Positions 1 through 64,000 of a DNA stretch of 64,000 nt are shown one piece after another (positions within the stretch are counted from its first letter, which is position 1; each line of letters opens with the position of its first letter). The DNA comes from Hymenobacter negativus. GTDB taxonomy: Bacteria > Bacteroidota > Bacteroidia > Cytophagales > Hymenobacteraceae. Both the position numbers and the translations under genes were made by a program. Location of the stretch: NCBI RefSeq assembly GCF_016056375.1, contig NZ_JAEDAE010000002.1:620001-684000 (forward strand), given 5' to 3'. A model generated the notes under the pieces. It made no database searches and had not been told where the DNA came from. It saw nothing but the letters and a program-made list of their open reading frames with translations.

Positions 1-1144
1 ACTGCCCACGCCCTACGCTCCGAAACGCCTTGCCCGCAATAAGCAGGCTTATTGCCTTAGCCGGCGTGTAGACCAGGTTCAGGTAGTGGGTCTGATACTC
101 CGTGTTGGCGTAGGCAATGGCCAGCGGGTCGTAGGCAAATTGCGTGGCCCACTGAAAGCCGGCCTCGCGGAAGCTGCGGGCCATAAACGGGTACATCACC
201 GGCTGAATAATATCGGCCGACTCAAACTCGTACACCATCTTTGCCTTGTTCAGGAAGCGGGCATCCTGGCGGTACGGAATTGGGTACTGGTCCACGTAGG
301 GCAGAAAGTTGCCGCGCAGCGTGTGGTTGCTCACCAGCCCCTGCGGGTACCACTGGAAGGTCAAGCCGTCAACTTTGGCGTTGAGGATGGCCTGGTACAC
401 GTCGGGGTTTTCCGACACGTTGTAGAACACCGGCTTGCGGCAGCCCGTGGCCCGAATAGCGGCGGCCATGCGGTCGGCAAAGCTGGTGACCTGGGCCTCG
501 GGCTGGTGATATTTCGGCTCGTTGCATACTTCAAAAGCCAGAATGTCGGGGTCTTCGCGGTTGAGGCTTTTGGTGTAGGGGTTGCGGTGGTTGAGGAACT
601 GCGTGAGGTAGCGCTCCTGCGCCGCGATGGCGCGCGGGTTGGTGTAGGCCTGGGTTTTGGAATAGATGCTGGAAAAACCGGTACCACTGTCTTTCTCGGG
701 GTAGCCGTTGTTCCAGTAGGCAATGGGCGTGAGAATGAGCTTAATACCGCGCTGCTTCAGCTCATGTACCAGGAAATCGAACAGGCGCAGGTGTTCGTTT
801 TCGAGCAGGTTGCCAGTAGTGTCGGTGATTTCCACGTCCCAGACGTGCACCCGAAACGCATCTACGCCCAGCCGCGCGAGGTGGTACACGTCCTGCCGAA
901 TGGCCTGCTCCAGGTTCACGCCCAACTTCTGGTGCGCCCGGTAGGAGTAGGCGAAAGGCGCGGTGTAGTTCACCCCGAACAGGGCCACTTCCTGCTGGGT
1001 TTTCTGCCAGCGCAGCACGCCTTTCTTATCCACAAAAACGTCGCCCGAATTCTCTTTGGCGGCCTTCTGCGCGCAAACCGGGGAAGCGATGAGCACCTGA
1101 CAAAAGAAACCGAGGAACAGCAGAAATGAATACCGGAAGGACAT
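1..1144 (-). CDS. Secreted clan GH-A glycoside hydrolase (partial)
   Basis: Minus-strand frame starting at ATG 1144 and open to the window edge (381 residues visible, C-terminus missing). Residues 1-25 look like a signal peptide ending near VCAQ, so the enzyme is probably exported. The body has TIM-barrel glycosidase features: an FRVHVWDVE strand near residue 97, the acid/base motif FEVCNEP with Glu209, and a candidate nucleophile Glu306 in MVYEFE. This layout is that of cellulase/mannanase/galactosidase-like GH5-related enzymes; the substrate cannot be read from the sequence. It is divergent from galK, so a beta-galactoside or galactose-containing glycan fits the neighbourhood, but that is inference. 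Confidence 0.75.
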   Translation of the reverse strand, partial: MSFRYSFLLFLGFFCQVLIASPVCAQKAAKENSGDVFVDKKGVLRWQKTQQEVALFGVNYTAPFAYSYRAHQKLGVNLEQAIRQDVYHLARLGVDAFRVHVWDVEITDTTGNLLENEHLRLFDFLVHELKQRGIKLILTPIAYWNNGYPEKDSGTGFSSIYSKTQAYTNPRAIAAQERYLTQFLNHRNPYTKSLNREDPDILAFEVCNEPKYHQPEAQVTSFADRMAAAIRATGCRKPVFYNVSENPDVYQAILNAKVDGLTFQWYPQGLVSNHTLRGNFLPYVDQYPIPYRQDARFLNKAKMVYEFESADIIQPVMYPFMARSFREAGFQWATQFAYDPLAIAYANTEYQTHYLNLVYTPAKAISLLIAGKAFRSVGRGQ

Positions 1145-1441
1145 AGTTGAAAGCGAGAAAGCAATACGAATACGGATGAAAGGACTGGCCGCCAAAATCA
1201 GGCTATCGTTTATCTAAATTATGGTTGTGAATTGCCGCGTACCGGCGCAGTTTGTTGTCACAGCCAGCATTATTAAAGTATTTTGAACGTTAATTTAAGA
1301 CAAACGATTGCGCAAATGTAACTCTTCTGCCGTACTTTTCGGGCTCCGAATGTGATGGATTGGCCATCTGGCCTGAAGTTGCGTAGTGTTGTTGCGCCAT
1401 TTGCGGCTGCTTTTCGCCCGGTTATTTTCCTCTGATTTTCT
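1145..1441. promoter_or_regulatory. Divergent intergenic region between glycosidase and galK
   Basis: Noncoding stretch with the minus-strand glycosidase on one side and galK on the other, so it should hold both promoters. It is clearly more AT-rich than its flanks around 1200-1320. An AACGTT palindrome at 1286-1291 sits in TTTGAACGTTAATTT and could be the core of a LacI-family operator for the regulator at 3848. No full TTG/TAnnTTTG promoter was found, so this is only a candidate control region. Confidence 0.35.
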
Positions 1442-2608
<1,167 letters not shown>

Positions 2609-2686
2609 CTTCTCAACAACCAAACAACGACTGTCTTGCTTCGCTGCACGCTGCATGACGGCCTTTATATAGCTTCAAATCAGCCC

Positions 2687-3739
2687 ATGCCCGCTTCTTT
2701 CGATTCCACCGAGCACCCGCACCGCCGTTTCAATGCCCTTTCGGGCGAGTGGGTGCTGGTGTCGCCGCACCGCTCCAAGCGCCCCTGGCAGGGCCAGCAG
2801 GAGGAAACCGAGCAGGACCAGCGCCCCGCCTACGACCCCACCTGCTACCTCTGCCCCGGCAACGTGCGCGTGGGCGGCGAGGTGAACCCCAAGTACACGG
2901 ACACCTTCGTTTTCAACAACGACTTCGGCGCCCTTACTGCCGACGTGCCCACCGGTGGCATCAACGAAGGCGGCCTGCTGCGGGCCGAGGCTGAGTCGGG
3001 TGTTTGCCGCGTCATCTGCTTCTCGCCGCGCCACGATTTGACTTTGCCGCAGATGGAAACGTTCGCCATTCGCAAGGTGGTGGACCTTTGGGTGGAAGAA
3101 TTCACAACGCTCGGGGCGCGGCCGGATATCAACTACGTGCAGATTTTCGAGAACAAGGGCCCGATGATGGGCTGCTCGAACCCGCACCCGCACGGCCAGA
3201 TTTGGGCGCAGCGCACCGTGCCCGGCGAGCCCGCCAAGGAAACGGTACAGCAGCTGGCCTACTTCCAGGAGCACGGCCGCACCCTGCTGAGCGACTACCT
3301 GAAAATCGAGCTGGAGAAAAAGGAGCGGGTTGTCATCGAAAACGAGCATTTCGTGGTGCTGGTGCCCTTCTGGGCCGTGTGGCCGTTCGAAACCATCGTC
3401 ATTGCCCGCCGCCCGGTGCAGGACGTGACCCAGCTCACCAGCGACGAGCGCGACGCGCTGGCCGACATTCTGCGCCGCCTCACCATTCGCTACGACAACC
3501 TATTCAGCATCTCTTTCCCTTATTCGGCCGGCCTGCACCAGCGGCCCACCGATGGCCAGGAGCACCCCGAATGGCATCTGCACATGCATTTTTACCCGCC
3601 GCTGCTGCGCTCGGCCACGGTGCGCAAGTTCATGGTGGGCTACGAGATGCTGGGCGACCCGCAGCGCGACATCACGCCCGAATTCAGCGCCGGGCGGCTG
3701 CGCGAGCAGTCGGAAGTGCACTACAAAGCTGCGCAGTAG
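2687..3739 (+). CDS. galT: Galactose-1-phosphate uridylyltransferase (UDP-glucose-hexose-1-P)
   Basis: Second Leloir enzyme: exchanges UMP between UDP-glucose and galactose-1-phosphate through a uridylyl-histidine intermediate. The HIT-superfamily active site [10 protein letters not shown] lies at residues 162-171, with His169 the expected nucleophile. A metal-site pair CYLC is at Cys53/Cys56, and a second HLHMHFYPP motif lies near the C-terminus. ATG 2687 gives 350 aa, the usual length. An in-frame TTG at 2636 would add 17 residues unlike the family, so it was not used. Downstream of galK and upstream of the LacI regulator. Confidence 0.96.
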
Positions 3740-3847
3740 CCGGGCCAGCAGCAGAAATAATAAATGCAGCCAACGTTCCGCGTTTCACTGATGTTATAGG
3801 CGCACAGGGTTACATTTAGCCCCGTACTCACTTTTTTCGTTTCCGCT

Positions 3848-4873
3848 TTGGCTCAAAAACGCGCCTCTATCTCGGACATTGCCAAGGAGCTGAACCTTGC
3901 CGTTTCTACTGTTTCGCGGGCGCTGAGCGGCCATTCGCGCATCAGCGAAGCCACCCGCAAGCGCGTGTGGAAACTGGCCGAACAGCTCAATTACCAGCCC
4001 AATGCCCTGGCTGCCGCTCTGCGCAAGGGCCGTAGCAATACGCTGGGCGTTATCGTGCCGCACATCGACGGGCACTTCTTTTCGCAGGTGATGAAGGGCG
4101 CGGAGGCCGTGGCCAACCGCGCCGGCTTCAACGTGCTGCTGTGCCAGTCGAACGAGGACTACGGCCAGGAGCAGAAGAACGTGGACACGATGATTAACGC
4201 GCAGGTCGACGGCATCATGGTGTCGGTGGCCCGTACCACGCACGACTACAAGCACTTCGACAAGATTAAGAAGCGCGACATTCCGCTGGTGTTCTTCGAC
4301 CGCATTCTGGACAGCCCGGAGGTGAACGCCGTGGAACTCGATGATTTTCAGGGCGGCTACCAGTCTACCAAGCACCTGCTGGAGCAGGGCTGCCGTCGCA
4401 TTGCCCACTTCGGCGGGCCGCAGCACCTCAACATCTACATCAACCGCTTCGGCGGCTACCGGCAGGCCTTGCAGGAATACGGCATTCCGGTGGAGGACGA
4501 GCTGGTGCTGTTCAGCGAGATGTGGGAGGCCGACGGCCGCGCCGGCATGGAGCAGCTCCTGGCCCTGCCCAACCCGCCCGAGGCCGTGTTCTCGGCCAGC
4601 GACTTTTCCATTGTGGGGGCCATGCGGGTGCTCAAGGAGCGCAAGTTGCGCATCCCCGAAGACATTGCGCTGTCGGGTTTTAGCAACGAAAGCTTCTGTT
4701 CGCTCACCGAGCCCAACCTGAGCTCGGTGGACCAGTGCTGCGAGGAAATGGGCCTGGCCGCCATGCGCCTGCTTCTGGAAATGGTGCAGGAGCACGAACA
4801 GGCCCCCCGCAAAATCGTGATTCAGCCCCGGCTGATAAAGCGGGAGTCGTCGCTCTGGCACCAGCAGCCCTAA
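3848..4873 (+). CDS. LacI/GalR-family transcriptional regulator
   Basis: 341-aa repressor-type regulator. Residues 7-26 form the classic N-terminal helix-turn-helix (SISDIAKELNL then VSTVSRAL). A hinge and a periplasmic-binding-protein-like sugar domain from about residue 62 (LGVIVPHIDGHFFS) run to the end. The start is TTG 3848: an ATG at 3791 meets a stop after one codon, and the HTH begins at the normal distance from the TTG. Its place behind galK-galT suggests it controls that cluster in response to galactose or a derivative; the effector cannot be read. Confidence 0.9.
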   Translation: MAQKRASISDIAKELNLAVSTVSRALSGHSRISEATRKRVWKLAEQLNYQPNALAAALRKGRSNTLGVIVPHIDGHFFSQVMKGAEAVANRAGFNVLLCQSNEDYGQEQKNVDTMINAQVDGIMVSVARTTHDYKHFDKIKKRDIPLVFFDRILDSPEVNAVELDDFQGGYQSTKHLLEQGCRRIAHFGGPQHLNIYINRFGGYRQALQEYGIPVEDELVLFSEMWEADGRAGMEQLLALPNPPEAVFSASDFSIVGAMRVLKERKLRIPEDIALSGFSNESFCSLTEPNLSSVDQCCEEMGLAAMRLLLEMVQEHEQAPRKIVIQPRLIKRESSLWHQQP

Positions 4874-4893
4874 TAAATGCCGCGCCCGGCCCC

Positions 4894-5619
4894 GTGAACG
4901 ACTACCTGCTGTTCGTCGATACCGAAACCACGGGCATTCCGCGCGACTGGACGCAGCCATACACCAGCCGCGACAACTGGCCGCACATCGTGCAGCTGGC
5001 CTGGGTGGTGTGTACACCCGACGGCCAGGAAGTGAAGGCCGAAAACCACTACATCCGCCCCAACGACTACGACATGAGCCCGGAGTCGGGCAAAATTCAT
5101 GGCCTCACGCCAGAGTTTTTGCAGGCCAACGGCCGCTCGCGGCACGCCGTGATGCAGCGCCTGCACCGCGACCTGCTGCACTATAAGCCCCGGGTAATAG
5201 CCCATTTCATGCAGCTCGATTTCCACATGCTGGGCGTGGGTTTCCACCGGGCCGGTCTGAAAAACCCCTTGCCGGACCTGCCCCAGTTCTGCACCATGCG
5301 GGCCACGGGGCCGCTGCTGCGCCACCGCACGCAGGGGTTTTTGCGGCTCGGCGAGCTGCACCAGCGCCTGTTTCAGGAACCTCTGCTGCGCGAGCACGAC
5401 GCCCTTGTGGACGCCCGCGCTACGGCCCGCTGTTTCTTCCAAATGCGGGAGCAAAGCGTCATTACCGACGAAATTATTGCCCGGCAGGTGCCCATCGGGC
5501 TGCCCACGCCGCAGGCCCGGCTGGCGCGGCGGCGGCGTAAGCTCCGCATCGGCGTGGTTCCGTGGCTGCTGCTGGCCGCTGTGGCGCTGGTGCTGCTGGC
5601 GGTGTTTGTACTGATGTGA
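4894..5619 (+). CDS. DnaQ-like 3'-5' exonuclease with C-terminal membrane tail
   Basis: DEDDh-type exonuclease fold: motif I DTET at residues 9-12 from the chosen GTG start, and motif III EHDALVDAR near residue 170 supplying His and the last Asp. The final ~23 residues are a strongly hydrophobic helix after a basic RRRRK stretch, which predicts a tail-anchored protein facing the cytosol. GTG 4894 is preferred because an earlier in-frame start would run deep into the LacI gene; it begins 20 nt after that gene's stop. The next gene (cNMP/CBS/DUF294) is a known partner type for such exonucleases. Substrate (DNA, RNA or nucleotide) unknown. Confidence 0.8.
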   Translation: MNDYLLFVDTETTGIPRDWTQPYTSRDNWPHIVQLAWVVCTPDGQEVKAENHYIRPNDYDMSPESGKIHGLTPEFLQANGRSRHAVMQRLHRDLLHYKPRVIAHFMQLDFHMLGVGFHRAGLKNPLPDLPQFCTMRATGPLLRHRTQGFLRLGELHQRLFQEPLLREHDALVDARATARCFFQMREQSVITDEIIARQVPIGLPTPQARLARRRRKLRIGVVPWLLLAAVALVLLAVFVLM

Positions 5620-5654
5620 CTTTCTCTTCTTGATTCTCCAAGCTGCCCTGCCCC

Positions 5655-7568
5655 ATGAGCGAAAAACTCGATTTCCTCCGCACCGTGAAGCCTTTCGACC
5701 GGCTGCCCGAAGACGTGCTGGCCGAAGTGGCCGAGGGCCTGGAAGAAGTGCGCCACCCCCGCGAGGGCGTCATCTACTACCAGGATGAGACGAAGCTGCG
5801 CGGGCTCGACATCATCGTAGAAGGCGAGTACGAAACGTTTTTCTACGACAGCCAGCAGAACCGGCGCGTGGTGGAGCTCACCCGGCGCGGCGAGTGCTAC
5901 GGGGGTATTTCGCTGCTGCTCAATAAGAAAAAATCGTTGCGCACAGTGGTAGCCAAGCGCAATACCCGCGTGTACTTCCTGCACCGGCGCGAGTTTCTGG
6001 CGCTCTGCCAAGGCTACGAGAGCTTCTTCCACTTCTTCACCACGCGCTACGGACAGCGCATGCTCAACGAGGAGTACGCCCATTTTGTGCGGCCCGCAAC
6101 CAGCGCCGGCTCCAGCTACCTGGCTTCCGACCAGTTGTTTTCGCGCCGCATCGAGACGCTGGAGCTGCGCCCGCTCGACGTGTGCGCCGCCTACACGCCC
6201 ATCCACGAAGTGGCCCGGCGCATGGCCGCCGCCCGCACCAGCTGCTACTTCATCACCAACGCCGACGTGGACGGCCACATCATCGGCTACGTGACCGACA
6301 TCACGCTGCGCGACAAGGTGGTGGCCGCCTGCGCCGATGCCAGTCTGCCCGTCGAAACCATTGTGGATGCGCCGGTGGTGAGCATCAGCTCGCGGGCGTT
6401 TGTGTATGAGGCTATTCTGTTGATGTTCAGAACCAAGACGCGGTACTTGCTGGTCGAAACCGATGGCGAGTACGTGGGCTTCCTGAGCCGCAACAAGCTA
6501 CTGACCGACGACCAGGCGCAATCGCCGTTCATATTCATTCAGTCAGTGAAGCAGGCCCAGGCCGTGCCCGAGCTGAAGCGCCGCTGGGAGCAGGTGCCCG
6601 AAATGGTGTACCAGCTCCTGAACCGCGGCGTGAAGCCCGAAATTGTGAACCAGGTTATCACCACCGTCTCGGATGCCATTGCACTGAAACTGATTGAGGG
6701 GGCCATTGCCGAGCTGGGGCCACCGCCGGCCAGGTTCGTGTACATGGTGCTGGGCAGCGAGGGCCGCAAGGAGCAAACCCTGCTCACGGACCAGGACAAC
6801 GCCATTATCTACGAAGACAAGGCCAACGAGCAGCGCGAGCTGGTGCGCGCTTACTTCCTGAAATTCGCCGAAATGGTGAGCGACCAGCTCAACGAAATCG
6901 GGTTCAGCTACTGCGAGGGCGGCTTCATGGCCAAAAACCCGAAGTGGACGCACTCGCTCTCGCACTGGAAGCGCAACTACGTGGAATGGATGACCCAATC
7001 GAACCCCGAAACGGGCATGCAGTTCGCCGCCTCCTTCGACTGCCGCTACCTCTACGGCGACCCTGCCATCATGGACGAGCTGCACGATTTCCTGGCCGTG
7101 GAGCTGCAGAAGCCGGTGGAGCGCTTCTTCCGCCACATGGCCGTGAACGCGCTGCAATACGAGCCGCCGCTCACGTTTTTCAACAACATACGCACTTTCG
7201 CCCACGGCGCGCACCAGGTTTTCAACCTCAAGAAAACCATGTCGCCCATCGTCGATTTGGTGCGGATGTATGCCCTCAAGCACCGCATTTTCGCCACCAA
7301 CACCGGCGAGCGGCTGGAGGCCCTCAAGGTGCTGGGCGTGTTCACCGAACGCGAGGCCCACGAGCTGCTCCAATCCTACTACTACCTGATGGGCGTGCGC
7401 CTGAAAAAGCAGGCCGCCCAGATTATCAACGACAACGTGACGCCGGATAACTACCTCGACCCCAAAATGCTGACCAAGGTGGAGCAGGTAACGCTGAAGG
7501 AGATTTTCAAGGTCATCGCCGATTTTCAGTTGAAGATTAAGGTAGGGTTCACGAAGTCGCTGGGGTAG
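5655..7568 (+). CDS. cNMP-binding / CBS / DUF294 nucleotidyltransferase-like protein
   Basis: 637-aa multidomain cytosolic protein. A cyclic-nucleotide-binding-like beta-barrel occupies about residues 10-120 and two CBS domains about 160-290. A DUF294 nucleotidyltransferase-like core follows, with GSEGRKEQTLLTDQDNA near residue 367, then the DUF294 C-terminal helical domain. GSEGR with DQD matches the GlnD/GlnE-like catalytic pattern, so nucleotidyl transfer to a protein or small molecule is plausible. The CBS and cNMP domains would be adenylate sensors. It starts 35 nt after the tail-anchored exonuclease and is probably cotranscribed. The physiological target is unknown. Confidence 0.85.
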   Translation: MSEKLDFLRTVKPFDRLPEDVLAEVAEGLEEVRHPREGVIYYQDETKLRGLDIIVEGEYETFFYDSQQNRRVVELTRRGECYGGISLLLNKKKSLRTVVAKRNTRVYFLHRREFLALCQGYESFFHFFTTRYGQRMLNEEYAHFVRPATSAGSSYLASDQLFSRRIETLELRPLDVCAAYTPIHEVARRMAAARTSCYFITNADVDGHIIGYVTDITLRDKVVAACADASLPVETIVDAPVVSISSRAFVYEAILLMFRTKTRYLLVETDGEYVGFLSRNKLLTDDQAQSPFIFIQSVKQAQAVPELKRRWEQVPEMVYQLLNRGVKPEIVNQVITTVSDAIALKLIEGAIAELGPPPARFVYMVLGSEGRKEQTLLTDQDNAIIYEDKANEQRELVRAYFLKFAEMVSDQLNEIGFSYCEGGFMAKNPKWTHSLSHWKRNYVEWMTQSNPETGMQFAASFDCRYLYGDPAIMDELHDFLAVELQKPVERFFRHMAVNALQYEPPLTFFNNIRTFAHGAHQVFNLKKTMSPIVDLVRMYALKHRIFATNTGERLEALKVLGVFTEREAHELLQSYYYLMGVRLKKQAAQIINDNVTPDNYLDPKMLTKVEQVTLKEIFKVIADFQLKIKVGFTKSLG

Positions 7569-7611
7569 GGAAGGGCGTAATTTGTAATTCTGCTGCTATT
7601 CCTTCGTCCCA

Positions 7612-10347
7612 ATGAAACCCACTCAATTCGCCAACGGCTACCTGCTCATCCTTGGGCTGCTTCCAGCCTGCCAGACTACCAGGCCGGCCGTTACTACCGC
7701 CGCAACCACTCCCGCTGTGCAAACTCCCATCTGGCAATCCGACGCCTACAGCCTCTACCGCGACCGGGTGGTGCAAGGGCCGCACGAGGCCCGCGCCCTC
7801 TCGGCCACCGAGTTGGTGTCGAACTACGTGAGCCCCGCCAATGACCGGCAGAACCCGCGCATCGAGTTCAAGTTCAGTATCAACGGCAAGGATAATGAAA
7901 TGGCTCCCGGCCTCAACCACCTGCTGGTGGCCGTGCCCCGGCCGGGCGGCGGGCCCATTGAGACGCCGCCTATCGTGTTTGGACAGCGCTACGCGGACGC
8001 TACGCCGGCCCCCGCCGATGCCTACCTGGCCCCCAATACCCCGGTGCGCATCCGGCTGGATTTGCGGCCGGTGCTGGCAGCGTTTAAGAAACAGGGCTTC
8101 TACACCACGTTCAAAGGCGAAAAGATTTATCAGCAGGATTTCAAGCACGTGAGCGTGGCCGGGAGCACCGCGCCGCTGAGCTGGGATTTCGACAACCTGA
8201 CCAACATGCCGGCGCTGCAAATGCAGGACCCGGACGGCGACGGTATCTACGAAGCCACGTTGACCTTGAACCAGCCCACCGCCGCCAAAACCACCGCCGC
8301 AAGCTGGAAAAAAAGCATCAACACCGACGACTTTCCGCAATACGCTTCCGATTACCCGCTGGCCGATGCCCTCTACAACCTGGCCCTGGAGGAAGCCCGT
8401 CGGGCCGTGGAGCCCGATAGCACCTTCCGCACCGGCAAGGAGTGGGCCGGCGTCTGGACCCGCGACGTGAGCTACAGCATCATTCTCGCACAGGCTTCTT
8501 TGCAGCCGAAAGTGGCCATGAACAGCCTCCTGCGCAAGGTGAGCCCCAACGGGCGCATCATTCAGGATACCGGCACGGGCGGGGCCTACCCGTGCTCGAC
8601 CGACCGTGTTATCTGGGCCACGGCGGCCTGGGAGGTGTACCAGGCCACCGGCGACGAGGCCTGGCTGCGCCGGGGGTACCCCATCATCCGGCAAAGCCTG
8701 GCCGACGACGTGCAGAACGCCTACGACCCCGCCACCGGCTTGGTGCGTGGCGAGTCGTCGTTTCTGGACTGGCGCGAGCAGACCTACCCGCGCTGGATGC
8801 AGCCCGTGGACATCTACCAGAGCGAAAACTTGGGCACCAACGCCGTGCACTACCAGGCCAACGTGGTGCTGGCGCGCATGGCCGCCCGCCTCGGCGACCC
8901 CGGCACCGCCGCGCAGCACCAGCGCCAGGCCGCCGGCATCAAAGCTGCCATCAACGAGCATCTGTGGCAGGCCGACAAGGGCTACTACGGCCAGTTTCTG
9001 TACGGCCGCACCGCCCTCACGCTTTCGCCCAAGGCCGAGGCGCTGGGGGAGGCGCTGTGCGTGCTGTTCGGCGTGGCCGAGGGCGAGCGGGCGCAGCAGG
9101 TGGTGAGCAAAGCGCCCACCGTGCCCTTCGGCGCCCCGTGCATTTACCCGCAGATTCCGGGCATCCCGCCGTATCATAACGATGCCGTGTGGCCCTTCGT
9201 GCAGAGCTTTTGGGGGCTGGCCGCCGCGCAGGTCGGCAACGAGGCGTCGCTGACGGAGAGCATGGCCGCCATCTACCGGCCTGCGGCGCTGTTTCTCACC
9301 AACAAGGAGAACTTTGTGGCCCGCACCGGCGACTACGCCGGCACCCAAATCAACTCCAGCAACATGCTCTGGAGTCTGTCTGGCAGCCTGAGTCTGGTTT
9401 ATAAGGTGCTATTTGGGCTTCGGTATGAGGATGAGCGCCTGGTGTTCCGCCCCTTCGTGCCGCAGGCGTTTCAGGGGGCGCGGCGGCTCACTGGTTTCAA
9501 GTACCGGAAGGCGGTGCTCGATGTGGAGATGACTGGCTTCGGCAATGTCATCAAGAGCATCACCCTCGATGGCCAGCCGCTGGCCGATGCTGCTGTGCCG
9601 GCCAGCCTCAGCGGGCGGCACGCGGTGAAGATTGTGCTCAGCAGCGAAGCCCCGGCCGCCCAACCCGTGAACCGCGTGGCCGATGCCGTTTCGCCCGAAA
9701 CGCCGGCCGTACAGCTTGCCGGTTACTACCTGCGCTGGCCCGCAGTTGCGAATGCTGTCAACCACCGCATCTTGAAAAACGGCCAAGCGCTGGCCACTAC
9801 GACCGAAACGACCTGGCAAGTAGACCTTGCTACCGGGCCCGGCGAATTCCAGGTAGTGGCCATAGATGATGCCGGGCGCGAGTCTTTCGCCAGTGAACCC
9901 ATCCCCGTGGGCGGGGCCACGGGCGCAGAAGTTCAGCTCGAAACGCTAGCTCCGAAAGCCACCCAGCCCTACAAAGGCTACTCCGGCAAGGGCTTCGTGG
10001 AAATCTCGACTACCAAAAATACCACCCTCAGCATCCCCGTCACGGTGCCGGAAAGCGGCGTGTATGCCCTCGATTTCCGATACGCCAACGGCAACGGCCC
10101 CATCAACACCAACAACCAGTGCGCCATCCGCACGCTGCGGCGCAGGGGCGAATTGCTGGGCGCCGTAGTGCTGCCCCAGCGCGGCGTGCAGGAGTGGAGC
10201 AACTGGGGCTTCTCGAACCCCATCCGCGTGCGCCTCGAAAAAGGTACCCATGCCCTCACCCTGACCTACGAGCCCGCCAACCAGAACATGAACGGCCCCG
10301 TGAACCAAGCCATGCTGGACTACCTGCGCGTGCGTCGGGTGGAGTAG
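7612..10347 (+). CDS. Lipoprotein glycosidase, (alpha/alpha)6 barrel, glycogen-debranching-like
   Basis: 911-aa exported protein. A lipobox-like LLPAC puts the lipidated Cys at residue 20. After an N-terminal beta-domain (~30-210), residues ~240-620 form a six-hairpin glycosidase region. It carries GVWTRDVSYS, GESSFLDWREQTYP and YHNDAVWPFVQSF, resembling amylo-alpha-1,6-glucosidase/GH63-GH15-type catalytic barrels with Asp/Glu pairs. The C-terminal third has fibronectin-like and carbohydrate-binding beta-sandwich character (YALDFRYANGNG near 825). It probably trims alpha-linked oligosaccharides at the cell surface or in the periplasm. The substrate is not evident. Confidence 0.75.
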   Translation: MKPTQFANGYLLILGLLPACQTTRPAVTTAATTPAVQTPIWQSDAYSLYRDRVVQGPHEARALSATELVSNYVSPANDRQNPRIEFKFSINGKDNEMAPGLNHLLVAVPRPGGGPIETPPIVFGQRYADATPAPADAYLAPNTPVRIRLDLRPVLAAFKKQGFYTTFKGEKIYQQDFKHVSVAGSTAPLSWDFDNLTNMPALQMQDPDGDGIYEATLTLNQPTAAKTTAASWKKSINTDDFPQYASDYPLADALYNLALEEARRAVEPDSTFRTGKEWAGVWTRDVSYSIILAQASLQPKVAMNSLLRKVSPNGRIIQDTGTGGAYPCSTDRVIWATAAWEVYQATGDEAWLRRGYPIIRQSLADDVQNAYDPATGLVRGESSFLDWREQTYPRWMQPVDIYQSENLGTNAVHYQANVVLARMAARLGDPGTAAQHQRQAAGIKAAINEHLWQADKGYYGQFLYGRTALTLSPKAEALGEALCVLFGVAEGERAQQVVSKAPTVPFGAPCIYPQIPGIPPYHNDAVWPFVQSFWGLAAAQVGNEASLTESMAAIYRPAALFLTNKENFVARTGDYAGTQINSSNMLWSLSGSLSLVYKVLFGLRYEDERLVFRPFVPQAFQGARRLTGFKYRKAVLDVEMTGFGNVIKSITLDGQPLADAAVPASLSGRHAVKIVLSSEAPAAQPVNRVADAVSPETPAVQLAGYYLRWPAVANAVNHRILKNGQALATTTETTWQVDLATGPGEFQVVAIDDAGRESFASEPIPVGGATGAEVQLETLAPKATQPYKGYSGKGFVEISTTKNTTLSIPVTVPESGVYALDFRYANGNGPINTNNQCAIRTLRRRGELLGAVVLPQRGVQEWSNWGFSNPIRVRLEKGTHALTLTYEPANQNMNGPVNQAMLDYLRVRRVE

Positions 10348-10513
10348 GGGGCCGGTGGATTGGCCTGATTGCTCCATCAGAGTTGCACTTCGCCAGAGCA
10401 GAAAGCCGCAGGAAAACCGGTTAGCTGTTGTGTTCGGCTTTGCCGTATAGGAATCTGCCGGCCTCACTGGTTGGTCGGGCGTTTTAGCCAGCTGTTTTCG
10501 CGATGCTTTCTGT

Positions 10514-11122
10514 ATGAAAAAACCACTCCTCGTTGCCATTGTCTTATTGCTGATTGGAGTGGCCGTGATAGGGCGCCGCTGGTGGTGGAAATCTACCGAT
10601 GAAGTGGCCGCGCTGGCCGCCGGCCCCCCGCCTGCCGCCCTAATTCCCGACTCGACCACGGTAGTGCTGAGCGGCCGGATAGGAGCCGGCGGCACCGAAC
10701 CGGTACTTGCCAAAAAGCCGGGCCGCATTCGCAGCATCTATTTCGATGCGGGCAAGTACGTGCGGCGCGGCACCATCATCGCCAAGCTGGCCGACTACAA
10801 CTTCGTGATTGCCCCGCACGATGGCTTTCTGGGCGAGCGTCAGATTGCGCTGGGCGAGTACGTGAAGCCCAGCACCGTGGTCACCTCCATCACGAAACGG
10901 GGCTGCCTGCTGCTGCCCGTTGCCGTGCCCGCCGGCAGCCCCGCCCGTGTGCAACCCGGCGACTCGGTGCGCGTGTGGGCCACCAGCCGCCCCACCCGCG
11001 TAGTAACCGGCGTGGTCGCCCCCGCCAAAGACACCACCGGCGGCATCACGCTCGAAATCCAGCTCGCCTCGCGCGCGCCGTTGCATTTGGGCGAGGCCGC
11101 CAGCGTGCAGTTGAAGCGCTAG
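10514..11122 (+). CDS. Small HlyD/membrane-fusion-like envelope protein
   Basis: 202 aa with one N-terminal membrane helix (residues ~4-22). A biotinyl/lipoyl-like beta-hairpin segment follows (GRIRSIYFDAGKYVRRGTIIAKL and APHDGFLGERQIALGEYV), then a beta-barrel-like end (VQPGDSVRVWAT). This is the pattern of periplasmic adaptor proteins of RND/ABC exporters. It is much shorter than the usual 350-400 aa, lacks the coiled-coil hairpin, and has no transporter gene beside it. It may work with an exporter encoded elsewhere or be a reduced paralogue. Confidence 0.6.
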   Translation: MKKPLLVAIVLLLIGVAVIGRRWWWKSTDEVAALAAGPPPAALIPDSTTVVLSGRIGAGGTEPVLAKKPGRIRSIYFDAGKYVRRGTIIAKLADYNFVIAPHDGFLGERQIALGEYVKPSTVVTSITKRGCLLLPVAVPAGSPARVQPGDSVRVWATSRPTRVVTGVVAPAKDTTGGITLEIQLASRAPLHLGEAASVQLKR

Positions 11123-11132
11123 TTAGGCGTTG

Positions 11133-11432
11133 TTATGGTTTCGCAAATAGCCAGTAAGCCATTGAGTCCTGAAATGCACTGCTGTGGTAAACTGACGCGG
11201 AAATAGTGGCACTGCCGGCGTTGCCGCTCAACGTGTGTTTCTTGCCTAAGTTGCGCAGCCCCAGGCTATAATCGATGCAGGGCCTGGCCCGGCCGTACCC
11301 GTAGCCCAGCCCGCCTTGCACGCCGGCATCGAAGCGCTGGGTGTAGAATACGTCGTTATTGACGGTGTTGGGCCATGGGTTTGCATATGCCGCAACGGCT
11401 CCACTCGTTTGCGAAGAGTTGCCGCGTCGCAA
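11133..11432 (-). pseudogene. 5'-truncated outer-membrane beta-barrel protein
   Basis: About 99 codons on the minus strand resemble the C-terminal strands of a porin-family (PorT-like) outer-membrane beta-barrel: alternating hydrophobic residues, GVQGGLGYGYG and SLGLRNLG. Upstream in the same frame a TGA appears four codons before the apparent TTG start, and no signal peptide or N-terminal strands are found before the hairpin and att repeat at 11.58-11.63 kb. I read it as the stump of a chromosomal gene left beside the integration site, not a working short protein. Confidence 0.6.
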
Positions 11433-11575
11433 TTCACCCTGCAGTGTTCAGCGCAACACCGGACGGGCCCGAGCGATGGAAGACAACAGATGCTATATAG
11501 CTGCCTTGCCCCACGCTGGGTGCAGCTCCCGGCATGAGGGCAAATGCGGGATACGAGAATAAAACAGGGTAATAA

Positions 11576-11607
11576 AAAAGGCCCTCACATTGCTGTGAGG
11601 GCCTTTT
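11576..11607 (-). terminator. Hairpin terminator beside left attachment repeat
   Basis: Perfect 14-bp stem (AAAAGGCCCTCACA with its complement) and a short loop, followed on the minus strand by a T-run. It lies immediately downstream of the displaced tRNA-Glu 3' end at 11610-11629, in tRNA orientation. It is therefore probably the original terminator of the tRNA gene before the element integrated. Confidence 0.75.
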
Positions 11608-11609
11608 GT

Positions 11610-11629
11610 GTAGTCCGTAGGGGAATCGA
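11610..11629. other. attL core: 20-bp duplicate of tRNA-Glu 3' end
   Basis: These 20 bases (GTAGTCCG...AATCGA) are identical to 47868-47887, which is the 3' acceptor and T-arm end of the intact tRNA-Glu gene. The match ends abruptly on both sides. With an integrase gene 190 nt away, this is the left attachment core of the integrated element. Confidence 0.88.
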
Positions 11630-11751
11630 GCCTATATCCAAGCATATCCAATGCTGTACGATGCAAAAGCCTTAATGGGGTATCTAGAAGCATATTTTGC
11701 AAATTTGCTCTGCTGCTTTAATGAATGTTTTTCGGTCTAATGATGTGATTT

Positions 11752-11791
11752 TGTACCCTATGCTGTACCCTGGAAAGCTATTTGTTGTACC
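11752..11791 (+). repeat. Integrase arm-like TGTACC repeats, left end
   Basis: TGTACCC occurs at 11752-11758 and 11764-11770 (12-bp period), with a third TGTACC at 11786-11791, between the left core and the integrase start. The same pair with the same 12-bp period is found near the right core at 47804-47822. This arrangement is what arm-type binding sites of tyrosine integrases look like. Confidence 0.55.
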
Positions 11792-11818
11792 TTAGCGACA
11801 GCAATCAGAGCTATTTCT

Positions 11819-13078
11819 ATGGCAACGGTATCATTTCATCTCAAAGAGCCGAACGGTGACAAGCCCACGGCCATCTTCATTTGGTTCAATCCCCAAAATG
11901 GGCAGGCTCGTGTGCGTATATACACAGGCGATAAAATTCACCCTGACCAGTGGGAGGGAGGTGACATACAGCGCGCCAAGACACCCAAGCGCGGTACTGA
12001 CACCGAGCGGAACAAGACTATCAATACCAGTAATGAGCGCATGAGCAAGCGCCTCTTAGATTACTGGGCTGAGTGTAGGGCCGCAGGCACTCTGCCTACA
12101 ACTGAGCAATTACGGGCTGTTGTAGAACCCCAGGTCCCAACAATTGAGGTTACTCAACCGCAGCCGCTGATTGATTTTGATGCCTATTTGGACCGTATGG
12201 CTACGAAAAATGCTGTTAATACTGTCAAGTCGCACCGCACAACTTACAATCACTTGGTGAACTTCGTGGCTGTAACACGCAAATCGCTGGAATACAGAGA
12301 CTTTACGCGGGCGTGGAAAAACCAGTTTTGCGCGTGGTTAGCTGATGGTGCCGGAGGCGATAAGCCGATGGCTGACAGCAGCATAAACAAACAGCTCAAA
12401 AACCTTAAAGCCTTTCTGCACGATGCAGCCGACCACGGTTCGGTGGAGCGAATTGATACCAAACGAGGGTGGGGCTGGGATTTCACAGAAAGCGAGCCTA
12501 TGGCGCTTTCTGCTGTGGAGCTAGCCCTACTAGAGGCTATAGAAGGTCTTCCTCCTTACTTGGAAAATGCGCGACGCCTCTGGCTGTTGATGGCTTATAC
12601 AGGACTGCGCTATTCTGATGCGATGGATTTGAAGCCTGAGCATGACAAAGGAGATACAATACAGCTTATACCGCGCAAGACCACTGACGTTTCGGCAAAG
12701 GTGTATGTGCCTAAAGCAGCGCGGGCTTTGCTAGCTATGTGCTGGAGCGGAGAAATCCACAACATTGCAAACTCAACCCTCAACGAATACATAAAAGAGG
12801 TTTGCTGCCGTGCTGGTATCAACGAACCTACTGAGAAAATAGCATCATACGGCCAAACGAGCCGTACTCTGAAAACGGTGCATCCTAAATACGAACTGGT
12901 TACGTGTCACACGGCTCGTCGCACGTTCATTACTCATTCCTTTGCTAGGAAAATTCCTTTGGAGCTGATAATGATGGCTGCCGCGCACACCAACCCTAAA
13001 ACAACACTGCGGTACAATCAGAACACTGTGGCTCGGCAAATAGAGGTTTCGAGACAAGCATGGGGTGAAGATGAATAG
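11819..13078 (+). CDS. Tyrosine recombinase / integrase (Bacteroidota phage-integrase type)
   Basis: 419-aa site-specific recombinase that should integrate and excise the element at tRNA-Glu. An N-terminal arm-binding domain and SAM-like core-binding domain (~115-215) precede the catalytic domain. Visible catalytic residues are Arg264 (TGLRYSD), Lys287 candidate, His364 and Arg367 (CHTARRTF), His390 and nucleophile Tyr399 (TLRYNQ). All expected residues are present, so it should be active. ATG 11819 is the first start after the arm-like repeats. A hairpin terminator follows the gene. Confidence 0.95.
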   Translation: MATVSFHLKEPNGDKPTAIFIWFNPQNGQARVRIYTGDKIHPDQWEGGDIQRAKTPKRGTDTERNKTINTSNERMSKRLLDYWAECRAAGTLPTTEQLRAVVEPQVPTIEVTQPQPLIDFDAYLDRMATKNAVNTVKSHRTTYNHLVNFVAVTRKSLEYRDFTRAWKNQFCAWLADGAGGDKPMADSSINKQLKNLKAFLHDAADHGSVERIDTKRGWGWDFTESEPMALSAVELALLEAIEGLPPYLENARRLWLLMAYTGLRYSDAMDLKPEHDKGDTIQLIPRKTTDVSAKVYVPKAARALLAMCWSGEIHNIANSTLNEYIKEVCCRAGINEPTEKIASYGQTSRTLKTVHPKYELVTCHTARRTFITHSFARKIPLELIMMAAAHTNPKTTLRYNQNTVARQIEVSRQAWGEDE

Positions 13079-13095
13079 TCCCATCTCCGGTACGA

Positions 13096-13129
13096 AAAAG
13101 GCCCTTTACGATATTCTAAAGGGCCTTTT
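13096..13129 (+). terminator. Rho-independent terminator after integrase
   Basis: AAAAGGCCCTTT paired with AAAGGGCCTTTT around a 10-nt loop, followed by a T-rich run, 18 nt after the integrase stop. Confidence 0.8.
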
Positions 13130-13223
13130 ATTTATTTCTGGGGGACAATCATAGGGGGTAATCTAGTTAAATGCGTTCCTCTAGAATAGCGTCGAACGAA
13201 GCATATTCTCCTACGGCCTATTT

Positions 13224-13256
13224 AAAAGGCCCCCTGCATCACGCAGAGGGCCTTTT
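13224..13256. terminator. Second hairpin between integrase and cargo
   Basis: AAAAGGCC...GGCCTTTT hairpin with one internal mismatch and a T-run on the plus strand. Its inner CTGCATCACGCAG is the reverse complement of the inner part of the hairpin at 47832-47866 beside the right attachment site, so it may be a relic of a tRNA-type terminator. The rest of 13130-13410 holds no gene I can support. Confidence 0.6.
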
Positions 13257-13410
13257 TTGTTTATCAGGGTACACAATAGGATGCATAGCGGTCTTTTATT
13301 CTTTCCTCTCCGCGAGAAGGAATATTGTGTTTTTAGAACGCGCACTGTCTGCGTATCGCCTAAAAATCCGTCAAACGCGTAAAGTAGAGCGACTAACCTT
13401 ATGTTTCTCT

Positions 13411-16269
13411 ATGTTACTATCTGTTACTCTTCGCCGCTGGCTCATCAGCGGGTTCTCGCTGCTGGCTCCGGCAGCCGTGCTGGCTCAGGCGCAGGTTCCT
13501 ACCCTGCTCGATGACTTCAACCGGGCGGACAGTCCGACCGTGGGCGCGGGCTGGGTCGAGACAGAAACCACGGCCGGGACCGGCGCGGCCATCGTGAGCA
13601 ACCAGCTAAAGCTGAGCAGCGGGGTGTTAGGCAAGGATTTCGTGGCACGGGACGTGTCAGGCCGCTACAGCCCGGTGCTGCGGCAGAATGCCGACCAGCT
13701 TACCTGGCTCTTCAACATGCAGCAGTCGCGGCCCAATCCGTCGGGGTTCGGGCCCAATAACTACGGGGCGGCGTTTGTGCTGGCCGGCAGTTCGTCGGAC
13801 CTGACGACGGGCAACGGGTACGCGGTGGTGTATGGCAATTCGGGCGCGCCCGACAGCCTCAAGCTGGTGCGCTACACGGGCGGGCTCATCGGGCCGGGCA
13901 ACCTGCGCACGCTGGCGGCGGTGAGCGTGCCGGTGGCGACCGGGGCGTTGACTGGGCCGGCGCACACGGTGCGGGTGCTGTACGCGCCGGACGAGGACAA
14001 CTGGACGCTGGAGGTGAGTGCCAACACGGCCACGTTTGACGACCCGACGACGGCCACGTTCGTGCGCATCGGGGTGCGGAAGGACTCGGCGTTTGCGGCG
14101 ACTCCCCTGCCCTGGGTGGGCTGCTTCTGGAACCACGCCACCACGGCGGCGGAGAATGCCGTTTTTGATAACATCTACGTGACGGCGCCCTGTACGCTGG
14201 GGCCGGAGCCCACGCAGGGGGCCAGCGCGCCGGTGGCGACGGGCCTGACCACGACGGGGGCCACGCTGAGCTGGACGGCCGGCAACGGCACGGGGCGCAT
14301 TGTGGTGGTGCGGCGGGCCAGCACGGCGGCTACTGCGCCGACGGATGGCAGCGTGTACAACGGCAACGCCGCGTTTGGCAGCGGCTCGGCGCTGGGGACG
14401 GGTGGGTTTGTGGTGTATGCCGGGACGGGCACGACGGTGAACGTGACCAACCTGCAGCCTGGCACGGCTTACGCCTACCAGGTGTACGAGCTGCTGGGCA
14501 CGGGCTGCACGACCAACTACCTGCAGGCGACGCCGGCGAGCGGCACGTTTACCACGGCGCCGTGCGTGCTGGCCAGCTTCCCGACGCAGGATGCCACCAA
14601 TGCCACGGCCGTGGCGGCGGGGCGTAACGGGGCGACCGTGAGCTGGACGCCGGGCAACGGGACCAACCACCTAGTGGTGGTGCGGCCGAATTCCTCGACG
14701 CTGACGCTGCCGAGCTCGGGCGTCGGGTACACGGGCAATGCGGCCTATGGCGGCGGGAGTGCGCTGGGCAGCGGCTTCGTGGTGTACGCGGGGGCCGGGG
14801 CGACCAGCGTGACGGTGACCAATCTGGTGCCCGGCCAGTCGTACCGCATCGAGGTGTACACCTACAACGGCACGGGCTGCTCGGCGGCGTACACGACTTC
14901 CTTCTTTGCCAATGTGACTTACACCGTGCCGGTGCCGCCGGTGGGGACGCTGCTGCCCTTCCGCGGGAACATTCACGCGCACAGCAGCTACTCGGATGGC
15001 AACCAGGACGGGACCTTGACGACGCCCCTGCAGGACTTTCAGTACGCGGCGGCCTCGCTGCATACGGACTTTCTGGGCATCTCGGAGCACAACCACAGCC
15101 AGGCGGGCATGAGCCTGCCGAACTACGCGCGCGGCCTGCAGCAGGCCGACCAGGCGACGACGTCCGGCTTCGTGGCGCTGTATGGCATGGAGTGGGGCGT
15201 GATTTCGGGCGGGGGCCACGTGGTGGTGTACGGCGTGAACCAGCTGCTGGGCTGGGAGGCGGGCAACTACGACGTGTTCGTGGCCAAGAACGACTACCAG
15301 AGCCTGTTCCGGGAAATCAACCGGCGGCCGGGCGCGTTTGCCACGCTGGCCCACCCCAATCGGACGGACTACAGCAACCTGGCCGGGACGGCGTTCAGCC
15401 CCCGGGCCGACTCGGCCATTGTGGGCACGGTGCTGCGCTCGGGGCCAGCCACGTCGACCAATACCAGCTACACGAATCCGTCGCGGGGCAGCTACACGCC
15501 GTACTTCCAGACGCTGCTGGCCAAGGGCTACCACGTGGGCGTGACACTGGACCACGACAACCACAACACGACTTTTCTGCGCACGACGCCGGCCCGGCTG
15601 GTGGTGCTGGCCCCGGCCCTGACCAAGGCCGACCTGCTGGATGCGCTGCGGCAGCGGCACTTTTATGCGTCGGATGACTGGAACGCGGAGGTGACCTTTA
15701 CGCTCAACAGCCAGCCGATGGGCAGCGTGTTTGCCGACCAAGCCGCGGCCTCAATGACAATAAACGTGAGCGATGCCGACAACGAGCCGGTGAGTTCGGT
15801 GCAGGTGTTGCGTGGGGTACCCGGCAACGGCACCAAGCCGGTGGTGGTGGCCACGGCAACGGCCGGGGCGACGGCACTGAGCTACGTGGACCCACAGAGC
15901 GTGAACACGACGGCCTATTACTATGCAGTGATTTCGCAAGCGGACGGGGACAGCATTGTTACCTCGCCTATCTGGTACACGCGGCGCATTATAACGGCCA
16001 CGACGCCCGGTGCTGAGGAGCTGGCGTTGGCGGTGTTCCCGAACCCCACGGCGGGCACGGCGACCCTGTCGTACTACTTACCGGTGGCCAGTGCGGTGCG
16101 GGCGGAAGTGTATGACGCGGTTGGTCGTAAGGTGGTGAGCTTAGCAGCTGACGAGCGGCAGGTGGCGGGGCCGCATACGCTGGCGGTGCCAGCGCTGGTT
16201 CCGGGACTGTACACGGTGCGGGTGAGGCACGAGGGTGGAGTGGTTTACCGCAAGCTGGTGGTGGAGTAA
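13411..16269 (+). CDS. Secreted PHP/CehA-McbA-like metallohydrolase with T9SS sorting domain
   Basis: 952 aa from ATG 13411. A longer in-frame start at 13171 would run through the hairpin at 13224-13256 and bury the signal peptide, so it was rejected. Order: signal peptide (1-~27), a laminin/pectinase-like beta-sandwich (FNRADSPTVGAGW, to ~250), and two fibronectin-III-like repeats (~270-410 and ~410-510). A PHP-type phosphoesterase domain follows (~515-770) with metal ligands in NIHAHSSYSDG, GISEHNH, LAHPN and LDHDNHN. Last is a C-terminal T9SS type A sorting domain (FPNPTAG to the end). It should be exported through the Por system and displayed or released. The substrate is unknown. It is GC-rich compared with later cargo. 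Confidence 0.82.
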   Translation: MLLSVTLRRWLISGFSLLAPAAVLAQAQVPTLLDDFNRADSPTVGAGWVETETTAGTGAAIVSNQLKLSSGVLGKDFVARDVSGRYSPVLRQNADQLTWLFNMQQSRPNPSGFGPNNYGAAFVLAGSSSDLTTGNGYAVVYGNSGAPDSLKLVRYTGGLIGPGNLRTLAAVSVPVATGALTGPAHTVRVLYAPDEDNWTLEVSANTATFDDPTTATFVRIGVRKDSAFAATPLPWVGCFWNHATTAAENAVFDNIYVTAPCTLGPEPTQGASAPVATGLTTTGATLSWTAGNGTGRIVVVRRASTAATAPTDGSVYNGNAAFGSGSALGTGGFVVYAGTGTTVNVTNLQPGTAYAYQVYELLGTGCTTNYLQATPASGTFTTAPCVLASFPTQDATNATAVAAGRNGATVSWTPGNGTNHLVVVRPNSSTLTLPSSGVGYTGNAAYGGGSALGSGFVVYAGAGATSVTVTNLVPGQSYRIEVYTYNGTGCSAAYTTSFFANVTYTVPVPPVGTLLPFRGNIHAHSSYSDGNQDGTLTTPLQDFQYAAASLHTDFLGISEHNHSQAGMSLPNYARGLQQADQATTSGFVALYGMEWGVISGGGHVVVYGVNQLLGWEAGNYDVFVAKNDYQSLFREINRRPGAFATLAHPNRTDYSNLAGTAFSPRADSAIVGTVLRSGPATSTNTSYTNPSRGSYTPYFQTLLAKGYHVGVTLDHDNHNTTFLRTTPARLVVLAPALTKADLLDALRQRHFYASDDWNAEVTFTLNSQPMGSVFADQAAASMTINVSDADNEPVSSVQVLRGVPGNGTKPVVVATATAGATALSYVDPQSVNTTAYYYAVISQADGDSIVTSPIWYTRRIITATTPGAEELALAVFPNPTAGTATLSYYLPVASAVRAEVYDAVGRKVVSLAADERQVAGPHTLAVPALVPGLYTVRVRHEGGVVYRKLVVE

Positions 16270-16281
16270 GCCAGTAGGCAC

Positions 16282-16332
16282 AAAGAATGCCCACCTTAGT
16301 AAGCATGGAGCTTGCTGAGGTGGGCATTCTTT
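16282..16332 (+). terminator. Strong hairpin terminator
   Basis: A 15-bp perfect outer stem (AAGAATGCCCACCT and complement) with a further paired inner part, followed by TTTTA, just after the T9SS protein. Confidence 0.85.
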
Positions 16333-16461
16333 TATTCGGCTGTTGTAGGAGGCCTTTGAGGCCGCGGTTTCGTGTTGGGAGCAACTGAAGGGGCGGCAGC
16401 AACGGAACCGGTAGGGTGGGTCGGTTTGCATATCGGGCGGAGACAGTAATTTAGGTAGGCT

Positions 16462-17136
16462 ATGAAAACCTATTCACCCCGCGCCGAATCGATACCGTCT
16501 ACCCGGCTGCTGTATAGCCTGATGCAGGAACGGCCAGCCGTTGAAAAGCTGGTGGCCATGGGCAAAGTGTACGAGCCGCTGCTGCGGCTGATGCTAGCCT
16601 GGCCGGCGGCGGAGAAGCAGCCCACGGGCAAGGCTCTCCAGCAGCAACTGGGCATCAACTCGGCGGTGTACCGGCGGTGGCTGGAAATCTGGTCGGCCGA
16701 TTTTTGGGAACTGGCCCAAGCCGAAGACACCGGCTTCCTGGACTTTTCATCGGTGGAGCATGTGTTTGAGTTGCACCACCCGGAACAAAGCGTCTGGTTT
16801 CGGTGCCGCCTGGCGGTTACGCCACGGGTCGGAGAGGCAGTGGAACTGCCCTTTGTGCTCCGGCGCTACTGGTCTACTTATTATGTGGATGCCGTACAGC
16901 ATGCGTACCGCAATGGGCGCACTGAAATCTCAATCATTCTGCGGGAAGGGCGCTACAATTCGCATCTACATTATTTGCGCCACAAAGCCCGATTTGAGCA
17001 TGACTACTGGACGGTAGACCAGGGCGATGACTTTGATGTAAAGAAGTATTTTCAAGAACAGGAAAAGAGGAAGAATCCGGCTGCTGCCTACGTGACTGCG
17101 GTGCGCAACGATGGACGCGGGCGTTCTGGGCGATGA
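16462..17136 (+). CDS. Hypothetical protein with possible N-terminal HTH
   Basis: 224 aa, not recognised. Residues ~45-75 (a helix, then GKALQQQLGINSAVYRRWLEIW) read like a winged or homeodomain-like helix-turn-helix. The remainder is a mixed alpha/beta segment rich in aromatic residues (RYWSTYYVDAVQHAYRNGR) with a charged C-terminus. No signal peptide or membrane helix. It precedes an HNH nuclease gene in the same direction, so a regulatory or DNA-linked role is possible but unproven. Confidence 0.65.
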   Translation: MKTYSPRAESIPSTRLLYSLMQERPAVEKLVAMGKVYEPLLRLMLAWPAAEKQPTGKALQQQLGINSAVYRRWLEIWSADFWELAQAEDTGFLDFSSVEHVFELHHPEQSVWFRCRLAVTPRVGEAVELPFVLRRYWSTYYVDAVQHAYRNGRTEISIILREGRYNSHLHYLRHKARFEHDYWTVDQGDDFDVKKYFQEQEKRKNPAAAYVTAVRNDGRGRSGR

Positions 17137-17222
17137 AGGAGCGCTGTGTGACCCGCGCTGAATAATGAAGCAGGTTGCAAGCTTGAATACCCCTGACAAG
17201 GTAGTTTTACGCACTTGCCCAT

Positions 17223-18197
17223 TTGCCTACACCTTTCCCATTGACGACGTTTCTACCCTACCTGGCCAAGATTACCAAGCTGAAAGTGGATGTGCGCACC
17301 GTGGCGGGGGTGCGGCTGGAGTCGCCGTACAAGCCGGCGCTGTTGCTGGCGGTGCTGGAGGGCATTGAGGAGGCGGGTATTCGGCACAACCGCATTGAGA
17401 TTACGCCGGAGCTGATTGCCGCTTTCAAGGCGTACTGCCAGCTGTTAAGCCCGGGGCCGGAATACTCGGCCTGCCCGTTTCAGATGCCGTTTTTTCACTT
17501 GCAGAGCAGTGGTTTCTGGCACCTGCATGCACGGCCGGGGCGTGAGCTGGTGCTGACGTCGTCGAAGTCGGTGCGGAGCTTTGGGCACTTGCGCGATGTT
17601 ATTGCTTACGCTTCGTTGGATGCGGCGCTGTGGGACTTGCTGTTGCAGCCAGTGGCCCGCGAGCAGGTGAGGCAGGCGCTGCTGGCGCGTTACTTCCCGC
17701 TGACACGGCACTATTTCCGGCCGCGGGCTGGTCAGGAAAAGCTGGATGAGCTGGGCCGGCAGATGCTGGAGGAGCCGGCGGCCATGTACAACCGGGTGAT
17801 TGACGTGGCCGACGAAACCGAGGTGCTGGTGCGGAGTGCGGTGTTCGGGCGGGAAGTGCTACGGGCGTATGAGTCGACTTGCGCAGTGTCGGGGTTGCAA
17901 TTGGTGAGCACCACGGGGGCCGCGCCGCTGCTGGATGCCTGCCACATCGTGCCCTGGTCGGTGAGCCGGGATGATACTATCGGGAATGGGATGGCGCTCT
18001 GCCCAAATTTACACCGGGCTTTTGACCGGCACTTGTTTTGGGTAGATGAAGATTACCGGGTGCGCGTGGCTGAAGGATTTGGTGAGCTGGGCGGGCACGA
18101 TTACGGGGTGCAACGGTTTAACGGGCATCAGCTGCGGCTGCCGAAATTACGGGCGTTGTGGCCGCTGGTGGAGAACCTGGCGGCACAGAGGAAGTGA
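17223..18197 (+). CDS. HNH endonuclease, restriction-like
   Basis: About 324 aa. The C-terminal third contains a Cys-type HNH nuclease core: CAVSGLQL, then DACHIVPW, then NGMALCPNLHRAFDRHLF (residues ~220-275), all catalytic positions present. The N-terminal part (YKPALLLAVLEGI, then FQMPFFHL) matches the domain commonly fused to HNH in putative type II/IV restriction endonucleases. The start is uncertain: TTG 17223 is the first candidate and no in-frame ATG gives a better N-terminus. It probably acts as a DNA nuclease against incoming DNA. Confidence 0.78.
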   Translation: MPTPFPLTTFLPYLAKITKLKVDVRTVAGVRLESPYKPALLLAVLEGIEEAGIRHNRIEITPELIAAFKAYCQLLSPGPEYSACPFQMPFFHLQSSGFWHLHARPGRELVLTSSKSVRSFGHLRDVIAYASLDAALWDLLLQPVAREQVRQALLARYFPLTRHYFRPRAGQEKLDELGRQMLEEPAAMYNRVIDVADETEVLVRSAVFGREVLRAYESTCAVSGLQLVSTTGAAPLLDACHIVPWSVSRDDTIGNGMALCPNLHRAFDRHLFWVDEDYRVRVAEGFGELGGHDYGVQRFNGHQLRLPKLRALWPLVENLAAQRK

Positions 18198-18232
18198 GCC
18201 GTTGACTAATTCGTAAGCTTATCGAAAGGCTT

Positions 18233-18498
18233 TTCCAGAGTTTGATGCGCTCAGGCGTGGCTTTGCCAGCTATCCGATGCTGCTGGAATAGTGACCGACC
18301 ACCGCTAAGCTGGTGGAATACGTGGTGCGACTATTTCAGCGGCAGCTGCTGGGGCTTGCGGCGTCCGTGGGACTTATGAACGTGGCGCTGGTGGTGCGTA
18401 TGGCCTTGGCGCAAACCAGCATGCCGAAAGAAAAAGACGATGCTTCGGAATGGCGCAGGAAGTTGGGTAATGAATTTCTAAAGTATCTCCCAGGTTAG
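18233..18498 (+). pseudogene. Degraded short reading frame
   Basis: One plus-strand frame reads FDALRRGFASYPMLLE, two consecutive stops, then AKLVEYVVRLFQRQLLGL and a 61-codon open remainder ending at 18498. The text continues across the stops as if one protein had been disrupted, but I cannot name the family. Alternatively only the last 61 codons (GTG 18313) are real. Confidence 0.3.
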
Positions 18499-18506
18499 TA
18501 GTTGAA

Positions 18507-19610
18507 TTAATTATAACGGCTAATAAACCCAGCCTTTTGAGCATAATAGACATATGAAAATGCACTTTCCCGCAACCTTACTCTCCTCTTGTTGCTAGCA
18601 TCAATATAATTACCAGCTAATTCTATAGCTCCTATTGCGGCAACACCAAGTGCTTCTGTTGCAACCGGAATATCGAATAAACTCGTTTGAGAATTAACTA
18701 GAGCGCCAATTGCTGCAAAAGATGTTGGTGACTTTAAATTGATAAGAGATTTGAAAGACTTAAAAACGTGTTCAATTCTCGAATCACTCAAGGCTTTATC
18801 CAAGTCTTTGACACCATTCATTAATGTTTCGTGAAAATCTATAGCAATTTCTTTCATTTCAGAATTGGATGTCACCTTAGCTGCCTTTGACTCGAAGGCT
18901 GATATATTCTTGTTGAAATGGCTCAAATTATCCTTTCTAAGCCTTTTGAATTTGATTATCTCTTCGAATGGAACGTTACTATTTGGCGTGGGCATAATAT
19001 TATGAAGGCTTAGGCTCATGATTTGAATTCCAGTCCTTCTATTATCAGCCTTAAAGTTTAATTTTTCATAGCCTGCATTGTCTGTACCTATTACTGTATA
19101 GTTGTCAGCGGCATCAGCAAGATATTTGGCGAGCAGAGACATATAAAGCATTGCTACACTGTTCTCGAAATCAATCCACTCGCTATCCTGATTTCGTTTA
19201 GCCAAACCTAGCTCTTCGAGAAATTCATAAATTCCATTATTCGTTTTATTGGAATGAATTCTTGAACTATTCCCAACTTTATTACTGTGAATTTTAATAC
19301 TATGTGACCCAGCACGACGTTTTAAAAAACCTTGAAATTCGTCGCTTCGAACTGTTTCTTTAAACTCTACTTGGAACGCTTCAAAAGCTTCCCAATTATC
19401 TGGTTTATCAGTTAGCTCTTCTGGTTTAACAGGTCTGAACTGCTCTTCGTCCATTAAGTAGTGGATTTCGGGAGACAACTCCAATAAAAGTTCATTATCC
19501 CAACTTTTGGGCACTATTGAACTAACCTCATCCCAATATAACAAAGCGTGCCTCAGCCAATCTGCTCGTGGAATATCAATCGTAGGGTAGTATAGTATTG
19601 TTCTTTTCAT
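18507..19610 (-). CDS. DUF6236-like protein
   Basis: 367 aa on the minus strand, clearly more AT-rich than the flanking core genome. The N-terminus (YYPTIDIPRADWLRHALLYWD followed by SIVP) is the hallmark I associate with DUF6236, a family without known function often seen in accessory DNA. The central part is helical (residues ~210-300), and a glycine/alanine-rich hydrophobic stretch lies at ~300-340. No nuclease motif is visible. It lies 139 nt downstream of the ABC-three-component-like operon in the same direction and may be an added effector or an independent gene. Confidence 0.65.
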   Translation of the reverse strand: MKRTILYYPTIDIPRADWLRHALLYWDEVSSIVPKSWDNELLLELSPEIHYLMDEEQFRPVKPEELTDKPDNWEAFEAFQVEFKETVRSDEFQGFLKRRAGSHSIKIHSNKVGNSSRIHSNKTNNGIYEFLEELGLAKRNQDSEWIDFENSVAMLYMSLLAKYLADAADNYTVIGTDNAGYEKLNFKADNRRTGIQIMSLSLHNIMPTPNSNVPFEEIIKFKRLRKDNLSHFNKNISAFESKAAKVTSNSEMKEIAIDFHETLMNGVKDLDKALSDSRIEHVFKSFKSLINLKSPTSFAAIGALVNSQTSLFDIPVATEALGVAAIGAIELAGNYIDASNKRRVRLRESAFSYVYYAQKAGFISRYN

Positions 19611-19706
19611 GCGTAGGGTGAAAGCCTCGGTTAAGAAATCTAAGACCAGTCATTAAAAACCCTTGGCTTGGCGGCAGAGTCATTACGCCTAGCGTACCTA
19701 GGAGAA

Positions 19707-19743
19707 GGTGATTTGGTGATTATAATCACTAAGTGAATCACCT
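19707..19743. repeat. Nested palindrome between ABC operon and DUF6236 gene
   Basis: An outer inverted pair AGGTGATT/AATCACCT (19707-19714, 19736-19743) encloses a perfect 14-bp palindrome GTGATTATAATCAC (19716-19729). It starts 6 nt past the stop of the ABC ATPase gene and lies upstream of the DUF6236-like gene. It could be an operator, a terminator/attenuator hairpin or both. Confidence 0.55.
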
Positions 19744-19749
19744 GAAATA

Positions 19750-21651
19750 CTAAGCTGATTTCAGCTTCAGCGTTTTATTTTCTGGACCATAGAATTCGCC
19801 GATGCAATACTTGTCAACGTTCAGCGACTCATCTATCATAGAGGTCGAAAAAATAATCTGGTGCTCAACGTCGAACTGCTCCGAGAGGGAAACAACACTC
19901 CGCTGAAATCTTTTGCTGCGCTCAGGCTGCATGCCCTTATCTTCCATGTTATCGCACATAACTAGGCGAGGGTAACGGAAGAAGGGATTTTCTAGCGAGG
20001 CAAAGAAAATCCCAAAAAGCGCGCAATTCTTAGCGTAGACTACGGAGCTAGCAGAGAAGTTATTTCGACCGTCGACGGCAAATGTGTTTTTAGAAAAGTC
20101 GACCTCTACACGGCTGGCATTGGCAAAACCGGCTTCATAATGGCCATCCTGTTTAAGCAGGCTGACGGCGAATCTGCTAATTGAATTAAGCGCAATCGAT
20201 GAGTTACGGCGTTGCTTTTCGTGTTTCAATTGGATGATATCATCTAATTCCGCAATCTGTCGCTTGGCATCTTCAATTTTGCGCCGGGCAGCATCCAGCA
20301 GCTTCATTACATTGATTTGCTGTTCCAGAAACTGACGCTGTGCCTGCAGATTCCCTTTTCTAATGAGAAGCTTATCAATCTGTTCATCTCGGGAAGACTG
20401 GCTTTTGTTGATAAACGCATCGTAGTTGCGTTGTAAAAGCCTGGCGTTTGAGCGAAGGTTCGGGATAGCATTTTCGAGCAGCTCTTTTCTGGAAATCTTG
20501 TCGACCAGTAATCCAGTTGATTCTTTTAATTGGAGTTCGAGTTCTTGGCGCATACGCATGGCCTGCGTCTGCTTGGCCTCGGGGGGAAGGGGCTGGTCAC
20601 ACAGGATGCAATTATTTTCTGGCTGCTGGTCCCGAACTAATGCTTCTAAGCAGTGTGGGCATTGGGTGATGGGCAATTGCCCTAGAATTCGGCGGGTTTC
20701 AATTGACTCATTGAGGGCCGAAACCCGATGCTTTAAGCTGGCAATAAAGTCTTCGGAATCCTGTACATCCAAAACGATTTTTTCGAGCTCCTGCAAGGAA
20801 CTACCGAGGGCGTTTTTGGCATCCGACAGGGTTTTATTGAGCTCGGCAACATTTGTGTCAATCTTCTTGACTTTTAAGGTTGTGCTATCGGCTGCAACCT
20901 GCGCGTTGATGGAATCAACTTCCTGCAGAAGCTCCTGAAGCTGAATTTCCAGCTCGCTAATTGTTGTAGACTGGCCAGCCACCTTCATTACGGAAAGCAA
21001 CCCACGGTGCTCACTCGTGTAATCGGCCAACTCTTTTTGCAGACGGCTGCGGTTTATCTGGGCGCTGTACAGCTCATTATCATAGATGCCCAACAGCAAA
21101 TCACCAGTAGCCTTGCGGGTAAGCGGCGGGTCAAACTTCTCGTCTATCATCAACGACGTGAAGTTGGTGGCTTGGTCGATAAAGAGCAGGCGCAACACCT
21201 GGTGCATGGTGATATTGCTTTCGTCTTCGGTCTTGACCTCGGGAAAGCCAATCGCCCGGAACATTAACTGCGAAAAGCTTTCCTTGGTGGCCGTACGGCG
21301 GCCTCCGTATTCTTCCCAGCCGATTGCCGAAGCTAATGCTTCAGGGAGAGGCCCCCAGAAAATATCAATTGGTGGCGGGTATACAGCTATTTTGCGGCGC
21401 AGTGTGAAGACAGCGCCAAATGTTTCAACTTCGGCATACACGTCATCGCAGGACTTTGCGTCTTCGGTCCACTGGGTGTACTCGCCGCCCAGGACGTAGA
21501 ACAGCATGTTCATCACCGTGGATTTGCCGGAGCCATTTTCGCCGCGGATGATGTTCACGCCACGATGAAACGAAGCTTGAAATACTTGCTTCCCAGCCTT
21601 ATAAACTTGAAGCTCTCGAACGAAGAGGCTTGGGGCGAGCTTTTGCATCAT
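19750..21651 (-). CDS. Rad50/SMC-like ABC ATPase of an ABC-three-component-like system
   Basis: 633 aa. Walker A GENGSGKST at residues 37-45; a long coiled-coil midsection (~195-330 and ~360-480) broken by a zinc-hook-like pair CPHC (331-334) and CILC (348-351); a C-terminal ATPase half with VMCDNMEDKG as the Walker B region, where the usual DE is replaced by DNMED. This is the architecture of small Rad50-type ATPases in conflict systems, not of housekeeping SbcC/RecN. It is the last gene of a tight four-gene minus-strand operon (spacings 2, 1 and 4 nt). It probably senses or handles foreign nucleic acid and licenses the partner proteins. Confidence 0.82.
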   Translation of the reverse strand: MMQKLAPSLFVRELQVYKAGKQVFQASFHRGVNIIRGENGSGKSTVMNMLFYVLGGEYTQWTEDAKSCDDVYAEVETFGAVFTLRRKIAVYPPPIDIFWGPLPEALASAIGWEEYGGRRTATKESFSQLMFRAIGFPEVKTEDESNITMHQVLRLLFIDQATNFTSLMIDEKFDPPLTRKATGDLLLGIYDNELYSAQINRSRLQKELADYTSEHRGLLSVMKVAGQSTTISELEIQLQELLQEVDSINAQVAADSTTLKVKKIDTNVAELNKTLSDAKNALGSSLQELEKIVLDVQDSEDFIASLKHRVSALNESIETRRILGQLPITQCPHCLEALVRDQQPENNCILCDQPLPPEAKQTQAMRMRQELELQLKESTGLLVDKISRKELLENAIPNLRSNARLLQRNYDAFINKSQSSRDEQIDKLLIRKGNLQAQRQFLEQQINVMKLLDAARRKIEDAKRQIAELDDIIQLKHEKQRRNSSIALNSISRFAVSLLKQDGHYEAGFANASRVEVDFSKNTFAVDGRNNFSASSVVYAKNCALFGIFFASLENPFFRYPRLVMCDNMEDKGMQPERSKRFQRSVVSLSEQFDVEHQIIFSTSMIDESLNVDKYCIGEFYGPENKTLKLKSA

Positions 21652-21655
21652 GCAC

Positions 21656-22132
21656 CTAGAATAATTTAGAACGTTCTTTTAGCCCAATCGAGCCTTCGTA
21701 AGGCATTTTGAGCAGCACTTGGTTGACAAACTCGGCCAGCACAGCGTTTTCTATCGGCTGAGAAACAAGCATATCGATTTCCTCACCAAAAAATTTATCG
21801 GAGAGCTTAACCTCACCCTTGCGATACAGAAGAGGGTCGATAAAAGCGTAGGCAGACATTGCCTGGAGGGCAGAGTCCTGGTAGCCTTGCAGCTGGCGGA
21901 ACACAATTGGCCCGTTGTAGACGTCCTCGTAGGGGTTAACCTTGAAAAGCTTGCGGTAGCTTCTGTACTCTAAGGGCAACTGCATCTTGGTTATCTCACC
22001 TGGAAAGACCACGAAATAATCAATCAGCTTGATGTGTTCGGTGGCGTAACTTTTATCCTTGGTGAGATAGAGCAGTTTGAGGAATCGGCAGACGGCATGG
22101 TATAGGTCGAAGGCAGGGTGGTAGACTAGCAT
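21656..22132 (-). CDS. ABC-three-component middle-component-like protein
   Basis: 158 aa, all-alpha/beta small protein (YHPAFDLYHAVCRFLKLL at the N-terminus; a DYFVVFP segment near 40-47). Size, helical N-terminus and position between the Rad50-like ATPase and a larger partner match the middle component (MC) of ABC-3C systems, a set described by comparative genomics. The exact MC subtype is not assigned. The start ATG 22132 lies 1 nt after the upstream gene's stop, so translational coupling is likely. Confidence 0.65.
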   Translation of the reverse strand: MLVYHPAFDLYHAVCRFLKLLYLTKDKSYATEHIKLIDYFVVFPGEITKMQLPLEYRSYRKLFKVNPYEDVYNGPIVFRQLQGYQDSALQAMSAYAFIDPLLYRKGEVKLSDKFFGEEIDMLVSQPIENAVLAEFVNQVLLKMPYEGSIGLKERSKLF

Positions 22133-22133
22133 G

Positions 22134-22733
22134 TTAGTGCCATTTTATGTGGCAATTCCCTGTCAGAAAGTAAAGCATGCCGCATATTTCGTCCTTATAC
22201 AAGTCGAGTACGTTGCTGCCAAGCTTCTCTTCCAAGTAGATGTACACATGCTCTTCGACGAGGTACATGACCTGCTGCGCTGGTAGTCCAGCTACGATGG
22301 AGGGGTAAACGTGTTGCTCAAAACAAGCATACGTTTCGACCAGCAAAATAGCATACATTTTCTGCGCAGCCTCGGAAAACTGGTGTTTTGTGAGGTGTTT
22401 TACGAACATTTCCTTGGTCTTGACGGCGAAGCCATAAAGGGAGCTGTAGCCTCCCAGAACCAGTTTTTGCTCCAAACCAATGACTTCTACCTCGTCCTCC
22501 GCCAAAGTGGAGTAGTGTTCGAGCTTGTCAATCAGGGGCCGGTGGCCACCCAAATTTTGCGCGCGCTCCTCCAGGTACTGCATGCCCAGCTCGACCAGCT
22601 TGTTGCTCCAAGCGGCGCTACGACTAGAATAGTTGTTGATAGTCGTTTCGTGGCGAATGTCACGGCCGGCGTTGTCGCGGCCAGCACGTATGTCATCCTG
22701 GGACGTGCGAGTGCCCGGCGGTACTCCGAACAT
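22134..22733 (-). CDS. ABC-three-component C-terminal-component-like protein with IRAG motif
   Basis: 199 aa. Residues 14-26 carry DIRAGRDNAGRDI, a short Gly/Asp repeat of predicted beta-strand/turn type. After a linker, residues ~38-199 are a helical domain (LVELGMQYLEERAQ; LLVETYACFEQHVYP; VLDLYKDEICGMLYFL), resembling the C-terminal domain subunits of ABC-3C systems. Almost the same motif is found in the 62-aa membrane protein encoded just upstream, which suggests the two interact. It is flanked by overlapping-range spacings within one operon. No catalytic residues were recognised. Confidence 0.65.
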   Translation of the reverse strand: MFGVPPGTRTSQDDIRAGRDNAGRDIRHETTINNYSSRSAAWSNKLVELGMQYLEERAQNLGGHRPLIDKLEHYSTLAEDEVEVIGLEQKLVLGGYSSLYGFAVKTKEMFVKHLTKHQFSEAAQKMYAILLVETYACFEQHVYPSIVAGLPAQQVMYLVEEHVYIYLEEKLGSNVLDLYKDEICGMLYFLTGNCHIKWH

Positions 22734-22735
22734 CT

Positions 22736-22924
22736 CTACTTCGTGTTCTTGTTGATGTCGCCACCCGCCACGTCGCCGCCGGCGCGGATGTTTTTCTGCG
22801 TCACATCATTGATGCGGCCAGAGTTGTGTGTATTACGATTCTGAATGACTTTGAAAGTAATAACGGCACCTGCTGCAAGAAGCGCGACTACAGCCAGCAG
22901 AATTTTGGTAAGATTGTCGTCCAT
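22736..22924 (-). CDS. Small membrane protein with IRAG motif (ABC-3C operon)
   Basis: 62 aa, first gene of the operon. An N-terminal membrane helix (residues ~7-26) is followed by a polar stretch and NIRAGGDVAGGDI at 45-57, matching DIRAGRDNAGRDI of the next protein in 9 of 13 positions. Only 2 nt separate the two genes. The layout predicts a membrane anchor exposing a beta-type motif that recruits the soluble component. It is too short for ordinary annotation cut-offs but its position and shared motif support it as real. Confidence 0.7.
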   Translation of the reverse strand: MDDNLTKILLAVVALLAAGAVITFKVIQNRNTHNSGRINDVTQKNIRAGGDVAGGDINKNTK

Positions 22925-23212
22925 AACAAGGGCGCGGAGGAAAGGAAATCGGAGGGGAATGCTAAGCGTTTGCTACCCAATCCATTTGCCAGAGTAGAAC
23001 AAATGGGGGCCTAAAGCCAAGCGGATAAGCGGTGGTTGTTACCACGGAGTAGCTTATACTTGCTGTATAATCGACAGTGGTTGCCACAAAGTAACTATAC
23101 TTTTTCCAGAATGAGTACACCGTTGCTGATATGAGTCACTTTTGGTGCCTCATGTTAACAGCGTTACACAGCCGAGGGTATTGAGGCGTGGCCACTGCCG
23201 CAGTGCTAGCGA
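22925..23212. promoter_or_regulatory. Divergent intergenic region: ABC-3C operon / hsdM
   Basis: About 290 nt between divergent defence operons. It holds GTGG...CCAC pairs around 23031-23045 and again near 23081, and is AT-rich from 23050 to 23130. No complete TAnnTTTG promoter was found, so operator and promoter positions are unassigned. Confidence 0.3.
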
Positions 23213-25393
23213 ATGCCGCAAGCACTTGGTTTTCAAAATTATGAATCAACATTAGTGGATACGATATTATTTGACCGGGTGCCTCGTCCCCAAACGTTTG
23301 AGGAGGACTTGTGGAAGGCAGCCGACCAGCTGCGGGTAAAAAGCAAGCTAAAGTCGAGCGAGTACGCGGCCCCACTGCTGGGGCTGTTTTTTCTGCGATA
23401 CGCCACCAACCGGTTTGAGAAGCTGCGGCTCAAGGCGGAGGCGCAGTTTGAGGAACAGACGGGGCGCAACCTGCTCACACGGGAGCAGATTTACACCCTC
23501 CTGATTGGCTACCGGCTGCCCGACGAGGCGCACTTTGACAAGGCACTGGTGGACCTGCCACGGGGCACCAACGTGCAGGAAAAAGTGGTGACGGCCATGC
23601 AGGCTTTTGAAGATGCCAACAACGTGGGGCTGACGGCGGGCCAGGACCCGCTGCGGCTGCCGCAGACGGCGTACCGCAATATTCCGGACGACGTGCTATC
23701 TGACATTATCCGCACGGTGGCCAAGGTACAGGCAGCGGAGGGCGACGTGTTCGGGCAGATTTACGAATACTTCCTGGGCAAGTTTGCGCTGAGCGAAGGG
23801 CAGAAGGGCGGCGAGTTCTACACGCCTACTTCGGTGGTGCGGCTGATAGTGGAGATACTGGAGCCACACACGGGGCTAATACTGGACCCGGCCTGCGGCA
23901 CGGGGGGCATGTTTGTGCAGTCGGCCAAGTTTGTGCGGAGCCACGAGGCGAAGGGGCACCTATCGATATACGGGCAGGAAAAGGTGCGCGAAACGGCAGA
24001 GCTGGCGCGGCTAAACCTGTTTGTGAACGGGTTGAAGAGCGACGTTCGGAACGTGGTAACGTCGCTGGCCGATACGGCCTACGAGGGCGACTACGCCGAC
24101 ACGGCGGGCAAGTTTGACTTCGTGATGGCCAACCCGCCGTTCAACGTGGACGGAGTGGGCGCGGCTGACGTGAACGGCCACCAGCTGTTTACCACCTACG
24201 GGCCGAAGCTGGCCGAGAAGGGCAAGGGCAAAACGGCCGAAACCTATGGCAACGCCAACTACCTGTGGGTGTCGCTGTTTGCAACGGCCTTGAAGCCCAC
24301 GGGGCGGGCGGGCTTCGTGATGCCCAACTCGGCGAGCGACGCACGCGGGGCCGAAGCAGAGGCCCGTGCCAAGCTGGTGGACGCCGGCATGGTGGATGTG
24401 ATGGTGACCGTGGCCTCAAACTTCTTCTACACGGTGACCCTACCGGTGACGCTGTGGTTTCTGGACCGGGCGAAAACCGACGAGACTCATCCGCGCCATG
24501 ACCAAATGCTGATGCTAGATGCGCGGCGCACCTACCAGCAGGTAACGCGCAAGCTGCGCGTGTTCACGGAGGCGCAGCAGCAGAACCTGACGGCGGTGGT
24601 GTGGCTGTACCGGGGCGAAACGGACAACTTCCGGGCCTTGCGGCAGCGCTACCTGGCGGCGCTGAAGGCATGGCGCGACACGGAGATAACCGACGACGCG
24701 GGCGAAACGCCGGTGACGTACCGGGGCATGGCGGCGCAGCGCGAAGCTTACGCCAACGCCCTGGTAGCCCTGGCCAGCCGGGCGGCCGACTGGAGGGCCG
24801 GCGTGGAAATGCTGCTGAGCGACGCGGCGCGGGAAGCCTTGCTGCCGCCCTACTGGGTTGAAGAGCTGGACGCGCTGCTGGCCCTGACGGGCGAGGCGCT
24901 GCCCGTCGACAAGGCGGGCGTGCAGGCGCTGGGGCAGCGGGCCGAGGCGCTGGTGAACTTCGCCGAAAAGAGCCTGCGGCCCGAGAAGGACAAGACCTGG
25001 GCGGGAGCCGGCCTGCGCGGGCTGCTGAAGCGGGCGGCCGAAGCCCGGGAGCTGCTGCTGTTTGTGCTGGAGCGGTGCGCGTACTTCGAGGCGCAGTTGG
25101 CGTGGCTGGATGGGCACTTCCCGGACGGGGAATACCGCGACGTGGAGGGGCTATGCTACCGGGCCAGCCGGGCCGACATTGCCAAGCAGCAGTACTCGCT
25201 TAACCCCGGCCGCTACGTGGGCGTGGCGCTGGAAGACGACGGGCGCACGCCGGAGGAGTTCCGCGAGTTTGTGGAAGCGCAGGCCGCCGACCTGGCGCGG
25301 CTACACCAGGAAGCCGACCAACTGCAAAGCGAGTTGGCTCAAGATATGGTGATACTGTTTATGGACGTTGTACGGGAGGAGGCAGCAGTATGA
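23213..25393 (+). CDS. hsdM: Type I restriction-modification DNA methyltransferase (M subunit)
   Basis: 726 aa N6-adenine methyltransferase. An N-terminal HsdM helical domain (EEDLWKAADQLRVKSKLKSSEYAAPLLGLFFLRY) leads into the Rossmann-like methylase with motif I DPACGTGGMF near residue 225 and catalytic motif IV NPPF near 306. The C-terminal ~250 residues extend beyond a minimal HsdM and contain helical coiled stretches (VEAQAADLARLHQEADQLQSEL) for HsdS/HsdR contact. The stop overlaps the hsdS start by 4 nt (ATGA type), a sign of coupled translation. Needed with HsdS to protect the host genome. Confidence 0.95.
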   Translation: MPQALGFQNYESTLVDTILFDRVPRPQTFEEDLWKAADQLRVKSKLKSSEYAAPLLGLFFLRYATNRFEKLRLKAEAQFEEQTGRNLLTREQIYTLLIGYRLPDEAHFDKALVDLPRGTNVQEKVVTAMQAFEDANNVGLTAGQDPLRLPQTAYRNIPDDVLSDIIRTVAKVQAAEGDVFGQIYEYFLGKFALSEGQKGGEFYTPTSVVRLIVEILEPHTGLILDPACGTGGMFVQSAKFVRSHEAKGHLSIYGQEKVRETAELARLNLFVNGLKSDVRNVVTSLADTAYEGDYADTAGKFDFVMANPPFNVDGVGAADVNGHQLFTTYGPKLAEKGKGKTAETYGNANYLWVSLFATALKPTGRAGFVMPNSASDARGAEAEARAKLVDAGMVDVMVTVASNFFYTVTLPVTLWFLDRAKTDETHPRHDQMLMLDARRTYQQVTRKLRVFTEAQQQNLTAVVWLYRGETDNFRALRQRYLAALKAWRDTEITDDAGETPVTYRGMAAQREAYANALVALASRAADWRAGVEMLLSDAAREALLPPYWVEELDALLALTGEALPVDKAGVQALGQRAEALVNFAEKSLRPEKDKTWAGAGLRGLLKRAAEARELLLFVLERCAYFEAQLAWLDGHFPDGEYRDVEGLCYRASRADIAKQQYSLNPGRYVGVALEDDGRTPEEFREFVEAQAADLARLHQEADQLQSELAQDMVILFMDVVREEAAV

Positions 25394-26664
25394 AATGGCC
25401 TGAGGTAGAGCTTGGAGAAGCGGTTGTATTCGGCCCAAAAACAAAGTTGCAGAAAGGCCAACCGTATGCCTTTGTCGGGATGCAAGACATTAATCCGATT
25501 GATAATTTCGTCTACTCTTATTCAGACGAGATATTCGACGGACAAGGCGGCGCAAAATTCAGCAACGGTCAGATTCTGTTTGCTAGAATTACACCGTGCT
25601 TAGAAAATAGAAAAATTGCGCAAGTCAAACTAGGAGAAGGAGGCACAGGGTTTGGGTCAACGGAGTTTTTTGTTTTTGATGAAAAAGAAGAAGTCAGTGA
25701 CATAAACTATCTGCTTTATTTATTAAAAACGGACTACGTAATCAATCATGCTATTGGTAGCATGGTCGGCGCGAGTGGTCGGCAACGTGCTGACTGGCAG
25801 TATTTCAAAAACATTAAAATACCCTTGCCTCCATTACATCTGCAACGGCAGATAGCGGCGGTGTTAGGGCGCTACGACTCACTGCTGGAGAACTACCAGG
25901 TGCAAATAGCAACGTTACAAGCGTTGGCGCATGAGGTGTACCGGGAATGGTTTGTGCGCGGGCGCGGGCTGGGAGTAATAGTTGGGGTTGAGAAAGAATT
26001 ACCAGTAGGATGGCGAAAAGGAAAGCTACGCGAGGTATTAGATTTCTATATCGGCGGAGGCTGGGGTCAAGACGAACCCGATGACGCCCACACAGTAGGC
26101 GGCCACGTCGTGCGTGGCACAGACATTCCGAACCTGAAAAAGGGCCAGGTAAATCTAGATGTGTACCGCTACCACAAAGCATCTAATATGGCCAGCCGGG
26201 AGCTACGGGCAGGCGACATTGTATTTGAGGTGTCGGGCGGCAGTACAGACCAAGGCCTGGGTCGCAACGTGCTGATTACCGATGAAGCCCTGGCAAAATT
26301 CGGGGACAAGGTGATGCCGGCGAGCTTTTGTAAGCTAATCAGGGCAGACCAAGTGAAAATCAGCCCCTATTACCTGCAACAGCTGCTTGACCATTTGCTT
26401 GAAACGCAAGAAATGGCACAGTTTGAAGTGCAGAGCACGGGCATCAGCAACTTTCAGTTTGAGGACTTTATCGACTACCAGCCGGTAATTATTCCGGCGA
26501 TGGAGGCGATGAATCGATTTGATAAGCTGGTCGGTCCAATGTACAAGAAAATCGGAATCCTGAGTACCCAAATGGCGACCCTCCGCGCCACCCGCGACGC
26601 GCTATTGCCCCGGCTATTGAGTGGCCAGCTGGCAGTTGAGGCTTTGGAAACCGCAGAAATTTAG
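25390..26664 (+). CDS. hsdS: Type I restriction-modification specificity subunit
   Basis: 424 aa with the usual two target-recognition domains (about 1-155 and 215-370), each followed by a helical spacer. The first ends in PLPPLHLQRQIAAVLGRYDSLL and the second in the C-terminal LSTQMATLRATRDALLPRLLSGQL segment. It sets the bipartite DNA target of the complex. The second half (26000-26500) has lower GC than hsdM and hsdR, as expected if TRDs are exchanged by recombination. The recognition sequence cannot be predicted here. Confidence 0.93.
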   Translation: MKWPEVELGEAVVFGPKTKLQKGQPYAFVGMQDINPIDNFVYSYSDEIFDGQGGAKFSNGQILFARITPCLENRKIAQVKLGEGGTGFGSTEFFVFDEKEEVSDINYLLYLLKTDYVINHAIGSMVGASGRQRADWQYFKNIKIPLPPLHLQRQIAAVLGRYDSLLENYQVQIATLQALAHEVYREWFVRGRGLGVIVGVEKELPVGWRKGKLREVLDFYIGGGWGQDEPDDAHTVGGHVVRGTDIPNLKKGQVNLDVYRYHKASNMASRELRAGDIVFEVSGGSTDQGLGRNVLITDEALAKFGDKVMPASFCKLIRADQVKISPYYLQQLLDHLLETQEMAQFEVQSTGISNFQFEDFIDYQPVIIPAMEAMNRFDKLVGPMYKKIGILSTQMATLRATRDALLPRLLSGQLAVEALETAEI

Positions 26665-26710
26665 CAGTCGCACCTAGTTCGTATTTATTGATTGTTTTTC
26701 TACCCAAAAC

Positions 26711-29700
26711 ATGGCTTTTATTTCAGAAGACGACATCGAGCGGGCATCCGTGAAGGTGTTGATGGAGGAGCTCCACTACGATGAGCACCTGAACCTGTAT
26801 GACCTGCACCTGAAAGACGAGGTGGCAGCAAATGCCAAGTTTGGGCGGGCCGACTCGCGGGACGTAGTGCGGTTGGGGCAACTGCGGGCCAGCCTACAGA
26901 AGCTGAACCCCCACGCCCCGGCCGCGGTGCTGGCCGAGGCGGAACGGCAGCTGACGGAAATCAAGCCCGGCAATACGTTTGACCGCAACAAGGCGGTGAC
27001 GAAGCTGCTGCAAGATGGCGTGAGCCTGCCAGGAGCCAAAAACGCGGCGGGCGAATCCGTGAACACGCGGGTGCGGTACGTGGATTTTGACCACCCGGCC
27101 AACAACCACTTCGCGGTGGTGCAGCAGCTGACAATACGCGGCAAGAAGACACGGCGGCCCGACCTGCTGGTGTTTGTGAATGGCTTGCCGCTGGTGTTCG
27201 TGGAGCTAAAAAACAGCACGGAGGAAACCCGCCAAGCCTACGACAAGAACCTGACCGACTACCGGCGCGACATCGAGCGGCTGTTTGACTTCAACCTGGT
27301 GGTGGTGCTGAGCAATGCCCTGGTGACGAAGGTGGGCAGCCACACGTCGGACTGGGAGCATTTCTTTAACTGGGAGCGGGATGATGAGGAAGAGCCGGCC
27401 GCCGTGGCGAAAGGCGAAGTAGACGTGGTGCGGGTGATGCAGACGTTATTTCAGAAAGAAACGCTGCTGGATTTGCTCGACAACTTCGTGTTGTTCTACG
27501 CCGGCCGGCAGAAGATAGTAGCTAAGAACCACCAGTACCTGGGCGTGAACCTAGCGGTGGACGCCTTAACTCGTCGGCAGGAGCTGGCGGGCAAGCTGGG
27601 GGTGTTCTGGCACACCCAGGGCTCGGGCAAGAGCTTTTCGATGGCCTACTTCGTGCAGAAGGTGCGGCGCACGGTGCCGGGAGGCGCGGAGCTGAAGTTT
27701 GTGATGGTGACGGACCGCGACGACCTGGAGGAGCAGCTGTGGAAGACGTTTGTACGGGCCGGGATGCTGAGCGACGACCGCAAGGCCCCCGAATCCCGCG
27801 CCAAGAGTGGCGAACACCTGGGCAAGCTGGTGCGGGCGGACGCACCGGTCATGTTTACGCTGATACAGAAGTTTAAGAATCCGAGCGGGCGCGGCGGGGC
27901 GGGCTTTCCGCAGCTGACGCCAGCCGCCGATTCAGGACTAAAAGGGGGCGAAAGCAACTACGTGGTGCTGGTGGATGAGGCGCACCGGAGCCAGTACAAC
28001 GACCTGGGCGAGAACCTGCGCCGGGCGTTTCCGGGGGCCAGCTATCTGGCCTTCACGGGTACTCCCCTGCTCGACGCGGTGCAGACGACACGGGAATGGT
28101 TTGGGGGCTACGTGAGCCAGTACAACTTTCAGCAGAGTGTGCTGGATGGCTCGACGGTGCCCCTGTTCTACCACAACCGGGTGCCGAAGATGGAGCTGCA
28201 AAACGATGCGCTCAACGAGGAGTTTGCGGAGATAATGGCCGATGAGGAACTGAGTGAGGAGCAGCAGGAAACTCTGACGCGCAAGTACGCCAGCGTGATG
28301 ACGGTGCTGACTGACAGTGACCGTCTGGATGCAGTAGCGCAGGATATTGTGGGCCACTTCCCCAACCGGGGCTACCTGGGCAAGGGCATGGTGGTGAGCC
28401 TGGATAAACCTACGGCGGTACGGATGTACGACAAAGTGCAGGCCCGCTGGAAGCTGAAGCAGCGCGAGGTGCAGAAGGCGCTGAACGCAGCGGCCGACGG
28501 TAGCGAAGAGCAAGCAGAGCTAAAGCGGCGGCGTAAGTGGATGCAGGAAACGCAAATGGCCGTCATTGTAAGTGAGGAGGCCGAGGAAGAGCAGAAGTTT
28601 GACCGGCTAAGTCTGAATATCCGGCCGCATCGGGAGCTGATGAACAAAACCTGGGGCGACGACCACCAGACGATAGAAGACCGGTTTCGGGACCCTACCG
28701 ACAAGCTGCGGCTGGTGTTTGTGTGCGCTAAATGGCTGACGGGGTTTGACGCGCCAACGATTTCGACGCTGTATCTGGACAAGCCACTGCAAAACCACAC
28801 GCTGATGCAAACCATCGCCCGCGCCAACCGGGTGGCGGTGGCGCTGGATGCGAATGGCCACGTAGCGACGGACACCACCCTCTACCCGATTGCCAAGACG
28901 AATGGGCTCATCATGGACTACTACGGGCTAATGGACAGCAAGCGGCTGGAAAAGGCCCTGGTGCAGTACGCGAGCACGAAGCGAGTAGGTAGTGAGGGTG
29001 AGCCGGAAGGGCCCAAAGTGCCAGTGGAGGGCTTCGAGGTACTCCTAAGCTACCTGGACGCGGCGATTGAGGAGGCGGTTAAGTTTCTGGCAAAGCAAGG
29101 ACTGAGCTTGGACGAAGTGCTGAAGAGCGGGGCCACGTTTGACAAGCTGGGCCAGCTGGAAGACATGGCTGACCGGCTGGTGAAGACGGAGGAATTGAAG
29201 AAGGAATTTGGGGTGTACCAAACGGCGGTTACGTCGTTTTACCAAGCCTGCAAGCCGAATATTCTGACCGAGGAGCTATTGGTGGGCGGCGGGCCATACA
29301 AGGGCCGGTACCGGCGGCTGAAGGACGCGCTGGAGTACGTGCGCCGCATCATGCAGCAAGGCCAGGGCGACAGCAGTGACCTGGACGATGCTCACAAGCG
29401 GGTGCGGGAGTTGATTGACCCGTCTATCGTGGCGCAGGGCGACGGCAAAGGCTACCATATCGAGGCGCAGGGCCAGGAGCTGGATTTGAGCGGCATAGAC
29501 CTGGAGAAGCTGCAGGAGCGTTTCAACACACGGCCCCACAAGAACCTGGCGATAGCAGACATGGTAGCATTTCTGACCGATAAAGTGCAGGGGCTACTGA
29601 GTCGCAACGTGAGCCGGGTGGATTTGGCCGAGCGGCTGCACGAAATCATCCAGCGCTATAATACGGCCAGTAGTGACGTAACGGCTTTTTTCCAGGAGTT

Positions 29701-30082
29701 GAAAGCCTATACGGAAAAGCTGCAAGCCGAGGAAAAGCGGGCGGCGGCGGCCGGCTTGAGCGAATCGGAACTGGAGATTTTTGACCTGTTGTTTGTGCCG
29801 GCGCTGAAGCAAGGCGAGGAAGCCAGGGTGAAGCTGGCCGCGCAGCACTTGCTGGAAAAGCTGCGCTCGCAGGAGGCTAAGCGCACGGTAATGGCTCCGG
29901 ACTGGCACAAGAATTCGCAGCTACAAAACGAAGTGCTGGTGTACATCGGGCAGGCGTTGGACGACGACGATAAAGGCCTACCGAAGGAGAGCTACCCGGA
30001 CCCGGTGTTTCTGGAAAGGAGGCAGGCGGTGTTTGACCATGTGAAGAACCTGGCGACGCTGGGGAATCGGTATTGGGCTTAA
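26711..30082 (+). CDS. hsdR: Type I restriction enzyme R subunit (helicase-nuclease)
   Basis: 1123 aa. N-terminal PD-(D/E)xK nuclease with RPDLLVFVNG...VELK near residues 148-166; SF2 translocase with Walker A TQGSGKS near 301 and DEAH box VDEAHRSQY near 420; TGTPLL motif III; C-terminal helical domain (~870-1120). All catalytic elements are intact. It lies 46 nt after hsdS, completing an M-S-R order. It cuts unmodified DNA at a distance after ATP-driven translocation. Confidence 0.96.
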   Translation: MAFISEDDIERASVKVLMEELHYDEHLNLYDLHLKDEVAANAKFGRADSRDVVRLGQLRASLQKLNPHAPAAVLAEAERQLTEIKPGNTFDRNKAVTKLLQDGVSLPGAKNAAGESVNTRVRYVDFDHPANNHFAVVQQLTIRGKKTRRPDLLVFVNGLPLVFVELKNSTEETRQAYDKNLTDYRRDIERLFDFNLVVVLSNALVTKVGSHTSDWEHFFNWERDDEEEPAAVAKGEVDVVRVMQTLFQKETLLDLLDNFVLFYAGRQKIVAKNHQYLGVNLAVDALTRRQELAGKLGVFWHTQGSGKSFSMAYFVQKVRRTVPGGAELKFVMVTDRDDLEEQLWKTFVRAGMLSDDRKAPESRAKSGEHLGKLVRADAPVMFTLIQKFKNPSGRGGAGFPQLTPAADSGLKGGESNYVVLVDEAHRSQYNDLGENLRRAFPGASYLAFTGTPLLDAVQTTREWFGGYVSQYNFQQSVLDGSTVPLFYHNRVPKMELQNDALNEEFAEIMADEELSEEQQETLTRKYASVMTVLTDSDRLDAVAQDIVGHFPNRGYLGKGMVVSLDKPTAVRMYDKVQARWKLKQREVQKALNAAADGSEEQAELKRRRKWMQETQMAVIVSEEAEEEQKFDRLSLNIRPHRELMNKTWGDDHQTIEDRFRDPTDKLRLVFVCAKWLTGFDAPTISTLYLDKPLQNHTLMQTIARANRVAVALDANGHVATDTTLYPIAKTNGLIMDYYGLMDSKRLEKALVQYASTKRVGSEGEPEGPKVPVEGFEVLLSYLDAAIEEAVKFLAKQGLSLDEVLKSGATFDKLGQLEDMADRLVKTEELKKEFGVYQTAVTSFYQACKPNILTEELLVGGGPYKGRYRRLKDALEYVRRIMQQGQGDSSDLDDAHKRVRELIDPSIVAQGDGKGYHIEAQGQELDLSGIDLEKLQERFNTRPHKNLAIADMVAFLTDKVQGLLSRNVSRVDLAERLHEIIQRYNTASSDVTAFFQELKAYTEKLQAEEKRAAAAGLSESELEIFDLLFVPALKQGEEARVKLAAQHLLEKLRSQEAKRTVMAPDWHKNSQLQNEVLVYIGQALDDDDKGLPKESYPDPVFLERRQAVFDHVKNLATLGNRYWA

Positions 30083-30119
30083 ATCAATTAATCGAACAAA
30101 GAATCATAAACCTGAAACA

Positions 30120-31181
30120 ATGGCAACTCCACTACTTTTCACGCCTGAACTGATGTCAGCAGTTAAGCGCACTGAACATCAGCATTACAAAAACTACTTT
30201 CAGTACCTCATCCAGGAACCGGGTTTGGAACCCGTTAGACAACAGCTTGAAGAAGATTTACAAGCCTATCCCTCTGAACGAATTTCAAAAACACTTGGCG
30301 AAATAAAATCGCAGGACAAAAAGCAATCAATATCTGCAATTGCAGAAGTCCAGGCTTTTCGTAGGCTGAAAAAAGCCTTTACAACTGTTGAGATTGAAAA
30401 ACCACTGGAAATAGTTGGAGGGAAGACGCCTGATTTCTGGGTTGATGATGCTTTAGCATTTGAGGTATTTGCTGTTTTTGATGAAGCACCATCACAGCAA
30501 CACGAAATTATTTCCGCTATAAACCAGATTATCAGCGACGTTAAAGTGGTGATAAGAATTGACTTTTCTCCTGATGAAGAAGTGGACGATGAAGGGAAGC
30601 CGATTAAACAAAAGAACATCAACTTCAAACCAACTGAAATCAAAAAAGCATTCATTGAACTTTTTCAAAAGCATCCAACCCCCACTTTTAATGAACCTTT
30701 CTTTCTAAGATTCCGAGATGGCCTTATTATCAGCGGCTATTTTTGGCCTTTACCTTCTAATTATGGAGGGCCAACAGTCTTTTCGGTAATTGAGTCTTAC
30801 AGTTCGAACGATGAAAGCAAGGATTATATAAAATCGATTAGAAAGCGGCTACAATCAAAACTGAGTAAATATAAATCTTTAACTGAAGAAGGCATTCCGT
30901 TGGTTGTTATTTTATATAATAAGAACCACTGGATACAAAGTCAAGATATAACCGAAGTGCTATACGGCACGCCAACATCTTTTTATGATGGTGAAAAGAT
31001 AATAGAAGGCCCTACTAAAGACGGAATTATCAGGATTAACCAAAACCGTGCATTGTCTGCTGTTCTAATCAAACAAGATGATGTGAATACCCCTTTTAAA
31101 CTAATAGAGAACCCTCATGCAAGGGCGCCGCTATCGGAAGAATTAAAGGCAAAAATTATTACTGCGTTCGAAATAGTTTAG
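30120..31181 (+). CDS. Unrecognised protein with PD-(D/E)xK-like core
   Basis: 353 aa, more AT-rich than hsdR before it. A possible restriction-nuclease-like core is visible: a helix with Glu76 (SAIAEVQAFRRLKKA), then TPDFW with Asp105, then ALAFEVF with Glu115. This follows the E...PD...ExK order except that the usual Lys is Phe117. The second half is beta-rich with no motif I know. It lies 37 nt after hsdR and 28 nt before the GmrSD-like gene. It may be a degenerate or variant nuclease or a structural partner of the operon. Confidence 0.6.
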   Translation: MATPLLFTPELMSAVKRTEHQHYKNYFQYLIQEPGLEPVRQQLEEDLQAYPSERISKTLGEIKSQDKKQSISAIAEVQAFRRLKKAFTTVEIEKPLEIVGGKTPDFWVDDALAFEVFAVFDEAPSQQHEIISAINQIISDVKVVIRIDFSPDEEVDDEGKPIKQKNINFKPTEIKKAFIELFQKHPTPTFNEPFFLRFRDGLIISGYFWPLPSNYGGPTVFSVIESYSSNDESKDYIKSIRKRLQSKLSKYKSLTEEGIPLVVILYNKNHWIQSQDITEVLYGTPTSFYDGEKIIEGPTKDGIIRINQNRALSAVLIKQDDVNTPFKLIENPHARAPLSEELKAKIITAFEIV

Positions 31182-31209
31182 TGAAAGTTCTTTTTCTCTT
31201 ACCAGCAAT

Positions 31210-32958
31210 ATGAAAGCCACCGAAACAAAACTCCTAGGCCTTTTAGAGGGTCGCCAACAGTTCACCATTCCCATTTATCAACGGCCGTACAGCTGGACAC
31301 TGGACGAGTGCCAGCGGCTTTTGCACGACATTCGACAAGTGGGGCAAGATGATACGCGACCTACCTATTTCATTGGGTCGGTGGTGTATTTTGAGGAAGA
31401 AGCACACGCGATAGGTACTATTCGCAACTTTCTCGTCATAGATGGGCAGCAGCGGCTTACTACCATGGTGTTGTTGTTGAAAGCCCTAGCAAACTATTTA
31501 GCACAGCATGGCGAACCTCTCCAATCAGACACCACCAGCGAAGAGCTAACCGATACATACCTGACCAACCGGCTGAAACAAGGCGACTTGTTGCAGCGGT
31601 TGTTGCTCACAAAACGCGACAAGGAAACCTTAATTGCGGTAGTGAACGGTAACCCGCTGCCCTCGCAGAAGTCAGAGCGAGTGGCGGCTAACTTCGCTTT
31701 ATTCGAGCGGGAGGTAGCAGGTGACGTAGCGACGCTGTGGGAAGGAATCAAAAAGCTAATGGTCGTGAGCGTGGCGCTGCAGAGCGGCGTTGATAACCCG
31801 CAGCTAATTTTCGAAAGCCTGAACTCAACGGGCCGGCCGTTGGACCAATCAGACCTTATCCGCAATTACGTGCTAATGGGTCAACTCAAACCAGTGCAGG
31901 ATGCGCTGTATGACGGGTACTGGTATCCCATGGAGGCAGCGTTTGGCGATGCCTACAGCAGCATGTTCGGAGAGTTTATGCGCGACTTCCTGACAATGAA
32001 GTTAGGCTCGACAGTGAATATCTGGACGGTGTATCAGACGTTCAAGACCGACTACGCGGCGGGACGGGTACAGGCCGAACAGGTGGAAGGTCTGGTGAAG
32101 GAGTTGTATTACCATGCTACGTATTACGTGCGGCTGCGGCAACCTGAAAAGGAAGAGCACGCCGGGCTTCGGGACGCTTTGAAGCAACTGCGCAACCTTG
32201 AAATTGGGGTGGCTTATCCATATCTGCTGAGTGCCTATGCTGCATCAGCAGCTGGGCAGATGAGCAAGGAGGGGTTAGTAGAAGTGGTACAGATGATAGA
32301 AGCCTATCTGATGCGGCGGGCGGTATGTGCGCTTCCGACAAACACGTTGAGCAACACGTTTGCCAGCTTTGGGCGGCAGCTGAACGGAGACGACTATCTG
32401 GCGAGCGTGAAGGCCCGATTCTTGAGCTTGGGTTGGGCGCGGCGTTTCCCAAAGGATGAAGAGTTTCGCCGCAGCTTTATTGAGCGGAATTCTTATCATT
32501 TCGGCAAGCGCAAGTTTCTACTATCTAATTTGGAGAACTACGGCCGCAAAGAGCGTGTGAACGTGAGCGAGTACACACTGGAGCATATCATGCCGCAAAA
32601 TAAAAACCTTTCGGAGGCTTGGCAGCGGGAACTTGGCGACGACTGGGTAACGGTACACGACGAGTACCTGCACACAATAGGCAACTTGACACTTACCGGC
32701 TACAATTCCGAGATGAGTGACCGCCCGTTTGCAGAAAAGAAGGCACTAGAAGGTGGCTTTGTGGGCAGCCCTATCCGGCTAAACAAGCTTGTAGCTACGG
32801 CAACGCAGTGGAACTTGGATGCTATACTTCACCGTGCCGACGCGCTGGCGGACATAGCCGTGAAAATCTGGCCCGTTCCGACGACAGATGAACCAGTAAT
32901 AACGATTGATGATGTCGAGGAAGAGCTGGTAGAGGAAAACGAGTCAATTGAGGACTAG
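31210..32958 (+). CDS. GmrSD-like DUF262/DUF1524 type IV restriction protein
   Basis: 582-aa single-chain fusion. The N-terminal DUF262 (ParB/Srx-like NTPase) has IPIYQRPYSW near residue 20 and the IDGQQRLTTM signature near 76-85. The C-terminal DUF1524 nuclease has LEHIMPQ near residue 457 and HTIGNLTLTGYNSEMSDRPF, the His-Me finger/HNH core. This is the GmrSD pattern of NTP-dependent nucleases that cut modified (for example glycosylated hydroxymethylcytosine) phage DNA. It complements a type I system, which attacks unmodified DNA. Confidence 0.9.
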   Translation: MKATETKLLGLLEGRQQFTIPIYQRPYSWTLDECQRLLHDIRQVGQDDTRPTYFIGSVVYFEEEAHAIGTIRNFLVIDGQQRLTTMVLLLKALANYLAQHGEPLQSDTTSEELTDTYLTNRLKQGDLLQRLLLTKRDKETLIAVVNGNPLPSQKSERVAANFALFEREVAGDVATLWEGIKKLMVVSVALQSGVDNPQLIFESLNSTGRPLDQSDLIRNYVLMGQLKPVQDALYDGYWYPMEAAFGDAYSSMFGEFMRDFLTMKLGSTVNIWTVYQTFKTDYAAGRVQAEQVEGLVKELYYHATYYVRLRQPEKEEHAGLRDALKQLRNLEIGVAYPYLLSAYAASAAGQMSKEGLVEVVQMIEAYLMRRAVCALPTNTLSNTFASFGRQLNGDDYLASVKARFLSLGWARRFPKDEEFRRSFIERNSYHFGKRKFLLSNLENYGRKERVNVSEYTLEHIMPQNKNLSEAWQRELGDDWVTVHDEYLHTIGNLTLTGYNSEMSDRPFAEKKALEGGFVGSPIRLNKLVATATQWNLDAILHRADALADIAVKIWPVPTTDEPVITIDDVEEELVEENESIED

Positions 32959-32991
32959 GGGCTTCATTATTCATCGATTGATTAGTAACTA

Positions 32992-34029
32992 ATGGAAAAC
33001 CTCGACCGCTACGGTATTCTTACCTCCATCACTTGGAGCAGCACTGGCTGGACGAAACCGCTCACAAAGGAAGACTTGCAAAAGTCGAAATATGACTTTG
33101 TGCGCGATAATGGCGAGGCCGCCGACCATTTGAATTTCGGCCACGAGCTGTACCCGGCAGAAGCGGATGGCACTTACATTGGCTATAGCCCAATGCTCAA
33201 CAGGAATCCACAGGTGCGTGATTTAGGGGCCATTTTCTTTTTGAGCTCTGATTACCAGCACGACAACCGCAAGTGCATTGTCGGAGTGTATGCCTTTCCT
33301 GAAATCGGGGAAACGTTGCGAAAAGCGAAGCACCCGATTTTCAAGAAATTTAACTTTGGTAACGTGCGGGCCAAGGTGGATGACATCGTGTATTTCGCCA
33401 AACCGGTGGTAATTGATGCTGAATCTGTGGTGCGAGAACAGCTACTGCCGACTGGAAAGAAGATATCGCAGCGGGGATTTAATTACTTGACGTCGGATAA
33501 TGTCATCAACATCCTGCGCTTAGCAGAGCGGGGCAACCGCCGAAATGCTAAGCTGCGGGGGCTGCTGGAGAGGCTCGGGCAGGAAGAGGAGACGGATGGC
33601 GAGGGCTTGGGCGGCCTAGTTGATAACCCGGACGCGGGCACCCTGGGTGGTATCGCCGAATTGGAGGCCAAAATGCAGAAGATGAAGCCAGAGCAGAAGC
33701 GGCGGGTTTCAGTCTATATTGAACGGGGCCGCATTGCAACGCTAGCAAAGCGCCACACAGGCTACAAATGCCTCCTGTGCGAGGCGATGAAGCTTAACCC
33801 TATTGGGTTCCTGAAGGAAAACGGACAACCTTACGTGGAGGCGCACCACGTTGACCAAGTAGCAAACCTGGCGGTCGGGGCATTGGGGCTAGCGAATATC
33901 ATTACGCTGTGTGCTAACCATCACAGGCAGATGCATTACGGCAATGTGGATTTGCTGAGCGCGACTAAAACGCAGTTCAAGTTTCGGGTAGATGGGAGGG
34001 ATTTTGTAATCAAGAAAATCAAGGTTTGA
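32992..34029 (+). CDS. HNH endonuclease with possible modified-base-reading N-terminal domain
   Basis: 345 aa. C-terminal HNH core: YKCLLCEAM with the Cys pair near residues 260-263, YVEAHHVDQ near 283, and LCANHHRQMHYG near 305, so catalytic His/Asn positions are present. The N-terminal half (AIFFLSSDYQHDNRKCIVGVYAF) has beta-strand spacing that could be an EVE/YTH-like or other reader fold; this is a guess. It is 33 nt after the GmrSD-like gene and 57 nt before the helicase, in one transcriptional run. Confidence 0.72.
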   Translation: MENLDRYGILTSITWSSTGWTKPLTKEDLQKSKYDFVRDNGEAADHLNFGHELYPAEADGTYIGYSPMLNRNPQVRDLGAIFFLSSDYQHDNRKCIVGVYAFPEIGETLRKAKHPIFKKFNFGNVRAKVDDIVYFAKPVVIDAESVVREQLLPTGKKISQRGFNYLTSDNVINILRLAERGNRRNAKLRGLLERLGQEEETDGEGLGGLVDNPDAGTLGGIAELEAKMQKMKPEQKRRVSVYIERGRIATLAKRHTGYKCLLCEAMKLNPIGFLKENGQPYVEAHHVDQVANLAVGALGLANIITLCANHHRQMHYGNVDLLSATKTQFKFRVDGRDFVIKKIKV

Positions 34030-34086
34030 CGTAGCTGGAATTCCAACTGGCCATTATTGAATACTTCGCTGTATCCCCCCTAACTT

Positions 34087-37000
34087 ATGGCTCAACTACA
34101 CGCTGGCTACTTTATTGAGGAAATTCTACCCTTTCTAATCAAAGGAGCGGCAGAGGACGGGCCAGGAATTGGGCGTGACAAGGTGTTGGCGCTACTGCGG
34201 AGCCTTAGCTATTTCGAATTAGAATCCAGTAGCCCGCTAGAAGGTCACGGCACGGAGCCGGATAGTTTGCTGGCGGTAGCTGGCAATTTGGTATCACGGG
34301 GGATGCCTACCCGCGCACCCTTGAGGCTAGTAGCGCAGGTACTGCAGCAGGTATGGCCGGCTGAGGTTGCAGAAGCAATTGATTTGGGAACAATCCGCTA
34401 CGAGTTGGGCAGCGTGACGGATGAGTGGAAGCAACTACTGTGGCGGGCGCTGCACGTTGTGGAACCGCGCATACAAGATACAGCGGCTACGCGGCAAGAG
34501 CTGGCGGGGTGGGCCAGCCACGGCAGTGATTTCGAGCGGCGTTTTTTTACCCGCATGGTACCGGAGTTATTTGGCCCAGAGCTATGGCAAGTTCTGGCTC
34601 CCCAAACGGTTTTGCGGTCACTGCTTGAATTTGCGCCCGATGAGCGCGAGCAGCTGCATAAGCAACTGCTGGTGAATGCATCGGAATTCACGGAGCAGAC
34701 ACTCGATTTCACGCTAGCTCTACCCTATCCCTGGTACCGAAACGCGGCGGCCTTGGGTAGCCCGCCGGTACAGGGAGTAGTAGTAGAAATTGATGGTTCG
34801 CAACACCGGAGCGACGCCCGGCAAAGCGTCAAGGATAACCGGCGCGACTGGGCTACCGAGCAAGCGGGCTGGGTTACTGCCCGCTTGGCTACGTCGGACT
34901 TTGATGCACCAGAAAAGTCGCTCGGGCCACTACGGGAAGTCGTTAGCAAGCACACCTATCTGCGGCACCTGAGTACCAATTTTCATCAGCCCATGCACGC
35001 GGATGAGGCCGGGCGTCGGGCAATGCAGTTGCTGCTAACACCCCTGGCCGTGGCGCGTGTGCAGCGGACCATGATAGAGTGTATGGCTAGCGGCGTACTG
35101 CCTATGCACAAGCAGCGGTGGAGTGTGGCAATTATTGAGCGTGACGTACCCTGCGGGCACTTAGCAGTAGAGGGATTGCAAGAGCTTTTCCTAGAGCTGT
35201 ATGAATTGGAAGGCCGGGAGCGGCACTTACCCGAAATAGACTTGCGGGTTTACACCACGGCCGAATATGCAACCGCGGAGCTACACCAAATAGCTAGGCA
35301 CTCAGTAAGGCCATTGAGCGCGGCCGCCAGTGATGGTGAGGTTGACCTATTGCTTGATGTGTCGATGCTGCAGCGGCCAGGGTTCATCATGGGGAAGGCA
35401 ATGGTGCCAGCGCTGGTCAGGCTATCTATTCGTACAGCCTACGCGCCGGACACGGCACGCCGCTTTCAGACGGCTCCATTGATTCCCTACTTGCCTATCG
35501 TGCAGATTACACCTGAGAATGGTGAGGGAGAGTATCCGGAAATACCTGAGCGCAAGGAGCCGATGCTTTATTTTCTGCGCAACATTTTTCGCAAGAATGA
35601 TTTTCGGGCGGGGCAACTGGCTATTTTGAGCCGGGGCATTCAGGGAAAAAGTGTGCTGGGGCTGCTGCCGACGGGCGGGGGTAAATCTTTGACTTATCAG
35701 TTGGCGGTGTTGCTACAGCCGGGGGTAGCACTGGTGGTCGACCCCATCAAGTCACTTATGCAGGACCAGTTTGAAGGGCTGCATAAGAACTGGATTGATG
35801 CGACGAGCTACGTAAACTCATCGGTGCGGTCGGCGGCTCAACGTGAGATGCGGCTGCGGCGACTGAGCCGGGGGCAGCTACTATTTTTCTTTATTTCGCC
35901 GGAACGGATGCAAATTCAGTCATTCCGTGACCAACTGCTGCGAATGCGTAGCCTGGACGACCCGCGACGGCGCGTAGGCTTCTCTTACTGTGTGGTTGAC
36001 GAAGCGCACTGTGTGTCGGAATGGGGCCACGATTTTCGGACGCAGTATCTACGCCTGGGAGATAATGCCCGAACTTACTGCCACACGTTTGAGAACGAGC
36101 CAGTGCCTCTATATGGCCTAACGGCCACGGCTTCATTCGATGTGCTAGCCGACGTAGAACGGGAGCTAAAGCTGGACCTGGATGCAGTAATCAGAACCAA
36201 GACCAACCGGCGTGATGAACTTAGCTACCGAATAATTGAGGTGGTTGCCGAGGCTGAACACAAAAAACATTGGGACCCGGTGGGCGCAGCCAAGCACCAG
36301 CGGCTGCGGGAGCTACTATACGAATTGCCGGACGAGATTCAGGAGAGAATTGAAGTGGCGGAGAGAGTAGAAGGATTTGAGGCGCGGTTTATTCCGCGAG
36401 GATTTGAGGCATCTACTTTCTTTGCAGCCCAGCAAGAGTATTACTCCAATGCAGGACTGATTTTCTGTCCGTACAAATCGGAAAAACATGCGGCAGGCGT
36501 TCAAAACGTATACACCATGCTCCAGGGAATGGATGGGTTGCCGTTGAAGGTGGGCTATTTCATGGGCAGCGACCAAAATGACCCAGATGCCGATGCGGGC
36601 GCAGCCGAAATGGAATTGATGCAGAGCCGTTTCGTTGGCGACCGCCTTAATTTACTGGTAGCGACCAAAGCATTCGGAATGGGGATTGATAAGCCTAATG
36701 TGCGGTTTACCATCCATTACAACTATCCCAGTTCAATTGAGAGCTTCGTGCAGGAAGCCGGGCGGGCGGGACGTGACCAAGCGTTTGCGTTGAACTACGT
36801 GCTGTTTCATGAGAACGACAGCCAAATCCCGAAACAGTTTTTCCAGCGCAGCTTCAAGGGCCGAACTAAGGAAGCGCTTATTATGCATGAGCTGCTGACG
36901 ATGGTGACATTCCCGGCGGGGCAGGCTATTCAGGAACTGGCTGAACAGTTGGCTGCTACTTTCCATGCTCCGGTAAGCCTAAATCTTTACCCTAAACCGA

Positions 37001-38394
37001 GTGCCGGGGTACCGCGCTCCATTTATGTAAATCAGGCGTTTGGCGTAAGCTACGGACGGGTTGATTTCATGAATCCAATGTCACCCGTCAAAGTAGTAGT
37101 TGACCGTCATCCAAGCATAGATGCAGACTTGGCAGATGCTATTATTGATGAGTTGGTGCGCTATTTGGAAGAGGACGCTCCAGATACAGCAAAGGATTCA
37201 CAGCAAGCGATGGGCAGCTGGCTAGCAGCGCACACCACTGCTTCCTCGGCTCCTGGCATAGCTCCACGACTAGCTCGGGTCCTTCCAGGGCAGCGACCAG
37301 AACCGCTCACTATTGGATTTACCAACGGCGCATTAAGTGAGATGTCAGAAGTAGCGGCGGCGCACGGCTTCACGTTGCCTGAACCAATATTGCGAAGTGC
37401 GGCAATGTATGCTGCCAGCGCTACGGAATTTCTGAATAATCTTAAGTCGGCGCTCACCCCGCAGCCGGCAGCGGAGGTGTTCGATACCATCCGTCGCAAC
37501 TTTCTACGTATTCGGGACGAGCAGGACACCTACAAAGCTGTGTATCGGTTATGTCTGTTGGGTGTAGTTGAAGACTATACCATCGACTACGGTTCCCGCA
37601 CTCTGACGCTAATATTGGCACCAAAGACACAGAGCGAAGATGATTATCTGAATAATCTGGAGCGTTACTTCAGCCGCTATACAAGTGGCGGGCGAGCGCG
37701 AAGAATGCGCAATGATGCGGAGCAGCGGGAGAAGGGAGATTCACTACTTGAAAAGTGTTTGGGGCAGATTTTAGATTTCACCTATCAAGAGGTGAGTACC
37801 AAACGCCTGCAAGCTATTACCGAAATGGAAGCTGCCTGTCGCAGAGGACTGACAGGAGATGACCTAATTGAGTACTTCGATTTGTACTTCAACTCGAAAT
37901 ACGCCCGCGCTGAACACTTGCCCGAAGACCTGAAACAAGGCACCTTTTTTAGCCAAGAGATAGTACTGAAATATCTGCGCTATATGGCCGACCCACCAGA
38001 CGGCCTGGGGCAGGAGAAGGACAACATCAAGCATTTACGCGGAGCCTGTACGCGCCTGATACAAAGTGCGCCAACAAATGGTGCGCTGCTGCTATTGGAC
38101 GGGTTTGCTACCCTCTTTTTGGAACATCACAAACCCACAGGGAAAGCTGATGCAAAACTGGTAGCAACTGGCCAACAGAAAATTAGGGATGGGCTGGTAG
38201 CATTCTATGAGCAGACTGAGTTGACGGAGGAAGAATTGCAGAAGTTTGGTCGACAGTACGCAGAAGAGATTAACCGATACGACACAGAAATTGGCGCTTA
38301 CGTGCTTGATACAGTAGTTGACGAAATACTACTTGATATCAATAGCCGCTGGTTAGCTGGATTCAACCAGAAATTTGATAACCGCCGTTTCTAA
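34087..38394 (+). CDS. Nuclease-RecQ-type helicase fusion
   Basis: 1435 aa, far longer than housekeeping RecQ (~600). The N-terminal ~490 residues include VVVEIDGSQHRSDARQ with DNRRDW near 231-255, the pattern of DUF559/Vsr-like PD-(D/E)xK nucleases. The SF2 helicase follows: Walker A LLPTGGGKSLTYQ near 528, DEAH VVDEAHCVSEWGHDFR near 636, AFGMGIDKP near 862 and motif VI QEAGRAGRDQ near 888, all RecQ-like. A ~480-aa C-terminal region is unrecognised, with no clear RQC or HRDC. It is followed 14 nt later by a tail-anchored coiled-coil gene. Probably a DNA-unwinding and cutting defence effector. Confidence 0.85.
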   Translation: MAQLHAGYFIEEILPFLIKGAAEDGPGIGRDKVLALLRSLSYFELESSSPLEGHGTEPDSLLAVAGNLVSRGMPTRAPLRLVAQVLQQVWPAEVAEAIDLGTIRYELGSVTDEWKQLLWRALHVVEPRIQDTAATRQELAGWASHGSDFERRFFTRMVPELFGPELWQVLAPQTVLRSLLEFAPDEREQLHKQLLVNASEFTEQTLDFTLALPYPWYRNAAALGSPPVQGVVVEIDGSQHRSDARQSVKDNRRDWATEQAGWVTARLATSDFDAPEKSLGPLREVVSKHTYLRHLSTNFHQPMHADEAGRRAMQLLLTPLAVARVQRTMIECMASGVLPMHKQRWSVAIIERDVPCGHLAVEGLQELFLELYELEGRERHLPEIDLRVYTTAEYATAELHQIARHSVRPLSAAASDGEVDLLLDVSMLQRPGFIMGKAMVPALVRLSIRTAYAPDTARRFQTAPLIPYLPIVQITPENGEGEYPEIPERKEPMLYFLRNIFRKNDFRAGQLAILSRGIQGKSVLGLLPTGGGKSLTYQLAVLLQPGVALVVDPIKSLMQDQFEGLHKNWIDATSYVNSSVRSAAQREMRLRRLSRGQLLFFFISPERMQIQSFRDQLLRMRSLDDPRRRVGFSYCVVDEAHCVSEWGHDFRTQYLRLGDNARTYCHTFENEPVPLYGLTATASFDVLADVERELKLDLDAVIRTKTNRRDELSYRIIEVVAEAEHKKHWDPVGAAKHQRLRELLYELPDEIQERIEVAERVEGFEARFIPRGFEASTFFAAQQEYYSNAGLIFCPYKSEKHAAGVQNVYTMLQGMDGLPLKVGYFMGSDQNDPDADAGAAEMELMQSRFVGDRLNLLVATKAFGMGIDKPNVRFTIHYNYPSSIESFVQEAGRAGRDQAFALNYVLFHENDSQIPKQFFQRSFKGRTKEALIMHELLTMVTFPAGQAIQELAEQLAATFHAPVSLNLYPKPSAGVPRSIYVNQAFGVSYGRVDFMNPMSPVKVVVDRHPSIDADLADAIIDELVRYLEEDAPDTAKDSQQAMGSWLAAHTTASSAPGIAPRLARVLPGQRPEPLTIGFTNGALSEMSEVAAAHGFTLPEPILRSAAMYAASATEFLNNLKSALTPQPAAEVFDTIRRNFLRIRDEQDTYKAVYRLCLLGVVEDYTIDYGSRTLTLILAPKTQSEDDYLNNLERYFSRYTSGGRARRMRNDAEQREKGDSLLEKCLGQILDFTYQEVSTKRLQAITEMEAACRRGLTGDDLIEYFDLYFNSKYARAEHLPEDLKQGTFFSQEIVLKYLRYMADPPDGLGQEKDNIKHLRGACTRLIQSAPTNGALLLLDGFATLFLEHHKPTGKADAKLVATGQQKIRDGLVAFYEQTELTEEELQKFGRQYAEEINRYDTEIGAYVLDTVVDEILLDINSRWLAGFNQKFDNRRF

Positions 38395-38408
38395 CCCATT
38401 TTTTCTTT

Positions 38409-39023
38409 ATGTCTGACAAACCTACTTCTTCACTGGAAATTTTAAAGCGGGAGCTGAGCCGACTAGTAAGCTTTACAGATACTATTGGCACAGCCAAAGC
38501 TAGCGTCTTAGAGTCACAGCAAGCGGCCGAAGCCGCAATACAAGCCGCTGAGGCAGTGCATGAACAGCAGAAAGCCCTGTTAGTCGACCTGCGGCGGGAA
38601 CATCAGAAAAGTATTGATGGACAAAGCGAACTGTTGCGTAACAACTCGCGGCAGTGGGAGGAAGCACTGAAGCAGCAGTTGGCAGTGGCCCTGCAAGAGT
38701 ACGGCAAGCAAACAGCTCAGCTAGAAAAGGTAGCAGAACTGCTTCGCAAGGATGGCCAGAAGCAGGGGGACGTGTTAACAGGCGTGAGTGACCGGCTACA
38801 AGTGATTACGGCAAGCCTAACTGCATTTCGGGATGCAATGAATGCTGCACGGTTTTCGGACCGATTAGAATCCATCGGCACACGGCAGGAAAGCGTAGAT
38901 AGCCAATTACAAGCTCTACGACAGCAACTGCGTGAGATAGGTACCCAAAATTTGATACTGCATGGAGTAATCGCAGCCGGAGTTATTGGACTGCTTGTAC
39001 TACACTTTTTGAAAACGAGTTAG
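38409..39023 (+). CDS. Tail-anchored coiled-coil protein
   Basis: 204 aa. Residues ~30-175 are heptad-like, rich in Ala, Gln, Glu and Leu (strong coiled-coil character), and residues ~180-200 (a hydrophobic ILHGVIAAGVIGLLVLHFL) form a single C-terminal membrane helix with two or three residues after it. No enzyme motif. It starts 14 nt behind the nuclease-helicase and ends 1 nt before an IS481 fossil, so it closes the operon. It may tether the helicase to the membrane or act as a membrane-linked switch. Confidence 0.72.
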   Translation: MSDKPTSSLEILKRELSRLVSFTDTIGTAKASVLESQQAAEAAIQAAEAVHEQQKALLVDLRREHQKSIDGQSELLRNNSRQWEEALKQQLAVALQEYGKQTAQLEKVAELLRKDGQKQGDVLTGVSDRLQVITASLTAFRDAMNAARFSDRLESIGTRQESVDSQLQALRQQLREIGTQNLILHGVIAAGVIGLLVLHFLKTS

Positions 39024-39024
39024 A

Positions 39025-39986
39025 TGTATAGCCCCAAGATGTGATGGTGTGTTTTCCGGCCTGGAATTTCGCACAATGTTATGGGACAGATACTCCACGG
39101 CAGCACCCGTACAACAGCGGCAGTACGGCGCGCTATCTAGCGTAGTCAGGAAATGCATACAAGTGTTAGCCAAGCGCCACGGTATCAACCCGAAAATCGT
39201 CGCCAAGTGGCGTAAACAGCCCAAGGTTCAGGACTCCCGGATGGGACCCGCTGCGGCCTCGACGGTGCTCATTACCGAAGAAGAAGCCGTGGCCTTTCGG
39301 CGCATAAGCTCCTGCCCTTGGATGACTGCTTGTACGCGCTACAGGTCACACGGCCCTACACCGCTGGTTTTAGCGCCACGGCGTCAGCCACCTGCCCCTG
39401 GCCGAGGACGGGCTAAGCGAGCTCAAAAGTAGTTCCGATTGTATCCCATAGGCTACCTGCACGTCGATTTTGCAGAAGTGCAATCGGAATAAGAATGCCA
39501 GTACCTGTTTGTGGCCATTGACTGCACCAGGAAAGTAGCCGTTGCTGAATTGTAGCCACAGGCCACTAAGCTGGCGGCCACTGACTTTCTGCACCGGGTC
39601 CTGGCCAAACTGCCGTACCGGATGCACACGGTGCTAACCGACAACGGCATCCAATTCGGCAACATTCGCCACTAACTGTGGGCCTTGCCCCACCTGTTCG
39701 ACCGTGTCTGCACCGAGCACTGTCTCACGCAGCCCGGCCATTCCTAGACCAACGGTCAGGTCGAGTGCATGAACCGTACGCTTAAGGAAGCAACGGTCCA
39801 ACGCTACCATTACCAGACCACGGCCGAGTTAAATGAGTACCTGCAGACCTTTCTCCTGGCCTATAACCATGCGAAACTGCTCAAGACCTTATGCGGTCTA
39901 ACGCCGCATGAATTCGTGTATGCAATGACAGAAAAATCCCGTTACATTTAATCAGGACCCAATCTGCCTTGCTCTAGGACTATACA
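39025..39986 (+). mobile_element. Decayed IS481-family insertion sequence
   Basis: About 962 bp bounded by short imperfect terminal inverted repeats (TGTATAG at 39025 and CTATACA at 39980-39986). It inserted right behind the coiled-coil gene. The transposase inside is riddled with stops. No clear target-site duplication could be read. Confidence 0.75.
39081..39950 (+). pseudogene. IS481-family transposase, inactivated
   Basis: Reading across frames gives MGQILHGSTRTTAAVRRAI then a stop, an HTH-like IQVLAKRHGINPKIVAKWRK, a DDE-domain section with YLHVDFAEVQ and VLTDNGIQFGN, then TNGQVECMNRTLKEATVQRYHYQT and LTPHEF at the end. At least five internal stops and two frame changes separate these pieces. 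The order and spacing are those of IS481 transposases. Confidence 0.8.
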
Positions 39987-40079
39987 CATAGAATATAGCA
40001 CGTAGTCACGCAGATAAGCGTACACGTTGTGAAAGCAGTACTTGCACAGATTATACTTGTCGAAAATACTGCGGGTCTC

Positions 40080-40166
40080 GCTGGCTAGGCGTAGCGCCTC
40101 GGCCTTGGATGCCTCGTCATATTTACACCGTTTGCCGGGTGACGTTCCGATTGCTTTTGTTGCCAC
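40080..40166 (-). pseudogene. IS3-type transposase OrfA N-terminal fragment
   Basis: The minus-strand frame reads GKRCKYDEASKAEALRLASETRS, the start of an IS3-family OrfA, then loses similarity at about 40080. Only the N-terminus survives. Confidence 0.5.
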
Positions 40167-40854
40167 GACAGAAGAAATGGATGTCCTTCTTCTATCCGGC
40201 TTGCCTAGACTAACTCAGTCTTTTGAACCGGTCAGGCTGTGCATTTTGAAGTTGAAGATAGATACTATGGAATCGGGCAACTGAAAGCTGTGGGTCCATA
40301 CAGAGGTGCGACTAGTATAGGCTTCGCTGAACAGGCGCTCGGCGGATAGGAGTCGAAACGAAAGTTCGAGGCAATCATTACGTTGGCTTTAGCTATACTC
40401 AAGCGGATGTAATGTGACAGATACGTGAATGTGCGCAGTTCATTCAGAAAATTCTAACCAGTAACCGCACAAGTTTCAAAGAACTATTAATACATGAGTG
40501 TAGACAAAAGCAGCCCTTTGTTAAAGATGTTTGTGCGCAATACTGTGCGCAGAATCTTGAAAAGCGCCTTTTTAAAGTCTCCAAGCCGTTTCGCTCATTC
40601 TTGCTAAGAATATCCGAACCCGTTTCGCCGGTTTTGTTTAACCTTGCGATAGCCTACTGGACTGCTGGCCTCCTGAAAACCAAACGAAATTGTTCCTGTA
40701 AATCGGAGGGTACCCGGTCCAGCATTTACGTTTCTTTTCGGTTCACTCTCCCCCGTCCTTCATATAAGAGCCCCCGGGGCTTGCACAACTGACCATTAGT
40801 AATTGGCTTCTGAGGAAACTGCTGACATTTGGCGGGGCAATTCTAGGTGCGTCC

Positions 40855-40980
40855 ACCATTCTGCGCAGAAGCACCCCCAAGGAGGTAGTAGCTTTTCCTT
40901 TTCGATGCGTTGCACAGTAGGCCGAGAATTGTCGGCATAGTTTGCTATGATTTCCTGCGTGAGCTTCAGTGCTCGTCGTC
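40855..40980 (-). pseudogene. Degraded XRE-type HTH fragment
   Basis: A minus-strand frame reads LTQEIIANYADNSRPTVQRIEKEKLLP, a typical XRE helix-turn-helix, with no intact gene around it and a stop soon after. Otherwise the stretch 39987-41158 holds no gene I can support; it looks like mutational debris. Confidence 0.4.
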
Positions 40981-41158
40981 ATAGCTGGAGGTGGCCCGGT
41001 TTCCCAGTTTGGACCTTAAATAAAAGCGCCATGTGAAGAAAGACAGGTGTTCGCATTCAAGCTGGTGCTGACAGCAGACACAGTCACTTTTGCCTTACTA
41101 TTATATGAGTGGACACGGAACGGAGTCATAGGAGGGATGCACGCAGCAATCACTCTTT

Positions 41159-41452
41159 TTATCCCTGTTTATGCTGGTCTACGGCGTCAATCCCAGGGCA
41201 ATCCATTAGTTCCTGGAGAGGAATCTCGAATGCGCGGGTAAGAGAGATTAGGACGTCAAGAGTTACTGAGAACTTAGCTAGTTCGAGACGTTGGATGGTG
41301 AGCTTCGACACATCAGCCATGTCTGCTAATGCCTGCTGACTAAGCTTTCGTTGCTCACGCAACCGTCGCACACGGAGTCCAAAAACTGCGAGACCGGCCG
41401 GATTTTTCACCGGCGCAAGGTCCATTGAGCTTAAAAGTGTTTGGATGCACAT
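41159..41452 (-). CDS. XRE-family HTH regulator
   Basis: Up to 97 aa (ATG 41452; ATG 41425 is also possible). Residues ~25-80 form an XRE/Cro-type DNA-binding domain: LREQRKLSQQALADMADVSKLTIQRLE, then SVTLDVLISLTRAFEIPLQELM. It is divergent from a small gene at 41510, sharing a ~50-nt intergenic region, so it probably controls that pair. Confidence 0.82.
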   Translation of the reverse strand: MCIQTLLSSMDLAPVKNPAGLAVFGLRVRRLREQRKLSQQALADMADVSKLTIQRLELAKFSVTLDVLISLTRAFEIPLQELMDCPGIDAVDQHKQG

Positions 41453-41509
41453 ATGTACTCAAAGCCGTAAATGTGCTTAGCTTTGGGCTAAACATATTTG
41501 GCTACAATA

Positions 41510-41911
41510 ATGAAAATGGCGTCAGAACTGTCGCGACGTGAACGGGATGACCTTTGTTCGCAATATGAGAAGCAGTTGCAAGGCCCAATGGGGCAGCAGC
41601 AACTTGCCGTCACCTGTGCCATGGACTACTTCAGTAGCATCCCCGGGTCTGAGCGAACTCCCGAAATCTCTGCCCTCGAAGAAATATTCTCGGTGATAGT
41701 AAGTGACTCGCTACGGGAAGACCTCCTCGAAGACCTGGAAATTATGAGAGGCGAGTTTGCGACGCCAGAACTGCAAAATGAGTTCTGGTTTGACTTTCAG
41801 CATATCATCTACGTGCAAGCCTGCCGATTGGAGTTGTATTACTCCTTGGCGCAGAAAGTAGCGGCACAGTATGGCTTTAAGCTGCCCAGTGATGAAGCCA
41901 TCGTTTCCTGA
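41510..41911 (+). CDS. Hypothetical acidic helical protein
   Basis: 133 aa from ATG 41510 (ATG 41516 and TTG 41498 are alternatives). Mostly helical and acidic, with DLCSQYEKQLQGPMGQQQL near the start and EFWFDFQHIIYVQACRLELYYSLAQKV near the end; no known domain. A TAGCTTTG -7-like box lies at 41478-41485. It is divergent from an XRE regulator, a layout common for regulator/toxin or regulator/anti-repressor pairs, but nothing proves that here. Confidence 0.55.
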   Translation: MKMASELSRRERDDLCSQYEKQLQGPMGQQQLAVTCAMDYFSSIPGSERTPEISALEEIFSVIVSDSLREDLLEDLEIMRGEFATPELQNEFWFDFQHIIYVQACRLELYYSLAQKVAAQYGFKLPSDEAIVS

Positions 41912-42287
41912 AATTTGGTTTGCTCCAGCAAAACGATTGCTTGCCATATTACCAGGTAATGCTCATGTGGCTAGTGCAATTGAACCTAAAATAGGTTGCT
42001 GAAGGGGCAAAATTCCTCTTGCGCTACTGCGCCCCATCTACCAAGCTCAGGCTAACAGCAGGCCGCTATGATGCTCGCCGCGGCTGCTATGGCCCGCCGT
42101 AGCGAGCTTCAAATGCAGGCCGTGCGCGAGGTGGTGGTATAAGCCACCACGCAGCTCACCGCTAAACCAGTGTCCGCCCAATTTCCTCAAAATCCCATTT
42201 TCCCAAGCGTAGCTAATGCTTGCCCCGTCTCGGCCGCTCTAAATGGAAGTCGAAAACGCCTACGCAGCTTAATCCTTAACTTCTTTC
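41912..42287. other. Intergenic stretch without supported genes
   Basis: 376 nt. A GGTGGTGG...CCACCAC inverted repeat (about 42129-42150) is the only structure I see. Short frames here have no family character. Confidence 0.4.
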
Positions 42288-42704
42288 ATGATTCAGTCTC
42301 CCTACTTACGCCGCATAATCGGGTTCTTATTAGTAATACTGCCCGAAGTGTATTCGCTCGTGGAGTGCATCATCGGACTACTCGTGCTCACCCTCATTCT
42401 ACGTTGGGTAGGCCTTGCGGACGGGACTTTTGCGCGTGTTGTCAGCACTATTTGGCTCATTATTGTGACATCTCGTTGGGCCGTGCGGCGTCGTCACGTG
42501 AACAATAAGAAGAGTGCGGCACCAAGTTCGCCACTGACAGTGCCGATGCTGGTCGCAAACGAATTTGCTCGAATCCCAGCGCCTTTAGAAGGTGAGGCAC
42601 AGACGGGCATAAATCGCCGAGATGAAGCGATTCAGCGGGTAATGGCAAAGGGGGGACTGAGCCGTGAGGAAGTAGAGTCTCAGCTTCGCAAGTATGGTCT
42701 GTAA
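42288..42704 (+). CDS. Hypothetical two-helix membrane protein
   Basis: 138 aa from ATG 42288. Two membrane helices in the first ~65 residues (IIGFLLVILPEVYSLVECIIG and a second around VVSTIWLIIVTSRW), then a basic linker and a cytosolic helical tail (DEAIQRVMAKGGLSREEVESQLRKYGL) similar in feel to short UBA-like or SHOCT-like tails. No function assigned. Confidence 0.55.
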   Translation: MIQSPYLRRIIGFLLVILPEVYSLVECIIGLLVLTLILRWVGLADGTFARVVSTIWLIIVTSRWAVRRRHVNNKKSAAPSSPLTVPMLVANEFARIPAPLEGEAQTGINRRDEAIQRVMAKGGLSREEVESQLRKYGL

Positions 42705-42765
42705 TTCACCGCACTCGCTTTTTTGGCTATGGCAAATTATATCTGGTTAGCCGTGTCATGATAAG

Positions 42766-42810
42766 AAAAGGCCGATGATAAACTGTTTCATAGTCTATCA
42801 TCGGCCTTTT
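42766..42810. terminator. Bidirectional terminator
   Basis: A 15-bp perfect stem (AAAAGGCCGATGATA and complement) with A-run and T-run flanks lies between the convergent genes ending at 42704 and 42966; it can serve both. Confidence 0.85.
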
Positions 42811-42965
42811 TCTGCACACCTTGTGTCGGAAACTCGTGTTGGTGCGCTTAAAGAACGAATGCATCGGTTTGCGCTCGGCCAGAGACGCTGGCATCTGTAT
42901 GCGACTGTGCCGAGCGCAAAGATACCTGAACCACCCCCGGAACACCTGATTTCGGGGTGGAGGAG

Positions 42966-44114
42966 TTAATGCGCGGCGACAGGATATCCGATTCCAACTG
43001 CGAAATCATTCAGAATCGAGCACTCTCCCGGTGATTCATTGTGGGGGACATCCCAATTGGGCGGATAACCTGGCCACTCCGCCAATAGTAGGTCACCCAA
43101 GTCGTAGCCGGTTGCTTGCTGCTCTTCCGTCGTGTGCTGCTCCAGATAATCGGATACATCGATTCTAAAGCCTGCTTTTTGTAACTCTTGTGCTTTGTCC
43201 TGCCACCGCTGAAACGCCCGTCCTTCGAGCGAGGCATCCGGGAAAAGCAAGATGTATCTGCTCTTCAATGGCGCGATGCGCTCGGCGTTGAGATACGATA
43301 AGGCATTGACGGCAACCCAGGTGTATTGGGGAAAAAAACCAGCCCCCAGCACGGCTGTTTTGGGTGCCTCCACGACCGCGACGATACGGGTGTGGGGGGC
43401 TTGGAGCGCCTGCGTTAGGCCAAACAAACAAGGGGACTTGGCGCCATGCAGGTCGTAGGCTATCAGCCAATCCGGATGGGTTTCTTTGCGCCGGTCGATG
43501 GCCTGCCCCAGCGCCGTATGAAACCAACTCGTGTACCGTTTGATGGTCCCGTCTGGTCGCACCGTTTTAACTGTGTGGCCATCGGCGTCGAAGAGGACCA
43601 CTTGGCCCCCACGGACCCGCCCGCGTTCGTCGCGCAGCCAAAAGACGCATGCTCCAGGCCAATGGGCGGAAGTGCCGATTTCAAACTTACGCAGCAGGTC
43701 TTTCGCCACGCCGGCCCCAAAGTGCACCGTAAGCAGGCGGGCAAACTGGTTGCGGGAATACCCAGCGAAGCTGCGCTGCACAACTTCTTCGGGAACAGAA
43801 ACAACTGGCGGGGCAGTTGGCGCCATCTGTGGCGTTTGACGCACGCGCCCCTTTAAGAAGGGGAGGCACTGGTTACGAATGTCTTCTGCATAGCTTGTTC
43901 CGCCTGGGGGCTTGTGGTACGGGCTGGCGAAATAGCCGCAGCGGTCCTCGCGGTTGCAACGGCCGAAGTGTGCAGGAAGTAACTCGCCGGTGGCTTTGTC
44001 CACGAAGCGGGCGAAGGTGTTGCGGTGCTGATTGCCACAGGCCGGGCAGTCATGCCGCGTGTGGGTGCCCCGGTAGCGGTAGGGCTGAAGTGCAAATCGA
44101 TAAGGCGGAGCCAT
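42966..44114 (-). CDS. DUF6371 primase-like protein with zinc finger
   Basis: 382 aa. An N-terminal zinc-ribbon (Cys23, Cys26, Cys53, Cys59 in CPACG and CNREDRCGYF) is followed by a DUF6371-type domain with Toprim-like character in the C-terminal half (VAVVEAPKTAVLGAGFF; YILLFPDASLEGRAF). This is the zinc finger plus Toprim plan of CHC2-type primases. It lies at the downstream end of the replication module next to a P4-type primase/helicase, so it probably takes part in element replication. Confidence 0.8.
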   Translation of the reverse strand: MAPPYRFALQPYRYRGTHTRHDCPACGNQHRNTFARFVDKATGELLPAHFGRCNREDRCGYFASPYHKPPGGTSYAEDIRNQCLPFLKGRVRQTPQMAPTAPPVVSVPEEVVQRSFAGYSRNQFARLLTVHFGAGVAKDLLRKFEIGTSAHWPGACVFWLRDERGRVRGGQVVLFDADGHTVKTVRPDGTIKRYTSWFHTALGQAIDRRKETHPDWLIAYDLHGAKSPCLFGLTQALQAPHTRIVAVVEAPKTAVLGAGFFPQYTWVAVNALSYLNAERIAPLKSRYILLFPDASLEGRAFQRWQDKAQELQKAGFRIDVSDYLEQHTTEEQQATGYDLGDLLLAEWPGYPPNWDVPHNESPGECSILNDFAVGIGYPVAAH

Positions 44115-44131
44115 AAAGAATAGTTTTTTCG

Positions 44132-44207
44132 GCCTGCATTTGCTGCATTTTGTACATCGCCAACTCTGACATCAGGGCTGTGTGCTGAAAATGCAGCAAA
44201 TGCAGGC
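44132..44207. repeat. Perfect 20-bp inverted repeat in replication module
   Basis: GCCTGCATTTGCTGCATTTT (44132-44151) is exactly complementary to 44188-44207, with a 36-nt loop. Each arm contains two TGCATTT-type subrepeats. It occupies the only sizeable gap between the primase/helicase and DUF6371 genes. Candidate replication origin (compare the repeat-rich origin regions of P4-like elements) or a strong hairpin control element. Confidence 0.6.
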
Positions 44208-44219
44208 AGTAGAAAAAAA

Positions 44220-45746
44220 TTAATTATCGCTCATGGGCACCGTGCGGCCTGCCCGAATGGCCCACCCCACGCTCTTGCGGAAATAGACGAATCCAGCCCG
44301 TTCCATGCGTTTGCGGAAGTTCTTCCCACCGACGGGCGGGGCCAAGCTTTCGAAGCATTGGTTCTTGTACTGCCTGTAGAGGTCCTGGTGAGTAATCCAC
44401 CGCTCGGGGTCAGGCTGGAAGCCTTCTTCTTCGAGAAACAACCGCACTGAATCAGACTGCTTTTCGAAATCTTCCACGAGGTGGCGCGACGCGGCGCAGG
44501 AACTGAACCCGCGCTGGGCCAGCAGGCGGTGCAAGCCCGCCAGTACCCAGTTCAGCATGCCCGGGAGTTCCGTGGCCGCGATGGTGGCGGCCAGTTGTGG
44601 GTCGCGCTCGGCCTCGGGAATGGTGACGGCAAAATGTATCAGCAGAAAGCGGCGGAAGTAGGCGTCGGTCTGCTCCACGTCGGTGGGCAACTCGTTGCAG
44701 TTGCCCATGAACTTCGCGTACTCCTTCATGATGAAGGGCTGGCCGTAGGGCAGCCGGGCCTCGATGGGCTCGCCCGACACGAGTTGCTTGAAGGCGTTGG
44801 CGTCAAACTTGCCGTTGATTTCACTGACGTAGTTGAGCTTCTTGTCGGCCAAGTTGGCGCGGTGATAAGCGCGGCTGTCCGTCAGGCTGTGTAAGCTGTA
44901 GCTGCACACGTTCTCCGCTCCCAGCATCTTCAGCACCAGTTCGTAAAAGACGGACTTGCCGTTGGCGCCGGAGCCGACCAGCAGCAGGGCTTTTTCGAGC
45001 TTGAGCGTGCTGGTCGGCACGAATACGTAGGCCAAAAATTCCGCCAAGACGTGCTGGCTGTCCATGTCGGGCTGCACACGGTTCAGGAACGCCTCGAACC
45101 GGGGAGCAGTGGCAGTGGGGTCGTACTCGTACGATAGCTGGTAGGTGAGAAAATCGGCGGGGTCGAAGGGCTGGAGCCGTTGCCCTGCGGGCCCAATGAC
45201 CAAAGTGCCATTCTTCAGGTTGAGCTTCACCTCGTCGGTGTCCGGCTCGGGTGCTGCTTGGTAGCCGTCGCTGAGAAATTGAGCTAGCAAATTCTCCGTG
45301 AAGACATAATGACGGGCATCGCAGTGTTTCACGCCCATGCCTTCGGCGGCTTCGCGCAGGAAGACCCGCAGTTCTTCATTGGCGAGGCGCTCCCAGTAGG
45401 CTCCGTTGTACACGTAAACGGCCTGGTTTCGTTGGCAAAGGCCATAGCCGTGGAACTTGGCAAGGTCCCGCACTTTGCGAACGACGGTCACCAAGTGGTG
45501 TTTTTGCTTGAGTTGTTCTTTGTCGCTCTCCAGGGCAACTTCGGCCCGGAAGTCAACCGGCTCGACGTGCTGAAGCAGCTTATACAGCACAGAGTGGCGT
45601 GTTTGTGGAGTTGCAGCGTCTTGCAAGGAGTCGGCCTGCTCAGCTAGGTGAGCAGCTAGGCCGGTTAGAGAAGGGGAATCAGGAGCTTGGGGCACGCGCG
45701 CAGGCAAAACCGCAGTTCGGTTTTGGAGTAAAGTTTCGAAGGACAT
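44220..45746 (-). CDS. P4-type phage/plasmid primase-helicase (D5/SF3)
   Basis: 508 aa. A D5-N-like region (~90-200) precedes an SF3 helicase ATPase with Walker A GSGANGKS near residues 255-262, a Walker B-like KLNYVSEING near 305, and motif C GNCNELP near 345. The C-terminal part carries an HTH-like region (YRQYKNQCFE). It is shorter than full P4 alpha, lacking the N-terminal primase, which DUF6371 may supply. Its ATG overlaps the stop of the preceding gene (TAATG). It should unwind the origin and drive episomal replication. Confidence 0.9.
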   Translation of the reverse strand: MSFETLLQNRTAVLPARVPQAPDSPSLTGLAAHLAEQADSLQDAATPQTRHSVLYKLLQHVEPVDFRAEVALESDKEQLKQKHHLVTVVRKVRDLAKFHGYGLCQRNQAVYVYNGAYWERLANEELRVFLREAAEGMGVKHCDARHYVFTENLLAQFLSDGYQAAPEPDTDEVKLNLKNGTLVIGPAGQRLQPFDPADFLTYQLSYEYDPTATAPRFEAFLNRVQPDMDSQHVLAEFLAYVFVPTSTLKLEKALLLVGSGANGKSVFYELVLKMLGAENVCSYSLHSLTDSRAYHRANLADKKLNYVSEINGKFDANAFKQLVSGEPIEARLPYGQPFIMKEYAKFMGNCNELPTDVEQTDAYFRRFLLIHFAVTIPEAERDPQLAATIAATELPGMLNWVLAGLHRLLAQRGFSSCAASRHLVEDFEKQSDSVRLFLEEEGFQPDPERWITHQDLYRQYKNQCFESLAPPVGGKNFRKRMERAGFVYFRKSVGWAIRAGRTVPMSDN

Positions 45747-46384
45747 TAAAAAGGCAAGTCGTAAATGTCGTCTGACACAGAAGCGTGGAATTGGGTGCCA
45801 ACAGCAGGGCTCACAGCAAGCCGGAAAGGTGCCGAAGTGCTTTTAGGTGTGCTTTCGCGCTGTTTTTGTTGAAGAGAGATTCTAAGCCGGAGCTTTTTCT
45901 GCTTGCACGCATACTGGCGCACGTAGTCTTTCGCTACGTCGCTTTCCCACCACATAGGGTCCTGTGACAGCATCATGGCCTGCACTTCAGTTCGAGAGAA
46001 ACCGGAGCGGCCCTCCACTTTCCAGCATTTTAGCCAGCCTTTGCGCGACCAAGCGTGAAGTTGTTGAGTGCTTACCCCAAGCATAGAGGCAGCCATTCGT
46101 GCAGGGAACACATTTGGAGGAGGTGAAGTGTAGGTTCGCTCGGTCTGCGCCTGGGTCCACAAATAGACCAGTTTATCTCGAATGGCCAAACGGAATTGAA
46201 AGTCTTCCATGAAGACATTCATATGGCTCGGGAGCGCGACAACCGCACGGTCAGATGGACTTATGCTGGGATAATTTCCTCGGATGACTGCGGGCACATC
46301 AGTCGAAATCAGAACCTTTGCACCCTTCTCTGAGAGCCGTATGGTTGAAAATGTGGTTGGGCGGGTGGATGAATAGGTGGTCAT
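45746..46384 (-). CDS. HTH (MerR/excisionase-like) DNA-binding protein
   Basis: 212 aa from ATG 46384; a longer frame to 46516 would overlap the preceding gene and was rejected. Residues ~98-145 form a winged-helix/excisionase-like HTH (FPARMAASMLGVSTQQLHAWSRKGWL). The N-terminal half is unrecognised and the C-terminal ~50 residues are basic and glutamine-rich. It lies 2 nt after one HTH gene and overlaps the primase/helicase start by 1 nt, so it belongs to the replication-control operon. Confidence 0.7.
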   Translation of the reverse strand: MTTYSSTRPTTFSTIRLSEKGAKVLISTDVPAVIRGNYPSISPSDRAVVALPSHMNVFMEDFQFRLAIRDKLVYLWTQAQTERTYTSPPPNVFPARMAASMLGVSTQQLHAWSRKGWLKCWKVEGRSGFSRTEVQAMMLSQDPMWWESDVAKDYVRQYACKQKKLRLRISLQQKQRESTPKSTSAPFRLAVSPAVGTQFHASVSDDIYDLPF

Positions 46385-46386
46385 GA

Positions 46387-46821
46387 TTAGCGGGCTTTGG
46401 GGGTGGAAGAGGAACGACGGGCATACTTGCGGCGCCCATCCGGCTGGGTATGGGCTTGAAGGGCGGCCAGCACGTGACCACGCTTTATGCGAACCGAACG
46501 GCTGCCCGCAGTGCATGACTGTATCTTGCCCGCCTTAATCCATTCGTACACGGTTTGTGGCTTCATGCCCAGCACGGCCGCAGCTTGCTGAACGGTCAGC
46601 ATTTGGTCGTTTTGGTCCGCCACGGCAGCCACATCAATTTGCTCAGCGGCTAAAAGCAGGTGCTCTTCGCGAGCAATTTGACGGAACCGTTGCTCCGCAA
46701 GTGCGATGAGCTGAAGGACCGGCGCCCAGTGTGAGGGCGCTTCATTCGCGGTGCCAGTTGTGGCTGGCATCGGGAGGAGGGTGGGGGCCCCGAGGGGCTG
46801 TCGCTGGTAAAGCGATGTCAT
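46387..46821 (-). CDS. Excisionase-family HTH protein
   Basis: 144 aa. The HTH_17-type domain spans ~73-120 (MLTVQQAAAVLGMKPQTVYEWIKAGKIQ then VRIKRGHVL), as in Xis-like and plasmid regulator proteins. The N-terminal 40 residues are low-complexity, and the C-terminus is basic. Probably the directionality factor or the repressor of the module; two identical palindromes lie 98-127 nt upstream of its start. Confidence 0.82.
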   Translation of the reverse strand: MTSLYQRQPLGAPTLLPMPATTGTANEAPSHWAPVLQLIALAEQRFRQIAREEHLLLAAEQIDVAAVADQNDQMLTVQQAAAVLGMKPQTVYEWIKAGKIQSCTAGSRSVRIKRGHVLAALQAHTQPDGRRKYARRSSSTPKAR

Positions 46822-46888
46822 ATATGTATTACCAACCGCTTCGACCTGAGTACATTCGTTGCACTAGCGGCGATTGATATTACAAAGG

Positions 46889-47686
46889 TTAAGAGCTCCT
46901 CAAACCTTTCCCATTTTCGGTATATACCGGTAGCTGTTGGTATATACCAGGCAGTGGTTTTTGTTTCGCCTTGGGCGCCAAAATCAGTTGCGCGAAAGCA
47001 AATGCATTGCGTACCGCTTCCCGAAAAACCCGCGATTTCGGCGGGTTTTCGAACTGGTACTTTCCTATGGCTTCACTAACTGTAACTTGGTAGCGGTCCA
47101 ACAGCATTGCCTTCCATTCACGAGATGGGATGTCTTTATGAACCAATCCCAGCCAATCAGCCAGTTTGTACACTGCGGCGCAAGCCGTAGGGTAACTGCT
47201 CGCAATGGTTTTGTTTTTGACGGCCTCCCACATTGCGTCAATCTTCGCAGCATATTCAGCCCGCTGCTTATCATCTTGCCCTTTGCATAGGCTTTCCAAG
47301 GATGGTATCGCCTTTTGGGCGAGAGGTGCTGAACCTTTCGAAATCTTGGCTCTAGCAGAAGCGAGGGAAGGAGCAGCCAAGTTCATCGAAACTGTATCTG
47401 GTGCCGTGGGCAAGCCAGCGTCCTGAACGGCGGCTAGCTGCACAGAGTCGGATTCGAAGACGACTTTTTTGAGAGGTCCTTTCGAGTTAAAAGGCGCTGC
47501 GTAATAGCTGCGCTTGGGGGTGGCCCGGCTTTCGCGCCCTTGCAAATCACGATACTCAGCCCATGGGAAACCATCACCCTCTTGACCAGATGCAACAAGA
47601 GCTTTTAAGCGCGAGAGTTCAGCGCGCATTGCTGGAGTAAACTCACTTGTATCTTCTCCAATGTGCCTTTTCATAAGGAAACTCAT
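46889..47686 (-). CDS. Conserved hypothetical at element right end
   Basis: 265 aa from ATG 47686. A longer frame to 47989 would run through the tRNA-Glu gene and was rejected. Residues ~145-240 are helical (AAKIDAMWEAVKNKTI; AVYKLADWLGLVHKDIPSREWKAMLLDRYQVTVSEAIGKY). The N-terminal part is polar and probably disordered. It is placed next to attR in the direction of the replication operon. No recognised function; a role in copy control or partition is only a guess. Confidence 0.6.
   Translation of the reverse strand: MSFLMKRHIGEDTSEFTPAMRAELSRLKALVASGQEGDGFPWAEYRDLQGRESRATPKRSYYAAPFNSKGPLKKVVFESDSVQLAAVQDAGLPTAPDTVSMNLAAPSLASARAKISKGSAPLAQKAIPSLESLCKGQDDKQRAEYAAKIDAMWEAVKNKTIASSYPTACAAVYKLADWLGLVHKDIPSREWKAMLLDRYQVTVSEAIGKYQFENPPKSRVFREAVRNAFAFAQLILAPKAKQKPLPGIYQQLPVYTENGKGLRSS
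46919..46948. repeat. Twin GGTATATACC palindromes
   Basis: The perfect 10-bp palindrome GGTATATACC occurs at 46919-46928 and 46939-46948, exactly 20 bp apart (two helical turns). They lie inside the 3' end of the 46889-47686 gene and upstream of the excisionase-like gene starting at 46821. Confidence 0.45.
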
Positions 47687-47803
47687 ACGACCGGGCCCCA
47701 GAGTGGTTTTCAACGTCCGCCTCGGTGAGTGCAGGACGAGCCACGCATGTAGAGCAACTTGATAGAACAGCGAGGCAACCAGCCATCGGCTTAGAATTTG
47801 CTT

Positions 47804-47822
47804 TGTACCCGGGGCTGTACCC
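47804..47822 (+). repeat. Integrase arm-like TGTACCC repeats, right end
   Basis: TGTACCC at 47804-47810 and 47816-47822: same sequence, orientation and 12-bp period as at 11752-11770. They lie 45 nt from the right core repeat. Confidence 0.55.
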
Positions 47823-47831
47823 CAAGTACGA

Positions 47832-47866
47832 AAAAACCCGCCCTGCGTGATGCAGAGCGGGTTTTT
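47832..47866 (-). terminator. tRNA-Glu terminator supplied by the element
   Basis: A 15-bp stem with one mismatch (AAAAACCCGC...GCGGGTTTTT) abuts the tRNA 3' end and has a T-run in tRNA orientation. Because it lies inside the element relative to the core repeat, it appears to be the element's replacement for the terminator now at 11576. Confidence 0.75.
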
Positions 47867-47867
47867 A

Positions 47868-47887
47868 GTAGTCCGTAGGGGAATCGA
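47868..47887. other. attR core within tRNA-Glu 3' end
   Basis: 20 bases identical to 11610-11629. They cover the discriminator, acceptor 3' strand and part of the T-arm of the tRNA gene, so integration leaves an intact tRNA. Confidence 0.88.
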
Positions 47888-47940
47888 ACCCCTGTTGGTA
47901 GAATGAAAATCTACTGTCCTAACCCCTAGACGAACGGACC
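47869..47940 (-). tRNA. tRNA-Glu (anticodon TTC)
   Basis: Folds as a complete 72-nt cloverleaf: acceptor GGTCCGT/ACGGACT (first pair G-U), D-arm TCTAGGGGTTAGGA, anticodon stem GTAGA/TCTAC with loop TTTTCAT (anticodon TTC), T-arm AGGGG-TTCGATT-CCCCT, discriminator A. CCA is not encoded. It is the integration target of the element. Confidence 0.96.
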
Positions 47941-47959
47941 GTTGTTCGTTTTGATGATG

Positions 47960-47989
47960 CAAAGGTACGGCGCGCTTCGTTTCGTGCAA
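47960..47989 (-). promoter_or_regulatory. Bacteroidota-type promoter of tRNA-Glu
   Basis: On the minus strand, TTG (47987-47989), 19 nt, then TACCTTTG (47960-47967), matching the TTG-N19-TAnnTTTG consensus of Bacteroidota primary sigma factors, 20 nt before the tRNA 5' end. Confidence 0.75.
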
Positions 47990-48118
47990 GTGCTTGAAGA
48001 AAAAAAAGTGCGATTTAAACCAAAGTACCCTGTTTTTCAGGCTGAAAAATTTTCACAGTGTCCTATTCCCGATAAGCCCGAACGTTTGAGACCTGGCAGC
48101 TGCCTGCTGAACCGTGCT

Positions 48119-48138
48119 GTAGTCCGAAGGGGAATCGA
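48119..48138 (-). pseudogene. Degenerate second copy of tRNA-Glu 3' end
   Basis: Matches the 20-bp core repeat with one mismatch (A for T at 48127); the matching T-loop GTTCGATTCCCC continues but the 5' half of a tRNA is absent. It is either a scar of an older integration or the remains of a tandem tRNA-Glu. Confidence 0.65.
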
Positions 48139-48187
48139 ACTCTTATTAAGGGCGGAATTGAATGTGGGCTAACCCGCGCCTGCCTGC

Positions 48188-48195
48188 TATCTTCG
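48188..48195 (+). promoter_or_regulatory. -7-like element upstream of gapA
   Basis: TATCTTCG, one base off TAnnTTTG, about 60 nt before the gapA start; no convincing -33 TTG at the expected distance. Confidence 0.3.
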
Positions 48196-48238
48196 CCCCG
48201 TGTTTCAACCGGCCGCCAGCGTGGCGGCTGGCCACTAA

Positions 48239-49264
<1,026 letters not shown>

Positions 49265-49281
49265 TTGCCGCTCCCGTAAAT

Positions 49282-49326
49282 AAACGCCGTCTGCTTTGCC
49301 ATTTGTGGCGGGCGGGCGGCGTTTTT
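49282..49326 (+). terminator. Terminator after gapA
   Basis: AAACGCCG paired with CGGCGTTT, additional GC pairing inside, followed by TTTTATTT. Confidence 0.7.
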
Positions 49327-49453
49327 ATTTGTAAGTAAAGCGTAATGGGGAGTTAGGTGGTGAGAAATCAGCTGACTTTACTCTAAAATTGCGCCCAAGC
49401 TAATTCGCACTGCTTTCTACGATATTCCGCCAAGCCTTCGCTGGGCGTCTCCC

Positions 49454-50323
49454 ATGCCCAAAACCTGCTTCATCCTCAACCCCAAGGCCGGCCCCAGCCA
49501 GCGCCACGACATGCCTGCCCTGATTGCGCGGTATTTCGGCGCGCGGGAGGCGGACTATGAAATCCGCCCCACCGAGTACGCCGGCCACGCCGTAGAACTG
49601 GCCCGAAAGGCAGCAGCCGAAGGTTTTGCAGTGGTGGCGGCCGTGGGCGGCGACGGCACCGTGAACGAGGTGGGCCGGGGCCTGCTGGGCACTGAAACCG
49701 CCTTGGGCATCATCCCCCAGGGCTCAGGCAACGGCCTGGCCCGCCACCTGAAAGTGCCCCTGGGCCTGCCCGACGCCTTGCGCCGACTGGCCGCGCCTGA
49801 CTTCAGCCGCATGGACGTGGGCGTGATAAATGGCCACCCGTTCTTCTGCACGGCCGGGCTGGGGTTTGATGCGCACGTGAGCCAGCACTTCGCCCAGGCC
49901 GGCTCGCGGGGCCTGAGCACTTACCTGCAGGTGACGCTGCGCGAATACCGCCGCTACCGGCCGGTGGCGGTGCAGGCTAACTTTGACGGCCAGGAAATTG
50001 CTACCGACTGCTACGTGCTGGCCTTCGCCAACGCCTCGCAGTACGGCAACAACGCCTACATCGCGCCCCGCGCCGACTTGCGCGACGGCCTGCTCGATGT
50101 GTGCCTGATTGACGCCCTGCCCGTGTTTCGCGCCTTCCGCGTGAGCTTGGCCATGGCCCTCGGCAACCTTCCCCAGAGCAAAGCGGCCGAATATTTCCGG
50201 GTGCCGCACGCCCGGGTAGTGGCCGCCGCGCCCATTGGCTTCCACGTCGATGGCGACTACCTGGGCCACGCCACCGAATTCGACGTGGAACTACTGCCGC
50301 TGGCTCTGGCCGTAGCGGTATAG
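49454..50323 (+). CDS. Diacylglycerol/lipid kinase (DagK/YegS-like)
   Basis: 289 aa from ATG 49454. The DAGK catalytic domain shows NPKAG at 9-13 and the nucleotide-binding GGDGTVNEV at 65-73, then QGSGNGLARHL near 95; a C-terminal beta-sandwich follows (HVDGDYLGHATEFDVELLP). It phosphorylates a lipid hydroxyl (diacylglycerol, sphingoid base or similar) at the membrane face; Bacteroidota make sphingolipids, so the substrate is open. Confidence 0.9.
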   Translation: MPKTCFILNPKAGPSQRHDMPALIARYFGAREADYEIRPTEYAGHAVELARKAAAEGFAVVAAVGGDGTVNEVGRGLLGTETALGIIPQGSGNGLARHLKVPLGLPDALRRLAAPDFSRMDVGVINGHPFFCTAGLGFDAHVSQHFAQAGSRGLSTYLQVTLREYRRYRPVAVQANFDGQEIATDCYVLAFANASQYGNNAYIAPRADLRDGLLDVCLIDALPVFRAFRVSLAMALGNLPQSKAAEYFRVPHARVVAAAPIGFHVDGDYLGHATEFDVELLPLALAVAV

Positions 50324-50330
50324 GTCATTT

Positions 50331-50466
50331 AACATTTATCAATTAACATTTAGCAGCGTTTACAAAGGACCAATCGCGCCAGTTGAACGGTCGTCAAATC
50401 GCGCCAGTTGAACGGTCGTCAAATCGCGCCAGTTGAACGGTCGTCAAATGTTAATTGATAAATGAA
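50331..50466. repeat. Three 25-bp tandem repeats inside a 19-bp inverted repeat
   Basis: A 25-bp unit starting AATCGCGCCAG is repeated three times without change (50372-50396, 50397-50421, 50422-50446). It is enclosed by CATTTATCAATTAACATTT (50333-50351) and its exact complement (50446-50464). Further TAAATGATAAATGTTAAT-like words follow up to the next start codon. Confidence 0.85.
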
Positions 50467-50498
50467 AAGATTGTTAAATGATAAATGTTAATAGATAA

Positions 50499-50834
50499 AT
50501 GAAACAGAATCGCACCGGTGTGGTCTATTCCACCAATCCTGATTTCTCTTACCAAACCGATGAGCCTGCCGCGGCTACTACGCTGCCGCCGCAACAGCAG
50601 CAGCTGCGCGTGCAGCTTGATAAGAAGCAGCGCGGTGGCAAGCAGGTCACGCTCGTCACCGGCTTTGTGGGCAACGATGGAGACTTGCAGGCCCTCGGCA
50701 AGCTTCTCAAAACCAAGTGCGGCGTGGGCGGAAGTGCCAAGGACGGCGAAATTGTGGTGCAGGGCGACTTCCGCGATAAAGTGCTGGAAGTGCTGCTAAA
50801 AGAAGGCTACAAAGCCAAAAAAGCCGGCGGCTAG
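50499..50834 (+). CDS. SUI1/eIF1-like translation factor (YciH type)
   Basis: 111 aa. The SUI1 domain fills residues ~35-105: [17 protein letters not shown], then [35 protein letters not shown]. YciH-type proteins bind the small ribosomal subunit and act on start-site fidelity. The N-terminal 34 residues are variable and Gln/Pro-rich. The gene begins right after a repeat cluster. Confidence 0.93.
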
Positions 50835-50891
50835 TTCCGACCGCGGGCCGGTAATGTCCGTATCCCGCTCGTCCTTGCATGCCCCGCCCCC

Positions 50892-51332
50892 ATGATGTTG
50901 CTGTATACTTGTTTCCTATCAATCCTGCCCGAAGCGGCCCGCGACGTGACATCCCTGCACGGCCGGGCCGAAAGCACAGTTATCGACGCGGTGCTGTGGC
51001 TAAAGCTGGGCGTGGAAATGGTGGGCGCGCTCATCATCGCACTGGGCATTCTCAGCGCGGGCTGGCTGCTGCTGAAAGCCTTGAGCCGGGGCCAGACGGC
51101 TGATTTTACCGCCATTCGGCTGGCGCTGGCGCGGTACCTGGCGCTGGCGCTGGAATTCCAGCTGGGGGCCGATATTTTGTCCACCGCCATTTCGCCGACC
51201 TGGGAGCAGTTGGGCAAGCTCGGGGCCATTGCCATCATTCGCACGGCCCTCAACTACTTTCTCTCCCGTGAAATGCGCGACGAGCGCGGCCAAACCAGCG
51301 CCGAAAAGCCTGTGGTGGAGCGCGCCGACTAG
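50892..51332 (+). CDS. DUF1622 membrane protein
   Basis: 146 aa with a first membrane helix after a short N-terminus (AVLWLKLGVEMVGALIIALGILSAGWLLLKAL) and a second in ALALEFQLGADILSTAI...LGAIAIIRTALNYFL, the DUF1622 signature. Function unknown; possibly a small inner-membrane protein. Its stop codon overlaps the stop of convergent kdsB by a few bases. Confidence 0.85.
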   Translation: MMLLYTCFLSILPEAARDVTSLHGRAESTVIDAVLWLKLGVEMVGALIIALGILSAGWLLLKALSRGQTADFTAIRLALARYLALALEFQLGADILSTAISPTWEQLGKLGAIAIIRTALNYFLSREMRDERGQTSAEKPVVERAD

Positions 51333-52078
51333 CCCCGCAGCCGCGCCCGCGCCCGCTCCACGTCCTCCGGCGTATCGATGCCGAACGCGTCCAGCTGCGT
51401 CTCGGCGCAACGAATCTGAAAGCCAGCTTCGAGCCAGCGCAACTGTTCCAGGCTTTCGGCAGCTTCGAGGGGCGACACGGGGAGACGCGTGAGCTGCGCC
51501 AGCACCTGCGGCTGGTAGGCATACAGGCCCAGGTGGCGCAGGTAGCGGTGGTGGGCCAGCCACTCGGCGGGCTCGCGGCCGCGCTGGTAGGGCAGGGGGT
51601 GGCGGCTGAAATACAGGGCCTGGCCCTGCTGGTTAAGCACCACTTTGGGCAGGTGCGGGCTGAATAACTCTTCCTCCGTCAGCACCGGTTTCACCAGTGT
51701 GGCGATGGCGGGCGCGGTGGCAGTATCGGCAAATAAATCAACCAAGGCGTTGATTTGGGCGGGGTGAATGAACGGCTCATCGCCCTGGATATTGACGATG
51801 CAGTGCACATCGGCCGGGCTGCCGAGCTGCTGGAAGGCCTCCCAGAGGCGGTCGGTGCCGCTGGGATGGTCGGGGCGGGTGAGCACGGCCTCCCCCCCGA
51901 AATCCTGGACGTGGCGCAGGATGCGCTCATCATCCGTAGCGACCACCACGCGGGCTAGGTTGGCCTGCCGGGCCTGCAGCACCACGCGCTGAATCATGCT
52001 CTGGCCGCCCAAATCGACGAGCGGCTTGCCGGGCAGGCGGGTGGAAGCGTAGCGGGCAGGAATGAGGCCGAGAACCAT
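51329..52078 (-). CDS. kdsB: 3-deoxy-manno-octulosonate cytidylyltransferase (CMP-Kdo synthetase)
   Basis: 249 aa from ATG 52078; the in-frame upstream extension to 52126 lacks family features. Activates Kdo with CTP for lipopolysaccharide inner-core synthesis. Visible motifs: GLIPARYASTRLPGKPL at the N-terminus, VATDD near 60, NIQGDEPF near 100, and HLGLYAY near 180. Convergent with DUF1622 and divergent from the LysM gene. Confidence 0.96.
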   Translation of the reverse strand: MVLGLIPARYASTRLPGKPLVDLGGQSMIQRVVLQARQANLARVVVATDDERILRHVQDFGGEAVLTRPDHPSGTDRLWEAFQQLGSPADVHCIVNIQGDEPFIHPAQINALVDLFADTATAPAIATLVKPVLTEEELFSPHLPKVVLNQQGQALYFSRHPLPYQRGREPAEWLAHHRYLRHLGLYAYQPQVLAQLTRLPVSPLEAAESLEQLRWLEAGFQIRCAETQLDAFGIDTPEDVERARARLRG

Positions 52079-52268
52079 GGGCGGGAGCGGGAAATGGGGA
52101 GCGGGAAGCGAGTGTAGCCCCGCCAATAAGCCCCAAATAACGGTACTGAACAGGGTTGAAACTGGCCGGGCTCAATTTCCCGCCGGTTATTGCGTTATTT
52201 TGCCTCCGCGGGCTGCCTGGCCGGCGCTCCCGGGCGGGGGCCAAGTGAATTTTGGAAGGCTTATTTAT

Positions 52269-53210
52269 ATGACTGCAATTCTTTCGTTGCTGACGCTGCT
52301 GGCCCTGGGCGGCCCCGGCCCCGGCAAACCCGGCCACGCCAAAAGTGCCCCGGCCGACTCCATTGGTCAGGAAATGCGCGGCGGCCAGCGCTTCGTGAAG
52401 CACCGCGTGGCAGCCGGCGAAACCCTGACGGCCCTCACGCGCCGCTACCACGTCACGCTGGCCGAGCTCAACGCGGCCAACCCGCAGATTAAAAACGGCC
52501 TCGGCGTAGGCCAGATTGTGTACGTGCCCCGCCCCGCCGCCGGCAAAGCCACGGCCGCTGCCGCGCCCGACAAAGCCGCCGCGCCCGTAACGGTGCCTGC
52601 CCGCTACACCGTGGCCAAGGGCGAGACCCTGTTCGGCATTGCCCGCAAGTTTCAGCTCACGCCCGATGAGTTGATTCGGCTCAACAAGCTGCCGGCTGGC
52701 GGCACCGTGCGCGTGGGCCAGCAGCTGATACTGTCCGGCGCGGCTGAGACCCCGTCGTCTGCCGCCACCACGGCTCCCAAAGCCGCGCCCGTGCGCCCGG
52801 TGGAGGTAGAAGCCGTGCCCGCCACGCCCGCCAAAGCCCCGGCCCCCGACAAACCCGCTCAGATTGCGACCGTGACCGAACGGCCCGATGAGAAGGAGGA
52901 AAAAGAGGACCACACCCCCAGCCGCGCCAGCGAAGTGCTGGCCCGCGTGGTGGAGTCCGGCCTCGGCGCGCCCATCGAAAAAAGCATTACCGACAAGTAC
53001 CTCGCCCTGCACAAAACGGCCCCCGTGGGCACCATCATGCAGGTAAAAAACAGCGGCAACGGCCTGTCGGTGTATGTGCGCGTCATCGGCAAGCTGCCCG
53101 ATACGGGCGAGAACAACAACATTCTGGTGCGCCTCTCGCCCCGCGCCGTGCAGAAGCTCGGCACCACCGACTCCCGCTTCCGCGTCGAGACGAACTACAT
53201 CCCGCAGTAG
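52269..53210 (+). CDS. Secreted protein with two LysM domains
   Basis: 313 aa from ATG 52269; the longer frame to 52062 is rejected because it overlaps kdsB and hides the signal peptide (residues 1-~22). Two LysM domains, ~45-88 (HRVAAGETLTALTRRYHVTLAEL) and ~113-158 (YTVAKGETLFGIARKFQLTPDEL), should bind peptidoglycan. An Ala/Pro/Lys-rich linker leads to a C-terminal RlpA-like beta-barrel segment (GTIMQVKNSGNGLSVYVRVIGKLP). It may be a cell-wall remodelling or anchoring protein. Confidence 0.85.
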   Translation: MTAILSLLTLLALGGPGPGKPGHAKSAPADSIGQEMRGGQRFVKHRVAAGETLTALTRRYHVTLAELNAANPQIKNGLGVGQIVYVPRPAAGKATAAAAPDKAAAPVTVPARYTVAKGETLFGIARKFQLTPDELIRLNKLPAGGTVRVGQQLILSGAAETPSSAATTAPKAAPVRPVEVEAVPATPAKAPAPDKPAQIATVTERPDEKEEKEDHTPSRASEVLARVVESGLGAPIEKSITDKYLALHKTAPVGTIMQVKNSGNGLSVYVRVIGKLPDTGENNNILVRLSPRAVQKLGTTDSRFRVETNYIPQ

Positions 53211-53228
53211 GGCGGTTGACAATTCAAC

Positions 53229-53321
53229 ACGCCTGTCATCCTGAGCGCAGCGAAGGACCTTATCACGTTGATAGTTTTCTAACGTGCTAAGGTCCTTCGC
53301 TGCGCTCAGGATGACAGGCGT
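53229..53321. repeat. Large perfect inverted repeat (REP-like)
   Basis: 34-bp arms (53229-53262, 53288-53321) are exactly complementary, and the 25-nt loop contains a second 6-bp pair (CACGTT/AACGTG). It can fold into a stem of about 40 bp. It lies between two co-directional genes and ends in TTTTTATT, so it may also act as a terminator. Confidence 0.9.
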
Positions 53322-53345
53322 TTTTATTATCCTATTATTCATCCC

Positions 53346-54098
53346 ATGAACATTGCCCAGCTCCGCCGCCAACTCGATGCGCAGTACCTGCGCTACAACC
53401 GTCCCGAGTTCATCCAGAACGACCCCATTCAAATCCCGCACCGCTTCACCCAGCGGCAGGATATCGAAATCGCGGCCTTGTTTGCGGCGCTGCTGGCCTG
53501 GGGGCAGCGGCCCACCATCATCAACAAGTGCAATGAGCTGATGCGGCGTATGGACGACGCCCCGCACCAGTTCATCACCCAACACCAAGATGAGGATTTG
53601 AAGAAGCTGCTGGGCTTCTGCCACCGCACGTTCTGCGATACCGACCTGCTGTATTTCGTGCATTTCCTGCGGCATTGGTACGGACAGCACGAGTCGCTGG
53701 AAACCGCGTTTCTGGTGGGGCACTCGCAGCGCGAGCGGCTGATAAACTTCCACCAGCACTTTTTCAGCCTGCCCGATGCGCCGCAGCGCACCCGCAAGCA
53801 CGTGGCCACGCCGGCCCGCAAATCGGCCTGCAAGCGGGTGAACATGTACCTGCGCTGGCTGGTGCGCCGCGATGGGCACGGCGTGGACTTCGGCCTCTGG
53901 ACCCGCCTCTCGCCCGTCGACCTCATCATGCCCATCGACCTGCACGTGGAGCGCCAGGCCCGCCCCCTGGGCCTGCTCACCCGCAAGCTCGTAGACTGGG
54001 AGGCCGCCGAAGAGCTGACAGCTAATCTGCGGTTATTGGACCCGACGGACCCGGTGAAGTACGACTTTGCCCTGTTTGGGGCGGGGGTGGATAAGTAG
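53346..54098 (+). CDS. TIGR02757 (DUF2400) family protein
   Basis: 250 aa, helical. Features: NDPIQIPHRFTQRQDIEIAALFAALLAWGQR at ~25-55, FCDTDLLYFVHFLRHWYG near 95-115, RVNMYLRWLVRRDGHGVDFGLW near 160-185, PIDLHVERQAR near 195. The family is related to helix-hairpin-helix DNA-repair glycosylase folds and is widespread in Bacteroidota, but no activity is known. Confidence 0.9.
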   Translation: MNIAQLRRQLDAQYLRYNRPEFIQNDPIQIPHRFTQRQDIEIAALFAALLAWGQRPTIINKCNELMRRMDDAPHQFITQHQDEDLKKLLGFCHRTFCDTDLLYFVHFLRHWYGQHESLETAFLVGHSQRERLINFHQHFFSLPDAPQRTRKHVATPARKSACKRVNMYLRWLVRRDGHGVDFGLWTRLSPVDLIMPIDLHVERQARPLGLLTRKLVDWEAAEELTANLRLLDPTDPVKYDFALFGAGVDK

Positions 54099-54121
54099 GT
54101 TTAATAGCCGACCGAGTAATC

Positions 54122-54808
54122 ATGGGAAATCAATTTTACTTTATTCTGACTAATCGAATAAAACTGGCCGGTCTAATGATTGGAGGATTGTTACTGCTGA
54201 TGTTTGGCCTGAAAACCGTCGACACACTAACCGCACCGTTGGCAGTTAGCAAGACTGTGAAGTTGCTGGTATTTCTTGTTTGGATGGCGGGAGGCTTGTA
54301 TCTACTTTACCGACTATCAAAGAAGTTTAGCGGGGAAGCGGCATTGATTACAATTTCGTCTGATAAGCTGGTAATTGCTCGCTCGGATGCTGGAACGGAA
54401 AAGCAAATTCTATTGGCGTCCATTACAGCCTACCGTCATTCAACCTATAATTCGGACGATATTTTGCGCTTGAAGATGCGCGATGGTACGCGCACTAGTC
54501 TTGTAATTAGTGACTTCTTTCATGGAGGGCAGAGCTTGCACTTTGCCGCAATGGTAACAGCGCTTGAAACAGCCGTGGCGGAGCAACTGCGTTTGAATGA
54601 GCAACCGGTGACATTGCGTGAAAAGACACTTTTTGAAAAGCCGATTTCAACGGTTTTACTAGGTCCATTTGCCGCCTTGATGGTTTGGATGACTTGGGCG
54701 CAGATGCACCGCCTCCACACTTCCGGTAGCTTTTTCTCGGCTTGGGGGATTTTCAGCGCCTATCTGGTTGCGTGGATTGCCGCTCGTGAGCGGCGAAATG
54801 AAAAGTGA
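54122..54808 (+). CDS. Membrane protein with bacterial PH-like domain
   Basis: 228 aa. Two N-terminal membrane helices (~12-65), a cytosolic beta-rich domain (~75-170: ALITISSDKLVIARSD, QILLASITAYRH, LRLKMRDGTRTSLVI), then two more helices (~180-215). This plan resembles STM3941-like/bPH proteins. No enzymatic motif; lower GC than neighbours. Confidence 0.6.
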   Translation: MGNQFYFILTNRIKLAGLMIGGLLLLMFGLKTVDTLTAPLAVSKTVKLLVFLVWMAGGLYLLYRLSKKFSGEAALITISSDKLVIARSDAGTEKQILLASITAYRHSTYNSDDILRLKMRDGTRTSLVISDFFHGGQSLHFAAMVTALETAVAEQLRLNEQPVTLREKTLFEKPISTVLLGPFAALMVWMTWAQMHRLHTSGSFFSAWGIFSAYLVAWIAARERRNEK

Positions 54809-54901
54809 ATTGCCTATCAGAACTGCAAGCGGGTAATTCGATTTCCGTTTCTCCCGGCAAACCGATAATTTGGCCAGACTTACATCCCAATGCTTTATTG
54901 C

Positions 54902-55648
54902 ATGAGTGCCACTATTACTTCAACTGCCGAATCATCTGCTAGTTCATCAGCCACCTTGCACAGCCATCTGGTGCTGGTGCGCATGGGCCTGATGCTGGCC
55001 GGCATTCTCATTCCGGCCTTCGCATTGCCGCTTATTGTGGTGGGCTGCCTGTTCCTGAGCGACGGCGACCGCACCTGGGGCGGGGGCCTGTTGCTGGCCA
55101 GCGTGCCGATGCTGGCCGTGGCCTGGCCCTTGCTGCGGCGCAGCATGCTGCCCGTACTGGCCACCCTCACGCCCAAAAACCTGCGCCTGGAGCCGCGCGG
55201 CCGTAGCATCGCCTACGGCGTACCGCCGACCGACTACCCGCTGAGCGAAATGGTGGGCTACGGCGAGTTGGCCTCGCAGGGCGGCGCTCATATCAAGCTC
55301 TACCCCAGCCACGGCCCTATGCTGCAACTGGCCGACCGCCCTAAACGGGGCATTCCCGCCGCCGAAACCAGCCTGCCCGGTCTCGTGGATGCCGTCACCC
55401 TTGGCCGCACCTTGCAGGGCCAAATGGTTGCCGCTGGCACGCCCGACGAAAGCCTGCACCGCCCCAATTTCTACCAGGGCGGCTTCGGCCGCGCCCTGGC
55501 CTGGCTGTGCTACGCCTTGATGGCCCTGGGCGCGGCGTTGCTGCTGGTGCCCGGCGTGGACTGGACGGTGAGCCTGCGCCTGTTCACCTTCACCGCGCTG
55601 TATCTGAGCCTGTACCGCCGCAACCAGCGGACCGCGCCAACAGCGTAG
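54902..55648 (+). CDS. Membrane protein, unknown
   Basis: 248 aa from ATG 54902 (ATG 54890 would add four residues). Two helices at ~25-75, a central soluble region (~85-190) with beta-strands (LRLEPRGRSIAYGVPPTDYPLSEMVGYG) and two C-terminal helices. It shares the helix-soluble-helix plan of the preceding protein, though the two are not obviously homologous. Function unknown. Confidence 0.6.
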   Translation: MSATITSTAESSASSSATLHSHLVLVRMGLMLAGILIPAFALPLIVVGCLFLSDGDRTWGGGLLLASVPMLAVAWPLLRRSMLPVLATLTPKNLRLEPRGRSIAYGVPPTDYPLSEMVGYGELASQGGAHIKLYPSHGPMLQLADRPKRGIPAAETSLPGLVDAVTLGRTLQGQMVAAGTPDESLHRPNFYQGGFGRALAWLCYALMALGAALLLVPGVDWTVSLRLFTFTALYLSLYRRNQRTAPTA

Positions 55649-55686
55649 CCTGCTTGCCGCACTGCCAGGGTGGTTATGTTGCCGCC

Positions 55687-56109
55687 TTACATGGCCATCT
55701 GGCTGCTGCGCTGAAATGCCTGCGCCACCGCGGCCGTATCCGTGTACACCTGGAAGCGCGACACCTTGCCGTCCCGCATCTGGAAGACGTGCGCCCATTC
55801 TTCCTCTTCGGACTGGCCCGTGGCCCGCACCCGGGCCTTGCCGTAGCCCAGGGCCACTAATTTATCGTCATGCGCGATGTACTCCGTGGGCTCAAAACGC
55901 TCAAATTCCACGGCATCGTGCAGCTTGGCGAAGAACGTGGCCACCGCCTCCTTGCCGCGGTAGACGCCGGCATACGGGATGGCCTGCGGTGCCCCCGGAA
56001 TAACAAACTCGATGTCTTCGGTGTACAATTTCAATAAATTAGGAATGTCGCCTTTGCCGAAAAGGGCGTACCCGGCTTGCACCGTTTGGGTGTTTTGTTG
56101 CTCGTTCAT
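55687..56109 (-). CDS. SnoaL-like/NTF2-fold protein
   Basis: 140 aa from ATG 56109. The NTF2-like cone fold is visible: VQAGYALFGKGDIPNLLKLYTEDIEFVIPG at ~10-40, GVYRGKEAVATFFAKL near 50-65 and EEWAHVFQMRDGKVSRFQVYTDTAAVAQAF near 105-135. Many members are small-molecule isomerases or hydrolases, others are non-catalytic. The start was chosen because upstream residues are not family-like. Confidence 0.85.
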   Translation of the reverse strand: MNEQQNTQTVQAGYALFGKGDIPNLLKLYTEDIEFVIPGAPQAIPYAGVYRGKEAVATFFAKLHDAVEFERFEPTEYIAHDDKLVALGYGKARVRATGQSEEEEWAHVFQMRDGKVSRFQVYTDTAAVAQAFQRSSQMAM

Positions 56110-56461
56110 GGCCGTGAAATTGATAACTAATGAAGGGTTGTGGCACGTCTCATCTCTTCCCGCAACCCCATCGGCAACAGACGCTTTTCGCCGCAAAGGC
56201 TACACTCGTGAGGCACGTTCAGCGGGCAGTTTGGCCGTCGTTCCTCATAACTCTGACTGCTTAGCTAAAATAGCCGTTGGGTAGTAGAGTTAACATGATT
56301 AACCTCAGCTGATTGAGCGGCTTTTATCAGTGATTTTTACTTTAGCTGGGCCGCGGGCTTTTGAGGCTAATCTGCCGCAGGCCTTCCATTCAGGTGCCCA
56401 TAGCTGTCGCTTGTACTTTTGCGTCCGAATTAAAGGCAGCCGCCAACGCTGCTGTGGAACC
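56110..56461. promoter_or_regulatory. Divergent region SnoaL / HPP, with -7 box
   Basis: 352 nt without a gene. TACTTTTG at 56414-56421 matches TAnnTTTG and lies 41 nt before the HPP gene start; no clear -33 TTG was found. Nothing else recognisable. Confidence 0.4.
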
Positions 56462-57043
56462 ATGCGCACGAGGCTACGCCGGCACGCCCGCCGGATAAAG
56501 GTGATTGTCTATCAGGAGACATTATTCGATTATAAAGAGCACTGCTGGACGTTTTTAGGCGCGTTTGTGGGCATTGCCCTCATTGGCCTGCTCAACCGCA
56601 CCCGCCTCCCCGCCGATGCGCCCCTGCTTATCGGGTCTTTCGGAGCCTCGGCAGTGCTGATATATGGGGTCATCAACAGCCCGCTGGCCCAGCCCCGCAA
56701 CCTGCTGGGCGGGCACGTGCTTAGCGCCTTCATCGGGGTCACGGTGTACCGCTGGCTGCCGCAGGAGCTGTGGCTGGCGGCGGCGCTGGCAGTTGCGCTG
56801 TCCATCGTGGGCATGCAAATCACCAAAACCCTGCACCCGCCGGGCGGGGCCACTGCCCTCATCGCTGTCATTGGTTCGCCCCAGCTCAAGGCTCTGGGCT
56901 ACGGATACGTGCTAATGCCCGTCTTCTCCGGCGTGCTGATTCTGCTGGTGGTCGCTTTGTTCTTCAACAACCTCACCGCCACGCGCCACTATCTTGCCAA
57001 CAAGCATTGGTACCGGTTCTGGCAGCGTCGGTACCACGGGTAG
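56462..57043 (+). CDS. HPP-family membrane protein
   Basis: 193 aa from ATG 56462; the upstream in-frame extension has no membrane character and includes the promoter-like box. Four membrane helices from residue ~28, with the family signature TLHPPGGATAL near residue 123. A plant chloroplast HPP protein has been linked to nitrite transport. Here a NO-detoxifying flavohemoglobin and its regulator are immediate neighbours, so a nitrogen-oxide role is possible, but this is inference. Confidence 0.88.
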   Translation: MRTRLRRHARRIKVIVYQETLFDYKEHCWTFLGAFVGIALIGLLNRTRLPADAPLLIGSFGASAVLIYGVINSPLAQPRNLLGGHVLSAFIGVTVYRWLPQELWLAAALAVALSIVGMQITKTLHPPGGATALIAVIGSPQLKALGYGYVLMPVFSGVLILLVVALFFNNLTATRHYLANKHWYRFWQRRYHG

Positions 57044-57081
57044 GCTGCGAAATCCAGCGTCAGGGGCAAGGGCTCATAAAG

Positions 57082-57127
57082 CAGAACTCCTGACTGAAAG
57101 GCAGTTGCCTTCCAGCCAGGAGTTCTG
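57082..57127. terminator. Bidirectional hairpin between HPP gene and flavohemoglobin
   Basis: CAGAACTCCTG paired with CAGGAGTTCTG around an inner stem; it lies between convergent genes. The T-run is weak. Confidence 0.55.
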
Positions 57128-57151
57128 GCACTTGGGGCTCAACCCCGTTGG

Positions 57152-58357
57152 CTACACGCTCAGCGTCGCCGGGCCGAACTCCTCAAAATGAATGGCGGTG
57201 CGCGGCACGCCCAGCGCCGACAGGTCCTGCACCTGCTTGCTAATGAAGGGGGCCGGACCGCATACGTAGTAGTCGGCCTCGGGCATCAGGCTGCCGCCGT
57301 TTAGCTTGTTCAGGTCCACGAGGCCTTCATAGCAGCCTTCCTGCTCCAGGCCCGGCGCCAGCGTGTCGTAGAAAATGTGGTGCTGCACCTTTTCGTGGTG
57401 GGCGGCCAGCTGCGCCACCGGCTCGCGGAAGGCGTGCACCTGAGCGTTGCGGCTGCCGTGCACCCACATGACCTCGCGGTTGCTGCCCGTGGCCACCAGG
57501 TATTCCAACATACTCAGCAGCGGCGTCTGGCCCACGCCGCCGCTCACCAGCACCACGGGCGTCTGCTTAGTGGTTGCCAGGGTGAAGTCGCCGGCGGGGG
57601 CGGCCAGCTCCACAATGCCGCCCTCGGCCACGAAGTCGTGCAGGCGGTTGCTAATCATGCCATCGGGATGCTGGCTGCCGGCTTCCTTTTTCACCGAAAT
57701 GCGGTAGTATTCGCCATTGGGGGCACTCGAGAGACTGTACTGGCGCGGCTGAAACAGGTTTAGCTCGGGCAGAAACAAGCGCAGGCTCACGTACTGGCCG
57801 GGCTGGAAATCGGCCACTTGGCCACCGTCGGCCGGGTAGAGGTAAAACGAGGTGATTTCGGCCGACTCTGCCACTTTCTGCTTTACTACAAACGGGCGCC
57901 AGCCCGTCCAGCCACCGGCCTGGTTGGCGGCTTGTTGGTAGAGGCCGCTCTCCAGGCCGCTCATCAGGCCGGCCAGCTCGCCGTAGGCGGTGGCCCAGGC
58001 ATCGAGCAACGCGGGCGTGGCAGCCTCGCCCAGCACCTCGCCAATAGAGGCGATGAGGTGCCGGCCTACAATGGCGTAGTGTTCGGGCCGGATGTCGAGG
58101 CTGACGTGTTTGTGGCCGATTTTGGTGACGGCGTGCACCAGCACCGATGGGTCTTCAATGTTTTCGGCATAGGCCAGCACGGCCATGGCTAGGGCCATTT
58201 GCTGCTTGCCGTTCTGCTGATTGCCCATGTTGAAGACGTTCTTCAGCTCGGGATTGTGCTCGAACATACGACGGTAAAAATGGGTGGTGAGGGACACGCC
58301 GTGCTCTTTGAGGGTGCTCACGGTAGCCGTGACGAGGGCTTTCTGGTCAGGGGTCAT
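57152..58357 (-). CDS. hmp: Flavohemoglobin / nitric oxide dioxygenase
   Basis: 401 aa, full length. Globin domain (1-~140) with Tyr28 at B10, a Gln-rich E7 region near 48, and proximal His84 in HKHVSLDIRPEHY; FAD domain (~150-260) with RQYSLSS; NAD domain (~265-398) with VLVSGGVGQTPLLSMLEYL and YVCGPAPF. Converts NO and O2 to nitrate using NADH. The Rrf2 regulator gene lies 55 nt upstream in the same direction, and a GGACA...TGTCC palindrome sits before the hmp start. Confidence 0.96.
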   Translation of the reverse strand: MTPDQKALVTATVSTLKEHGVSLTTHFYRRMFEHNPELKNVFNMGNQQNGKQQMALAMAVLAYAENIEDPSVLVHAVTKIGHKHVSLDIRPEHYAIVGRHLIASIGEVLGEAATPALLDAWATAYGELAGLMSGLESGLYQQAANQAGGWTGWRPFVVKQKVAESAEITSFYLYPADGGQVADFQPGQYVSLRLFLPELNLFQPRQYSLSSAPNGEYYRISVKKEAGSQHPDGMISNRLHDFVAEGGIVELAAPAGDFTLATTKQTPVVLVSGGVGQTPLLSMLEYLVATGSNREVMWVHGSRNAQVHAFREPVAQLAAHHEKVQHHIFYDTLAPGLEQEGCYEGLVDLNKLNGGSLMPEADYYVCGPAPFISKQVQDLSALGVPRTAIHFEEFGPATLSV

Positions 58358-58377
58358 GCGTAAATGGAATTGGTAAA

Positions 58378-58391
58378 GGACAAAAATGTCC
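58378..58391. promoter_or_regulatory. Candidate Rrf2 operator before hmp
   Basis: GGACAAAAATGTCC: 5-bp arms around AAAA, 21 nt before the hmp start codon. It shares the GGACA...TCC core with the longer palindrome at 58889-58914 before the regulator gene. Confidence 0.5.
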
Positions 58392-58412
58392 GGTATTTGC
58401 GTAAAAAAAAGG

Positions 58413-58862
58413 TCAACCGAATTGCTTCAAAAAGCCCAGGCCGTCGTGTACCTTGCTGGCCAGCTCGCCGATGGTGTGCGTGCGCAGCAGCTCGTTGAGC
58501 TGGTCGCGGATGGGCAAAAACTGGTAGTGCATGGGGCAGGGCTGCCTGGCCGAGCACTGCGGCAGGCCCAGGGCGCAGCCCTGGAGCATCGCTCCCCCAT
58601 CGATGGCCACCACAATCTGACGGAGCGTGACGGTGCGCAGCTGCTCCGCCGTCAGCTCGAAGCCACCGGTGGGGCCTTTCACGGACGTGATGAGCTGCTC
58701 GCGGACCAGCTGCTGGAGCACTTTGGCCGTGAAGGCTTCCGGCGAGCCAATTTCGGCGGCGATGTCTTTCAGGCCCACGCGACGGCCTGAATCGGTCGAC
58801 TGCTGCCCGATGTAAATCGCGGCCCGAATCCCATACTCACACGCCTTCGAGAACATTGCCAT
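58413..58862 (-). CDS. Rrf2-family Fe-S regulator (NsrR-like)
   Basis: 149 aa from ATG 58862 (ATG 58856 also possible); an in-frame extension to 59045 crosses the promoter and was rejected. The winged HTH (FSKACEYGIRAAIYIG; IAAEIGSPEAFTAKVLQQLVREQLI; GPTGGFEL) is followed by three cysteines, Cys96, Cys103 and Cys109 (C-x6-C-x5-C), the cluster-binding pattern of NsrR/IscR-type proteins. Position beside hmp points to NO sensing through an iron-sulfur cluster. Confidence 0.88.
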   Translation of the reverse strand: MAMFSKACEYGIRAAIYIGQQSTDSGRRVGLKDIAAEIGSPEAFTAKVLQQLVREQLITSVKGPTGGFELTAEQLRTVTLRQIVVAIDGGAMLQGCALGLPQCSARQPCPMHYQFLPIRDQLNELLRTHTIGELASKVHDGLGFLKQFG

Positions 58863-58869
58863 GGTGGAG

Positions 58870-58900
58870 CAAAGGTACGGAGTGATTTTATATCGGACAA
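58870..58900 (-). promoter_or_regulatory. Promoter of the Rrf2 gene
   Basis: Minus-strand TTG (58898-58900), 20 nt, TACCTTTG (58870-58877), an exact Bacteroidota consensus. The -7 box is only 7 nt from the first ATG (58862), implying a leaderless or nearly leaderless mRNA, or use of ATG 58856. The -33 TTG lies inside the palindrome described next. Confidence 0.75.
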
Positions 58901-58914
58901 TTTTATCCGATATA
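58889..58914. promoter_or_regulatory. Rrf2 autoregulatory operator
   Basis: 9-bp arms TATATCGGA / TCCGATATA separated by 8 nt, a perfect palindrome covering the -33 element of the regulator's own promoter. Binding would block the polymerase; the related shorter site lies before hmp. Confidence 0.65.
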
Positions 58915-59008
58915 TTTTTTGATTGAAGACGGGTTTGCTGCCGGGTGGGGGAGCAAAGGGGGCAAACAACTCCTGCGCTCGGCGAATCTTCCCGCCCGCT
59001 TAGCTGTT

Positions 59009-59016
59009 TACCTTCG
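59009..59016 (+). promoter_or_regulatory. -7-like element before mutS2
   Basis: TACCTTCG, one base from TAnnTTTG, 33 nt before the preferred TTG start; no good -33 match. Confidence 0.3.
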
Positions 59017-59049
59017 TACCCAATTACAACTACCGATAAGCTCAACTAC

Positions 59050-61491
59050 TTGCTGTTACCCCAACACTTCGAACAAAAAATAGGCTTCACTACCCTGCGC
59101 GAGCAGCTTGAGGCCAACTGCCTTTCCGCCTTGGGCCGGCAGTACGTGGCCCGCATGGAGTTCCAATCCAAGCACGAGCCCCTGCTGAAACTGCTGCAAC
59201 AGGCCGACGAATTCACCTACCTGCTGCGCTCCGGGGCCGATTTTCCGGCCTCTCACTACCACGATGCCCAGGCCCACCTCAAGCGCGCCGCCCTGCCGGG
59301 TGCCTACCTCGACGTAGCTGCTTTCTTCGAGGTGAAGATGAGCCTGCGCACCATCCGGCAGGCCCTGAGCTTCTTTTCCGATGCCGATGCGGGTCTGTAT
59401 CCCACGCTGCGCCTGCTGGGCATTGGCATTCAGGTCGACCGCAACTTGCTGGCGGCCATGGACAAGGTGGTCGATGATGAAGGGGGCGTGCGCGACGACG
59501 CCAGCCCGCTGCTGCGCCAGATTCGGCAGGAGCTCATTGCTCGCCAGGGCCAGCTGCGTCGGCAGATTGCCGGCATCTTGCGCCATGCCAAGAACGAGGG
59601 CTGGATTCCCAGCGACTCGGAGCCGACCATCCGGGGCGGCCGGCTGGTGCTGCCCGTCATTGCCGAGCACAAGCGCAAGGTGAAGGGCCTGATTCACGAC
59701 GAATCGGCCTCGGGCCAGACCGTGTATATCGAGCCGGAGGCCGTTTTTGAGTTGAATAACGACATCAAGGACCTCGACAATGCCTACCACCGCGAGCTTA
59801 TTCGCATTCTCACGGCCCTGACGGACCAGCTCCGGCCCCACATCCCGGACCTGCGCAAGGCCTATTCTTACCTCGGGCTGATTGACTTCATTCGGGCGAA
59901 GGCAAGATTGGCCGTCACGCTCGATTGCCGCCTGCCGCTGCTGCACAACAAGCCCCTGCTGAAGTGGGTGAAAGTGCGCCACCCGCTGCTGCAGCTGGCC
60001 TTTGCCCAGCACAAGCGCGACAACGGCGACCCCCGCGAAGTGGTGCCCCTGGACTTGGAGCTGAACCACGAGCAGCGCATCCTCGTCATCTCCGGCCCCA
60101 ACGCCGGCGGCAAATCGGTGAGCCTGAAAACCGTTGGTCTCGTGCAGTTCATGCTGCAAATGGGCCTGCTCATTCCCTGTGCCGACAACTCCGAAGCCGG
60201 CGTGTTCGAGGATATTTTCCTGGACATCGGTGACGAGCAGAGCCTTGAAAACGACCTTTCAACTTATTCTTCGCACCTGCTGGCCATGAAGCAATTCATG
60301 CTGCTGGCCGGCAAGAAAAGTCTGGTACTGATTGACGAATTCGGCACAGGTACCGAGCCCAGCTTGGGCGGTGCCATCGCCGAGGCCGTGCTCGACCAAC
60401 TGAACCGCGCCCGCGTCTACGGCGTCATCACCACCCACTACACCAACCTCAAGAACTTCGCCGAGCGCACCCCGCACCTCGTGAACGGGGCCATGCGCTA
60501 CGACCCCGAGAAATTGCAGCCGCTTTACCGGCTTGAAGTAGGCAAGCCGGGCTCATCGTTCGCCATCGAAATTGCTCGCAAAATCGGCTTGCCGAAGGAA
60601 GTAGTGGAGCGCGCCACTCAGCTGGTAGGCAAGGATAAAATCCGCTACGACCGCCTGCTCGAAGGCCTCGAAAAGGAGAAAACCGAGCTCGAAACCCGCA
60701 CCGCCGAAGCTGCCAAAGCTGAAAAGCGCCTCAAGCGCGCCGCCCAGGAATACCAGGACCTCAAGCAGCACATCGAAGACACCAAAATCGAAACCCTGCG
60801 CACCGCCAAGCAGCAGGCCAAGGCGCTGTTGGTGAATACCAATCAGCAAATTGAGGCCACCATCGGCGAAATCCGGCGCGGCAATGCCGAGAAGGAAACC
60901 AACAAAGCCGCCCGCGAGAAGCTCGACAACTTCGTCAAAAAGGAGCTGCAAATTGAGCCGCCCAAGCCCAAGGCCTCGCGCGAGCGGGCCGAAGCTGGTG
61001 ACCTCCGTCCCGGCGATAAAGTGGCTCTGTTCGGCCAGGAGGGCCACGGCGAAGTAGTGAGCGTGAAAGGCCAGACCGCCGAAGTCATGTTCGGCGGCCT
61101 GAAAACCCTGACCAAGCTCAGCCAACTCGAAAAGCTGGGCCGTGCCGAAATCCGCGAGCGCGAGCAGGCTGCCAAAGCGCAGAAATCGAAGCTCAGCGGC
61201 GGCGGCTCCGGCGGCAACGGTGTGAACATCACCGACCGCATGGCCGGCTTCAGCCCCACGCTCGACCTGCGCGGCGAGCGCGCCGAAGACGCTCTCACCA
61301 AAACCATGAGCTTCGTGGACGACGCCGTGATGCTGGGCATGCCCGAAATCAAGTTCCTCCACGGCCGCGGCAACGGCGTGCTCCGGCAAGTGGTGCGCGA
61401 CTACTTGCGCTCGCAACGCGCCGTGGCCAGCGTAGCCGACGAGCACGCCGACCGGGGCGGCGACGGCGTGACCATTGCCGTGCTGAAGTAG
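59050..61491 (+). CDS. mutS2: MutS2-family endonuclease/ATPase
   Basis: About 813 aa. MutS-type lever/clamp helices (~1-330), ABC ATPase with Walker A GPNAGGKS near 349 and Walker B LVLIDEFGTGTEPS near 425, a long coiled coil (~520-640), a KOW-like segment (LRPGDKVALFGQEGHGEVVSV), and a C-terminal Smr nuclease with LDLRGERAEDA and FLHGRGNGVLR. Known members suppress recombination or rescue collided ribosomes. The start is uncertain: no ATG precedes the family's LLPQHFEQKIGF, so TTG 59050 is preferred; the frame is open back to 58945. Confidence 0.93.
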   Translation: MLLPQHFEQKIGFTTLREQLEANCLSALGRQYVARMEFQSKHEPLLKLLQQADEFTYLLRSGADFPASHYHDAQAHLKRAALPGAYLDVAAFFEVKMSLRTIRQALSFFSDADAGLYPTLRLLGIGIQVDRNLLAAMDKVVDDEGGVRDDASPLLRQIRQELIARQGQLRRQIAGILRHAKNEGWIPSDSEPTIRGGRLVLPVIAEHKRKVKGLIHDESASGQTVYIEPEAVFELNNDIKDLDNAYHRELIRILTALTDQLRPHIPDLRKAYSYLGLIDFIRAKARLAVTLDCRLPLLHNKPLLKWVKVRHPLLQLAFAQHKRDNGDPREVVPLDLELNHEQRILVISGPNAGGKSVSLKTVGLVQFMLQMGLLIPCADNSEAGVFEDIFLDIGDEQSLENDLSTYSSHLLAMKQFMLLAGKKSLVLIDEFGTGTEPSLGGAIAEAVLDQLNRARVYGVITTHYTNLKNFAERTPHLVNGAMRYDPEKLQPLYRLEVGKPGSSFAIEIARKIGLPKEVVERATQLVGKDKIRYDRLLEGLEKEKTELETRTAEAAKAEKRLKRAAQEYQDLKQHIEDTKIETLRTAKQQAKALLVNTNQQIEATIGEIRRGNAEKETNKAAREKLDNFVKKELQIEPPKPKASRERAEAGDLRPGDKVALFGQEGHGEVVSVKGQTAEVMFGGLKTLTKLSQLEKLGRAEIREREQAAKAQKSKLSGGGSGGNGVNITDRMAGFSPTLDLRGERAEDALTKTMSFVDDAVMLGMPEIKFLHGRGNGVLRQVVRDYLRSQRAVASVADEHADRGGDGVTIAVLK

Positions 61492-61570
61492 TAGGGAGCA
61501 GCTTCATATAGAACTTCATGTTTTGATTGCGCTCAGCATGATGCTCTATTGATGCCTGAATAATACACAA

Positions 61571-61606
61571 CAAAAAGGCGGCTCCCGATTCGGGAGCCGC
61601 CTTTTT
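61571..61606 (+). terminator. Terminator after mutS2 / before convergent gene
   Basis: Perfect 15-bp stem AAAAAGGCGGCTCCC with its complement, 5-nt loop and T-run; also serves the minus-strand gene ending at 61626. Confidence 0.9.
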
Positions 61607-61625
61607 TGCGTCAGTTTTGCTCAGC

Positions 61626-63989
61626 TTATTCCACTACTACGCGGCTGGTTTGCACAGCTTCGGGAGTAGTTACCTGCACCATGTACAGGCCCGATTTCAG
61701 CGACGTAGCGTCGATGTTCAGGTCAGTGCCGGTGAGGGGCTGGGTTTGGGTGAGCACCACGCGGCCGGTTACATCGCGCAGCACGATGGTAGCAGTGCGG
61801 GCCGACGTGCTGGCCAGATGCAGCTGGAAGCTGCCGCTGGTGGGGTTCGGGTACACTTGCAGGGTGCTGGCCTGAATGCTGCCATTCTTGGTGGCGAGCA
61901 CGAGGCGGCAGACGGCCACCCCGGCAATGTTCTGCTCCGACACGCGGGTCGAGAACTCCTGGTAGTACTGGTTCACAATCTTGGCGTCGTGGATAACGAG
62001 GGTGTTTTCGTCGTTTTCGTTATCGGCCGAGTTGGTCCAGTTGTGCGAGCCCAGGAAGATGGTGGGGTCCGACTGCGAAGCGCCGGCATCCACAATCAGG
62101 TACTTGTGGTGGAAGATGTAGGAGCCCACTTTCTTAATCATGCGCGTGCCGATGGCCGAGCGGATGATGCGGAAGTTGTTGCCCGAGCCGTCGGTGGCGC
62201 TGGTGTCGTTGGTCACGCCCTCGGTGCAGGCGGCAATGCCACGCAGCTGCACGCGGTCGCGGATGGCGCGGGCAATGTCGGCGCGGGTGATGAGCATCGA
62301 GGCAAAGTGCAGGTCGTTATCAGCCGTTTGCACGGTTTCGATGAGGCGGCCGTTCACGTTGTCCGTGGGCGAGAAGTACGACTGCACGTCGCGGTTGCCG
62401 ATGCGCAGGTAGTGCGGCGTGTTGTCGGTTTTGCGGTTGCCGAAGAGCAGGGTGCCGGGCGTCAGCGTGGTGCTGCCCCACATTTCATTAAACTCGATGG
62501 TGTACACGCGGGCCAGCGCCTGGTCCTGAATGGCAATGGCCGAGTTGCGGTCAGTCGTGAGCTGGGCCGAAGTCCAGTTGGTCGAGCCCGTCCATACCCA
62601 GGGAGTAGAGGCTACGTTGGTGTCGGCGTCAATCACCACAAATTTGTTGTGCATGATGGCGCTCCCGCTGCTGCCGGCCTGGGCCGGACGACCTACGCGC
62701 GGAATGGCGGCGTTGAGCGAGTTGATGCTCACGTTGGCGTTGTCGTCTTCGTAAATCACACGCACCTTCACGCCCCGGGCGCGGGCCGCGTTCACCGAGT
62801 TCAGGATGACGGTGCTGTTCCAGTTGTAGATGGCGAGGTCGACGGTTTTGCGGGCCTTGTTGATGTAGCTGGCCAGGGTGTCGGCAATGTGGCCGCTGGG
62901 CAGGTACACGGCGTTGTTGCCGGGCAGGGCCAGGGTGTTATCCACAGGGTTGTTGAAGTACACGCGCATCTTGCCACTCGACAGCGACTGGGTAATCATC
63001 GGCACCACGCGCGACTGCGACTGGCCCACGCTGTTCACCGAAATGGCTTGCACGTAGTACACCGTGGCGGGCTGCAGGCCGGTCAGGGCCAAGGCGTGGG
63101 TGGTCACGCTGGCGGCATCGGTCACGCTCGTAAACGGGCCGGTGGGCGAGGTGCCGTAGCTCAGCTGAGTGTTGCCGGCGTTCTGAGTCAGGAAGTTCAC
63201 GGTAAAGCCCGTGGTGCTGATGTTCGAGGTAGTAGGGGTGCCAATTACGTTAGGCGTCAGGCCCTGAATGAAGTCGGCATAGAGACGGGGCAGCAACTGG
63301 TAGCCAGTGGTGGTGTTCACCACACCGGTGTTGGCCGTCATGTGCTGGCTGATGAGGCCGATGGCGTCGTACAGGCCCGTGGGAGCGGGCTTGCCGATGA
63401 GGCCGTACGGGCCCGTGCTGGCCGCGTTGATGTAAAGCGGCGTAGCGGCGTTGTTATTGATGCGGTAGCCGGCTGATACCGAAGCAAATGCCGTTACCGG
63501 CGCGCCCGTGCTGGTGTTGATGGAGCTAATGCCGTTGATGCGCACCAATTGGCCTTCATACTGCTCGGCAAATGCCGGGGTGATGCTGCCGGCCGGGAAG
63601 CTCACTGGCACCACCGGCCGGTTGCCGGCCAGAATGGTAACGCTGGTGAGGGGGTCGATTTCTAGAAAACCATAGAACTGCTTCAGCTGGCCCGTCACCA
63701 GGATGCTGTCACCAGGCTGCACCGAGTTTAGCACGGCCGCTACGGCCGGAGTGGTGCCGGCGCTGCCGCCGTAGGCCGCAATGCCAGCCGTGCCGTCCTG
63801 AAAGTAGCGAATCGCGCCGAGCTCGTTGCCGTTGGTGGCAATGCCGCGCACCGTGACGGTGGCCCCCGCCGTGGCGTTGGTGGTGGGCTGCTGCGCCCGT
63901 GCGGCCGCAATGGTGATGGAAGTTTGGGCCGAGGCCGCGTGCCAGGAAGTGGCACACGCCAGCAACGCCAACAGAGTAAATTTCTTCAT
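61626..63989 (-). CDS. Secreted phospholipase D-like protein with T9SS sorting domain
   Basis: 787 aa, signal peptide 1-~21. An OB-like/DUF5689-type domain (~22-170: ARYFQDGTAGIAAYGG, GQLKQFYGFLEIDPLT), a fibronectin-III repeat (~255-345), then two PLD halves with HNKFVVIDAD...GSTNWT near 445 and HHKYLIVDAG...GSHNWTNSADNENDEN near 625. Both HKD motifs are intact, so a phosphodiesterase or nuclease activity is expected. A T9SS type A sorting domain (YPNPTSGSF to the end) closes the protein. Acts outside the cell on phospholipid or nucleic acid. Confidence 0.92.
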   Translation of the reverse strand: MKKFTLLALLACATSWHAASAQTSITIAAARAQQPTTNATAGATVTVRGIATNGNELGAIRYFQDGTAGIAAYGGSAGTTPAVAAVLNSVQPGDSILVTGQLKQFYGFLEIDPLTSVTILAGNRPVVPVSFPAGSITPAFAEQYEGQLVRINGISSINTSTGAPVTAFASVSAGYRINNNAATPLYINAASTGPYGLIGKPAPTGLYDAIGLISQHMTANTGVVNTTTGYQLLPRLYADFIQGLTPNVIGTPTTSNISTTGFTVNFLTQNAGNTQLSYGTSPTGPFTSVTDAASVTTHALALTGLQPATVYYVQAISVNSVGQSQSRVVPMITQSLSSGKMRVYFNNPVDNTLALPGNNAVYLPSGHIADTLASYINKARKTVDLAIYNWNSTVILNSVNAARARGVKVRVIYEDDNANVSINSLNAAIPRVGRPAQAGSSGSAIMHNKFVVIDADTNVASTPWVWTGSTNWTSAQLTTDRNSAIAIQDQALARVYTIEFNEMWGSTTLTPGTLLFGNRKTDNTPHYLRIGNRDVQSYFSPTDNVNGRLIETVQTADNDLHFASMLITRADIARAIRDRVQLRGIAACTEGVTNDTSATDGSGNNFRIIRSAIGTRMIKKVGSYIFHHKYLIVDAGASQSDPTIFLGSHNWTNSADNENDENTLVIHDAKIVNQYYQEFSTRVSEQNIAGVAVCRLVLATKNGSIQASTLQVYPNPTSGSFQLHLASTSARTATIVLRDVTGRVVLTQTQPLTGTDLNIDATSLKSGLYMVQVTTPEAVQTSRVVVE

Positions 63990-64000
63990 GAAAAAAACAG

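What the first reader, a model, noticed from the sequence alone, without database searches (positions are those of the whole stretch)
19750..22924. Four-gene ABC-three-component-like system with a membrane anchor sharing the CTD motif
Rad50-like ATPase, middle-component-like and C-terminal-component-like genes are packed with 1-4 nt gaps. A fourth gene encodes a 62-aa single-helix protein. It and the 199-aa component carry nearly the same motif, IRAG(G/R)D(V/N)AG(G/R)DI. Motif sharing between a membrane peptide and a soluble partner suggests templated beta-type recruitment to the membrane, as in amyloid-like signalling. ABC-3C systems have been predicted; this membrane adaptor arrangement I do not know as characterised.
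Basis: partly seen in the sequence, partly recalled or inferred. Interest (0 to 1): 0.78.

Follow-up and report, generated by a model that had tools for sequence, protein, structure and literature searches.

The report
Defence sensor plugged into membrane effector
A bacterial DNA-sensing defence complex related to Lamassu seems to switch on a separate tiny membrane protein through a short motif carried by both partners, and the motif changes in step in both genes across bacteria, which points to a plug-and-socket signalling link of a kind so far described only for NLR-type immune receptors.

Summary
On the minus strand, genes for a 62-aa single-TM protein, a 199-aa CTD9 protein, a 158-aa MC5 protein and a 633-aa LmuB-like ATPase lie 2, 1 and 4 nt apart. 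The first two share IRAG[GR]D[VN]AG[GR]DI. The ABC-3C core is already known (Pfam CTD9 and MC5; Lamassu superfamily). The shared motif is new in the literature I could search.

I surveyed 71 CTD9 loci from many phyla, found with a pattern that excludes the motif. Of 65 loci with a separate upstream partner, 61 share a motif between partner C-terminus and CTD9 N-terminus; control gene ends give 0-3 of about 60. At least eight unrelated motif classes covary between partners after controlling for CTD9 similarity. The shared residues use independent codons, so the match is kept at protein level and is not a recent duplication. Partners swap (1TM, 2TM, helical, HetE-N, phosphoesterase), one locus is a direct TM-CTD9 fusion, and loci with a catalytic domain fused to CTD9 lack the motif. 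E. coli carries the four genes on a P4-like satellite.

Best reading: CTD9 activates a separate, mostly membrane-bound effector through homotypic motif contact. Whether the contact is amyloid, and whether the membrane is damaged, is untested.

The parts
22736..22924 (-). 62-aa single-pass membrane protein, proposed separate effector; helix about residues 8-28 (22841-22903), cytosolic C-terminal tail
   Evidence: K/R-rich on the motif side in 39 of 41 single-TM homologues, never the reverse; dN/dS about 0.13 against a genus relative
22754..22789 (-). effector copy of the pairing motif, IRAGGDVAGGDI (residues 46-57)
22134..22733 (-). 199-aa CTD9 protein (LmuA-position subunit) without a fused catalytic domain
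   Evidence: Pfam CTD9 1.6e-30; AlphaFold2 pLDDT 86, residues 36-192 helical
22656..22691 (-). sensor copy of the pairing motif, IRAGRDNAGRDI (residues 15-26), in an N-terminal tail (residues 1-35) predicted to be disordered
   Evidence: pLDDT 53-60 over residues 1-40
22140..22478 (-). CTD9 domain (residues 86-198)
   Evidence: same stretch found by the genome search
21656..22132 (-). 158-aa ABC-3C middle component 5 (LmuC-like)
   Evidence: Pfam MC5 8e-31; AlphaFold2 pLDDT 90; top PDB fold hit LmuC of LmuABC 9ny5_C, weak, with MukE among the next
19750..21651 (-). 633-aa Rad50/SMC-like ATPase (LmuB-like): Walker A GENGSGKS, two CxxC pairs in the coiled coil, Walker B ending in DN (VMCDNMED)

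Best explanation
This is an ABC-3C (Lamassu-superfamily) defence operon in which the killing part is not fused to the CTD subunit but encoded separately. The LmuB-like ATPase and the MC5 subunit hold the CTD9 protein until foreign DNA or phage replication is sensed. CTD9 is then released and oligomerises, as reported for LmuA (inferred from Lamassu). This clusters its unstructured N-terminal motifs. The clustered motifs pair homotypically, most likely as stacked beta-strands, with the same motif on the cytosolic tail of the small membrane protein, gather its helices and so breach or depolarise the membrane. The motif is the specificity code that keeps each sensor tied to its own effector and lets effectors be exchanged. 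Shown here: operon, families, motif pairing, covariation, protein-level maintenance, effector exchange. Predicted only: cytosolic tail and disordered tail. Inferred: direct contact, beta structure, oligomerisation, membrane damage.
For: Pairing in 61 of 65 trans loci at p <= 0.01, against 2/61, 3/60, 0/61 and 0/61 for other gene ends. In 35 non-redundant loci the cognate score is 58.2 and the non-cognate 28.0 (best of 5000 permutations 35.5); partial Mantel r = 0.50 controlling for CTD9 similarity (2000 permutations, max 0.30). Of 685 identical residues, 294 share the codon; 302.6 expected if codons were independent. Direct fusion of TM and CTD9 through one motif copy in L020, next to an unfused sister L029. 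Effector exchange under one motif class: helical L067 against 2TM L074 in one supported clade; Metallophos L042 (5.6e-14); HetE-N L057 (1.6e-27). CTD9 with fused HNH or protease domains lacks the shared motif: p > 0.4 at the N-terminus and no match over the whole fused part. Concerted change within the genus, L079. Positive-inside rule puts the motif in the cytosol: 39 to 0, 2 ties. E. coli copy on a P4-like satellite. LmuA is released and tetramerises on activation (PMC12409362).
Against: No physical interaction, amyloid property, toxicity or phage protection has been measured for any member in the material I could reach. The AlphaFold2 monomer cannot show assembly. The CTD9 model has no significant PDB match and the MC5-LmuC fold match is weak (E 0.53). 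Three trans loci (L052, L068, L072) show only weak motif similarity. The membrane protein could be an anchor rather than the toxic part.
Confidence: 0.66

Rival explanations
1. The motif pair is a constitutive, non-amyloid homotypic joint (a short beta-solenoid or strand pair) that anchors the whole ABC-3C complex at the membrane; the TM protein is a scaffold and the toxic activity lies elsewhere.
For: The smallest partners are little more than one helix and a tail (52-62 aa). The motif reads as two or three five-residue units (GDVAG-GDINK; three in both partners of L022), which suits a small solenoid as well as a fibril.
Against: The partner is often not a membrane protein (HetE-N, phosphoesterase, helical class), CTD9 in these loci carries no other effector, and where a catalytic domain is fused to CTD9 the shared motif is absent, so the partner takes the effector's place.
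Confidence: 0.2
2. The shared motif is a relic of gene fission or tandem duplication of a TM-CTD9 fusion like L020, with no present function.
For: A fused form exists (L020), and fusion or fission would put the same stretch at the end of one gene and the start of the next.
Against: Codon identity at shared residues equals the independent expectation (294 against 302.6), so the copies are old, yet protein similarity persists and covaries over at least eight motif classes. Unrelated partner domains carry the matching motif.
Confidence: 0.04
3. The similarity is a DNA- or RNA-level feature at the gene junction (translational coupling, overlapping regulatory element).
For: The genes are tightly packed or overlapping, and the motif flanks the junction.
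Against: Codons of the shared residues are not conserved between the two copies beyond codon usage. In L069 the partner carries the motif at its far, N-terminal end.
Confidence: 0.02
4. The small membrane protein is an antitoxin or inhibitor that holds CTD9 at the membrane in an off state, and trigger-dependent release lets CTD9 act.
For: A homotypic joint could serve inhibition as well as activation; gene order (small gene first) is common for antitoxins (general knowledge).
Against: CTD9 proteins of this type contain no recognisable toxic domain, while partners include recognisable effector-type domains (phosphoesterase, HetE-N).
Confidence: 0.08

Closest known systems
ABC-3C / Lamassu type II (DdmABC, LmuA-LmuC-LmuB)
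   Same: ATPase matches LmuB (9.6e-44); the middle component is Pfam MC5 and the CTD subunit Pfam CTD9, both defined as ABC-3C families; same gene order, effector-side subunit, MC, ATPase. ABC-3C is counted in the Lamassu superfamily (PMC10586767).
   Different: In described Lamassu systems the effector is an N-terminal enzymatic domain of LmuA. Here the CTD subunit has only a motif-bearing tail and the effector is a separate, mostly membrane-bound protein with the same motif. Walker B carries Asn where LmuB generally has Gln.
NLR-Bell bacterial amyloid signalosomes (BASS1-10; Dyrka et al. 2020 as summarised in PMC7889193 and PMC12261475)
   Same: Short motif shared between effector C-terminus and sensor N-terminus, adjacent or overlapping genes, membrane-targeting effector, many unrelated motif classes, motif sometimes repeated on the effector side (L025, L051, L055).
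   Different: The sensor is a Rad50/SMC-type three-subunit complex, not an NLR. PMC7889193 lists NLR-independent signalling amyloids as an open question. Amyloid nature is not shown here.
Metallo-beta-lactamase nuclease/protease pairs and other effector modules fused to LmuA (PMC12799240)
   Same: CTD9 variants with a fused protease-like part plus upstream MBL (L049, L063, L066) match that arrangement.
   Different: There coupling is by covalent fusion and proteolysis, and no shared motif was found.
HetE-N effectors with large repeat-like partners on plasmids (L090-L093)
   Same: Same HetE-N effector type and motif class (HSGTGDNVGGNKI) as the CTD9-linked L057, again matched at the N-terminus of the next protein.
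   Different: The sensor-side protein is 922-1116 aa, with no Walker A pattern and no Pfam, PADLOC or PDB match where tested.

Membership tests
ABC-3C (Pfam CTD9 + MC5 + ABC ATPase) | CTD9 domain at the C-terminus of the CTD subunit | tested here: met
   E 1.6e-30, 106 bits against a 27.9 cut-off
ABC-3C (Pfam CTD9 + MC5 + ABC ATPase) | Middle component family MC5 | tested here: met
   E 8e-31, 107.5 bits against a 25 cut-off
ABC-3C (Pfam CTD9 + MC5 + ABC ATPase) | Rad50-like ATPase encoded next to CTD and MC | tested here: met
   AAA_23 2.8e-9; Walker A and two CxxC
Lamassu superfamily | LmuB-like ATPase | tested here: met
   PADLOC LmuB 9.6e-44 over residues 6-501
Lamassu superfamily | LmuC-like middle subunit | tested here: inconclusive
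   Best PDB fold match is LmuC of LmuABC 9ny5_C, but E 0.53, prob 0.63, TM 0.47
Lamassu superfamily | LmuA with an N-terminal enzymatic effector domain | tested here: not met
   CTD9 protein has only a disordered 35-residue tail and helices; no catalytic family
Lamassu superfamily | anti-phage or anti-plasmid activity | not testable with these tools
   Only context: type I RM neighbour, GmrSD neighbour, P4-like satellite in E. coli
NLR/BASS amyloid signalosome | Motif at sensor N-terminus and effector C-terminus in adjacent genes | tested here: met
   61 of 65 loci
NLR/BASS amyloid signalosome | Sensor is an NLR (STAND NTPase) | tested here: not met
   Sensor is CTD9-MC5-LmuB-like
NLR/BASS amyloid signalosome | Motif belongs to BASS1-10 or a fungal amyloid motif family | tested here: inconclusive
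   No Pfam amyloid-motif hit; BASS profiles not held
NLR/BASS amyloid signalosome | Motif forms amyloid and templates its partner | not testable with these tools
   needs peptide and cell assays

The most novel reading that the evidence does not exclude
Prion-like (cross-beta templating) signalling outside NLRs: a Rad50/SMC-type DNA-sensing complex activates a separate membrane-killing peptide by templating a short amyloid motif. The motif is a diversifying, orthogonal pairing code (at least eight classes), and the same HetE-N effectors and motif class are also plugged into an unrelated large sensor on plasmids.
Probability: 0.4. Interest if true: 0.88.

Novelty: new variant of a known kind. 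Interest (0 to 1): 0.77.

Why it matters
It would show that SMC-type defence complexes can deliver their signal to a separate, exchangeable effector through a short matched motif instead of a fused enzyme, and it puts the published question 'are there signalling amyloids in pathways not dependent on NLRs?' (PMC7889193) within reach of a simple test. It also gives dozens of natural orthogonal motif pairs for studying how homotypic specificity evolves, and an E. coli example that can be assayed in ordinary laboratory strains. For annotation, it supplies a role for tiny genes now labelled 'hypothetical protein' in front of ABC-3C genes.

Tried and rejected
Chance: rejected. Recent duplication or gene conversion, and DNA/RNA-level signal: rejected by the codon test. 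Inheritance from shared ancestry alone: disfavoured by the partial Mantel test on non-redundant loci, though motif class does partly follow the CTD9 tree (8 changes). A first genome-contig scan with the single window protein found nothing; the alignment A1 worked. PDB sequence searches with the CTD9 and MC5 alignments, the ATPase and the large HetE-N partners gave nothing meaningful; fold search with CTD9 gave nothing significant. CTD8 was not found, and CTD6 had one hit, with its effector fused and no motif partner, so generality to other CTD families is untested beyond that. HetE-N was not found in about 250 genomes of the phylum. A short-motif tblastn against plasmids found nothing. Paper searches for Lamassu plus amyloid gave zero. 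Krishnan et al. 2020 and the Lamassu structure papers are not held, so novelty against them is unchecked. My blind 'longest ORF' rule picked the wrong frame in L026; the right 58-aa ORF, which visibly carries the motif, was put in by hand. L069's N-terminal motif was also taken by eye, and L071's CTD gene is frameshifted.
Full report
WHAT IS THERE. In transcription order on the minus strand the operon reads: 62-aa single-TM protein (22736-22924), 199-aa CTD9 protein (22134-22733), 158-aa MC5 protein (21656-22132), 633-aa ATPase (19750-21651), with gaps of 2, 1 and 4 nt. Pfam names CTD9 (1.6e-30) and MC5 (8e-31), both families defined for ABC-three component systems, and AAA_23 for the ATPase. 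PADLOC matches the ATPase to LmuB of Lamassu (9.6e-44). ABC-3C systems are counted in the Lamassu superfamily (PMC10586767). So the three-gene core is known; RefSeq-derived annotation already calls homologues 'ABC-three component system protein' and 'middle component 5' and leaves the small gene as 'hypothetical protein'. The system is sporadic: 6 of 395 genomes of the phylum sample and 2 of 81 in the genus. The neighbourhood looks like a defence island: divergent type I RM genes, GmrSD and a helicase further on, an integrase on the other side.

IS THE SMALL GENE REAL. The genus relative L079 has the same four genes; its 62-aa protein is 66% identical over 58 aligned residues with dN/dS about 0.13, so it evolves as a coding gene under constraint like its neighbours. 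The helix is followed by K/R-rich sequence on the motif side in 39 of 41 single-TM homologues and never the other way round (2 ties). By the positive-inside rule this puts the motif in the cytosol, where CTD9 is.

IS THE MOTIF SHARED IN HOMOLOGUES. I scanned 85,000 species genomes with the pattern [GC]M[LIV][YH][FY]LTG[NK] from the C-terminal end of CTD9, which does not involve the motif, and obtained 71 loci from Bacteroidota, Verrucomicrobiota, Acidobacteriota, Fibrobacterota, Proteobacteria, Desulfobacterota, Riflebacteria and others by record title. Nearly all have a small gene directly upstream, followed by MC and a Walker-A, CxxC-bearing ATPase. Taking the upstream ORF by a rule blind to the motif, the last 45 aa of the partner match the first 50 aa of the CTD9 protein at p <= 0.01 in 61 of 65 trans loci. 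The same test on other ends gives 2/61 (partner against MC), 3/60 (partner against ATPase), 0/61 (partner against CTD middle) and 0/61 (CTD end against MC start). Of the four misses, L026 is a wrong ORF choice, and L052, L068 and L072 are weak. All four CTD9 loci from viral contigs (L081-L084) show the pair by eye as well.

COVARIATION. The motif is not one sequence. Classes include GGDxAGRDI (this window), AGGDVxGRDK, HNGDNxF, GSxxHGxxxAGN, AGxNSxQYxSxG, NNGxIxKQVN, GGDFIIGEK and DGDIVxGDK; in each locus both partners carry the same class. In 35 non-redundant loci the mean cognate score is 58.2 against 28.0 for non-cognate pairs (best of 5000 permutations 35.5). Similarity of motifs between loci correlates between partners after controlling for CTD9 similarity (partial Mantel r 0.50; largest of 2000 permutations 0.30). 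In L022 both partners have three five-residue units instead of two. In the window's own genus the pair changed in concert, from GGDVAGGDI/GRDNAGRDI to GDVVGGN/GDVVAGN.

PROTEIN LEVEL. Among 685 residues identical between paired motifs, 294 use the same codon; 302.6 are expected if the two codons were drawn independently from the locus's own usage. The two copies are thus fully diverged at synonymous positions. Recent duplication, gene conversion or a nucleic-acid signal is excluded; the match is kept by selection on the proteins.

THE PARTNER IS AN EXCHANGEABLE EFFECTOR. Partners are mostly 1TM or 2TM proteins, but also a small helical family (L064, L065, L067, L068, L070), a HetE-N domain protein (L057, 1.6e-27) and a calcineurin-like phosphoesterase with the motif at its C-terminus (L042, 5.6e-14). 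On the CTD9 tree effector class changes at least 11 times and motif class at least 8; L067 (helical) and L074 (2TM) sit in one supported clade with one motif class. Where CTD9 carries its own N-terminal domain (HNH-like with patatin upstream; protease-like with metallo-beta-lactamase upstream, the known nuclease-protease arrangement of PMC12799240), no shared motif is found. In L020 the TM protein is fused straight into CTD9 through one motif copy. Several partners carry two motif copies (L025, L051, L055), as on the effector side of HET-s and BASS4 (PMC8086366). Together this says that the motif replaces covalent effector fusion.

WIDER. The same HetE-N effector with the same motif class is found on enterobacterial and vibrio plasmids 3-5 nt in front of large proteins (922-1116 aa, no Walker A pattern, no family) that begin with the matching motif. 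The pairing device therefore serves at least two unrelated sensors. E. coli carries the four-gene system in 9 of 5426 genomes; in the one inspected it lies between tRNA-Leu/integrase and psu/sid-type genes of a P4-like satellite, with motifs LKNVSINGDYTGRDK and LKNVFVNGDYVGRDK. From general knowledge this is a usual slot for anti-phage cargo.

HOW IT PROBABLY WORKS. AlphaFold2 gives CTD9 as a helical domain with a disordered motif tail (residues 1-35) and MC5 as a confident fold whose top PDB match, though weak, is LmuC, with MukE among the next. In Lamassu, LmuA is liberated on activation and forms a homotetramer (PMC12409362). The simplest extension is that released CTD9 clusters its tails and thereby gathers the motif tails of the membrane protein, turning a harmless helix into a membrane-damaging assembly. 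Contact, beta structure, templating and membrane damage are inferences. The main rival is a constitutive, non-amyloid joint.

NOVELTY AND LIMITS. ABC-3C and NLR-linked paired amyloid motifs are each known; their combination was not found in the papers I could search. Krishnan et al. 2020 (the ABC-3C paper), Dyrka et al. 2020 and the Lamassu structure papers are not held, so a prior mention cannot be excluded. Shuffle p-values ignore phylogeny, which is why the non-redundant and Mantel tests matter; both rest on simple alignments and on a few hand-corrected ORFs (L026, L032, L061, L069, L071).

Noticed in passing
L090:4001-7095, L092:4001-7633, L093:4001-7685 (also L091): HetE-N effector genes on plasmids sit just upstream of large proteins without Walker A or any family match, and the two share a motif (HSGTGDNVGGNKI / QNHTGTGHNVAGD and the like): an apparently undescribed two-gene system using the same pairing device.
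   Followed up: partly
window 23032-23045 and 23077-23087: Palindromes GTGGTTGTTACCAC and GTGGTTGCCAC in the divergent intergenic region between this operon and the type I RM genes; possible operators.
   Followed up: no
L089 (E. coli NZ_AP024561.1 2929167-2939281): P4-like satellite carries the four-gene ABC-3C system between its integrase and psu/sid genes; 9 of 5426 E. coli genomes have it, nearly identical, one with an IS1 insertion.
   Followed up: partly
L069:2691-3851: A 175-aa partner carries the shared motif at its N-terminus instead of its C-terminus (ITGNPGTGNTFQ against INGNPGNNNTFQ).
   Followed up: no
L030, L038: CTD9 fused to an HNH-like domain; in L030 a patatin-like phospholipase gene lies directly upstream and no shared motif is seen.
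   Followed up: partly
L085 (Agrobacterium plasmid NZ_CP047389.1 275780-284304): CTD9 gene without MC or ATPase, followed by Mu-type transposase, TniB and TniQ genes; the upstream TM reading frame seems broken. Looks like a decayed or truncated operon.
   Followed up: no
ATPases of the CTD9 loci, window about 19930-19990: Walker B ends in D-N (VMCDNMED) rather than D-E; N in all 34 of 51 ATPases where the pattern located the site, compared with the Glu-to-Gln change reported for LmuB.
   Followed up: partly
window 18507-19610: DUF6236 gene on the same strand 139 nt downstream of the ATPase; probably not part of the operon.
   Followed up: no
window 11819-38394: Defence-island-like stretch: integrase, HNH, type I RM, GmrSD type IV restriction enzyme, HNH-like and large DEAD-box helicase genes.
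   Followed up: partly
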